The notes under the pieces: generated by a model
Database searches by the model: none
What the model saw: only the letters and a program-made list of their open reading frames with translations
Told to the model about the DNA's origin: nothing
DNA from: an uncultured Bacteroidales bacterium
GTDB lineage: Bacteria; Bacteroidota; Bacteroidia; Bacteroidales; UBA932
Direction of reading: 5' to 3'
Length of the DNA stretch: 40,982 bases
NCBI GenBank assembly: GCA_944326335.1
Contig: CALVDM010000020.1
Coordinates: forward strand, 1-40,982
Shown: positions 1-40,982 of the stretch, one piece after another
How the letters are laid out: every line of letters starts with the position of its first letter
Position numbering within the stretch: the first letter of the stretch is position 1
Translations under genes and position numbers: made by a program

Positions 1-54
1 GATAGTGCAAGCCGTACACCTAAATACGCAACAAGAGGATGACCGCAAAGCCTC

Positions 55-240
55 TTGGCTTTTGGGTCACCCCCTCTAAACGTCTTTCTCCGAAAGACTG
101 AACCCATCCTAACCCCCTGTACCCCCTATTAGGGGGATTTCGCACCTACCCGGTGCGGTCCCTACGGGACTTCTTAAGGATTTTGAGTCACCTCCGTTTT
201 TTTTCTCCGAAAGACTGATCCTTCTTAACCCGGTAGACTA
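55..240 (-). repeat. Chained-hairpin 3' element, left copy (downstream of dsbD)
   Basis: Read on the minus strand, directly after the dsbD stop, this stretch is a chain of short hairpins joined by conserved linkers. Hairpins on plus coordinates are 158-170 (GTCCC/GGGAC), 141-157 (CGCACC/GGTGCG) and 82-98 (GTCTTTC/GAAAGAC). A degenerate second copy of the last one lies at about 196-215. The linkers AAATCCCCCTAATAGG, GGGTTAAG-like and TGACCCAAAAG recur in the right-hand element at 40738-40942. Bases 1-54 hold one more hairpin (CAAGAGG/CCTCTTG) and no gene that I can see. No protein is encoded. It is probably a transcribed 3' structure or a dispersed extragenic repeat. Confidence 0.7.
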
Positions 241-2199
241 TTATTCCCGGCGGAATGTTTCGAGCCCCTGTTTCAGGAAAGACACGAACCCCGGGACACT
301 CAGGTCGTATCCCCGTATAGGTGCGAGCAGTTCCCCGTCGGGAGAGAGGAGCACGTAGTTCGGCTGGGCATTCACTCCGAAGCGAGTCCTGACTATGTAG
401 GAATTTGCCCTTCCCATCTGCTTTATGACATCTCCGTTTCCGGTAGTGACCCAGTCCTCTTCCTTGAGCCTGGTCTTGTCGTCGGTGTACAGAGCGACGA
501 TGATGTAGTCGTTCCTGAGCAGTTCCAGAACCTGAGGGTCGCTCCACACTCTGGATTCCATCTCCCTGCAGTTTACGCAACCGTGCCCGGTTATGTCCAC
601 AAACACCGGTTTCCCGGCTTTCCTTGCAGCTTCAAGCCCCTCTTCAAGGTCGAAGTAGCCTTCAAGCCCGAGCGGAAGATGAAGGTCGTATGTGTTATCA
701 CCTCCGGACGTCGTTCCAGAAGGTGCTGCCGTAGTTGTGCTCCCTCCGAGCACGAAGTCCTGGGTGGTCATTGGCGGAAGATACCCTGACAGTGCTTTCA
801 GCGGAGCACCGAACATCCCCGGAATCATGTACACCACGAACGAGAACACGGCAATAGCCGCGGCAAGTCTCTTGACCGAGAGATGCTCGACAGGTGCGTC
901 GTGCGCGAACCGGATTTTCCCGAGGAAATACAGCCCGAGGAGAGAGAAGGTGACTATCCAGATTGCAAGATATACCTCGCGGTCGAGGAGTCCCCAGTGG
1001 TATGTCTGGTCGGCGACGCTGAGGAACTTGAATCCGAGTGCTATCTCAATGAATCCGAGCACCACTTTCACCGTGTTCATCCAGCTCCCGCTCTTGAGCT
1101 TCGTCAGCAGGGAAGGGAACAGCGCGAGCACCGTGAACGGCAGTGCGAATGCCACAGAGAATGCGAGCATGGTTACCATCGGTGTCCAGAACTCGCCTTC
1201 GGTGGATTTGATGAGCACTGTCCCGACTATCGGGCCGGTGCAGGAGAATGAGACGAGGACGAGGGTCAGAGCCATGAAGAATATGCCTGCCAGCCCGCCC
1301 TTGTCAGACTTCCTGTCCGACTTGTTGACTATGGAGGTCGGCAGTATAATCTCGAAGGCACCGAAGAAGGATGCGGCGAACACCATGAACACGATGAAGA
1401 AAATCAGGTTCGGCAGCCAATGGGTCGCCAGCCAGTTGAATATGTCCGCAGTCACTGCATCACCGCCCACAATCCGTGTGACAAGAATGATAAGCGAGAC
1501 AGGCACGGTGTAGAGCAGCACTATGAACAGCCCGTACATGGCAGCCTTGAACCTTCCTGCTGCAGGTGAGGACGAACCTTTCAGGAAAAACGACACAGTC
1601 ATCGGCACCATCGGGAACACGCATGGGGTCAGGAGTGCCGCGAATCCCCACAGTATCGCTTCGATTATGAGGCTCCAGCTGAAACCGGACTTCCCTCCGG
1701 GAGCCCCGGTTATGGCATTTCCCTGGGAAATGCCGGCCGCACTTTCCTGTGCGGCAAGCTTCACGTCGAAGTCGAAATACTCCGGAGCGGCGCATGCGAT
1801 GTCGGAGCAGCTCATCCAGGTCAACGTCCCGGCAGCCACTGCATCCGCAGACTCCACTTTCAAGTCCACTGCAAGCACAATCTCCCCGAAGAACACTTTC
1901 TGGCCTTCGAAATCCACGCTTCCGGACATTTCCCTCACTTCGCCGGCGGGGGAGCATCCGGTGAGTTCCCCGAACTCTACCGATGTCGCGTACAGCTCGC
2001 TGTGCGTGTCGTATGTGTGCCAGCCTTCGGCAATTTTACCTGTGAACACGAGGGTGGCAATGCCTTCCTCGTCCGCCGGCTCCTGTGAAACGGTCCACTC
2101 TATGGTCTTTTCAGGTGCGGCGAGCATCCCCTGGCCCGAAAGGTCGGCTGCAGCGGCTGCACCGAGGAGCAGGCAGGCTGAAATTTTCATCAATCTCAT
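241..2199 (-). CDS. dsbD: Thiol:disulfide interchange protein DsbD (cytochrome c biogenesis/thioredoxin fusion)
   Basis: Transmembrane reductant conduit that moves electrons from cytoplasmic thioredoxin to periplasmic disulfide proteins. The 652-residue protein has the full three-part DsbD architecture. After a signal peptide (about 1-22, cleavage plausible before Gln23) comes an N-terminal nDsbD-like domain with a Cys pair at C131/C136. An eight-helix-type membrane domain follows (about 176-475), with its redox cysteines in TPCVFPM (C193) and SFSCTGP (C320). The C-terminal thioredoxin-like domain carries CVNC at 541-544. A Thr/Ser/Gly-rich linker (about 487-502) joins the last two parts. The first Met is used here, but M4 is an equally plausible start. 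The stop is followed at once by a hairpin-chain element. It lies 19 bp downstream of rny on the same strand, so cotranscription is possible. Confidence 0.95.
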   Translation of the reverse strand: MRLMKISACLLLGAAAAADLSGQGMLAAPEKTIEWTVSQEPADEEGIATLVFTGKIAEGWHTYDTHSELYATSVEFGELTGCSPAGEVREMSGSVDFEGQKVFFGEIVLAVDLKVESADAVAAGTLTWMSCSDIACAAPEYFDFDVKLAAQESAAGISQGNAITGAPGGKSGFSWSLIIEAILWGFAALLTPCVFPMVPMTVSFFLKGSSSPAAGRFKAAMYGLFIVLLYTVPVSLIILVTRIVGGDAVTADIFNWLATHWLPNLIFFIVFMVFAASFFGAFEIILPTSIVNKSDRKSDKGGLAGIFFMALTLVLVSFSCTGPIVGTVLIKSTEGEFWTPMVTMLAFSVAFALPFTVLALFPSLLTKLKSGSWMNTVKVVLGFIEIALGFKFLSVADQTYHWGLLDREVYLAIWIVTFSLLGLYFLGKIRFAHDAPVEHLSVKRLAAAIAVFSFVVYMIPGMFGAPLKALSGYLPPMTTQDFVLGGSTTTAAPSGTTSGGDNTYDLHLPLGLEGYFDLEEGLEAARKAGKPVFVDITGHGCVNCREMESRVWSDPQVLELLRNDYIIVALYTDDKTRLKEEDWVTTGNGDVIKQMGRANSYIVRTRFGVNAQPNYVLLSPDGELLAPIRGYDLSVPGFVSFLKQGLETFRRE

Positions 2200-2218
2200 T
2201 GCAGAACACTTTAATGCC

Positions 2219-3757
2219 TTACTTGGCGAAAGCTACGGAACGGGTCTCCCTTATGACTGTAATTTTGACCTGTCCCGGATATACCATCTCCTCCTGGATT
2301 TTCCTGGCTATCTCGCCGGACAATGTCTCCGCATCCTTGTCGCTGACCTGCTCGGCTCCGACTATTACCCTGAGCTCGCGTCCGGCCTGGATTGCGTAGC
2401 TCTTTGTGACACCCTTGTATGACTGGGCTATGTCTTCCATGTCCTTCAGTCTCTTGATATAGGATTCGATCACTTCCCGCCTTGCACCTGGCCTCGCTCC
2501 GGATATAGCGTCGCCGACCATCACGAGAGGGGAGATGATGGATGTCATCTCTATCTCCTCGTGGTGAGCCCCGATGGCGTTGCACACTTCCGGCTTCTCC
2601 TTGTACTTCTCGGCGAGTTTCATTCCGAGTATGGCGTGAGGAAGTTCAGGGTCCTCGTCGGATACTTTCCCTATGTCGTGGAGGAGTCCTGCCCTCTTGG
2701 CTATCTTAGGGTTGAGCCCGAGTTCAGATGCCATCGTCGCGCAGATGTTGGCTACCTCGCGGGAGTGCTGAAGGAGGTTCTGCCCGTATGATGAACGGTA
2801 CTTCATCCTGCCGATGAGCTTGACAAGCTCAATGTTCATCCCGTGGATGCCGAGGTCAATGCAGGTCCTCTTTCCGGTCTCCATAATCTCTTCTTCAAGC
2901 TGCTTCTGCACCTTTGTGACCACTTCCTCGATTCTTGCCGGATGGATACGTCCGTCCACCACGAGCTGATGGAGGGCAAGCCGTGCGACTTCGCGCCTTA
3001 CAGGGTCGAATGCGGAGAGGAGAATCGCCTCCGGAGTGTCGTCCACCACTATCTCCACCCCTGTCGCAGCCTCGAGTGCCCTGATGTTCCTTCCTTCCCG
3101 TCCGATAATCCTTCCCTTTATCTCGTCGCTCTCGATGTTGAAAACTGTGACCGCGTTCTCGATGGCCGTCTCGGTGGCTGTCCTCTGTATGGTGTTGATG
3201 ACGATTCTCTTGGCTTCCTTGTTGGCGTTCATCCTCGCGTCGTCCATTACATCGTTGATATAGGACTGCGCCTGGCTTCTCGCCTCAGCCTTCATGTTCT
3301 CCATCAGCTGGTTCTTGGCTTCAGCCGCGCTCATCCCGGCGATGTTCTCTATCTGCCTTATCGCTTCAGCCTTGAGCTTTTCGTATTCTTCCGACTTCCT
3401 GTTGGCTATTTCCACCTGAGCCTTGAGGTTCTCGCGGATGGCATCTGCCTCCCTCTGCTTCCTTCCGAGCTCAGAGTTCTGCTGGTTGATGGTGTTCTCC
3501 TTCTGCTTAAGCCTCGACTCGTTCTCCTGGAGCTGCTTCGTCTTCTCGTTTATGTACTGCTCGTGCTCGCTCTTGAGCTGGAGGAACTTCTCCTTTGCCT
3601 GGAAAATCTTCTCCTTCTTTATGTTTTCGGCTTCAAGCTCCGCTTTTCTGATAATCTCGTCTTTCTGTCCGTTGAGCGCATATCTGCGGAGCGGGATGTA
3701 TATCCCCAGACCTGCCGCCGCCCCTGCAAGTGCTGCCAATATGTAAAATAAAATCAT
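2219..3757 (-). CDS. rny: Ribonuclease Y
   Basis: Membrane-anchored endoribonuclease that initiates mRNA decay. The 512 residues match the family length. In order there is an N-terminal transmembrane helix (about 2-22), a long charged coiled coil (about 30-160), and a KH domain with the GxxG-type motif IIGREGRN at 217-224. The HD domain follows with H331, the HD pair H360-D361 (LLHDIGK) and H398/H399 as metal ligands. The start is ATG at 3757. It is preceded by AT-rich sequence with three tandem 10-bp repeats and by a strong minus-strand terminator at 3806-3837. That terminator separates it from the upstream zapA unit, so rny probably has its own promoter in the 50 bp between. Confidence 0.97.
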
Positions 3758-3766
3758 GGTAAAAAC

Positions 3767-3799
3767 AGTTGTGTATAGTTGTGTATAATTGTGTAACAG
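3767..3799. repeat. Triple 10-bp tandem repeat in the rny leader region
   Basis: Three consecutive near-identical 10-mers (GTTGTGTATA, GTTGTGTATA, ATTGTGTAAC on plus) occupy the short gap between the zapA-unit terminator and the rny start codon. They could be part of the rny promoter/leader or an operator. Function is unknown. Confidence 0.5.
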
Positions 3800-3805
3800 T
3801 CAAAC

Positions 3806-3837
3806 AAAAAAACAGGCCGGCAACGGAAGCCGACCTG
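3806..3837 (-). terminator. Rho-independent terminator after the zapA/structured RNA unit
   Basis: On the minus strand CAGGTCGGC pairs with GCCGGCCTG around the loop TTCCGTT (one G-T wobble). Seven T residues follow (plus-strand A run 3806-3812). It ends transcripts entering from zapA and the structured RNA, just upstream of rny. Confidence 0.85.
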
Positions 3838-3849
3838 CAGGAAATCCTT

Positions 3850-4041
3850 AAAAAAGCCGTTAGTCAAAAATTTTCAGAAAATCCTATAACAATAAGATTT
3901 GAGCTCCGAAAAGTGGTTCTGATATCCTCCGTCCCGGAAACCGGAATCCCCATACGGGTAACATAGGTCCATCATCCCCATTCGAGTGTACTCGGTTACC
4001 TTGTACAAAATGTAGATTTCAGCAAATAAGTAACTAACGGC
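3850..4041 (-). ncRNA. ssrS: Structured RNA between zapA and rny, candidate 6S RNA (ssrS)
   Basis: About 190 nt on the minus strand are closed by a perfect 9-bp helix, GCCGTTAGT (4041-4033) with ACTAACGGC (3864-3856). Six T residues follow (3855-3850), as for an intrinsic 3' end. Inside are several further pairings: GGTAAC/GTTACC around a CGAG/CTCG hairpin, an apical TTCCGG/CCGGGA stem, and a 9-bp hairpin near the 3' side. No open reading frame convincingly explains the stretch. As I recall, 6S RNA lies beside zapA in many bacteria, and the zapA-rny gap is a common site for it in Bacteroidota; that gives the name. I could not match a 6S consensus by eye. The structured RNA itself is better supported than its 6S identity. 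The 5' arm of the closing helix overlaps the zapA stop codon. Confidence 0.55.
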
Positions 4042-4333
4042 CGTTTTTCTTACCGATATCTTTCAGATAACCCTTCAAATCCGCCTGCAGGGCCTCTTCC
4101 TCCCTGCGCCTGTCTTCAGCATTCTTCTCCAGCTCCGCAACCTCCAGACAGCTGTTCAGCGCAACGAACGACAGAATCTCTTCGGGACTTCTCCCCGGGA
4201 ACATCCTCAAATACTCGCTGTACTTCCCGTCCACCTTTTCGGCGGCCTCACGTATCCTTCTCTCCATTTCAGGACTTTCAGCTTCCACCGGAAACTGACT
4301 GTTGAGAATCCTGATGGTAATCTTCCGCCTCAT
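4034..4333 (-). CDS. zapA: Cell division protein ZapA
   Basis: Small FtsZ-ring-associated protein that bundles FtsZ protofilaments at midcell. The 99-residue product has the ZapA pattern: an N-terminal beta hairpin (KITIRILNSQFPVEA), then a helical region with the family-typical LSFVALNSCLEVAELE (about 54-69), then a charged coiled-coil tail. The start ATG (4333-4331) directly abuts the TAA of the upstream coiled-coil gene, so the two are translationally linked. Downstream is the structured RNA whose closing helix uses the last codons of zapA. Confidence 0.92.
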   Translation of the reverse strand: MRRKITIRILNSQFPVEAESPEMERRIREAAEKVDGKYSEYLRMFPGRSPEEILSFVALNSCLEVAELEKNAEDRRREEEALQADLKGYLKDIGKKNGR

Positions 4334-4603
4334 TTACCCTTCCAGTATTGATATGCATTTGTCGATTTCCCTGATGAGCCTGTCTATCTTTTCCTTTGCC
4401 TCCTCATCTCCCGACGCGGCAAGGAAGGCGTTTTTGAGCTTCAAGTTATCTATCTGTCTTTCCAACTCAATAATCTGCTTCCTGTATTCCTCATTGGTTT
4501 CTTCGCACTGCCTGAGCCTTTCCTCCGTCTCGTCGCATTCCTTCCGGGTTTTCTCGTACACCGATATCAGGGCGGCGATGTCGTTTCTCAGCTCGTCAAG
4601 CAT
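4334..4603 (-). CDS. Small coiled-coil protein preceding ZapA
   Basis: About 89 residues, almost entirely heptad-like charged helix (for example EERLRQCEETNEEYRKQI), with no signal peptide or enzyme motif. ATG at 4603 is preferred over the in-frame GTG at 4606. A TTG-N19-TATCTTTG promoter lies 30-60 bp upstream. Its TAA touches the zapA ATG, suggesting a stoichiometric partner of ZapA, functionally comparable to ZapB. This is inferred from context and coiled-coil character only; no family is recognised with certainty. Confidence 0.8.
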   Translation of the reverse strand: MLDELRNDIAALISVYEKTRKECDETEERLRQCEETNEEYRKQIIELERQIDNLKLKNAFLAASGDEEAKEKIDRLIREIDKCISILEG

Positions 4604-4632
4604 CACAAAGACTTTTTTGTCGAAATACTTAG

Positions 4633-4662
4633 CAAAGATAATGAATTTTATGACAAAAACAA
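4633..4662 (-). promoter_or_regulatory. Promoter of the coiled-coil/zapA/structured RNA unit
   Basis: On the minus strand TTG (4662-4660), 19 bp, then TATCTTTG (4640-4633). This matches the Bacteroidota -33/-7 pattern TTTG-N19-21-TAnnTTTG and is placed just past the stop of the upstream oxidoreductase operon. Confidence 0.7.
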
Positions 4663-4666
4663 TAAC

Positions 4667-5221
4667 TTAGATGTTGTCTGAAATCGATTTCACCCTTTCC
4701 ATTCCTTTCTCTATGGCTTCCCTGTTCTTCAGAATCAGGTCTCCATATCTCGAAGGAATCGATTTCTCCAGCCCTTTCTGCACATTTTCCATCTCCATGA
4801 GAGGCTTCATCTTCAGATAGGCCCCGAGTACCGCCATGTTGTAGACTTTGGCGTTCCCGAGTTCAGCCGCAATCTCTATCGCGTCTATGCTGCATATCCT
4901 TATGTCCTTCCGCTCCGGCATCCTCGTGATGCCGCTCGGGTCGTAAACAAGCAGTCCGCCTTCCTTCACGCTCTTCTCGAACTTGTCCATCGACTGCTGG
5001 TTCAGGATGATGGCCGTGTCATACCTCGTTATTATCGGGGAACTTATCTTCCTGTCGCTTATTATCACGCACACGTTGGCTGTCCCGCCCCTCATTTCCG
5101 GGCCATAGGACGGCATCCATGTCACTTCAAGCCCTTGCATTATGGCGGAATAGGCGAGGATTTTTCCCATGGAAAGGACCCCTTGTCCGCCGAAACCTGC
5201 AATTATTATCTCTTCCTTCAT
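4667..5221 (-). CDS. 2-oxoacid:ferredoxin oxidoreductase, gamma subunit
   Basis: Third catalytic-domain subunit of a four-subunit 2-oxoacid:ferredoxin oxidoreductase, which oxidatively decarboxylates 2-oxoacids to acyl-CoA and reduces ferredoxin. The 184 residues open with the POR-gamma signature GFGGQGVLSMGKILAYSA (about 9-26) and contain SYGPEMRGGTANV, typical of KorC/VorC-type gamma subunits. It is the last gene of the operon, 20 bp after the beta subunit. The substrate cannot be set from this subunit; the alpha-subunit resemblance suggests branched-chain 2-oxoacids. Confidence 0.93.
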   Translation of the reverse strand: MKEEIIIAGFGGQGVLSMGKILAYSAIMQGLEVTWMPSYGPEMRGGTANVCVIISDRKISSPIITRYDTAIILNQQSMDKFEKSVKEGGLLVYDPSGITRMPERKDIRICSIDAIEIAAELGNAKVYNMAVLGAYLKMKPLMEMENVQKGLEKSIPSRYGDLILKNREAIEKGMERVKSISDNI

Positions 5222-5241
5222 GATTCTTGTTTTCTTCCTGG

Positions 5242-6012
5242 TTATTTGAGCACATCCTTTATGTCCCCGAGAGGATATTTCTCGAACATGTGTTCAGTCA
5301 TCCATTTGTTTGCCTCCACCGGCGAGAGCTTCCATCCCGAGTTGCATGTGGACACCACCTCTATGAAAGACAGCCCTATGTCCTTCATGCTGTATTCGAA
5401 GCCTTTCCTTATGGCGTTCTTCGTCTTGCGCACGGCGGCGGCCGTGTGTACGGCCTGTCTCGTGATGAATGCGGTGCCGTCGAGCGCGGCAAGCATCTCC
5501 GTTATCTTCAGCGGGAACCCGTTAAGTTTCGCATCCCTTCCGTACGGGGTGGTGGATGTCTTCATGCCGAGCAGTGTGGTAGGAGCCATCTGTCCCCCGG
5601 TCATGCCGTATATCCCGTTGTTGATGAATACCACGACAATGTTCTCGCCACGGCTGCAGGCATGTATAATCTCGGCTGTACCGATGGAGGCGAGGTCCCC
5701 GTCTCCCTGGTAGGTGAATACATACTTGTCCGGGTTAAGCCTCTTGGCCGCCGTGGCAAGTGCCGGTGCGCGCCCGTGGGCTGCCTCCTGCCAGTCTATG
5801 TCGATGTAGTTGTAGGCAAAGACGGAGCAGCCGACCGGGCTGATGCCGATGGTCCTGTCCTGGATGCCCATCTCCTCTATGACTTCGGCTATTATCTTGT
5901 GCACCGTGCCGTGGGAGCATCCCGGGCAGTAGTGCATGATGTTGTCTGTCAGAAGGGCAGGCTTCCGGTAGACGATATTCTCTGGTTTCCTTATATCTGT
6001 AACGCTGTCCAT
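5242..6012 (-). CDS. 2-oxoacid:ferredoxin oxidoreductase, beta (TPP-binding) subunit
   Basis: Thiamine-diphosphate-binding subunit. The 256 residues contain the TPP motif as GDGDLASIG followed about 30 residues later by NNGIYGMTGGQ, plus the beta-subunit N-terminal CPGCSHG segment (about 29-35). It begins 31 bp after the alpha subunit. TPP dependence fits with the TPP-riboswitch-controlled receptor elsewhere in the window, although no direct link is implied. ATG at 6012 gives the normal length for the KorB/VorA-type family. Confidence 0.94.
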   Translation of the reverse strand: MDSVTDIRKPENIVYRKPALLTDNIMHYCPGCSHGTVHKIIAEVIEEMGIQDRTIGISPVGCSVFAYNYIDIDWQEAAHGRAPALATAAKRLNPDKYVFTYQGDGDLASIGTAEIIHACSRGENIVVVFINNGIYGMTGGQMAPTTLLGMKTSTTPYGRDAKLNGFPLKITEMLAALDGTAFITRQAVHTAAAVRKTKNAIRKGFEYSMKDIGLSFIEVVSTCNSGWKLSPVEANKWMTEHMFEKYPLGDIKDVLK

Positions 6013-6043
6013 TTCGGTTGTATTTGTTTCAGTCAGACTTCTG

Positions 6044-7126
6044 TCACGCTATGTTGTTGAATTTCTTGAACTCGGACACAATCTCCTCTGGAGTGAATAT
6101 GTTCCCGCCCTGTCTGCCGTAGAATCCCACAGGGCATCGCCCGTCTGCGGCAAGCCTGACATCCTCCACCATCTGCCCGAGACTGAGCTCGATGCTCATC
6201 ATGCTCTTCACCTGTCCCGCGAGCCTCGAAATCTCCTTCTCAGGGAATGGATACAGGGTGACAGGACGGAGCAGGCCGGCCTTGATGCCTTCCTCGCGGA
6301 GCATGTCGGTGGCAGCCTCGCAGATTCTCGCGGAGCATCCGAAAGCCACGAAGAGGTATTCTGCATCCTCCGTGCGGTATCCGATATATTTCACCTCGTT
6401 CTCCTTTATCTTTCCGTACTTCACAAGGAGCTTGCGGTTGAACTCCTCCTGTGTGTTGGCGTCGAGCGAGAGGGATGTGATTACATTCCTCGCCCTCGAT
6501 GCAGGTTTTCCGACAGTGGCCCACGGCGCGTCCCTGAGTATCTCCTCATCGGTGCGCCTCGGTTTCACCGGGTGCATCTCCACCTTTTCCATGAGCTGGC
6601 CGATGATGCCGTCTGCGAGTATCATCACAGGATTCCTGTACTTGAACGCAAGGTCGAAACCCCAGTCCACGAAGTCGTACATGTCCTGCGGAGATGCAGG
6701 GGCAAGCACAATGCAGTGGTAGTCACCGTGTCCGCCTCCCTTGACCGCCTGGAAATAGTCGCTCTGGCTCGGCTGTATGGTCCCCAGTCCTGGGCCGCCC
6801 CTCATCACGTCGACTATCACGCAAGGCAGCTCCGCTCCTGCGATGTAGCTTATGCCTTCCGCCATCAGGCTGATTCCCGGGCTGCTGGACGATGTCATCA
6901 CCTTCTTTCCGCAGCATGCGCCGCCGTAGACCATGTTTATGGACGACAGTTCGCTTTCCGCCTGAAGCACCACCATTCCCGTGGTCTCCCACGGCTTCTC
7001 CTTCATAAGGGTTTCCATGACTTCCGACTGCGGCGTGATAGGATAGCCGAAGTATCCGTCAACCCCGTTGCGTATGGCCGAGAGGGCAATCGCCTCGTTG
7101 CCTTTCAACAATATCTTTTCCGTCAT
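6044..7126 (-). CDS. vorB: 2-oxoacid:ferredoxin oxidoreductase, alpha subunit (VorB-type, 3-methyl-2-oxobutanoate)
   Basis: Alpha subunit with the pyrimidine-binding and transketolase-like domains. The 360 residues include YPITPQSEVMETL (about 29-41), the SSSSPGISLMAEGISYIAG stretch, and DVMRGGPGLGTIQPSQSDY. This is the pattern usually annotated as VorB, the 2-oxoisovalerate:ferredoxin oxidoreductase subunit. The complex would convert branched-chain 2-oxoacids (or 2-oxoglutarate in related complexes) and CoA to the acyl-CoA, CO2 and reduced ferredoxin. It starts 5 bp after the stop of the small ferredoxin subunit, so the four genes form one operon. Substrate choice between 2-oxoisovalerate and 2-oxoglutarate is inferred from resemblance. 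Confidence 0.92.
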   Translation of the reverse strand: MTEKILLKGNEAIALSAIRNGVDGYFGYPITPQSEVMETLMKEKPWETTGMVVLQAESELSSINMVYGGACCGKKVMTSSSSPGISLMAEGISYIAGAELPCVIVDVMRGGPGLGTIQPSQSDYFQAVKGGGHGDYHCIVLAPASPQDMYDFVDWGFDLAFKYRNPVMILADGIIGQLMEKVEMHPVKPRRTDEEILRDAPWATVGKPASRARNVITSLSLDANTQEEFNRKLLVKYGKIKENEVKYIGYRTEDAEYLFVAFGCSARICEAATDMLREEGIKAGLLRPVTLYPFPEKEISRLAGQVKSMMSIELSLGQMVEDVRLAADGRCPVGFYGRQGGNIFTPEEIVSEFKKFNNIA

Positions 7127-7131
7127 ATTCT

Positions 7132-7350
7132 TCAGATTTTAACTCTGTAAACCGTGATTACCGAATCCGGGCATACCGTTGCGCAGCTTGCACAACCGAT
7201 GCACGCGTCATTCGCAAGTTCCGCATACCTGTATCCCTTGCTGTTCACAGCCTTGGACAATCTGATACACTCCATCGGACAGTTCGCGATACATACCGAA
7301 CAGCCCTTGCATCTCTGTCTGTCTATTTCTATAGTTCCTTTGAAAGCCAT
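7132..7350 (-). CDS. 2-oxoacid:ferredoxin oxidoreductase, delta subunit (2x[4Fe-4S] ferredoxin)
   Basis: A 72-residue polyferredoxin-type subunit with two complete CxxCxxCxxxCP motifs: C14, C17, C20, C24 and C50, C53, C56, C60. Each holds one [4Fe-4S] cluster and passes electrons from the TPP site to soluble ferredoxin. It is the promoter-proximal gene of the operon, with a TAAATTTG -7 element about 30 bp upstream. The oxygen-sensitive clusters agree with an anaerobic host. Confidence 0.95.
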   Translation of the reverse strand: MAFKGTIEIDRQRCKGCSVCIANCPMECIRLSKAVNSKGYRYAELANDACIGCASCATVCPDSVITVYRVKI

Positions 7351-7377
7351 CTTGCTCCAGTTTTATCTAAAACGTGC

Positions 7378-7385
7378 CAAATTTA
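7378..7385 (-). promoter_or_regulatory. -7 element of the oxidoreductase operon
   Basis: TAAATTTG on the minus strand, an exact TAnnTTTG match, 28 bp upstream of the ferredoxin-subunit ATG. No clear TTTG lies at -33. Confidence 0.5.
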
Positions 7386-7513
7386 CGAAAAAAGCTTGAA
7401 AATTGTCTTTGAACCATGAAAAACTCTTGCCCGGATGTCTTCTGCCTGCGGGGCATCTATGGACTTGGAAAGGATTTTTTAATATATTAGCGGAAATTTT
7501 CGGTTTCATCATT

Positions 7514-8782
7514 ATGCGAGGTATATTGTTGAAAAATATAATGTGTGACGGTGAAAACCGTGACATTCTGATAGTTGGCAGCAGAATCGCGGCAGTGGTG
7601 CCTGCAGGGTTGGGAGAGCTCCCGGCAGATGTCCGGAATGCGGAGACGGTCGACTGCACCGGCATGGTCGCGCTTCCGGGATTCGTGAATGCCCATACCC
7701 ATGCTGCGATGACCCTGTTCCGCGGGGTGGGCGAGGACGTGTGTTTTGCCGACTGGATAGACAAAATCTGGGTGGAGGAGGAGAAGATAGACGAGGAGTA
7801 CATATATTGGGCAACGAAGGTGGCATGTCTGGAGATGATAAAGACCGGCACCACAGCTTTCCTGGACCAGTATTGGATGCCGGAAGTGGCTGTAAGGGCC
7901 GTGTCCGAGATGGGGATGAGGGCCGTCCTTTCCTATGTCCATCTCGACCATTACGACAAGGCGAGGTCCCTGCGCCAGAGACAGGAGTGCATGAAGGTCA
8001 GGGAGGTGTCGCTGGCATGGCCGGACACGGTTTCATTCTCCGTTGCCATACATTCCGTCTACTCCGTCAGCGAGGAGCAGATATGCTGGGCCGCCGGCTA
8101 TGCGAGAGAGAACGGGCTGAAGATAAACGTGCATCTGTGCGAGACATCCAAGGAGGTGAAGGACTGCATTGCCGCCCACGGGATGACTCCGGTGGCGTAT
8201 CTTGACGGTCTCGGAATCCTGGGGCCGGACGTGGTTGCGGCACACACCCTCTGGCTCGATGAAAACGACATTGACATCCTTGCCAGGAGGAACGTTTCAT
8301 GCGTGCACAATATCAATTCGAATCTCAAGCTTGCTTCCGGATACCGTTTCCTGTACAATGAAATGAGGGATGCCGGAATAAACATCTGTCTCGGCACGGA
8401 CGGATGCGCCTCGTCGAACAACCTCGACCTGCTTGAGGCCATGAAGACTTCCGCAATCGTGCAGAAGGCATGGCGGGACGACCCTGCGGCAATGCCTCTC
8501 GACGAGCTCCTTGCGATGGCCACGTCCAATGCGGTTTCCGCCCTCGGTCTTGACTGCGGCCGCATAGAGCCAGGCGCCCTTGCGGACATCATGATAGTGG
8601 ATACCGGCAGCAGCTTCTTCCTGTCGAACGCCCCGTTCCTCGCCAATTTCATCTATTCGGCTCACAGCGACTGCATAGATTCGGTGATATGCAACGGCAG
8701 GTTCATAATGAGGCACAGGACAATAGAGGGGGAGAAGGAAATCCTTTCCGAAGCGAGGAAGATTCTCGGGCGGATAGGATGA
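7514..8782 (+). CDS. mtaD: 5-methylthioadenosine/S-adenosylhomocysteine deaminase (amidohydrolase)
   Basis: Zinc-dependent amidohydrolase that deaminates S-adenosylhomocysteine or methylthioadenosine to the inosyl derivative. From ATG 7514 the protein is 422 residues. Metal ligands are visible as HTH (H61/H63), H207 in VHLCE with E210, H244 in AAHTLWLDE, and D296 in LGTDG, followed by the family-typical SSNNLDLLEAM. An in-frame start at 7403 would add 37 residues with no family counterpart, so 7514 is chosen. It is followed after 50 bp by a purine nucleoside phosphorylase on the same strand, giving a purine-salvage pair. Specificity for MTA, SAH or another adenosine derivative is not decided by the sequence. 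Confidence 0.88.
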   Translation: MRGILLKNIMCDGENRDILIVGSRIAAVVPAGLGELPADVRNAETVDCTGMVALPGFVNAHTHAAMTLFRGVGEDVCFADWIDKIWVEEEKIDEEYIYWATKVACLEMIKTGTTAFLDQYWMPEVAVRAVSEMGMRAVLSYVHLDHYDKARSLRQRQECMKVREVSLAWPDTVSFSVAIHSVYSVSEEQICWAAGYARENGLKINVHLCETSKEVKDCIAAHGMTPVAYLDGLGILGPDVVAAHTLWLDENDIDILARRNVSCVHNINSNLKLASGYRFLYNEMRDAGINICLGTDGCASSNNLDLLEAMKTSAIVQKAWRDDPAAMPLDELLAMATSNAVSALGLDCGRIEPGALADIMIVDTGSSFFLSNAPFLANFIYSAHSDCIDSVICNGRFIMRHRTIEGEKEILSEARKILGRIG

Positions 8783-8832
8783 CGGCCGTCAGGAAAGTGG
8801 AAAATTTCACATAACTTACTATATATTTTGCT

Positions 8833-9666
8833 ATGGACCCGAGATTAGAGAGAATCAACAATGCAGTTGATTTCGTGAAAAGCAGAATCGGTGCGCTTGA
8901 GCCGGTCACAGGTATAATTTTAGGCAGCGGGCTCGGCAAGCTCGCGGACAGTATTTCAGACAGGATTGTCATACCTTACAGGGATATACCGGGGTTCCCG
9001 GTGTCGACAGCCATAGGGCACAAGGGCAATTTCATTGTCGGCAGTCTCGGAGGAAAGACAGTCATTGCGATGCAGGGGCGTTTCCACTATTACGAGGGTT
9101 ATCCGATGGAACTGGTTGTCCTGCCGGTGAGAGTCATGAAGAAGCTCGGCATAAGGTGGCTCTTCGTCTCCAATGCGGCGGGAGGTGTCAATTTCGGGTT
9201 CAGGGTCGGAGACCTGATGATTATCAGGGACCACATAAACCTGTTGCCGAATCCGCTTGTAGGCCCGAATCTCGAGGAATTCGGACCGCGTTTTCCGGAC
9301 ATGACCAGGCCCTATGACCCTGCCCTGATCCGTTCTGCCGAAAAGATAGCAGGAGAACTGGGAATCGAAGTCAAAAAAGGGGTATATCTTGCCGGTACGG
9401 GTCCTTCCTACGAGACACCTTCGGAATACAGGTATTTCAGGATGATCGGGGCGGACGCCGTGGGCATGTCCACGATACCGGAGGTCATCGCCGCAAGGCA
9501 CTCCTCGATACCGGTGTTCGGCATGTCTGTGATAACCAATGAGGCGCACGACGACTATGCGGAGGATTACGAGAACAACGGGGACGATGTGGTGGCTGCG
9601 GCCGACGCCGCCGCAGACAGGATGTCTCTCCTGTTCGACAAGCTCATAGCGTCACTCGAGCTCTGA
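8833..9666 (+). CDS. punA: Purine nucleoside phosphorylase (trimeric class)
   Basis: Phosphorolysis of purine nucleosides to base and ribose-1-phosphate. The 277 residues carry GSGLG (31-35, phosphate site), GRFHYYEGYP (about 83-92), SNAAGG, GPSYETPSEYR, GADAVGMSTIPEVI and the base-recognition VITNEAHDD near the C terminus (Asn-type, 6-oxopurine class). The size and motifs fit the PNP I/trimeric family. Pairing with the upstream deaminase suggests salvage of inosine-type nucleosides. An AT-rich TATATTTTG element ends only 3 nt before the ATG, so any transcript from it would be nearly leaderless. The 3' end overlaps the convergent nadE by 15 bp. Confidence 0.92.
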   Translation: MDPRLERINNAVDFVKSRIGALEPVTGIILGSGLGKLADSISDRIVIPYRDIPGFPVSTAIGHKGNFIVGSLGGKTVIAMQGRFHYYEGYPMELVVLPVRVMKKLGIRWLFVSNAAGGVNFGFRVGDLMIIRDHINLLPNPLVGPNLEEFGPRFPDMTRPYDPALIRSAEKIAGELGIEVKKGVYLAGTGPSYETPSEYRYFRMIGADAVGMSTIPEVIAARHSSIPVFGMSVITNEAHDDYAEDYENNGDDVVAAADAAADRMSLLFDKLIASLEL

Positions 9667-11697
9667 CAGGAACAGGCCGGCTTTGGCATCCGACGGCATT
9701 CTCCAGTCTCCGCGGGGAGAAAGCGACACGCTTCCGACTTTCGGCCCGTCAGGCAGGCAGGACCGCTTGAACTGCTGGCTGAAGAATCTTCTTATGAAGG
9801 TCTTCAGCCATTTCTTTATTTCCTCTCTGCCGTATATCCCGACGAATGCCTTTTCAGCGAGGAAAAGAATCTTCCCCGGCCGGTAACCGTTCCTGAAGAA
9901 GTTGTACAGGAAGAAATCGTGCAGTTCGTATGGCCCGACGATGTCCTCCGTCTTCTGGCTTATCCTCCCTTTGTCGTCGGCAGGGAGAAGTTCCGGGCTG
10001 ATAGGGGTGTCGATTATGTCCGAGAGAATCTCCCTTGCCGTCCTTCCGCCTTCATCTCCGCATGCGCTGTCCGTACCGAAACGGTTTTCCGCCGCCCATC
10101 TTACAAGATGCTTGACAAGCGTCTTCGGGATGCTTGCGTTCACCCCGTACATGGACATGTGGTCACCGTTGTAGGTGGCCCAGCCGAGGGCGAGTTCGGA
10201 GAGGTCTCCGGTGCCGATGACGATTCCTCCGGACTGGTTGGCAATGTCCATGAGTATCTGCGTGCGCTCCCTTGCCTGGGAGTTCTCGTACGTGATATCG
10301 TGGATGTCCTTGTCGTGGCCTATGTCGGCGAAATGCCGGTCGCATGATGCGGCTATGGATATTTCCCTGCATGTGACGCCGAGGGCCGCCATCAGGTCGA
10401 CGGCGTTCCTGTATGTCCTTCCTGTAGTCCCGTATCCCGGCATGGTGATGCCGAGGATTCTTTTCCTGTCCCATCCGAGCTTGTCGAATGCAAGGGCTGT
10501 CACGAGCAGCGCAAGGGTGCTGTCAAGACCGCCGGAAATGCCCACCACTGCAGTGTTGCAGTTTACATGTGCAAGCCTCGATGCAAGTCCCATGACCTGG
10601 ATTGACATGATTTCCCTGCACCTTGCACCGGTTTCCTCCGTATTTCCGGCCGGAACGAACGGATGTGCTTCCACCTGCCTTTCAAGAGTCGCGGTGAAGT
10701 CCGTGTCGGCCTGTCTTCCGGTGTCCACGACCGAATACAGCCGGCTGTACGAAGCCGCATCTGTCCCGTCCGGAGTCACTGAAGCGAATGTGCTCATCCT
10801 GCGTCTGTGGGTGTCAAGCCTTTCTGTGTCGATGTCCGCCACCGTCATTGACGGAGAGGTGGAGAATCTCTCGTTCTCCTTCAGCAGCGTACCGTTCTCG
10901 TATATGAGTGAAGTGCCGCCGTAGACAAGGTCCTGTGTCGATTCCCCGGCCCCGGACGAGCAGTAGACGTAGCCGCAGACATTCCTTGCTGAAAGCTGGC
11001 TTATGAGGTTTTTCCTGTATTCGTGCTTGGCCAGGACCTCATTGCTTGCCGAGGGGTTCAGAATGAGCTGGGCGCCGGCAAGTGCGAGGAATGAGGAAGG
11101 CGGTACAGGTGTCCACATGTCTTCGCAAATCTCGATTCCGAACAGGACCTTGCCTGTCCTGAACAGAAGGGCAGGGGATATGTTGCATCGGAACCCTGCA
11201 TACTCGATTTCCGCATTGAACCCTTCCCGGACGGTGTCTTTCCCGTTCACGAGATTCCTGCCGGTGGTCGGATTGCCGCTTACCAGAAAATCCTTTCCCG
11301 ACGAGAACCAGCGGGCTTCGTAGAATTCGTTGTAGTCCGGAAGCCATGTCTTGGGCACCAGCCCCTTGATGTTCCCGTTCTTCAGCACTGCGGCACAGTT
11401 GTAAAGCCTGCCCCTGAACGCCACGGGAACCCCTGCAACCACGGTGACGGATTTGCCTCTGGTGTGTTCCATGAGCCTTTTCAGTCCGTCCTCTGCAGCG
11501 TCCAGCAATGCCTGCTGTCCGAACAGGTCCCCGCATGAATATCCTGTCACGGAGAGTTCCGGAAACAGGAGCAGTGACACCTGCCTGCTTTCTGCAATGT
11601 CCGTCATCCGGCACATCTCATTCACGTTATACGTCGGGTCGGCAAGCCTGAGTGCAGGAACAGCCGTTGCAACTCTGATGAATCCGTAGTTTTCCAT
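9652..11697 (-). CDS. nadE: Glutamine-dependent NAD+ synthetase
   Basis: Last step of NAD synthesis: ATP-dependent amidation of nicotinic acid adenine dinucleotide, using ammonia from glutamine. From ATG 11697 the protein has 681 residues with both domains. The N-terminal nitrilase-type glutaminase has the triad E47 (FPELSVTGYS), K116 (VPKTWLPDYNEF) and C191 (IEICEDMW). The C-terminal synthetase has the ATP pyrophosphatase loop SGGLDS at 387-392. The reading frame stays open upstream to 11814, but those 39 codons have no counterpart in the family, so the internal ATG is preferred. The gap to the upstream DUF3276 gene has no clear promoter. It overlaps the convergent punA by 15 bp. Confidence 0.94.
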   Translation of the reverse strand: MENYGFIRVATAVPALRLADPTYNVNEMCRMTDIAESRQVSLLLFPELSVTGYSCGDLFGQQALLDAAEDGLKRLMEHTRGKSVTVVAGVPVAFRGRLYNCAAVLKNGNIKGLVPKTWLPDYNEFYEARWFSSGKDFLVSGNPTTGRNLVNGKDTVREGFNAEIEYAGFRCNISPALLFRTGKVLFGIEICEDMWTPVPPSSFLALAGAQLILNPSASNEVLAKHEYRKNLISQLSARNVCGYVYCSSGAGESTQDLVYGGTSLIYENGTLLKENERFSTSPSMTVADIDTERLDTHRRRMSTFASVTPDGTDAASYSRLYSVVDTGRQADTDFTATLERQVEAHPFVPAGNTEETGARCREIMSIQVMGLASRLAHVNCNTAVVGISGGLDSTLALLVTALAFDKLGWDRKRILGITMPGYGTTGRTYRNAVDLMAALGVTCREISIAASCDRHFADIGHDKDIHDITYENSQARERTQILMDIANQSGGIVIGTGDLSELALGWATYNGDHMSMYGVNASIPKTLVKHLVRWAAENRFGTDSACGDEGGRTAREILSDIIDTPISPELLPADDKGRISQKTEDIVGPYELHDFFLYNFFRNGYRPGKILFLAEKAFVGIYGREEIKKWLKTFIRRFFSQQFKRSCLPDGPKVGSVSLSPRGDWRMPSDAKAGLFLSELE

Positions 11698-11867
11698 AAA
11701 TGTGGCACAGGTCCGGCAAGTCATTGAACTCGACACCAGGGAAGCCGCCGGACTTTCGTAAATCAGGGGCGGGCCAAAAGTCTTGACCCACCCCTTTTCC
11801 CTGGCATGGACCATCCGGTCCGGTATCAGTGTGTCCTTCCCGCATCCGCAGGCAGGACGTCAGCTTC

Positions 11868-12218
11868 CTACAGCTCCTCGAAACTGATGTCAGATGAATA
11901 TTTGTTTCCGTCAGTCCCGTCTTCCGGAGATTCCTGCACAGGACAGTTGGCCTTTATGTAGTCGACCATTTCCTGCAGGCTCGAGATGAATTTCTCGAAA
12001 TCCTCCTTGTAGAGGAAAATTTTATGCTTGTCGTATGTGAAGCGTCCGTCTTTCTCGACCTTGCGCTTGCTTTCGGTTATCGTCAGATAATAGTCGTTCC
12101 CCCTTGTCGCCTTCACGTCAAAGAAGTATGTCCTCTTCCCGGCCCTTACCTGCTTCGAGTAGACATCTTCCCCCGAACGCTCCTGCGCATTTGCATCGTC
12201 AAAATCCTCGCTGTACAT
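11868..12218 (-). CDS. DUF3276 (PUR-alpha-like) nucleic-acid-binding protein
   Basis: A 116-residue member of the Bacteroidota DUF3276 family, whose fold resembles the PUR repeat of eukaryotic Pur-alpha single-strand DNA/RNA-binding proteins. The core SKQVRAGKRTYFFDVKATRG (about 21-40), YYLTITESKRK and KIFLYKEDFEKF is the family pattern. The acidic C terminus is variable. It is divergent from nusB with back-to-back promoters between them. A role in RNA/DNA binding is inferred from the family. Confidence 0.9.
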   Translation of the reverse strand: MYSEDFDDANAQERSGEDVYSKQVRAGKRTYFFDVKATRGNDYYLTITESKRKVEKDGRFTYDKHKIFLYKEDFEKFISSLQEMVDYIKANCPVQESPEDGTDGNKYSSDISFEEL

Positions 12219-12243
12219 TGCAATATTTTTTTGTAAAACTTTA

Positions 12244-12281
12244 CAAAGATAGGGATTTTTCTGAAAATGAGATTATCTTTG
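12244..12281. promoter_or_regulatory. Divergent TATCTTTG promoters for the DUF3276 gene and nusB
   Basis: TATCTTTG occurs on the minus strand at 12251-12244, 25 bp before the DUF3276 ATG. It occurs again on the plus strand at 12274-12281, 21 bp before the nusB ATG. Both are exact matches to the Bacteroidota -7 element TAnnTTTG and share one 84-bp intergenic region. Confidence 0.7.
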
Positions 12282-12302
12282 CAGAAAATTTGACTCATAG
12301 TT

Positions 12303-13262
12303 ATGCTCAATAGACGTATTCTAAGGATAAAGGTCTTTAAAGCACTGTATAGCAGCGAATTGAAGGGTAATTCATCGCTTGCCGAGGCTGAGGCCCAGCT
12401 GGAGTCCTCCTGTGAAGCGACACGGGACCTCTACGTCTTCATGCTCGGTGTGGTCTCGCCGCTTACCAAAATCGCCGCCGACAGGATTGAGGCTGCGAGG
12501 AACAAGTTCAATCCGACGGAGGAGGAGCGGAACCCGAACATGAGGTTTGCGGACAACGCCCTCGCAAAAATTCTCGACAGCGACCCTGATTTCCAGAAGA
12601 TATTCAAGAAAAAGAAGTTCTCGTGGGACCAGTACGACCTCCTTCTGAAGAAGGTGTTCAACTCCGTGTCCTCCAAGGAATACTACAGGAGATACATGCA
12701 GGCTGAAGAGTCTTCCCTGAAGGAGGACTGCAGGCTTTTCGTGCACATATTCGAAGAGGAGTTCACCGACCTTCCGGAGCTCGACCAGATGCTCGAGGGC
12801 ATGTCAATCTACTGGACCGAGGACCTTCCTTATGCCCTGACCTACGTTTGCAAGACGGTGGAGGCCATCGGCAAGGGTGCCGGCTGGTCGCTCCCGCCTC
12901 TGTATCTGAGCGACATCAGGAAGGGGGATGACACCGAAGATGACCGCATCTTCTCGAGAAGGCTGCTCCGCGAGGCGTACCTAAACTACAGGAAATACTA
13001 TGACATGGTGGCCGAGTCGGTGTCGAACTGGGACAACGAGCGTATCGTGACCACAGACATGTGTCTTATCGTCCTCGGGGTGGCCGAGGCAGTGGCTTTC
13101 CCTACGATTCCGGTGAAGGTGACAATCAACGAATACGTGGAGATATCCAAATACTTCGGCACGCCCAAGAGCAAGGTGTTCGTGAACGGCATTCTCGACA
13201 GGCTCATCCAGAGGCTCGCCTCCGAAGGCAAGATAGTCAAATCCGGCAAAGGTCTGCTTTAG
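12303..13262 (+). CDS. nusB: Transcription antitermination factor NusB (long Bacteroidota form)
   Basis: Binds boxA RNA with NusE/S10 in rRNA antitermination complexes. The 319 residues are about twice the proteobacterial length, as is usual in Bacteroidota. The N terminus LNRRILRIKVFKALYSSEL is the family signature. The C-terminal NusB helical domain runs from about 195 and ends with NEYVEISKYFGTPKSKVFVNGILDRL. It heads the conserved nusB-yajC-ybbR-coaE cluster and has its own TATCTTTG promoter. Confidence 0.94.
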   Translation: MLNRRILRIKVFKALYSSELKGNSSLAEAEAQLESSCEATRDLYVFMLGVVSPLTKIAADRIEAARNKFNPTEEERNPNMRFADNALAKILDSDPDFQKIFKKKKFSWDQYDLLLKKVFNSVSSKEYYRRYMQAEESSLKEDCRLFVHIFEEEFTDLPELDQMLEGMSIYWTEDLPYALTYVCKTVEAIGKGAGWSLPPLYLSDIRKGDDTEDDRIFSRRLLREAYLNYRKYYDMVAESVSNWDNERIVTTDMCLIVLGVAEAVAFPTIPVKVTINEYVEISKYFGTPKSKVFVNGILDRLIQRLASEGKIVKSGKGLL

Positions 13263-13313
13263 CCGGTGTGCGACATCAGCTTCCGCATCAGTAATCAACA
13301 AACCATAACAGAA

Positions 13314-13652
13314 ATGAATTTCATTACTTTTTTGCTTAACGCAGAGCCGGCAGCAAGTGCCCAGACAGAGACTCAGGCCGGCAGTCAATGGTCAATGTGG
13401 ATAATGCTCATACTCATCTTCGTGGTGATGTGGCTGTTCATGATCAGACCTCAGAGAAAACAGCAGAAGGAACTGCAGAAATTCCGCGAGGGACTCAAGA
13501 AGGGTGACAAGGTCGTCACCATCGGCGGCATTTACGGCACGGTGGCAGAAGTGAAGGAGAAGAGCCTGCTGCTCGAAGTCGACAGCAACGTGAAGCTCCG
13601 CGTCGACAAGAATTCCGTAGTCAGGGATTTCAGCGAGACTGCCCAGCAGTAA
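13314..13652 (+). CDS. yajC: Preprotein translocase accessory subunit YajC
   Basis: Small single-span membrane partner of SecDF in the Sec translocase. From ATG 13314 it is 112 residues, with a transmembrane helix at about 27-44 and the invariant MIRPQRKQQKE just after it. The cytoplasmic tail then has GDKVVTIGGIYGTV and VDSNVKLRVDKNSV. The frame opens earlier, at 13266, but the internal ATG gives the standard N terminus. It lies between nusB and a YbbR-like gene, as in other Bacteroidales. Confidence 0.95.
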   Translation: MNFITFLLNAEPAASAQTETQAGSQWSMWIMLILIFVVMWLFMIRPQRKQQKELQKFREGLKKGDKVVTIGGIYGTVAEVKEKSLLLEVDSNVKLRVDKNSVVRDFSETAQQ

Positions 13653-13670
13653 CCGTCCAGGAGGACTGTG

Positions 13671-14645
13671 ATGAAAAAATTGCTGTATCGGCTTCTGTAT
13701 TCGCTGAAGCATGACGGGAGGGACTGGACCGTATTTTCCCTGTCCCTCCTGTTGGCTTTCAGCATCTGGCTGATACACAATCTTTCCCTGAACTACTCCG
13801 ACTTCCTGACAATCCGGATGGTGGCCGAGTGCGACAATCTGGAAGGACACATGGTCTCATCCTCCAATTCATGCGAGGTGGTGGCCAGGTGCAGGACATC
13901 CGGATACAACATAATCAAATCCAAAATCGCCCTGAACAGGACTCCAGTCAGGATACGTTTCGATGTCCAGTCCCTGGCGCACCGCTCCGGGGAGATGTAT
14001 TACATCACCAGGACGCAGCTCAACGAGGCCGCCCATCTGATATACGGGGAGAAGGTGAACGTGGAATACTTCCTTTCCGACACCCTGTTCTTCAGGTTCC
14101 CATACGAGACGAGCAAGCGTGTGCCCGTGTTCCCTGTGGCGTCGATAGATTTCGAGCCGCAGTACATGACCACGGACAACCTCGAGATAGAGCCGGATTC
14201 GGTGACCATATACGGGGAGCCGTACCATCTGGCAAACGTGGACCGTGTTTTCACCGAGACCATCAAGCTGCAGCATCTCAAGTCGGGGGCTGCAGGCGTC
14301 TCCAGGCTGGAGAAGATAAAGGGGGTGCGTTTCTCGGAAAGTGAGGTCCACTATTCCATCGATGTGTTCAGGTATGTGGAGATTCCGTCCGAGGTCTACA
14401 TCTATACGGCGAATGTCCCGAAGGACAAGGAGATGATGGTATATCCGTCAAAGGCGGAGGTCGTCTTCAAATGCGTCTTCCCGCTGGTCTCGGATGTGTC
14501 GCAGACCTCGTTCTACATAGATTACAACGATTATATCGCCTCCCGTTCCAGGAAGTGCATCCCCAAGCCTGCGGACTTGCCGGAAGGGGTCCTCGGCTAT
14601 GAGATGATACCGGAGATATTCGAATGTGTCCTGACAGAAAAATGA
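13671..14645 (+). CDS. YbbR-like domain protein
   Basis: A 324-residue protein with one N-terminal membrane helix (about 20-38) and an extracytoplasmic beta-rich region consistent with YbbR repeats (for example about 165-215 with DNLEIEPDSVTIYGEPYHL). YbbR proteins in Firmicutes (CdaR) regulate the diadenylate cyclase; no cdaA lies nearby, so the role here is unknown. ATG at 13671 is chosen over the overlapping GTG at 13668. Its TGA overlaps the coaE ATG (ATGA), which indicates translational coupling. Confidence 0.82.
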   Translation: MKKLLYRLLYSLKHDGRDWTVFSLSLLLAFSIWLIHNLSLNYSDFLTIRMVAECDNLEGHMVSSSNSCEVVARCRTSGYNIIKSKIALNRTPVRIRFDVQSLAHRSGEMYYITRTQLNEAAHLIYGEKVNVEYFLSDTLFFRFPYETSKRVPVFPVASIDFEPQYMTTDNLEIEPDSVTIYGEPYHLANVDRVFTETIKLQHLKSGAAGVSRLEKIKGVRFSESEVHYSIDVFRYVEIPSEVYIYTANVPKDKEMMVYPSKAEVVFKCVFPLVSDVSQTSFYIDYNDYIASRSRKCIPKPADLPEGVLGYEMIPEIFECVLTEK

Positions 14646-15253
14646 CCCTTGCCGTGACAGGGGGGATAGGAAGCGGGAAATCCGCTGCATGCTCGGTCTT
14701 CAGGAGGCTGGGCATACCTGTCTATGACTCCGACTCGAGGACAAAGTGTCTGTACACTTCAGTGCCCGGCCTTGCGGAAAGGATTTCGCAAGCCATGGGA
14801 ATCTGCTTGACAGTTCCCGGAGGCGGTGTGGACCGGGCGCGGCTCGCGGAGGCAGTATTCCGGGATGCCGGGAAGCTGGCCCTGCTTGAGGACATCGTAC
14901 ATCCGGAGGTCAAACTGGATTTCCTGCGCTGGAAGGAATCTTCCGCTGGCCCGTTCGTTGTCCTGGAGTCTGCCATCATCCTCGGGAAACCTCTTTTCGC
15001 GGACATAGTGGACCGGCTACTTCTCGTGGACGCACCTGTGGAAGTCAGGATGAGGAGGGCCATGGCCAGAGACGGGGCCGGCAAGGAGGAGGTGCTGCGC
15101 AGGATGGCGCGGCAGAAACTGCTCAATGACATATCGGAAGGGAAGTCTGCCTGCAATGCAGATTTCATCATAGTCAATGACGGGGACTTCGCAGACCTTG
15201 AACGGAAGGTGACTGAAGTCTACATGAATCTGGTCAAATATAAGTTATCGTGA
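14642..15253 (+). CDS. coaE: Dephospho-CoA kinase
   Basis: Final step of coenzyme A synthesis: 3'-phosphorylation of dephospho-CoA. The 203-residue P-loop kinase has GGIGSGKS near its N terminus, YDSDSRTK, the lid-region HPEVK motif and VVLESAIILGKPLF. ATG 14642 overlaps the preceding stop by ATGA and is preferred over ATG 14624, which would add six residues. The TGA stop lies in the first hairpin of a chained-hairpin element. Confidence 0.93.
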   Translation: MTLAVTGGIGSGKSAACSVFRRLGIPVYDSDSRTKCLYTSVPGLAERISQAMGICLTVPGGGVDRARLAEAVFRDAGKLALLEDIVHPEVKLDFLRWKESSAGPFVVLESAIILGKPLFADIVDRLLLVDAPVEVRMRRAMARDGAGKEEVLRRMARQKLLNDISEGKSACNADFIIVNDGDFADLERKVTEVYMNLVKYKLS

Positions 15254-15475
15254 GTTCGATGAATTTTAATTTATTGAAAATCATCGAACTTCCGCTGAGG
15301 AGCAGAACGCAAGTTCTGCGACGAGCCCCCGGCGAGGGGGCGAATGGGGGTGGCGCCTCTTGAAAAGGGGCTGTCGCCACAGCGACTGGGGTTTAAGAAA
15401 TTTGGATTTCAAGGAAATCCATAACGACAGTTCGACGAATTCCCTGGTCCTGGACAATATAAATTCGTCGAACTG
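15253..15475 (+). repeat. Chained-hairpin 3' element, middle copy (downstream of coaE)
   Basis: Seven consecutive inverted repeats fill the coaE-DUF5606 gap. They are 15253-15290 (10-bp arms), 15302-15319 (7 bp, GCAA tetraloop), 15325-15341, 15356-15370 (GAAA tetraloop), 15373-15386, 15404-15420 and 15428-15475 (14-bp perfect arms). The first and last share AGTTCGAYGAATT. Order and linkers (CGAATGGGG, GGGGTTTAAG before the sixth hairpin) parallel the elements at 55-240 and 40738-40942, although the stem sequences differ. No reading frame is convincing. It looks like a structured 3' RNA, or a terminator chain for the nusB-coaE operon. Confidence 0.7.
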
Positions 15476-15499
15476 ACGTTAAATTATCGGATACGAACA

Positions 15500-15931
15500 A
15501 TGAAGACTGAACTTACAAAAATTTTGACGATTGCCGGGATGAGCGGGCTGTACCGCTTCATTTCCCAGGCGAGGAACGGAGTGATAATAGAGTCCCTCTC
15601 GGACGGGAAAAGGACTTGTGTCGGCATCAGAAGCAAGGTGACGACACTCGAGGATATCGCCATCTACACCGATGAAGGCGAGGTGAAGCTCAAGGACGTG
15701 TTCATGAAGATGAAGGATGCGCTCGGAGAGGACAATGCCCCTGCACGTGATTCTTCCGAGAAGGACCTCGTGGCATTTTTCGGGAAAGTGCTTCCGGATT
15801 ATGACAGGGACCGGTTCCATGTATCACACATGAGGAAGGTGACCCTCTGGTACAATCTCCTGAAGGAGCACGCATCTCTCGACTTCGGAGGCGATGACGA
15901 TGCAGCCGGTGAAGAGTCTGTAACGGAATAA
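15500..15931 (+). CDS. DUF5606 domain protein
   Basis: A 143-residue cytosolic protein of a family seen in Bacteroidota with no assigned activity. The N-terminal half KILTIAGMSGLYRFISQARNG begins a small beta-rich fold. DLVAFFGKVLPDYDRDRFHVSHMRKVTLWYN follows in the middle, and the tail is very acidic. Its stop overlaps the rimO start (TAATG), so the two are translationally coupled. Confidence 0.85.
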   Translation: MKTELTKILTIAGMSGLYRFISQARNGVIIESLSDGKRTCVGIRSKVTTLEDIAIYTDEGEVKLKDVFMKMKDALGEDNAPARDSSEKDLVAFFGKVLPDYDRDRFHVSHMRKVTLWYNLLKEHASLDFGGDDDAAGEESVTE

Positions 15932-17262
15932 TGATGCAGCCTGCCATGTCCCGCCCTTTGCCAGTATTGCGCACGCTTACCCTGGGGTGCTCGAAGAACA
16001 GGGTAGATACGGAGCATGTCATCTCCCAGCTTGAGGGCTCTTACAGGATTATCCCGGAAGAGGCTTCCGGGGAGCATTGCGACACACTCCTGATAAACAC
16101 CTGCGGTTTTATCGGGGATGCCAAGGAGGAGTCTGTGAACGCCATTCTCGAAGCTGTGGAGGCCATGAAGAGGGGAGACATCGGCAGGGTTGTTGTTTTC
16201 GGGTGTCTCTCCCAGAGGTATGCATCCGAGATGCCTTCCCTCATTCCCGAGGTAGATGCCTGGTTCGGGGCGACAGACTTCGACCCTCTCATAGAGTATC
16301 TCGGAGCCGTGCCCGACAGGTCGAAGGACGTATGCCGCCATCTCACCACTCCGTCGCATTATGCCTATCTGAAAATTTCGGAAGGATGCGACAGGCGTTG
16401 TTCATACTGTGCAATCCCGTACATAAGGGGCAGGCACAGGTCGGTGCCTATGGAGGAACTGGAGGCGGAAGCGCGTCTTCTCGCCGCAAAAGGGGTGAAG
16501 GAACTGATACTCATAGCCCAGGACACCACTTACTATGGCCTCGACCTGTATCACGAACGCAAACTTGCCGAACTGTTGTCGAGGTTGTCGAGGATAGACG
16601 GCATCGAGTGGCTCAGGGTACATTATTCCTATCCGGACGCATTTCCGGAGGATGTGCTCGAGCAGATGGCTGGGAATCCCAAGGTGTGCCGTTATATCGA
16701 CATACCGCTGCAGCATGTTTCGGACAAGGTACTGGCCAACATGCGCAGGAATGTCGACGGGGCATGGACCCGCGCCCTCATAAGGAAGATGCGCGAGAAG
16801 GTGCCGGGAGTGATGCTGAGGACGACCATGATTGTCGGGCATCCGGGAGAAGGCACGCGAGAGTTCCGCGAACTGCTCGGTTTCGTGGAGGAGGCGAGGT
16901 TCGAGCGGCTCGGTGCGTTCATGTATTCCGAGGAGGAAGGGACTTACGGTGCAGAACATTTCAGGGACACCGTACGGCGTTCCACAAAGCAGAAAAGGCT
17001 GGACGAACTCATGACATTGCAGGGCTCCATATCGCTCGCATGCAACCGTGCGAGGATAGGGACTCGGACAAGGGTCATCGTGGACAGCTGCACGGACGGT
17101 GTGCTTGTGTGCCGCAGCGAGTATGAAAGTCCCGAGGTGGATGGCGAGATTCTTGTAAAATACGACGGACACGACAATCCCCGGAAGCTGTGCGGCACGT
17201 TCATCGACGTGATGATTACCGGGGCTGACGAGTATGACCTCACGGCCAGAATCGTGAGGTGA
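15931..17262 (+). CDS. rimO: Ribosomal protein S12 methylthiotransferase RimO
   Basis: Radical-SAM enzyme that adds a methylthio group to the conserved Asp of ribosomal protein S12. The 443 residues show the N-terminal MTTase cluster ligands C20 (LGCSKNRVDTE), C58 and C92. The radical SAM CxxxCxxC motif is at C153, C157, C160 (EGCDRRCSYCAIP), and a C-terminal TRAM domain starts at about 375. SKNRVD is the RimO-type form and separates it from MiaB. It overlaps the DUF5606 stop by one base. Confidence 0.95.
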   Translation: MMQPAMSRPLPVLRTLTLGCSKNRVDTEHVISQLEGSYRIIPEEASGEHCDTLLINTCGFIGDAKEESVNAILEAVEAMKRGDIGRVVVFGCLSQRYASEMPSLIPEVDAWFGATDFDPLIEYLGAVPDRSKDVCRHLTTPSHYAYLKISEGCDRRCSYCAIPYIRGRHRSVPMEELEAEARLLAAKGVKELILIAQDTTYYGLDLYHERKLAELLSRLSRIDGIEWLRVHYSYPDAFPEDVLEQMAGNPKVCRYIDIPLQHVSDKVLANMRRNVDGAWTRALIRKMREKVPGVMLRTTMIVGHPGEGTREFRELLGFVEEARFERLGAFMYSEEEGTYGAEHFRDTVRRSTKQKRLDELMTLQGSISLACNRARIGTRTRVIVDSCTDGVLVCRSEYESPEVDGEILVKYDGHDNPRKLCGTFIDVMITGADEYDLTARIVR

Positions 17263-17287
17263 ACACAACAATAATATCCAGAGCATC

Positions 17288-18235
17288 ATGAAACGGAAAT
17301 TTTTCATTGGAAGCAGACTGGCGGCTCTTGCGCTGGCAGGGACCGTGTCTTTTGCCGTATCTTCCTGCGGGCCGTCCGCCTATGTCCTCGAGATAGAGAC
17401 CCGGCAGCCTTCAATGTCCGGCGTCGATCTTGTCGGCAAGACAATATCTGTCGTCTATCTGGACAACGGTGATTCCGCCGATTCCCTTTTCGCCGCAGAA
17501 TACTCTGCCGCGTTCGCTTCGAGGCTCGAGGAGGATTACTTCGGAGGCGACAGCCTCATTACCATGTTCTGCATGCAGAAAGACCCCGGCATCGACTATT
17601 CGTCTAAGGAAACGATGCTCGGTGTTCTGATGGATACCGGGGCGGATGTGGTGTTCCTGTCCGATTCCCCTGATTTCGGGACAGCCGCAACCGAAGTCGT
17701 GGAAACCGACGGCACGAGCATGGCCCAGGGCTCTTTTCCGTTTTCCGTCAATCTCTATGTCTATGATTCAATGGACAGCAGGGACACCGTCCTCAAGTTC
17801 AGCGGCAGCAGCATCGCAAGGGCATCGGCCCAGGTCACCGGCACAGAATCGGAAAAAGGTGTCGCATTCATCCTGAAATCAAGTCTCGGGACTTCCGCCA
17901 GATATGCCGGACAGACCTCAGGAGGCAAGTTCGCCCCGGGGTGGAGAGCCGAGGAAATCGTATTCTTCCTGTACGAGTCCCAGGACTGGTACGACACGTA
18001 TTTCTATGTCAATGACTACAAGTGGGGCCAGGCAGTGGAAAAGTGGATGGAGATGCTCGACACCGAGAATCTCGAGAAGAAGGCCTGCATCGAATACAAT
18101 ATCGCGGCAGCATGTTATCTGCAGGGGGAATATCAGCTGGCTTCAGACTGGCTCGAGATGTCCCGGAAGGATTTCCAGCTTCCATACGCATCATCTCTCG
18201 GACAGAAAATCTCGCGCAGGCTTGCTGCAGAGTGA
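17288..18235 (+). CDS. Lipoprotein with C-terminal TPR-like region
   Basis: A 315-residue protein with a lipoprotein signal peptide (lipobox VSSC, lipidated C27). The mature part starts with a beta-rich domain of the kind seen in DUF6340-type Bacteroidota lipoproteins, a tentative match. It ends with a helical segment (about 245-310, ACIEYNIAAACYLQGEYQLA) resembling a TPR pair. It is probably anchored in the outer or inner membrane. No function can be assigned. Only 25 bp separate it from rimO, so cotranscription is likely. Its stop codon abuts the minus-strand terminator of rnpB. Confidence 0.82.
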   Translation: MKRKFFIGSRLAALALAGTVSFAVSSCGPSAYVLEIETRQPSMSGVDLVGKTISVVYLDNGDSADSLFAAEYSAAFASRLEEDYFGGDSLITMFCMQKDPGIDYSSKETMLGVLMDTGADVVFLSDSPDFGTAATEVVETDGTSMAQGSFPFSVNLYVYDSMDSRDTVLKFSGSSIARASAQVTGTESEKGVAFILKSSLGTSARYAGQTSGGKFAPGWRAEEIVFFLYESQDWYDTYFYVNDYKWGQAVEKWMEMLDTENLEKKACIEYNIAAACYLQGEYQLASDWLEMSRKDFQLPYASSLGQKISRRLAAE

Positions 18236-18277
18236 AAAAAATCTCCGGACTTTGTGCGTCTGCACGTAAGTCCGGAG
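18235..18277 (-). terminator. Terminator of rnpB
   Basis: On the minus strand CTCCGGACTT pairs with AAGTCCGGAG around a 16-nt loop, followed by a T-rich run (plus A run 18235-18241). It reaches into the stop codon of the convergent lipoprotein gene. Confidence 0.85.
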
Positions 18278-18291
18278 GAATGTTAAAGTCA

Positions 18292-18605
18292 AAGGTGGGA
18301 CCGTAAGCCGGTTTCTGTTTTAATCTGCCATTTATCTACGCAACCTACCCCCTGACATCGGACGGGCAGCCCTTGATTGCCAGTATATTTGGTCTTGCAG
18401 GCTTCAGGTACGTACCCGGACATTGTCGCCAATGCCCGTTGTGAGCTCTTGCCTCACATTTTCACCCTTGCATGCCATAGGCGTGCGGTTGTTTTCTGTT
18501 ACGTGGTCCACAAGGTTTCCCCTGTCTGCGATTTCCGCAGTGAAGTGCCCTTTCCTGTCCGGACTTTCCTCGCAGAATGCTCTGCGCGGCAGACCGTCCC
18601 ACCTT
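18292..18605 (-). ncRNA. rnpB: RNase P RNA (bacterial type A)
   Basis: Catalytic RNA of RNase P, which removes tRNA 5' leaders. On the minus strand the universally conserved GAGGAAAGTCCGG occurs near the 5' end (plus 18559-18571). The matching 3' core ACAGAAACCGGCTTAC is at plus 18303-18318. The P1 helix closes the molecule: 5' AAGGTGGGAC pairs with 3' GTCCCACCTT. About 314 nt and a following terminator fit a complete gene. It lies downstream of an OYE-family gene but probably uses its own promoter in the AT-rich stretch at 18606-18640. Confidence 0.95.
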
Positions 18606-18648
18606 ATATTATATTTCCATTAGGCAATAATGTTGCCTGGAATATCCG

Positions 18649-19905
18649 TCATTTGTAGCCGTATCTGCGTTCGAGACGGTCATTGGACCTGATTGTCCGT
18701 TCAACCTCCCTTTTGAGTGCAGGAGTGATATCCTTGCACACCTTGTGGCAGCACATCTCGAGGGAATACATCCTGCCGATGCAGAAGTTCGTGTGCTCGC
18801 ATGCGCTGCAATGGTTCTCGTCGGCCTTCATCTTGTTCACGAAATCCGTGTCCTCCAGGACGGCGCGCCCCATCTGGAGCATCTCGAATCCGCAATCCAT
18901 CACCTTGTCCGCATCAGCCCTTGACAAGACTCCTCCCACATACACAAGCGGCATGTCCGGAAGGGCCTTCCTGAATTTCAGGGAGTCCTCAAGGAAGAAC
19001 AGATGCTTGAACGGGACAGTCGGGGAGACTATGTTCCCTCCAATCATCACGCCGAGCTTCAGCCACCACATTTTCGGCGGCATGTAATGGGCGATGCATC
19101 TCTTGGGGAAGCGGCCTCTCATTACATACATCGGGGCCCTGCTTACGAACCCTCCGGAAAGCACGAGTGCATCCGCCCCGCATTTCCTGAGCTCCTTTGC
19201 CACTTCTATGGATTCGTCTATCTCCATCCCTCCGCGGAATCCGTCGCGGGTGTTCATCTTCACGAATATGGCGACTTTGCCTTTCCCGGCATCCGTGACA
19301 GCCTTCATGCACCTGCGCATGAACCTCATCCTGTTGTCGAGGGAGCCTCCGTATTCATCCTTGCGCTTGTTCGTGTACGGGGAAAGGAACTGGGAAATCA
19401 GGTAGCCGTGCCCTGCATGTATCTCCACTGCATCGAATCCGGCCTTTATGCTGAGCTCCACCGCCTTCCCGTAGGCTTCGACCACCTCATCTATCTCCTT
19501 TACCGTCATGCCGTGCACGAAAGTGGGGGAGTAGAGGTTGAATCCGCTGCTTGCACCCAGCGGACGGCATCCGCAGATGCGCCTGTGCGACATGTTGCCG
19601 CAGTGCCCGAGCTGTATCGATGCCTTCGCACCTTCCTTGTGTATCGCATCGGTCAGCTTTTTCAGTTCCGGCACTATCTCTTCACGCATCCACAGCTGCC
19701 TCTCGAAAGAAAGGCCGCTCTGGCAGACGGCAGCGTATGCGACGGTGGTCATGCCGATGCCGCCCCGTGCGACTGCCGTGTGGTAGTCGAACAGCTCCTT
19801 GCTCGGGGAATTGTTCTCGCACATACCTTCAAAGGCGGCAGACCTGATGGTCCGGTTCCTCAGTTCAAGAGGACCGATGCTGTAAGGGGTAAAAAGATTG
19901 CTCAT
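18649..19905 (-). CDS. NADH:flavin oxidoreductase, old yellow enzyme family (FadH/BaiCD-like, short form)
   Basis: FMN-dependent TIM-barrel ene-reductase. The 418 residues include EIHAGHGYLISQFLSPYTNK (161-180, H163/H166) and RKDEYGGSLDNRMRF (181-195), diagnostic for the 2,4-dienoyl-CoA reductase/BaiCD/BaiH branch. A Cys cluster (C366, C369, C375, C385) at the C terminus resembles the [4Fe-4S] site of that branch. The FAD/NAD(P) domains that normally follow are absent, so it is a short form that would need another electron donor. It lies 7 bp after a steroid 5-alpha-reductase-like gene, suggesting joint reduction of an enone such as a 3-oxo-delta4 steroid or bile acid. Substrate is inferred only. 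Confidence 0.85.
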   Translation of the reverse strand: MSNLFTPYSIGPLELRNRTIRSAAFEGMCENNSPSKELFDYHTAVARGGIGMTTVAYAAVCQSGLSFERQLWMREEIVPELKKLTDAIHKEGAKASIQLGHCGNMSHRRICGCRPLGASSGFNLYSPTFVHGMTVKEIDEVVEAYGKAVELSIKAGFDAVEIHAGHGYLISQFLSPYTNKRKDEYGGSLDNRMRFMRRCMKAVTDAGKGKVAIFVKMNTRDGFRGGMEIDESIEVAKELRKCGADALVLSGGFVSRAPMYVMRGRFPKRCIAHYMPPKMWWLKLGVMIGGNIVSPTVPFKHLFFLEDSLKFRKALPDMPLVYVGGVLSRADADKVMDCGFEMLQMGRAVLEDTDFVNKMKADENHCSACEHTNFCIGRMYSLEMCCHKVCKDITPALKREVERTIRSNDRLERRYGYK

Positions 19906-19912
19906 GATTGTT

Positions 19913-20692
19913 TCACCAGATAAACGGTATAAGGTTCTTTCTCTTCAGCTCCCTGTATTCGTCCCCGAACTCCTCCTCGTATTTTGCGGTCAGTGACTTT
20001 GACCTCGGGGCAAGGTTCGCGAATGTCCATATCGCGAACAGCAGCCCGGCCGGGGACCATGTGAGTATGGCATATCCTACCCATTCCGTCAGTTCCCCGA
20101 AATAGTTCGCTGAAGTCACATATTTGTACAGGCCTTTCTTCGGGATGTAGTGCCTTGTGTCGCCTGGCTTGCGCAGATGCCTGATTACATAGTCCGAGTC
20201 TATGTTTATGAGCATGCCGGTGATGAACACCAATGTCCCTACGATGAACTGCGGAGAGGTGAACCACTCCATAGTGTATTTTCCTTCAGGTGCAAATTCG
20301 AAGAGCCAGCTTCCGATGAAATAGGCATTCAGGCCGTTGAAGACCATCCCCATTGCCATTATGGCCACAGGCATCTCGCCTTTGCCTCTCATCAGGAGCG
20401 GGAATATGAACGCCCTCTGGAAATAATGTACGAGGAACAGGCCGGCCATCACGAGCAGTACGGCCTTTTCGTTTCCGGTGTCCCGCCCGGAAAGAAGGTA
20501 GTCCGCCACGTACAGGAAGAGGAATATGAATGCCGGAGACTCCATGATTACCCATGCTATCTTGTTGTTTATCTTGGGTCCCCAGTTTCCGGAAGACAGA
20601 TAGCCATAGCCTGCCTTGAAGAAGAACAGCGCTATGAACACCACAATGGCCATGACGAACATGGCAGCCATCAGTAAATAATAGGTCTGCAT
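19913..20692 (-). CDS. Steroid 5-alpha-reductase-like membrane protein (SRD5A family)
   Basis: A polytopic membrane protein of 259 residues with about six to seven hydrophobic segments. The C-terminal third carries the 3-oxo-5-alpha-steroid 4-dehydrogenase pattern GLYKYVTSANYFGELTEW, then GYAILTWS, and ends KNLIPFIW. From memory this aligns along its length with human SRD5A1/2 (for example ANYFGEI-EW, GYAL-W and the terminal IPFLF). That is closer than most bacterial DUF1295 proteins come. The expected reaction is NADPH-dependent reduction of a delta4-3-ketosteroid to the 5-alpha product at the inner membrane. It heads an apparent two-gene operon with an OYE reductase. Confidence 0.85.
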   Translation of the reverse strand: MQTYYLLMAAMFVMAIVVFIALFFFKAGYGYLSSGNWGPKINNKIAWVIMESPAFIFLFLYVADYLLSGRDTGNEKAVLLVMAGLFLVHYFQRAFIFPLLMRGKGEMPVAIMAMGMVFNGLNAYFIGSWLFEFAPEGKYTMEWFTSPQFIVGTLVFITGMLINIDSDYVIRHLRKPGDTRHYIPKKGLYKYVTSANYFGELTEWVGYAILTWSPAGLLFAIWTFANLAPRSKSLTAKYEEEFGDEYRELKRKNLIPFIW

Positions 20693-20772
20693 CTTTCCGT
20701 TATCTTTTCATAAACATGCAAAGGTAATAAATGTTTTCTTCATAATGCCAATTGTCGGATTTTTTTCACACT

Positions 20773-20806
20773 TTTGGGCGGCTTCTCGTTTTTTTGATTA
20801 ATTTTG
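20773..20806 (+). promoter_or_regulatory. pyrG promoter
   Basis: TTTG at 20773-20776 and TAATTTTG at 20799-20806, spaced by 22 bp, 28 bp upstream of the pyrG ATG. This is close to the Bacteroidota -33/-7 consensus. Confidence 0.6.
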
Positions 20807-20833
20807 CAACCCTGTAACGTTAAAGCAATATCT

Positions 20834-22477
20834 ATGCATCCAAAGTATGTCTTCGTTTCAGGCGGCGTTGCCTCGTCATTAGGCAAAGGTATAATTTCGG
20901 CTTCACTGGCAAAACTTCTTCAGGCGAGGGGGCTGAGAGTCACGATTCAGAAGTTTGACCCGTACATCAATGTCGACCCCGGAACGCTCAACCCGTACGA
21001 GCACGGCGAATGCTACGTCACGGAAGACGGAGCGGAGACAGACCTCGACCTCGGCCACTACGAGAGATTCCTCGGTGTCCACACATCCAAGGCCAACAAT
21101 GTGACCACCGGCAAAATCTACAACACGGTCATCAACAAGGAGAGGGAGGGTGCATATCTCGGCAAGACAGTGCAGATTGTCCCTCATATCACGGACGAAA
21201 TCAAGAGGAGGATGCTCCTGCTCGGCAAGTCCGGGAAATATGACGTGATAATCACCGAGATAGGAGGTACGGTCGGCGATATGGAGTCCCAGCCGTTCAT
21301 CGAGGCGGTGAGGCAGCTCCAGTGGGAGCTCCCGGAGGAGGACTGCGTCACGATACACCTGACCCTCGTGCCATACCTGAGCGCGGCGAAGGAGCTGAAG
21401 ACCAAGCCGACCCAGCATTCGGTGCAGATGCTCCAGCAGAACGGAGTGCAGCCTGACATTATCGTCTGCAGGACCGAGCATGAGCTTACTCCGGAACTCA
21501 GGAAGAAGGTCGCTCTTTTCTGCAATGTGAAGCCGGGACACGTGATTGAGTCCATTGATGCCCCGTCCATATATTCGGTGCCGCTCAACATGCAGGCAGA
21601 GAAACTGGACCAGCTTGTCCTCGACCATTTCGGCATAAAGGGGCTTCCGGAGCCGGATCTGACTAAGTGGAAGCAGTTCCTTGACAAGCTTTTCCATCCG
21701 AAATCGACGGTGGATATAGCCCTTGTCGGCAAGTACGTGGAACTTCAGGATGCATACAAGTCGATACTCGAGTCGTTCGTGCACGCCGGCGCAGCCAACG
21801 AGTGCAAGGTGAACGTGCATTATATCCACAGCGAATTCCTCAATGAGTCGAACGTGGAGGAGAAGCTTTCCGCCATGGACGGTATCCTTGTCGCCCCGGG
21901 CTTCGGCGAAAGGGGACTCGAAGGCAAGGTGCTCGCGGTAAGATATGCGAGAGAGAATCTCGTGCCGTTCTTCGGCATCTGTCTCGGAATGCAGATGTGC
22001 GTGGTCGAGTTCGCGAGGGATGTCGTCGGTCTCAAGGATGCGGTTTCCACGGAGGTCAACCCTGCGACCAGGTATCCGGTCATAGACCTTATGGAAGACC
22101 AGAAGAGCACGACGATAAAGGGTGGTACCATGAGGCTCGGCGCATACGACTGCAAGCTCGAGGAAGGGTCCCTTGCAAGGAAGATTTACGGAAAGGAACT
22201 CATATCGGAGAGACACAGGCACAGATACGAGTTCAACAACGACTACCTTGAAATGATAGAGTCTGCAGGGATGAAGGCTACGGGAAAGAATCCGGACACC
22301 GGACTTGTCGAAATCGTCGAGATACCTTCACATCCGTTCTTCATAGGCGTCCAGTTCCATCCTGAACTGAAAAGCACGCCGGAGCATCCGCAGCCGATAT
22401 TCGTGGCGTTCGTGAAGGCTGCCATGAAGTACCGGGACATGCGTGTGGCCAAGGCCGTACCGACGCAGGAGAAATGA
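20834..22477 (+). CDS. pyrG: CTP synthase
   Basis: ATP- and glutamine-dependent amination of UTP to CTP. From ATG 20834 the 547 residues begin with the invariant KYVFVSGGVASSLGKG synthetase loop. They continue with the KFDPYINVDPGTLNPYEHGE and DLDLGHYERF segments. A class I glutamine amidotransferase domain then carries the nucleophile C383 in FFGICLGMQM and the distal HPE (VQFHPELKS). The frame opens at 20804, but that region lies inside the promoter, so the internal ATG is used. The stop overlaps the next gene by ATGA. Confidence 0.97.
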   Translation: MHPKYVFVSGGVASSLGKGIISASLAKLLQARGLRVTIQKFDPYINVDPGTLNPYEHGECYVTEDGAETDLDLGHYERFLGVHTSKANNVTTGKIYNTVINKEREGAYLGKTVQIVPHITDEIKRRMLLLGKSGKYDVIITEIGGTVGDMESQPFIEAVRQLQWELPEEDCVTIHLTLVPYLSAAKELKTKPTQHSVQMLQQNGVQPDIIVCRTEHELTPELRKKVALFCNVKPGHVIESIDAPSIYSVPLNMQAEKLDQLVLDHFGIKGLPEPDLTKWKQFLDKLFHPKSTVDIALVGKYVELQDAYKSILESFVHAGAANECKVNVHYIHSEFLNESNVEEKLSAMDGILVAPGFGERGLEGKVLAVRYARENLVPFFGICLGMQMCVVEFARDVVGLKDAVSTEVNPATRYPVIDLMEDQKSTTIKGGTMRLGAYDCKLEEGSLARKIYGKELISERHRHRYEFNNDYLEMIESAGMKATGKNPDTGLVEIVEIPSHPFFIGVQFHPELKSTPEHPQPIFVAFVKAAMKYRDMRVAKAVPTQEK

Positions 22478-23241
22478 ACACTGCACTGAAGATATTTGTT
22501 CTGGCGTTTCTCGCCGCGGGAGTTTCTGGCATTTCGTCTGCCCAGGTCAGGCAGTACAGTGCCAGGGCGGTGGAAGAGTATCCTCACGACGTGACTTCAT
22601 ACACCCAGGGGCTCTTCTTCGTGGACGGCCAGATGTACGAGAGCACAGGCCAGAACGGCAGCTCCACTTTCCGCAAGGTGGAACTCGGGAGCGGGAAGCC
22701 GCTCAGGAGACTCGATTTCAACCGCAAGTATTTCGTGGAAGGTTCTTCAGTGCTCAGAGACAGGCTCTACATCCTGACATGGACGAACAGGGTGGCGTTC
22801 GTGTACAGTTTCCCGGAACTGGAATACGTGTCCACGGTGTCTTATCCGAGGCAGGGATGGGGGCTGACGACCGACGGTGAATCCCTGATAGCGAGCGACG
22901 GTTCCTCCAGCCTCTATTACATGACACCGGACCTCAGGGTGACGAAGACGCTTCAGGTGCGCCTGCACGGAAAGCCGCTGGACTACCTGAATGAGCTGGA
23001 GTACATTGACGGGAAAATCTGGGCCAATGTATATACCACCAATATGATAGTGGTCATAGACCCTGAAAGTGGGAATGTGGAGGCTGTGGTCGACTGCGGA
23101 GGTCTGCTCCCGGACAAGTTTAAAACGCCTGCGACCGATGTGCTGAACGGCATAGCGTTCGATGACAGGACGGGGAAGATATACCTTACCGGAAAGAACT
23201 GGCCCCGTCTTTACCAGGTCGAAATAGTGGAAAAGAAATAA
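22474..23241 (+). CDS. Glutamine cyclotransferase (glutaminyl cyclase, beta-propeller type)
   Basis: Exported 255-residue protein of the PF05096-type five-bladed beta-propeller glutaminyl cyclases, which convert N-terminal Gln to pyroglutamate. After a signal peptide (about 1-23) come HDVTSYTQGLFFVDGQMYESTGQNGSS (about 38-64, the family hallmark), FVEGSSVLRDRLYILTW, GWGLTTDG, LNELEYIDGKIWANV and VLNGIAFDDRTGKIYLTGKNWP. The predicted mature protein itself begins with Gln (SSAQ). The start overlaps the pyrG stop (ATGA), although no metabolic link is evident. In Bacteroidota many exported proteins begin with Gln after cleavage, so this enzyme may act on them. Confidence 0.9.
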   Translation: MNTALKIFVLAFLAAGVSGISSAQVRQYSARAVEEYPHDVTSYTQGLFFVDGQMYESTGQNGSSTFRKVELGSGKPLRRLDFNRKYFVEGSSVLRDRLYILTWTNRVAFVYSFPELEYVSTVSYPRQGWGLTTDGESLIASDGSSSLYYMTPDLRVTKTLQVRLHGKPLDYLNELEYIDGKIWANVYTTNMIVVIDPESGNVEAVVDCGGLLPDKFKTPATDVLNGIAFDDRTGKIYLTGKNWPRLYQVEIVEKK

Positions 23242-23259
23242 ACCCTTATTTAATATATC

Positions 23260-23841
23260 ATGAAGATAGCTGTCTTTGTCTCCTTCTTCTGCGTGATGAT
23301 GTTCTCATACACTCTGTCGGCTTCAGCCCAGTATCATGACATCCACCGCCGCGGCACCGGCTATTATTCCGGTACTGAAAAAATCAGTGACGTGCAGCTT
23401 TCCGTCCTCCTGGAACAGTCCGGAAGCGGGCTGACTATCGAGGACGTGGAGAAATACAGGAAAGGTTTCAAGACCGGACGAGGCCTGCTTGTCGGGTTCG
23501 GTTCATTGACCGGGGCCGGTCTTCTGACTTTGGGCATAGGTACAGTCGGCCTTATGGTTGAGGGCGTGGCAGTCGGCATTGGGACTGCGTTTGTGGGGCC
23601 TTTGGCTGTGTTTGCAGGACAGGGTGTGGATATTTCGTACGACAGCAGGTTCTACGGCGTGGCAGTGGCTGGAGTATGCGCCACATTGACAGGAATAGCC
23701 GGACTGGTGGCCGGAACGACTGTCCTGTGCATATACAAGAAACGGATGAACAATGTGTCGGACGTGTGCAATTCAGTACCTGCCGTCTCCCTTTCGTTCG
23801 GAGCGCAGAGATACGGCACAGGCCTGGCCCTGAATTTTTAG
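23260..23841 (+). CDS. Small exported/membrane protein of unknown function
   Basis: 193 residues. A signal peptide (about 1-23) ends SASAQ, with Gln as the likely mature first residue. A short charged segment (LTIEDVEKYRKGFKTGRG) precedes two Gly/Val/Ala-rich hydrophobic stretches (about 73-125 and 128-152) and a basic turn. It ends with SFGAQRYGTGLALNF, which looks like a terminal beta strand. No family is recognised. It lies 18 bp after the cyclotransferase gene and may be cotranscribed with pyrG. A hydrophobic glycine-zipper-like membrane protein is a reasonable description. Confidence 0.7.
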   Translation: MKIAVFVSFFCVMMFSYTLSASAQYHDIHRRGTGYYSGTEKISDVQLSVLLEQSGSGLTIEDVEKYRKGFKTGRGLLVGFGSLTGAGLLTLGIGTVGLMVEGVAVGIGTAFVGPLAVFAGQGVDISYDSRFYGVAVAGVCATLTGIAGLVAGTTVLCIYKKRMNNVSDVCNSVPAVSLSFGAQRYGTGLALNF

Positions 23842-23872
23842 ACAGTTCCTGAGGAAAGGATAATTACATATT

Positions 23873-23975
23873 GCGGGGGTGCCCGGACATGGTTCCATCA
23901 TTTGAGGAGCCGTCGGCTGGGCTGAGAGAGTCCCATTGAACCTGATACGGCCAGTACCGTCGAAGGGAAGCAGAT
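23873..23975 (+). promoter_or_regulatory. TPP riboswitch (THI element)
   Basis: The canonical THI-box order is present: GGGGGTGCCCGG at the 5' side, GGCTGAGAGAG (CTGAGA at 23922-23927), then TTGAACCTGAT and the closing CGAAGGGAAGC (about 23961-23971). About 45 nt follow before the ATG. They contain GACGC/GCGTC and a CCCCC run that can pair with the aptamer 5' strand GGGGG, giving a plausible expression platform. Thiamine pyrophosphate binding should reduce expression of the TonB-dependent receptor downstream. Confidence 0.95.
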
Positions 23976-24020
23976 TTCTCTGACGCAGCATCGCGTCCCC
24001 CTTGCGTAACATTCAGTTTT

Positions 24021-26252
24021 ATGCGAGGTTTTTTATTTTCAGCAGTGCTCATCGCACTGGTCCCGTTCTCCGCAGCAGCTGTGGAGAATGAAGCAGCCGC
24101 AGAGGCTGGAAAGGTCGAGAAACTCGACAGTGTGATTGTGTCGGCATCAAGGGCCGGCAGAAAGACTCCGGTCACCTATTCCATGGTCTACAAGGAGCAG
24201 ATGAGGGTGTCGAATCCCCTGAACTCCCTGCCTATGGTCCTGAACCTGCAGCCGTCAGTGGTGGCGGTAAATGAGGGCGGCACGGGTCTGGGTTATTCCA
24301 AGATGACCGTCAGGGGGAGTAAAGGGTCGCAGATAAACGTCACCCTGAACGGCATCACCCTCAACGACGCAGAATCCCAGGAAGTGTTCTGGGTGAACAT
24401 TCCATCACTTACCGCAATGTTGAGTTCCGTGCAGCTCCAGAGGGGGCTCGGGACATCAGCGAACGGCCCGGGTGCGTTCGGTGCGAGCGTCAACATGAGC
24501 ACGGCTTCCGTAGGTCCTGACCCTTACGTGAATGCATCTGTGTCTGCCGGCTCCTACAACACTTTCATGTCAACGGTGGCAGCGGGTACCGGTCTCACGC
24601 GCTCCGGAGTCTATTTCGATTTCGCATATTCCAGGAATCTCACCGACGGCTACATCAGGAATGCAAAGGCGAAGGTGCAGTCAGCTCTCGCTGTACTCGG
24701 CTGGATGAACGGCACCAACTCCCTGAAACTGACATACCTGATGGGGGACCAGCACACGGGAATCACATGGAACGGCATAGACCTGGACACATACTACACT
24801 GACAGGACATACAACAGTGCCGGCGAGTATTACGACAGTTTCGGCAATGTCCATTACTATGACAACGAGACCGACAACTACACGCAGCACCATGTCCAGC
24901 TCAACTATACCCACCAGTTCCCGGAGAATGTGGTCTGGAGCACGACCTTCAACTTCACCAAGGGCGACGGTTATTACGAGAACTATTACACGGACCAGTC
25001 CTTCGATGACTACCATTTCTCCGGTGCTGACAATCCTGTGATGATAGACGGGCAGCCGTACACTTCCGGAGACATGATTGTGCAGGAGGCCATGGACAAC
25101 GGCTATTTCGTACTCAATTCCGACGTGAAGTATTCTTCGGACAAGCTGAATTTCACCGGCGGGGTGAACCTGTCCCTCTACGATGGAGGCCACATCGGAA
25201 ATGTGCTGTGGAGTCAGGTGCACGGGGACGCCTATGACTATGATGCCTATAATGACGCGCACACATGGTATTACAACACAAGCCTGAAGCAGGAGGCCAA
25301 CGTGTTCGCCAGGGCGGAGTATATGCCGGCAGACTGGATTACGGCATACATCGACCTCCAGTACCGCGGAATATCCCTGAGGATGGAGGGGCCTGACGAT
25401 GACGCCGGACTTCTGGACTACAGCAAGACATGGAATTTCTTCAATCCGCGCGCCGGGCTCACATTCACGTGGACGGACCGCAACAAGGCATACGTGTCCG
25501 CAGCTCTCGGCAACCGCGAACCGGGCAGGAGCGACATCAAGGAGAACATAAAGAGCATCAACAGCGGCAGCCGCGAAGGCATGACGATAAGGCCGGAGAA
25601 GATGGTCGATGTGGAGATAGGCTATCAGTACACGGCTCCGGAGGTTACGGCATCGGCCAACCTTTATTTCATGGAATATTTCGACATGCTGCTCGAGACA
25701 GGGCGGCTCACCGATGTCGGCTATGCCATTAAGGAGAATGTGGACAGGGCATACCGCAGAGGTCTTGAACTTGCCGTGGCATGGCGGCCGGAACCGTGGT
25801 TCAGGCTTGATGCCAACACCACGCTGAGCACCAACAAGGTGAAGGACTACAGGATGTACGGCGAGGACGGGACCGTGACAGATTACGGCAAGGTGACCAT
25901 GCTGATGTCCCCGTCGGTGACAGGTATGCTGCAGCTCGCATTCACCCCGTTCAGCAACATAGCGCATAATTCACTGAAGACCACCACATTGTCCCTGAAC
26001 GGGAAATATGTCTCGAGGCAATATGCCGACAATACCCAGAACAAGGCCCTGAGCCTTCCGGGATATTATGTCGTGAATCTCTCGCTGACACATGAATTCA
26101 ATGTGGGAGGAGGCCTCCTCGGCCTTGGCGGCTACATAAACAATCTGTTCGACTACAGGTATTTCGCGGATGCTTCGGTCTACGGGACAGACATGTATGT
26201 CTATCCGCAGGCACCTCTGAATTTCATGCTCCGTCTCAGCTACAGTTTCTGA
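24021..26252 (+). CDS. TonB-dependent outer-membrane receptor, probable thiamine uptake
   Basis: Outer-membrane, TonB-energised importer of 743 residues. It has a signal peptide (about 1-20), a TonB-box-like segment KLDSVIVSASR (about 34-44), and a plug domain (about 48-160) with VRGSKGSQINVTLNGITLND and the RGLGTSANGPGAFGASVNM stretch. A 22-strand-type barrel ends in the aromatic LRLSYSF. There is no N-terminal carboxypeptidase-like domain and no SusD partner, so glycan uptake is unlikely. The TPP riboswitch directly upstream points to thiamine or a precursor as substrate, like the OMPthi receptor of Bacteroides thetaiotaomicron. No pnuT or thiamine kinase gene is adjacent. Confidence 0.92.
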   Translation: MRGFLFSAVLIALVPFSAAAVENEAAAEAGKVEKLDSVIVSASRAGRKTPVTYSMVYKEQMRVSNPLNSLPMVLNLQPSVVAVNEGGTGLGYSKMTVRGSKGSQINVTLNGITLNDAESQEVFWVNIPSLTAMLSSVQLQRGLGTSANGPGAFGASVNMSTASVGPDPYVNASVSAGSYNTFMSTVAAGTGLTRSGVYFDFAYSRNLTDGYIRNAKAKVQSALAVLGWMNGTNSLKLTYLMGDQHTGITWNGIDLDTYYTDRTYNSAGEYYDSFGNVHYYDNETDNYTQHHVQLNYTHQFPENVVWSTTFNFTKGDGYYENYYTDQSFDDYHFSGADNPVMIDGQPYTSGDMIVQEAMDNGYFVLNSDVKYSSDKLNFTGGVNLSLYDGGHIGNVLWSQVHGDAYDYDAYNDAHTWYYNTSLKQEANVFARAEYMPADWITAYIDLQYRGISLRMEGPDDDAGLLDYSKTWNFFNPRAGLTFTWTDRNKAYVSAALGNREPGRSDIKENIKSINSGSREGMTIRPEKMVDVEIGYQYTAPEVTASANLYFMEYFDMLLETGRLTDVGYAIKENVDRAYRRGLELAVAWRPEPWFRLDANTTLSTNKVKDYRMYGEDGTVTDYGKVTMLMSPSVTGMLQLAFTPFSNIAHNSLKTTTLSLNGKYVSRQYADNTQNKALSLPGYYVVNLSLTHEFNVGGGLLGLGGYINNLFDYRYFADASVYGTDMYVYPQAPLNFMLRLSYSF

Positions 26253-26331
26253 GTCCTGCCCGGTCAGGGAAGCTCCGGGGCCGGTTCCTGCCCTGCACGG
26301 CCGCCCCGGATGCCTGATGGATAAAATAAAG

Positions 26332-26360
26332 GAAGCCTGCATCACTGCAGGCTTTCTTTT
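26332..26360 (+). terminator. Terminator of the TonB-dependent receptor gene
   Basis: AAGCCTGC pairs with GCAGGCTT around ATCACT, followed by TCTTTT. It ends the riboswitch-controlled unit 80 bp after the receptor stop. Confidence 0.85.
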
Positions 26361-26416
26361 GGTTAGTAGTAGTGTAATTTTTCTCAGCCTTCAATAGGCA
26401 TGATTTCTGTGGTTAG

Positions 26417-26526
26417 TATTTTTGCAGCTTAAAAATTTTAAGGCTGACGCCTAAAGATATTTAAAGATTCTAATGAAAATTTATTATATCCTTATGAACT
26501 TCTCACAAATGTAAGGATAATTTTTA
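26417..26526 (+). ncRNA. Possible small RNA in an AT-rich intergenic region
   Basis: The 320 bp between the receptor terminator and the next gene contain no convincing reading frame. They do hold a TATTTTTG -7-like element (26417-26424), a 15-bp palindrome CTTAAAAATTTTAAG (26428-26442), a short AGGC/GCCT hairpin, and an 8-bp stem TATCCTTA/TAAGGATA (26487-26519) followed by ATTTTT. Promoter-like start and terminator-like end would give a transcript of about 95 nt. A second nested hairpin (ACGAC/GTCGT, GAAAC/GTTTC) lies at 26571-26598. No -33 TTTG is visible, so the call is weak. Confidence 0.3.
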
Positions 26527-26615
26527 ATTATCCAAATAATTTTCAGCTTTTTCACATTTTTCATTTGCAGACGACAGGAAACACGGGTTTCACGTCGTGA
26601 GGCCCGCTCCGGAAT

Positions 26616-26647
26616 TTTGTTTTTCCGGAAAACAATCCTTATTTTTA
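26616..26647 (+). promoter_or_regulatory. Promoter of the metallopeptidase-like gene
   Basis: TTTG (26616-26619), 20 bp, TATTTTTA (26640-26647), 35 bp upstream of the ATG. This is one mismatch from the TTTG-N20-TAnnTTTG pattern. The spacer contains the near-palindrome GTTTTTCCGGAAAAC. Confidence 0.55.
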
Positions 26648-26681
26648 CGGGAAGTAAAAACAGCTTTCCAGATAACCGGTC

Positions 26682-28280
26682 ATGAAAAAACTGAACTTTG
26701 CCATCCTGTCCCAGCTCTTCTCGGCAGGATTCATTCCTCTATGCGGACAGTCGCTGGATAACGTAACACGAGTCTATGAGCATGTCATCGAGAGCAAGTG
26801 GGAGGTGGACAGCGACCACAACAGGATGCTCAATTATTATAACCGCGACTATTGCGATTACTATCTGGTGAGGTTGAATGACGATTCCTATACGCTCAAA
26901 CCCGGCAAGAATACTGTGTTCACAATAAGGGCGGACTCGGAATTCGACAGCCAGTTCAAGAATGCGGGCTCTTATCACCGTTACAAGGGTGTGTTCCCGC
27001 AGGAATTCGACATTTCCACGCCGTATGCCCTGCCGGTTAAGGACGGGAAGGAGACTGCCTGGGTGACGGACCGCAGGGAGCGGCGCAAGACAATGCGTTT
27101 CAGAATCGAGCCCGGGGACACTGTGTGCGCGACACGCTACGGAGTCTCCTGCCTGACGCAGGACCCGCGCCTGCTGCTTGTATATCACCAGGACCACACT
27201 TTCGCGGCGTATCTGATGATGCATGAGAATTTCATCTCCCCCGGGGAGACAGTCATCCCGGGCCAGCCTGTCGGCATAGCCGGACACGACGGGCTCGCGA
27301 TATCCTTTTTCTTCCTCGACCGGAACATGTTCGCCAATGCCGTTGCCGACGGGTATCCCTACCTGCATTATGTGCCGTCATTCAGCACTTCGGAAGGAAT
27401 CCTCCAGCCGGAGGAGAAGAAGCCTTATGTCGCTGTCACTGACGGCAGCCTTGTCATGAGGGAGATGTCACGCAGGGAGCAGAAAAAGTATCTGCGGACA
27501 GTTGGAGGCCCTGAAGGCGGCAAAGCCCGGAAGCCGCAAAGCCATGAGCCGGCCGCATCCCTCAGGATAACATGGCTCCAGGACCCCGTGTCTGAAAAGG
27601 ACAAGGAGAGGATAACAGGCATCCTGGACCATGAACTCCGGTACTATGAGCGGCTTGGCATGGACGATGACCTTACCCTTACGGTCTGCACATTCAAGGA
27701 CGCGGACAAGGCGGCTGACTTTCTTCAGGAGAAGTTCGGGAGGTCAGTGGATGTCAGGTATGTCGGCGGAATATACATGTCGAGGGAGCAGACAGCCGTC
27801 ATCATCGGGTATGACGAAAAGAAGTCTGAAAGGAATGTGAGGATTATCTGCCACGAGATAAGCCATCATCTCCTGAGGAACCTGCCCCACACCTCGATTC
27901 CGGCATGGCTCAACGAGGGGCTTGCGAGATATTTCGAGAATTGCACCGTGGACAGGCGGGGGAATGTGGACCATTCTCTTTCCGATGCGGAAAAAGGCCG
28001 TCTGCGCTCGGCGTTCATGATAGGCTCGGTGGATATCCGCGAATTCCTCGACACACCTCACAAGGAATTCATGGTGCATCAGAGGACGGACAGCGGCATA
28101 GCGTACACCCTGGCGCACGCACTGGTGACTGTCATTGTCGACAACGGCTGCGACGGCATCGTGGAGGCCCTCCTGAATCCGGGGAAAGGGGAGAGAAGCT
28201 CGGACATTGTCGGACGACTGTATCCGGGAGGTGTGCAGGGACTCGAGGACGGGCTGATGAAAATCATCGGTCAGGTGTGA
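26682..28280 (+). CDS. Exported protein with degenerate M23-like domain and C-terminal HExxH metallopeptidase domain
   Basis: 532 residues with an N-terminal signal peptide (cleavage plausible after CG, before Gln23; the site is not a standard lipobox). Residues about 30-215 follow the Bacteroidota M23 peptidase layout: beta-sandwich [20 protein letters not shown], then [33 protein letters not shown] and [14 protein letters not shown]. The catalytic HxxxD segment is missing, and the usual HLHF strand reads AISFFF, so this half should be inactive. Residues about 290-530 form a gluzincin (DUF1570/peptidase-MA type) domain with HEISHH (zinc ligands H391, H395) and the downstream ligand E412 in NEGLARYFE. 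It is probably a periplasmic or surface protease. Substrate is unknown. The 3' end overlaps the convergent trmD by 17 bp. Confidence 0.85.
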
Positions 28281-28959
28281 CCTCGCTGTCCAGGAGGCCC
28301 GGGCGCAGCTTCCTTGTCCTGGCAACCGCCTGTTCGTCCTGCCATTCCCTTATCAGCTTGGGATTGCCGCTGAGCAGGACTTCCGGCACTTTCCACCCGT
28401 TGAATTCAGCCGGTCTCGTATATATCGGGGCAGACAGGAGCCCGTCCTGATAACAGTCGCTGAGCGCCGATGTCTCGTCTGTTATCGCTCCGGGAAGCAG
28501 CCGCACGACTGCATCCGCGATTATGGCTGCGGGAAGTTCCCCTCCGCTGAGCACGTAGTCGCCGACAGTGATTTCCCTTGTCACGAGATGCTCCCTGATT
28601 CTGTGGTCAATTCCCTTGTAGTGCCCGCAGAGGATGATGATGTTCTCCATGAGGGACAGTTCGTTGGCCGTGTTCTGGCAGAACTGCTCTCCGTCCGGAG
28701 ACATGTAGATTATCTCGTCATATTCCCGTTCGCCTTTAAGTTCTTCTATCATGCGGTAGACAGGCTCCACCATCAGCACCATGCCGGCATCCCCGCCATA
28801 GCTGTAGTCGTCAACCTGCAGCCGCGGTCCCTTGCCGTATTTTCTGAGATTGTGCACATGTATCTCAACTATTCCCTTCTTTATGGCCCGGCCTACAATT
28901 GAGTGGCCGAGAGGGCTTTCGAGCAGTTCAGGGACAACGGTTATTATGTCTATTCTCAT
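28264..28959 (-). CDS. trmD: tRNA (guanine37-N1)-methyltransferase
   Basis: SAM-dependent methylation of G37 in tRNAs, which prevents frameshifting. The 231-residue SPOUT-fold enzyme starts [21 protein letters not shown]. It carries [12 protein letters not shown] (50-61), [14 protein letters not shown] (111-124) and the knot segment [18 protein letters not shown] (133-150), characteristic of TrmD. It has its own TTTG-N21-TAATTTTG promoter. It is convergent with, and overlaps by 17 bp, the metallopeptidase-like gene. Confidence 0.95.
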
Positions 28960-28981
28960 TTTAAACCGGATTCAGATCCTG

Positions 28982-29014
28982 CAAAATTAAGAATCTGTTT
29001 TGATTTTCCGCAAA
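28982..29014 (-). promoter_or_regulatory. trmD promoter
   Basis: On the minus strand TTTG (29014-29011), 21 bp, TAATTTTG (28989-28982), 22 bp upstream of the trmD ATG. Confidence 0.7.
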
Positions 29015-29057
29015 AATTCCTTCCCGGAAATGTCCGCACGGTCCGGGGAGGAAAAAT

Positions 29058-29112
29058 TCAAGACAGTTTCCGGCAAAAAAATCAAGACAGTTTCCAAAAA
29101 TTGATATATTTG
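29058..29112 (+). promoter_or_regulatory. Promoter region of the DUF349 gene with a 14-bp direct repeat
   Basis: TATATTTG (29105-29112) is an exact -7 element, 29 bp before the ATG. Upstream, TCAAGACAGTTTCC occurs twice (29058-29071 and 29082-29095) with a 24-bp period, so the copies face nearly the same side of the helix. They may be operator sites. No good -33 TTTG is seen. Confidence 0.5.
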
Positions 29113-29141
29113 CAAGATGAAAATTTAACTCCTTACTAACT

Positions 29142-30977
29142 ATGAGCGAAGAGAAAAATCCGGAAGTAGCTGAAGTTGCTGTGGAATTAATTGAAAACGA
29201 AGAGAATACGTCGGTAAATTATTCCGAAAGAAGCCTGGCTGAACTTGCTGACATGTTCATGGAGCTTGCCAGAAATCCGGAAAGGATGAAAATGAACAAG
29301 GAAGCGGAAGCCATCAAGTCGGCTTTCTACAAGAATCTTGCAAAGGAAAAGGCGGCAGCAGGGATTTCCGGCGAGGAAGTCGCCCGTGAAGATGTTTCCG
29401 TGCAGGACTCCGGAGAAGAGGAGCATGGGGAGACGGTCTCCGCGCAGGAGACAGTTGCCGAGGATGCCGTGGCCGGGAGTGAAACTGTGTCCGAGAATCC
29501 TTTTGCAGAGATAGAACGCGGCTTCAAGGCTTTGTACAATGCATACAGAAAGGAGCGTGCCGAGTATAACAGGCAGCAGGAAAAGGAGCGCGAGCATAAT
29601 CTCGAGCTGAAGGGGGCCGTCATCGAAGACCTCAAGGCGTTGCTCGAGAAGCAGGAGGATGTGAACAAGACATTCCCCGAGTTCCGCGAAATCCAGGACA
29701 GATGGCGTGCCATCGGTCCTGTGCCGGTGCAGAGTTTCCGTGACCTGAACGACACCTACCAGCTCTATGTGGAGCAGTTCTACGACAAGGTGAAGATAAA
29801 CCGCGAACTCCGGGACCTCGACTTCAAGAAGAACCTCGAGGTGAAGACCGGTTTCTGCGAACAGGCCGAAAAGCTCGCTGAAGAGCCGAATATCGTCGAG
29901 GCATTCAAGACCCTGCAGCGTCTGCACGAGCAGTGGAAGGAGTACGGCCCTGTGGCAAAGGAATTCCGCGAGTCCATCTGGGACAGGTTCAAGGCTGCCA
30001 CTGCCGTCATAAACAAGAAATACCAGGCTCATTTCGAGGAGCTGAAGGGCAAGTATGTGGAAAACCTTGCTGCAAAGGAGAAGCTTTGCGAGAAGGTCGA
30101 GGAGATTGCCTCCCGCGAAAACATCTCGGCTTCCGGCTGGAATACGCTCTCCAAGGAGATTGAGGACATTCAGAAGCAGTGGAGGACAATAGGTTTCGCC
30201 TCAAAGAAGGAGAACCAGAAGATATACGACCGGTTCCGCGCCGCATGCGACAAGTTCTACGGACGCAAGCGCGAGTTCTATGCAGGCTACAAGGAGAATA
30301 TCAATGCCAATCTCGAGAAGAAGATTGCCTTGTGCGAGGAGGCTGAGGCCCTCAAGGGCAGCACGGACTGGAAACGGACCGCAAACCAGCTGATAAATCT
30401 GCAGAAGCAGTGGAAGGAGATAGGCGCCGTGCCGCGCAAGAAATCCGAACAGCTCTGGAAAAGGTTCCGTGCGGCCTGCGACGAGTTCTTCAACGAGAGG
30501 GACAAGAATGTGAAGCCGGAGAACGATTTCTACGGCAACCTCAAGGCAAAGCAGCGTCTTGTGGAGGAGATAAACGCCTACGAACTCTCTCAGGATGATG
30601 ACGCGAACGCTGAAGCTATGGATTCCTTCATGCAGAGATGGCAGGAGATTGGCTTCGTGCCGTTCAAGGAGAAGGACGAGATAGCCAGGAGCTACAAGGA
30701 AGCCCTCCAGGCAAAGTTCGGAGATGCCGCTTCGAAGGCCCGCAAGGCAAGATTCCCGAAATCGCCGAAGAGCGAGAAGGAACGTCTTGTACAGAAGTAC
30801 CTCAAGAAGGAACAGGACATCACGACATACGAGAACAACATAGGGTTTTTCGCCATGTCCAAGAATTCCGAGCCGCTCATAAGGCAGATGCAGGAAAGGA
30901 TAGAGCTTGCGAAGAAAGAGTTGAAAGAGTTGGAGGAACAGATCAGGGCGCTTGACAGTGCATCTGAAGCAGAATAG
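29142..30977 (+). CDS. DUF349 repeat protein
   Basis: A 611-residue cytosolic, highly charged helical protein made of tandem DUF349 repeats, each with the signature W-x-x-IG-x-VP or a variant (for example RWRAIGPVPVQ, QWKEYGPVAKE, QWRTIGFASKK, QWKEIGAVPRK, RWQEIGFVPFK). An acidic N-terminal segment (about 85-125, with a weak EE/ET-rich repeat) and a C-terminal coiled coil (about 580-608) frame them. The family is widespread in Bacteroidota and Actinobacteria, with no settled function. It heads a unit with yidC (17 bp gap), yggS and fbp. Confidence 0.88.
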   Translation: MSEEKNPEVAEVAVELIENEENTSVNYSERSLAELADMFMELARNPERMKMNKEAEAIKSAFYKNLAKEKAAAGISGEEVAREDVSVQDSGEEEHGETVSAQETVAEDAVAGSETVSENPFAEIERGFKALYNAYRKERAEYNRQQEKEREHNLELKGAVIEDLKALLEKQEDVNKTFPEFREIQDRWRAIGPVPVQSFRDLNDTYQLYVEQFYDKVKINRELRDLDFKKNLEVKTGFCEQAEKLAEEPNIVEAFKTLQRLHEQWKEYGPVAKEFRESIWDRFKAATAVINKKYQAHFEELKGKYVENLAAKEKLCEKVEEIASRENISASGWNTLSKEIEDIQKQWRTIGFASKKENQKIYDRFRAACDKFYGRKREFYAGYKENINANLEKKIALCEEAEALKGSTDWKRTANQLINLQKQWKEIGAVPRKKSEQLWKRFRAACDEFFNERDKNVKPENDFYGNLKAKQRLVEEINAYELSQDDDANAEAMDSFMQRWQEIGFVPFKEKDEIARSYKEALQAKFGDAASKARKARFPKSPKSEKERLVQKYLKKEQDITTYENNIGFFAMSKNSEPLIRQMQERIELAKKELKELEEQIRALDSASEAE

Positions 30978-30994
30978 CGAGTGAACAGTAAAAG

Positions 30995-32866
30995 ATGGAC
31001 AAGAATTCAATTATCGGTTTCATACTCATCGGAGTAATATTTTTCGGTTTTACATGGTATCAGTCTGACCAGTACAAGAAGCAGAGGGCTCAGCAGGCGC
31101 AGCTTGATTCCCTGGCAATGGCGCAGGAGCTTGCCATGCTGGCCGAGTCCGGGACGGATGCGGCTTCTCCAGCCGGTGCAGACGGGAATGCGGTGCAGCC
31201 AACTTCTTCAGGAGCGGCTGCTGGAAAGTACATCGATTCCACGCTGAACGCATCCTACAATGCAGAGGCCGGATATGTCAGGCTTGCAAACGAGAAACTC
31301 GAACTTGTGCTTTCCACCAAGGGTGCGCAGCCATGGTCGGCAAGACTGTATGACTACAAGACATACGACAGCACGGATCTCTATCTTGTAAAACCGGGCT
31401 ACAGCGATTTCAACATAGCTGTCTTTGCGGGAGAGAACCTCAATACGAGGGACCTGAATTTCCAGGTGGCCGAAGTGTCCGACACCTCTGTCGTGATGCG
31501 TCTGCCTTTCTCCAACGGAGGCTATCTCGAGCAGAAATACATCCTGCCACCTGACAGCTACATGGTCAGGAACGAGCTTTCGTTCGTCGGGATGGACGAG
31601 CTGATACCGCGCAAGATAAACATGTTCGACATCGACTGGAAGCTCATCATCCCGAGGCTCGAGAAAGGCTACAGCAACGAGAAGCAGTATTCCAAGCTCG
31701 ACTATTATTTCTCGGGAGAGAAGAAGCCGGAGCAGCTCGGACGCGGAGGCAGGAATGCCAGCGAAAGCATTGTCTCGAGGGTGAAGTGGTTCGCATTCCA
31801 GCAGCAGTTCTTCTCCGCAATAATGACGGCCGGGGACGAATTTTCGGCTGCCGACTTCGACATCAGGTTCTACGACGAGAAGGACCCGGACAGGAATCTC
31901 ATGATGTGCAGCGCATTCGTGCAGTCCGAGCTCAAGCACGGGAACGGCACCACGACCATTCCGTTCGACTTCTATTTCGGCCCGAACCACTACCGCACAC
32001 TCAAGGATTATGACCAGAAGTACGAGAAGATAATCCCTCTCGGCGGAAGCGTAATCGGACTGATAAGCAGGGGAGTGATAATCCCGACGTTCAATTTCCT
32101 CGGCAAGTTCATACACAACTACGGTATCATCATCCTGATAATGACCATACTCATAAAGCTTGTCATATCTCCGCTCACGATGAAGTCATACAAGTCGTCG
32201 GCGAAGATGAACGTGATAAAGCCGGAGATAGACAAGCTGAACGAGAAATATCCGAAACAGGAGGATGCCCTGAAGAAGCAGCAGGCTATGATGGATCTCT
32301 ACAGAAGGGCCGGGATAAGCCCGATGGGAGGATGTCTGCCGATGCTCCTGCAGCTTCCGGTGCTGTATGCGATGTTCCGGTTCTTCCCGGCATCCATAGA
32401 GCTCCGCCAGCAGAAATTCCTCTGGGCAGACGACCTGAGCGCATACGATTCCATCCTGAATCTGCCGTTCAACATCCCTCTCTACGGGGACCACGTGTCG
32501 CTCTTCGCCCTGCTCATGGCACTGTCCATGTTCCTCTATTCCAAGATGACATCGAGCCAGATGTCGAATGACCCGAACATGGCCGGAATGAAATTCATGA
32601 GCGTGTGGCTGATGCCACTGATGATGCTGTTCATCTGTAACAACCTTTCGAGCGGACTCAGCTACTACTACCTGCTTTCGAACCTCATAACGATGTTCCA
32701 GACATGGTTCGTGAGAAGGTTCCTCATAGACGAGAAGAAGATACATGCACAGATTGCGGCATCCGCAGGAAAGCCTCTGCCAAAATCCAAATGGCAGCAG
32801 CGTCTCGAGGAAGCTCAGAAGATGCAGCAGCAGGCTCTCAAGGAGCAGCAGAAACGCCGCCGTTAG
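30995..32866 (+). CDS. yidC: Membrane protein insertase YidC
   Basis: Inserts and folds inner-membrane proteins, alone or with Sec. The 623 residues have an N-terminal anchor helix (about 7-22), a large periplasmic P1 domain (about 80-350), and the conserved C-terminal core. The core includes SPLTMKSYKSSAKM with its hydrophilic-groove positive charge, QQAMMDLYRRAGISPMGGCLP, MLLQLPVLYAMFRFFP and three further helices. The tail is Lys/Gln-rich. Length is normal for a Gram-negative YidC. It sits between the DUF349 gene and yggS with gaps of only 16-17 bp. Confidence 0.96.
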   Translation: MDKNSIIGFILIGVIFFGFTWYQSDQYKKQRAQQAQLDSLAMAQELAMLAESGTDAASPAGADGNAVQPTSSGAAAGKYIDSTLNASYNAEAGYVRLANEKLELVLSTKGAQPWSARLYDYKTYDSTDLYLVKPGYSDFNIAVFAGENLNTRDLNFQVAEVSDTSVVMRLPFSNGGYLEQKYILPPDSYMVRNELSFVGMDELIPRKINMFDIDWKLIIPRLEKGYSNEKQYSKLDYYFSGEKKPEQLGRGGRNASESIVSRVKWFAFQQQFFSAIMTAGDEFSAADFDIRFYDEKDPDRNLMMCSAFVQSELKHGNGTTTIPFDFYFGPNHYRTLKDYDQKYEKIIPLGGSVIGLISRGVIIPTFNFLGKFIHNYGIIILIMTILIKLVISPLTMKSYKSSAKMNVIKPEIDKLNEKYPKQEDALKKQQAMMDLYRRAGISPMGGCLPMLLQLPVLYAMFRFFPASIELRQQKFLWADDLSAYDSILNLPFNIPLYGDHVSLFALLMALSMFLYSKMTSSQMSNDPNMAGMKFMSVWLMPLMMLFICNNLSSGLSYYYLLSNLITMFQTWFVRRFLIDEKKIHAQIAASAGKPLPKSKWQQRLEEAQKMQQQALKEQQKRRR

Positions 32867-32882
32867 TCTAAGTTGAAGCGTT

Positions 32883-33557
32883 ATGGGTGACATTGCGACA
32901 GCGATAGCCGGTTTGAAGAAGGAACTGCCATCAAGTGTAAAATTGGTGGCAGTTTCCAAATTCCATCCTGTTGATGCAGTCAGGGAGGCATACGATGCCG
33001 GGCAGCGTCTCTTCGGTGAAAGCCGGCCGCAGGAGCTTGCATCCAAGGCGGCAGCCCTTCCGGACGACATTTCATGGCATTTCATAGGCCATCTCCAGAC
33101 AAACAAGCTGAAGCTCGTGCTCCCCGTGGTCTCCATGGTGGAGTCTGTGGATTCGCGGAGGCTTCTCGAGGCAATCGACAGATGGGGTGCAGGACACGGG
33201 CGAGTCACGGACGTGCTCCTCGAGATGCATATAGCAAGTGAGGAGACAAAGCAGGGGTTTTCCCGCGAGGAGATACTTCAGGTCGCAGAAGATGCGGGAA
33301 GTTTCGGCAATGTCCGCATACTCGGGCTGATGGGCATGGCCACCTTCACGGATGACGAGTCCGTGGTCAGGAGCGACTTCTCCAGGCTGACGTCGCTGAG
33401 GGACGAGATATGCGGCAATCTCCGGGCGTATCCCGGCCTGCCTGAGAATTTCGGGACACTTTCATTCGGCATGACGCACGACTACAGGATTGCGGTTGCC
33501 ATGGGGGCCGATATAGTGCGCATAGGCACACTGATTTTCGGCGAGAGGGCCTATTGA
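32883..33557 (+). CDS. YggS family pyridoxal-phosphate-binding protein
   Basis: A 224-residue single-domain alanine-racemase-like TIM barrel involved in PLP homeostasis. The PLP lysine is K26 in LVAVSKFHPVDAVREAY, followed by LFGESRPQE, HFIGHLQTNK and the phosphate-binding LSFGMTHDYRIAVAMGAD. The RIGTLIFGER C terminus is typical. The usual FGENR/Y reads FGESR, a minor variant. It lies 16 bp after yidC. Confidence 0.93.
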   Translation: MGDIATAIAGLKKELPSSVKLVAVSKFHPVDAVREAYDAGQRLFGESRPQELASKAAALPDDISWHFIGHLQTNKLKLVLPVVSMVESVDSRRLLEAIDRWGAGHGRVTDVLLEMHIASEETKQGFSREEILQVAEDAGSFGNVRILGLMGMATFTDDESVVRSDFSRLTSLRDEICGNLRAYPGLPENFGTLSFGMTHDYRIAVAMGADIVRIGTLIFGERAY

Positions 33558-33591
33558 CCCGACTATACAGGAACTTTAACCTTATTTTCCG

Positions 33592-35586
33592 ATGGAAACA
33601 GAAGACAAAATCATCGAGGAGGACATCAGAGCCAATATCAAGTATCTGGAACTGCTTTCCCTGAATTTCCCGACAATCGCCGCGGCGAGTACAGAAATCA
33701 TAAACCTCGAGGCGATATTGAATCTTCCCAAGGGCACGGAGCATTTCCTTGCCGACCTTCACGGTGAGAACGAGGCGTTCGAGCATGTGCTGAGGAATGC
33801 CTCCGGAGCCATCAAGAGGAAGGTGAACGAGATTTTCGGGAATTCGCTCTATGAATCGGAAAAGAAGGAACTCTGCACGCTCATATACTACCCGGAGCAG
33901 AAACTACAGCTTATAAAGGAGTCTGTCTCCGACATCAGGGCATGGTACAGCGTCACATTGAACAGGCTTGTACGGGTCTGTCAGAACGTATCTTCCAAAT
34001 ACACGAGGTCCAAGGTGCGCAAGGCCCTGCCGGAGGAGTTCTCATACATCATACAGGAGCTGCTGCACGAGAGCAGCGCCGGCCCGAACAAGCAGGCGTA
34101 CATAAACGTCATCATCAGCACCATCATCGACATAAGCAGGGCAGACGAGTTCATCGTGGCGATGTGCAACCTCATACAGCGTCTCACCATCGACTCCCTC
34201 CACATCCTCGGAGACATATTCGACAGGGGGCCGGGGCCGCATATAATCATGGACACCCTGTGCGAATACCATAATTTCGATATCCAGTGGGGAAATCACG
34301 ACATATTGTGGATGGGGGCGGCCTCAGGCAACGATGCCTGCATAGCAAACGTGATAAGGCTCGCCATGCGGTATGCGAACCACGCCGTACTCGAGGACGG
34401 ATACGGCATCAATCTCCTGCCTCTGGCGACATTCGCGATGGAAGCCTATGCGGACGACCCGTGCGAGTCCTTCGGCCCGAGGATAGAGGACGAGGCTCTC
34501 AAGATAGACGACAAGACGAAAAGGCTCCTTGCGCAGATGCACAAGGCAATCAACATAATCCAGTTCAAGCTGGAGGCGGAAATCATACACCGCAGACCGG
34601 AATTCAGGATGGACGACAGGCTTCTTCTCGAGCACATCGACCTCAAGCGCAAGGTTTTCGTCCTCGACGGCAGGGATTACGAGATGAAGGAGTGCTTTTT
34701 CCCTACCATCGACCCCGTGGATCCGTACAGGCTTTCCCCTGAGGAAAGGGAGGTGGTCGACAAGCTGCACAATTCCTTCATAAGGAGCGACAAGCTGAGG
34801 AAGCACATCAAGTGCATTTTCCGCTTCGGATGCATGTACAATGTATGCAATTCAAACCTCCTCTTCCATGCTTCCATGCCGCTCAACGGGGACGGGACCC
34901 TGAAGGACGTGGAGATTCTGGGGGAGAAGTTCAGGGGCAAGGCCCTGCTCAGCAGGGTGGGCCAGCTGATACGCAAGGCCTATTTCGCGGACAGGAATGA
35001 CCCGGAGAAGAGTTTTGCCATGGACTATGTCTGGTACCTCTGGTGCGGCAAGGACTCTCCGGCCTTCGACAAGAGCAAGATGGCCACATTCGAGCGTTAC
35101 TTCCTGGTGGACAAGGAACTCCACAAGGAGGAAAAGGGAGCATACTACACACTGAGGAATGACGAGGAGGTGTGCGACAGGATACTCGACGCGTTCGGGG
35201 TGACAGGCGAGCACAGGCACATTATAAACGGACATGTTCCTGTGAAGGCTGCGAAAGGGGAAAAGCCCGTGAGGGCGAACGGCAAGCTGATGGTGATAGA
35301 CGGCGGGTTTTCGAAGGCATACCATCCGGAGACCGGAATTGCCGGCTACACCCTCGTATATCACTCGCGAGGTTTCCAGCTTGTGCAGCACGAGCCGTTC
35401 TCGTCCACCCAGAAAGCCATCGAAGAAGGGCAGGACATCAAGTCGACAACGCAACTGGTTGAACTCAGCAGCCAGAGGATGATGGTCAAGGACACAGACA
35501 AGGGCAAGGAGCTGTTCGTCCAGATAGAGGACCTGAAGAAACTCCTGCTTGCCTACAGGCTCGGCATGATAAAGGAAAGGTCCTGA
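33592..35586 (+). CDS. fbp: Fructose-1,6-bisphosphatase, class III
   Basis: Gluconeogenic phosphatase of the metallophosphatase (PPP-like) superfamily, a type shared by Firmicutes and Bacteroidota. The 664 residues carry the metal motifs DLHG (55-58), GDIFDRG (207-213) and GNHD (234-237). The C-terminal part has HIINGHVPVK and VIDGGFSKAY. It is the last gene of the DUF349-yidC-yggS-fbp group. Only 3 bp separate its stop from that of the convergent lpxB. Confidence 0.95.
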   Translation: METEDKIIEEDIRANIKYLELLSLNFPTIAAASTEIINLEAILNLPKGTEHFLADLHGENEAFEHVLRNASGAIKRKVNEIFGNSLYESEKKELCTLIYYPEQKLQLIKESVSDIRAWYSVTLNRLVRVCQNVSSKYTRSKVRKALPEEFSYIIQELLHESSAGPNKQAYINVIISTIIDISRADEFIVAMCNLIQRLTIDSLHILGDIFDRGPGPHIIMDTLCEYHNFDIQWGNHDILWMGAASGNDACIANVIRLAMRYANHAVLEDGYGINLLPLATFAMEAYADDPCESFGPRIEDEALKIDDKTKRLLAQMHKAINIIQFKLEAEIIHRRPEFRMDDRLLLEHIDLKRKVFVLDGRDYEMKECFFPTIDPVDPYRLSPEEREVVDKLHNSFIRSDKLRKHIKCIFRFGCMYNVCNSNLLFHASMPLNGDGTLKDVEILGEKFRGKALLSRVGQLIRKAYFADRNDPEKSFAMDYVWYLWCGKDSPAFDKSKMATFERYFLVDKELHKEEKGAYYTLRNDEEVCDRILDAFGVTGEHRHIINGHVPVKAAKGEKPVRANGKLMVIDGGFSKAYHPETGIAGYTLVYHSRGFQLVQHEPFSSTQKAIEEGQDIKSTTQLVELSSQRMMVKDTDKGKELFVQIEDLKKLLLAYRLGMIKERS

Positions 35587-35589
35587 CGG

Positions 35590-36762
35590 CTATTCCGACA
35601 GGGCTTCTATCATGGCTTTGGCTACGGCTTCAGATGCGCCTGCGCCGCCCAGGGCATTCTTTATCTCATCGTATCCGGCAAGCATCCTTTCCCTGTATCC
35701 GCTGTCTTCGATGAGGGCCCTGACTTCCGCCACAATGTTGTCTGCGTTGCAGTCGTCCTGGATGAGCTCCCTGAAGACCGGCTTGTCGGCTATGAGATTC
35801 CCGAGACTTATGTATCTTATCTTCACTATGTGTCTGGCAATCATGTATGTGAGCTTGCCGCAGATGTAGCCCACGACCTGAGGGGTCCTGAGCAGGACAG
35901 TCTCGAGCGACGCTGTGCCGGAGTTCACTACGGCAGCCTCGGCATGCCTGATTACCGACTGCGTATCCCCGAATATCACCCTGATTCCTGTTGTGCCGGC
36001 GAGGTATGGCGAATAGTCGCCGATGCTCCTTGCAGGTGCCCCTGCTATTATGAAACCGAAGCCGGCGTATTGCGGGAGACTCCTGAGCTTTCCGGCAAAT
36101 TCCACCAGCACCGGCATCATGGTGCTGATTTCCCCTTTTCTCGAGCCGGCAAGAAGAGCTATGTACGGCCGGTCTTCGAGACCGTTCCTGTCGAGGAAAT
36201 CCTGTCTGCTTTCGTTCATCGCCCGAGAGCCTGCTATCGAATCCGCAAGGGGATTTCCGAGATAGACCGCATCTATGCCTTTGGACCTGAAATACGGGAT
36301 TTCGAACGGGAATACTATGAACAGCTTGTCGACATATTTCTTCAGCTTCCTGATTCTGCCCTCGCGAGACGCCCAGACCTTCGGGGCGATGTAGTAGAAT
36401 GTACGGAACCCTTTTTCATGCGCGAATTCCGCTATCTTGAAATTGAATCCAGGATAGTCTATCAGGATTACGACGTCGGGACGCCACGAAAGTATGTCCT
36501 TCTTGCAGAACCTCACGTTCCCGAGGAGCTTCCCCGCATGCGTGAAGACTTCCCAGAATCCCATGATGGCTCCTTCCCTGTAGTGTCTGACAAGGCCGCC
36601 ACCGTTTCCTGCGCTCTTTTCCGACTGCCTGTGGACTCCGGCCATCAGGTCGCCTCCCCAGAAGCGGATTACGGCGTTTCCGTCCTCGGCATATATGCCT
36701 TTCATCAGATTCGACCCGTGCAGGTCCCCGGATGCTTCTCCGGCTATGATGTAGTATTTCAT
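35590..36762 (-). CDS. lpxB: Lipid-A-disaccharide synthase
   Basis: Glycosyltransferase that condenses UDP-2,3-diacylglucosamine with lipid X to make the lipid A disaccharide at the inner membrane. The 390 residues open with the signature IIAGEASGDLHGSNLMKGI (about 5-23). They contain IDYPGFNFKIAEFA, YYIAPKVWASREGRI, LLAGSRKGEI and the GTASLETVLLRTPQVVGY acceptor/donor region. It follows surE with a 3-bp gap, so the two form an operon. Its presence shows a Gram-negative LPS-bearing envelope. Confidence 0.95.
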   Translation of the reverse strand: MKYYIIAGEASGDLHGSNLMKGIYAEDGNAVIRFWGGDLMAGVHRQSEKSAGNGGGLVRHYREGAIMGFWEVFTHAGKLLGNVRFCKKDILSWRPDVVILIDYPGFNFKIAEFAHEKGFRTFYYIAPKVWASREGRIRKLKKYVDKLFIVFPFEIPYFRSKGIDAVYLGNPLADSIAGSRAMNESRQDFLDRNGLEDRPYIALLAGSRKGEISTMMPVLVEFAGKLRSLPQYAGFGFIIAGAPARSIGDYSPYLAGTTGIRVIFGDTQSVIRHAEAAVVNSGTASLETVLLRTPQVVGYICGKLTYMIARHIVKIRYISLGNLIADKPVFRELIQDDCNADNIVAEVRALIEDSGYRERMLAGYDEIKNALGGAGASEAVAKAMIEALSE

Positions 36763-36765
36763 TCC

Positions 36766-37539
36766 TCAGAAAACAATTTTGCCGAGCCTTTCGTATTCGG
36801 CGTAGTCCGTACAGTCGATTTTGTGCGGGACGATGGTCACATACCCTTTGCGGAGCAGCCGGTGGTCTGCCATGTCCGTGTTCCTGACGTCGTCAATGAA
36901 TTCCCCGGTCATGGAGAACAGCTTCTCGCCGTCCTGTCCGTCCCCGAGGGATACGAATTCCTTCACCCACCTTCCGGAGCCCTGGCATGCCGTTTTCACG
37001 CCTTTTATCCGGACTTCATCCTTTTCGGGGAAATTGATGTTGTAATAAGTCCCGTATCCGGGCCCCGGGTTCTCCATCAGTTTTCTGAAGATGTCCGGGA
37101 ATAGCCTGAGGACATGGCTGAAATCCGCGTCCGGGTCGGTTGTGTGGACCGATACCCCTATGCCGGGGATGCCGTTCAGCGCGGCTTCGGCGACGGCTCC
37201 GAGAGTGCCGGAATAGCAGGCCGCAGATGCCGCGTTGGAGCCGTGGTTTATCCCCGAGACCACGACATCCGGACGGTTGTCCCCGGTGAATATCATGTTC
37301 AGCGCGAACTTTACGCAGCTTGCCGGTGTGGCGTCAAGATATGCCAGGCTGAGCCCGTCCTCGCGGTGCAGTTCCTTGTAGGCGAGAGTCCTTCCCCCGA
37401 GGGAGACGGCCATCGACATGCCCGACTGGGGTGTCTTTGGCGCGATGACAGTGACCTGTCCGAACTGCCGCATGATGTCGGCGAGGACACGGATGCCCTT
37501 TGCCTGGATTCCGTCATCATTTGTCACCAGAATATTCAT
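36766..37539 (-). CDS. surE: 5'-nucleotidase SurE
   Basis: Broad-specificity nucleotide/polyphosphate phosphatase of the survival protein family. The 257 residues start MNILVTNDDGIQAKGI with metal-binding D8-D9. The conserved SGMSMAV stretch (with its Ser ligand) and SGINHGSNAASAACYSGTLGAVAEA (about 93-117, with the metal Asn) follow. It is the first gene of the surE-lpxB operon and has a clear Bacteroidota promoter. Confidence 0.95.
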   Translation of the reverse strand: MNILVTNDDGIQAKGIRVLADIMRQFGQVTVIAPKTPQSGMSMAVSLGGRTLAYKELHREDGLSLAYLDATPASCVKFALNMIFTGDNRPDVVVSGINHGSNAASAACYSGTLGAVAEAALNGIPGIGVSVHTTDPDADFSHVLRLFPDIFRKLMENPGPGYGTYYNINFPEKDEVRIKGVKTACQGSGRWVKEFVSLGDGQDGEKLFSMTGEFIDDVRNTDMADHRLLRKGYVTIVPHKIDCTDYAEYERLGKIVF

Positions 37540-37558
37540 CTGAAATCCATTTTACCTG

Positions 37559-37590
37559 CAAATATAAGGGGAAGCCTTGTGCAGAGCAAA
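37559..37590 (-). promoter_or_regulatory. surE-lpxB promoter
   Basis: On the minus strand TTTG (37590-37587), exactly 20 bp, TATATTTG (37566-37559), 19 bp upstream of the surE ATG. It is the best consensus match in the window. Confidence 0.8.
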
Positions 37591-37709
37591 TTTATTTGTC
37601 AGGCAGGGCGGTGCGTAGGCTGCGGGCCAGGTTATGAGGGACAGGAATGTCCATAAAAGAAATTTTGATAAAAATTCAGACAGCTTCTATGTATATTCAT
37701 ATTTTTTCT

Positions 37710-37717
37710 TAATTTTG
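37710..37717 (+). promoter_or_regulatory. gapA -7 promoter element
   Basis: TAATTTTG, matching TAnnTTTG, 46 bp upstream of the gapA ATG. No convincing TTTG is found at -33. Confidence 0.5.
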
Positions 37718-37751
37718 CGAGGATTTAGAAAAAGGGTAAAGTTTTACTTAA

Positions 37752-38762
<1,011 letters not shown>

Positions 38763-38808
38763 TCCACGGCAGATGCAGAGCCACGACGGCTCTGATTCAA
38801 CGATACAC

Positions 38809-38843
38809 GGCAGGACTTCCGCGAGGTGGTCCTGCCTTATTAT
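38809..38843 (+). terminator. gapA terminator
   Basis: GGCAGGAC pairs with GTCCTGCC around TTCCGCGAGGTG, followed by TTATTAT. A first hairpin (CAGAGCC/GGCTCTG, 38776-38794) lacks a T run and lies just upstream. Confidence 0.8.
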
Positions 38844-38864
38844 GTCAAGGGAAAAGACAGGAGT

Positions 38865-40043
38865 ATGGCAGACAGACTTTGGAACAGCAACTACCTCAAG
38901 GTTTGGACAGGGAATTTCCTTCTGAACTTCTCGTTCACGCTTATAGTGCCCCTGCTCCCGCTTTATCTGAGCGAGGAATTCGGGGCCACCAATGACACGA
39001 TAGGCATGGCGTTGGCCGGATATACCCTCATGGCTCTGGTCATAAGACCGTTCAGCGGCTATGTGGTGGACAATTATCCCCGCAAGACCGTGCTGATGCT
39101 GTGCAATTTCTTCTTCTTCCTGATTTTTTTCGGCTATATCGTGGCAGGGACGCTCACGATGTTCACAATATTCCGTACACTTCACGGAGCCCCTTTCGGA
39201 GCCACGACTGTCGCCGCAAGTACGGTTGCCATAGATGTGCTCCCGTCCTCGAGAAGGGGAGAGGGCATAGGTTACTACGGGCTCAGCAACAACCTCGCCA
39301 CCGCTCTCGGCCCGGTGCTTGCCATATACATGCTCCAGGCTTTCAAGGGGGATTTCCATGCGCTCTTCTGGATTTCCACAGCCTTCTCCTTTGCCGGACT
39401 TCTGCTCGACGCCACGATAAAGCTGCCTGCAAGGGAATTCCGTCCGGAAAAGAAGGTGATTTCACTTGACAGGTTCTTCCTGCTCAAAGGATGGAGGGAA
39501 GCCCTTTCAATGCTCTGCTTCTCATTCAGCTACGGCGTGGTGTCCACCTATGTGGCCATCTACGGCAAGGAGGAACTCGGAATTACCGGCGGTACGGGGA
39601 TTTTCTTCACGCTCTTCGCCGTCGGCCTCATAGTTTCGCGGCTCACAGGAGCTAAGGCATTGAGGGAGAACAGGGTCAGCTACAATGCATCTGTAGGATG
39701 CCTGGCTTCCATGTGCGGATATCTGCTGTTTGCGGCAGTGAGCAATCCGGTCGGATATTATGCCTCGGCCTTTGTCATAGGACTGGGCAACGGCCACATG
39801 TACCCTGCTTTCCAGAACATGTTCATCAACCTTGCGGAGAACAGCCAGCGCGGGACGGCCAATTCGTCGATACTTACCTCGTGGGATGCCGGTCTCGGAC
39901 TTGGAGTCCTGGCCGGAGGCATGCTGTCGGAACATTTCGGTTACCATATCGCATTCTGGGCGGCCCTTGCGGTCAACGCATCGGGTGTCCTCTGGTATTT
40001 CCTTCGTGTGAGACGGCATTTCGAGACGAACAAACTGAGATAG
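38865..40043 (+). CDS. Major facilitator superfamily transporter
   Basis: A 392-residue inner-membrane protein with about 12 hydrophobic helices. The N-terminal half has the MFS loop pattern around RPFSGYVVDNYPRKTVLM (about 60-77, a variant of the G-x-x-x-D-x-x-G-R-R/K motif). The helix-4/5 segment is RTLHGAPFGATTVAASTVAID. A second related half starts at about 205. ATG 38865 is chosen; the frame stays open back to a GTG at 38826, but that lies inside the gapA terminator. The substrate is unknown; a drug or small-metabolite exporter is the usual assignment for this type. Confidence 0.88.
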   Translation: MADRLWNSNYLKVWTGNFLLNFSFTLIVPLLPLYLSEEFGATNDTIGMALAGYTLMALVIRPFSGYVVDNYPRKTVLMLCNFFFFLIFFGYIVAGTLTMFTIFRTLHGAPFGATTVAASTVAIDVLPSSRRGEGIGYYGLSNNLATALGPVLAIYMLQAFKGDFHALFWISTAFSFAGLLLDATIKLPAREFRPEKKVISLDRFFLLKGWREALSMLCFSFSYGVVSTYVAIYGKEELGITGGTGIFFTLFAVGLIVSRLTGAKALRENRVSYNASVGCLASMCGYLLFAAVSNPVGYYASAFVIGLGNGHMYPAFQNMFINLAENSQRGTANSSILTSWDAGLGLGVLAGGMLSEHFGYHIAFWAALAVNASGVLWYFLRVRRHFETNKLR

Positions 40044-40105
40044 CATGCATGTCACGTGCGGTTAAAAATCATTCGGTCAAGTTTAGGATTTCCAAATAAT
40101 TTTCC

Positions 40106-40113
40106 TATCTTTG
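40106..40113 (+). promoter_or_regulatory. Rubrerythrin -7 promoter element
   Basis: TATCTTTG, an exact TAnnTTTG match, 41 bp upstream of the rubrerythrin ATG. TTTA at 40082-40085 (20 bp upstream) may serve as a weak -33. Confidence 0.6.
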
Positions 40114-40154
40114 GAGAAAATAACTAATTTTTAATAATTCTAAATTTAGCAGTT

Positions 40155-40697
40155 ATGAAGGATCTTAAAGGTACCAGGACAGAGGCCAATCTCCAGGCAG
40201 CTTTTGCCGGTGAGTCGCAGGCCCGCAACAAATACACATACTACGCATCGAAGGCAAAGAAGGACGGCTATGTGCAGATAGCATCCATCTTTGAGGAGAC
40301 TGCAAACAACGAGAAGGAGCATGCAAAAATCTGGTTCAAGCTTCTCCACGGCGGTGACATCCCTGTAACCGAGGAAAATCTCCTTGATGCCGCTGAGGGC
40401 GAGAACTACGAGTGGACGGACATGTATGCAGGCTTTGCAAAGGAAGCCCGCGAGGAAGGTTTCACCGAGATAGCCGTGCTTTTCGAGAAGGTAGCTGCAA
40501 TCGAGAAGATGCATGAGGAGCGTTACCGCAAGCTTCTCGCCAACGTGAAGGACGGCCTTGTGTTCTCTAAGGACCAGGATATGGTGTGGGAATGCTCCAA
40601 CTGCGGACATATCGTGATAGGGAAGAAGGCCCCTGAGATGTGCCCTGTCTGCAAGCATCCGAAGAGCTATTTCAAGATTCACTCGGAGAATTATTGA
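40155..40697 (+). CDS. rbr: Rubrerythrin
   Basis: Non-haem di-iron peroxidase that reduces hydrogen peroxide in anaerobes. The 180 residues have a ferritin-like four-helix domain with [16 protein letters not shown] (E near 20) and the iron-binding [41 protein letters not shown] pattern. A C-terminal rubredoxin domain has WECSNCG and CPVCKHP (four Cys). It probably has its own promoter and is followed by a hairpin-chain element. Confidence 0.96.
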
Positions 40698-40699
40698 TT

Positions 40700-40727
40700 C
40701 TCCGCCCTGCCTTAACGGCGGAGTCTG
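40700..40727 (+). terminator. Hairpin after rubrerythrin
   Basis: CTCCGCC (40700-40706) pairs with GGCGGAG (40717-40723), followed by TCTGT. The T run is weak, so termination may be only partial, with read-through into the hairpin chain at 40738. Confidence 0.5.
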
Positions 40728-40737
40728 TACAACAAAG

Positions 40738-40942
40738 AAGTGACCCAAAAGCCTTAAAAAGTCCCGAAGGGACCGAGCCGTAGGCTCGAAATGCCCCTAA
40801 TAGGTCGCGAACGTTTTCGCGAGAATGTCCTGTGGACATTCGAGAGTGAGCAGATAGACTATTGTCTACGGGGGTTAAGATGGGTCAGTCTTTCGAAGAA
40901 AGACGTTTGAGAGGCCGACCCAAAAGAGATTTTGAGGTCGGC
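40738..40942 (+). repeat. Chained-hairpin 3' element, right copy (downstream of rubrerythrin)
   Basis: Seven hairpins in a row lie on the plus strand: 40761-40773 (GTCCC/GGGAC), 40774-40788 (CGAGCC/GGCTCG), 40805-40822 (TCGCGAA/TTCGCGA-type), 40823-40841 (GAATGTCC/GGACATTC), 40855-40868 (TAGAC/GTCTA), 40888-40904 (GTCTTTC/GAAAGAC) and 40914-40942. The last has GCCGACC/GGTCGGC with an inner CAAAA/TTTTG and a GAGA loop, followed by TTCTTT, so it may end transcription. The linkers AAATGCCCCTAATAGG and GGGGTTAAGATGGGTCA recur in the left copy. The remaining bases 40943-40982 hold nothing I can identify. Confidence 0.75.
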
Positions 40943-40982
40943 TTCTTTAGCATAACGAGAGGAGAGATCTTCGGCTGCAATT

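Follow-up and report, generated by a model that had tools for sequence, protein, structure and literature searches.

Three intergenic elements in the window, by which we mean the whole analysed stretch of 40,982 nucleotides (contig C20 in its entirety, from a 2.34 Mb MAG of 61 contigs that is about 90% complete), consist of chained hairpins, and each lies in sense orientation directly after a stop codon. A first-pass annotation took them for copies of one transcribed RNA element, read from the sense strand. Are the hairpins kept as RNA, or are they kept as DNA? The covariance models used for scoring include R1, a model of the core built on 16 sequences, and R2, for which 17 sequences were taken, the left window copy among them but not the middle or the right one; a further model is called R3. 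The parts of the left and right copies are as follows.

About 240-31, minus strand: whole left copy (sequence).
196-240, minus strand: upstream unit, truncated at its 5' end (the previous core's tail and H6-like sequence), which precedes the full left unit (sequence).
158-170, minus strand: left H1, GTCCCG-T-AGGGAC (sequence and fold).
104-160, minus strand: left core, which takes in the last part of H1 and runs to GGGGG-TTAGG, with H2 at 141-157, H3 at 122-136 and the distal GGGGG at 113-117 (69.4 bits with R2 and 88.9 bits with R1, scores that hold by construction because the left copy trains both models).
31-98, minus strand: left H6 (98-82) and an imperfect terminal hairpin (about 76-31) (sequence).
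40740-40945, plus strand: whole right copy (sequence and fold).
40741-40887, plus strand: outer closing stem, TGACCCA at 40741-40747 with TGGGTCA at 40881-40887 (minimum-energy structure).
40761-40788, plus strand: right H1 (40761-40773) and H2 (40774-40788) (sequence and fold).
40805-40853, plus strand: insert M, a 49-nt double hairpin in place of the 3' arm of H3 (copy comparison).
40854-40874, plus strand: right H4 and the distal GGGGG (sequence and fold).
40888-40904, plus strand: right H6, GTCTTTCGAAGAAAGAC (sequence and fold).
40911-40945, plus strand: terminal hairpin beside the right core, terminator-like and without a clear T run (sequence and fold).

The core has the same order in all three window elements, namely H1, H2, a short linker, H3, H4 and GGGGG-TTRAG. 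H1 abuts H2 and is GTCCCGNAGGGAC in most copies of the own genome, with longer forms in some relatives. H3, of the form CCCC-loop-GGGG, adjoins H4, and the unpaired GGGGG and TTRAG then follow. Each of the three copies folds better than all 200 of its shuffles (z -6.8, -3.3 and -8.2); the left H6 is absent from the minimum-energy fold of 44-195. In an R2 scan of the window with filters off, the left copy came first, the right copy second (40771-40827, 29.0 bits, E 1e-7) and the middle copy third (27.8 bits, E 2.8e-7), followed by another match inside the right copy (E 0.008), while the best match elsewhere in the window had an E-value of 0.05. Since R2 was not trained on the middle and right copies, this ranking shows that the three are rightly grouped, though the alignable sequence is short. 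The hairpins, order and coordinates first described for the left and right copies thus hold. The middle copy belongs with them through its core, but it lacks the linker AAATGCCCC and H6 and is a different element with terminal inverted repeats of its own. Nor do all copies have one linker, as had been claimed: the left copy has AAATCCCCC instead. The variable hairpins of the original description are explained by insert M of the right copy, which is missing from many copies and has relatives in four middle-type copies (L021, L024, L025 and L026). Tandem units were also seen, two each at L011, L154 and L156, three at L180 and four at L181. At L042 (6581-6777) and L043 (1-219) a further hairpin module is nested inside the H3 loop of the core.

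The annotation had pointed to compensatory changes between copies, and these were found again: H2 is CGCACC/GGTGCG in one copy and CGAGCC/GGCTCG in the other, and the difference between the left and right H1 is confined to the loop. The covariation extends to larger alignments. When 17 rows were aligned with MAFFT, both partners vary at 8 of the 17 pairs; 96.6% of the cells pair, compared with 33-43% when the partners are slid. In an alignment of 96 matches (88 distinct rows), which is biased towards structure by construction because it was fitted with the model, 14 of the 17 pairs change on both sides and both-side changes occupy 300 cells, against a mean of 90 in shuffles. Two motifs, GRGYA in a loop and the single-stranded GGGGGTTRAG, are kept in the aligned sets. 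The compensatory changes and the kept motifs both favour an RNA element that acts in cis at the 3' ends of mRNAs, serving stability, termination or protein binding.

The composition of the pairs argues against this RNA reading. Among 1279 stem cells we counted 1216 Watson-Crick pairs, 12 G-T, 8 A-C and 43 other mismatches, counts that are not independent because the element rows are related, although their direction is clear. G-U pairs thus make up 1.0% of the standard pairs in the elements, compared with 7.9% (40/506) in the stems of 23 tRNAs from the retrieved loci and 7.0% (6/86) in the window's own RNase P RNA. The latter contains one A-C; the A-C count of the tRNAs may not be comparable, since all bracketed tRNA pairs were standard. 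An RNA kept on one strand should show G-T far above A-C, whereas the two are about equally rare here. The paired arms vary in concert and not by way of G-U intermediates. REPIN hairpins, which are mobile DNA, are described as commonly showing compensatory changes (PMC3116915), so such changes alone are no proof of RNA function. The RNase P RNA lies at 18288-18605 on the minus strand, and a TPP riboswitch at 23866-23985 on the plus strand of the window. No named RNA motif had been recognised in the elements, and Rfam 15 likewise gave nothing at them at the gathering threshold; at E up to 5, six element loci gave two chance-level matches, neither of them at an element.

A further point against the RNA reading is that the middle copy is a transposon insertion, with the following parts.

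15241-15247, no strand: left target-site duplication TAAGTTA, identical to the right one at 6 of 7 positions.
15249-15479, plus strand: middle element, an IS982-type MITE with terminal inverted repeats CGTGAGTTCGATGAATT / AATTCGTCGAACTGACG(T), whose ends match the IS982 of L274.
15323-15401, plus strand: chained-hairpin core inside the middle element (the R2 match given above).
15480-15486, no strand: right target-site duplication TAAATTA, identical to the left one at 6 of 7 positions.

The IS982 with matching ends is known here from L274, a contig of a viral collection, and not from the own genome; at its positions 1-1041, the ends TAACGTGAGTTCGACGAATTT and AATTTCGTCGAACTCACGTTA stand around an IS982-family transposase (NF033520, 255.6 bits). 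Middle-type copies of the own genome have the ends CGTNAGTTCGA... and ...TCGAACTNACG. The flanking 7-mers are alike at 6 or more of 7 positions in 8 of 14 own two-ended loci, exactly so in 6, compared with 15 of 182 mismatched pairs. A good target duplication is present in 6 of the 8 own middle-type loci that hold the core, C4 and C15 being without; altogether 6 of the 14 own middle-type loci have no good duplication. The coaE stop codon, TGA at 15251-15253, sits within the left terminal repeat, so that the middle element itself supplies the stop after which it had been placed. All 13 relatives compared lack the full element at the coaE junction (a fourteenth search match, L271, was left out). 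In 12 of them the spacing from coaE to the next gene (DUF5606/DUF6852) is -1 to 58 nt; in the other, L262 (G396), it is 99 nt, and a short hairpin resembling the MITE ends occupies the site of the window's full middle element. We infer that an IS982-family transposase mobilises the middle type. Further repeats that share these ends but have a shorter, different interior occur at L063-L070 on own contigs C32, C17, C9, C8, C14 and C6, and those on C32 and C6 have exact 7-bp target duplications.

The left/right type has another setting. The left and right copies lack the IS982-type ends, the exact pattern being absent from loci L001-L020 and L022. Neither a transposase nor a target duplication was found for it, and end patterns revealed no autonomous partner in the loci retrieved or in viral contigs. 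In 47 of 69 cases the 130 nt on the 3' side of the core contain a hairpin with 11 pairs or more, compared with 8 of 69 on the 5' side and 4 of 115 random stretches, and a T or A tract accompanies 22 of the 47 downstream hairpins. A terminator scan called none at the left or right terminal hairpin of the window. Direct repeats of at least 12 nt surround the core in 14 of 61 cases, compared with 5 of 361 permuted ones; the left core is flanked on both sides by TCAGTCTTTCGGAGAAA (L022). Some of these repeats are the left arm of the hairpin (for instance 21 nt at L032, 32 nt at L183 and 36 nt at L162), and those at L031, L037, L038, L140 and L048 come from a second repeat family that surrounds the core. 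The duplex energy of the enclosing stem, a noisy measure, averages -35.9 kcal/mol in the real loci and -31.7 kcal/mol in permuted ones, with 14 of 66 past the 5% limit. Another palindromic repeat, GCCGAGAGCAAAGCAAAT...TTGCCGAGGCGC..., is often found around the core at L031, L037, L038 and L140-L142. An insert in a terminator loop at L117 resembles the family by eye and was rejected as a member, as R3 gives no match. Four contigs of the MAG (the window at 40946-40982, and C46, C40 and C29 at L006, L019 and L020) end in AGCATAACGAGAGGAGAGATCTTC and beyond, beside an element-type hairpin. Because four contigs end in one sequence, a larger repeat that the assembly did not cross is probably located there.

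We then considered the position of the elements relative to genes, which were called with our own simple codon-scored caller. The loci comprise the 96-match set minus duplicate, cut and lowest-scoring rows, plus eight own and G041 copies; they are the best matches per genome and not a random draw. Both neighbours were called for 65 elements: 29 are flanked by convergent genes, 31 by genes of the same direction and 5 by divergent genes, whereas element-free gaps of at least 80 nt in the same loci (n=54) are convergent in 4 cases, same-direction in 29 and divergent in 21. Twenty further elements are at the edge of the stretch and one is within a called frame. This preference for gene 3' ends again speaks for the RNA reading, as does the junction between DHDPS-family and tetrahydrodipicolinate succinyltransferase genes (dapA-dapD-like, by Pfam), where the element has the same orientation in two species (G066 and G056). 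Within same-direction gene pairs, however, the core is sense in 14 cases and antisense in 17, and at one orthologous junction of the same two genomes, with neighbours 90% and 63% alike, the orientations are opposite (L083 and L087). The element thus tracks gene ends and not the direction of transcription. Sense orientation after a stop codon, true of all three window copies, does not extend to this wider sample, in which placement within same-direction pairs is random to gene direction. Taken with the scarcity of G-U pairs and the transposon nature of the middle copy, the lack of a sense bias makes it unlikely that these are RNA elements of the sense strand, as was first proposed.

The location is that of BIME and REP sequences: intergenic, between convergent or same-direction genes, and rare between divergent ones. 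An alternative is that transposition spread the elements and the host then kept them as chromosomal DNA sites of this kind, to which a nucleoid protein or gyrase would bind where genes converge. Their placement agrees with that reported for REPs (PMC3733652, PMC1525189). The core is conserved across genera, and positions are conserved in some species: besides the dapA-dapD-like junction, an element is kept by a tRNA-Leu in G160, G180 and G198. Their distribution speaks against such a site, which we know of no protein to bind. Further copies, expected from the first description, do exist: with the right element as query, the own genome gave 61 alignments, self-match and pieces counted, and R1 gave 22 matches in it at E up to 1, the weakest at E 8e-5. 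The numbers of matches per genome in the R1, R2 and R3 surveys are capped by the candidates that were scored (32, 17 and 13), so that high copy numbers are to be read as "at least" and weak copies may escape. R1 found matches in 21 of 150 relatives, the own genome counted; outside the genus there were just two, both weak (E about 0.003), and within the genus several are weak too, those at L090 and L093 resembling coding sequence by eye. R2 matches occur in 62 of 299 genomes of the taxonomic family, the own genome counted, and span 7 of its 25 sampled genera. Most of the sampled near-complete relatives are without the element, with R2 matches in 34 of 143 family genomes that are at least 90% complete, and the idea of a host-kept site appears improbable to us.

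Over the order, R3 matches were found in 3 of 393 genomes, all of that same family. A pattern scan of named genomes yielded 19 stretches, every one in MAGs named Bacteroidales, including Candidatus Cryptobacteroides merdigallinarum and C. avicola; two are named Rikenellaceae. The repeat family is therefore multi-copy but patchy between species and, among the genomes sampled, restricted to a single Bacteroidales family (the Candidatus Cryptobacteroides lineage). The positions seen in the window are not kept: 64 loci with orthologues of the three genes (26 for rubrerythrin, 19 for coaE and 19 for dsbD) were free of R3 matches up to an E-value of 0.1. In a named MAG outside these loci (L045), a copy lies 3' of a rubrerythrin-like gene identified by eye. 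A plasmid collection searched with the middle element and a phage collection searched with the right element gave no match.

That the elements are REPs mobilised by RAYT, a Y1 tyrosine transposase, is very unlikely, and RAYT was rejected as the mover for now: of the 12 relatives selected because they have 5-17 core matches, 7 carry a Y1_Tnp gene, but none was found in the other 5, and the own genome, with its completeness of about 90%, gave no hit to PF01797 even at an E-value of 10. The tandem hairpin repeats around several Y1_Tnp genes are unlike the family by eye, and the retrieved stretch contains a core at 1 of 9 Y1_Tnp loci, separated from the gene by about 510 nt. In relatives, the RAYT-like Y1 transposase genes at L212, L214, L215 and L216 each have tandem hairpin repeats of their own, which differ between genomes by eye.

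We consider it likely that the three elements belong to a single superfamily of palindromic DNA repeats that are mobile but non-autonomous, a REP/MITE variant with its core in at least two vehicles. One vehicle would be the IS982-mobilised middle type. The other, the left/right type, usually sits beside a long terminal hairpin, and in some cases the core stands between two copies of that hairpin's left arm; this type would spread and expand by recombination or copying between such hairpins. The hairpins would be kept as DNA. The simplest causes of the joint change of their arms would be correction of one arm from the other as the DNA replicates, or else recognition of the hairpin as a cruciform or in single-stranded form. 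The preference for 3' ends, above all those of convergent pairs, could arise from insertion beside terminator-like hairpins and from loss from promoters, and if transcript ends are affected, this would be a secondary consequence. Several observations count against the mobile-DNA reading. They include the failure to find a transposase or target duplication for the left/right type, the middle-type loci with no good duplication, the occurrence of the matching IS982 on a viral-collection contig, the lack of terminator calls at the window's element ends, the tract at 22 of 47 downstream hairpins and the 43 stem cells with other mismatches. The core is also kept across more genera than a neutral passenger needs, and the dapA-dapD-like and tRNA-Leu junctions are conserved between species. 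More tentatively, the core itself might be a mobile DNA module that changes vehicles, travelling within the IS982-type MITE, inserting also by terminator-like hairpins where it leaves left-arm direct repeats of 12-36 nt, and accepting hairpin modules in its loops; its arms would then co-evolve by hairpin-templated copying, mimicking RNA covariation.

Strong covariation, often read as proof of a functional RNA, stands here beside the absence of a strand preference and hardly any G-U pairs, and one element type combines covariation with target duplications. This suggests a cheap test for RNA motif candidates that derive from repeats, consisting of G-T and A-C counts together with orientation. 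Our data also link IS982 MITEs to gene-end palindromes in uncultured gut Bacteroidales via a common core, and bear on the breaks of MAG contigs at such repeats.

A search of a literature collection with few subscription journals turned up no paper that appeared to describe this chained-hairpin family. Among known systems, MITECca01 of the Bacteroidota endosymbiont Cardinium is an IS982-derived MITE of about 240 bp, without a transposase gene and mostly intergenic, and is thus like the middle copy in build (size, IS982-like ends and no transposase gene); the portion of the account available does not mention a chained-hairpin core common to other repeats (PMC9769881). The left and right window copies have neither such ends nor target duplications. 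REP, BIME and REPIN sequences resemble the window family as short palindromes that lie between genes close to their 3' ends, in clustered copies and with a patchy distribution (PMC3733652, PMC3116915, PMC1525189), and REPINs also in the compensatory changes of their hairpins (PMC3116915). Unlike these sequences, the window family has four or five chained hairpins in a fixed order and a core common to an IS982-type MITE. It differs as well from the repeat seen around the RAYT genes of relatives. With the structured RNAs of Rfam 15 it shares a covarying multi-hairpin architecture, and it is set apart from them by the strand and wobble evidence. The small dispersed repeats of cyanobacteria (Elhai 2008) are reportedly tiny, structured, nested in one another and in mini-transposons, and show compensatory changes; they are said to differ in phylum, in length (21-27 nt) and in their unrelated sequence. 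What is new here is an ordered core that extends across several genera and is common to an IS982-type MITE and to repeats beside hairpins.
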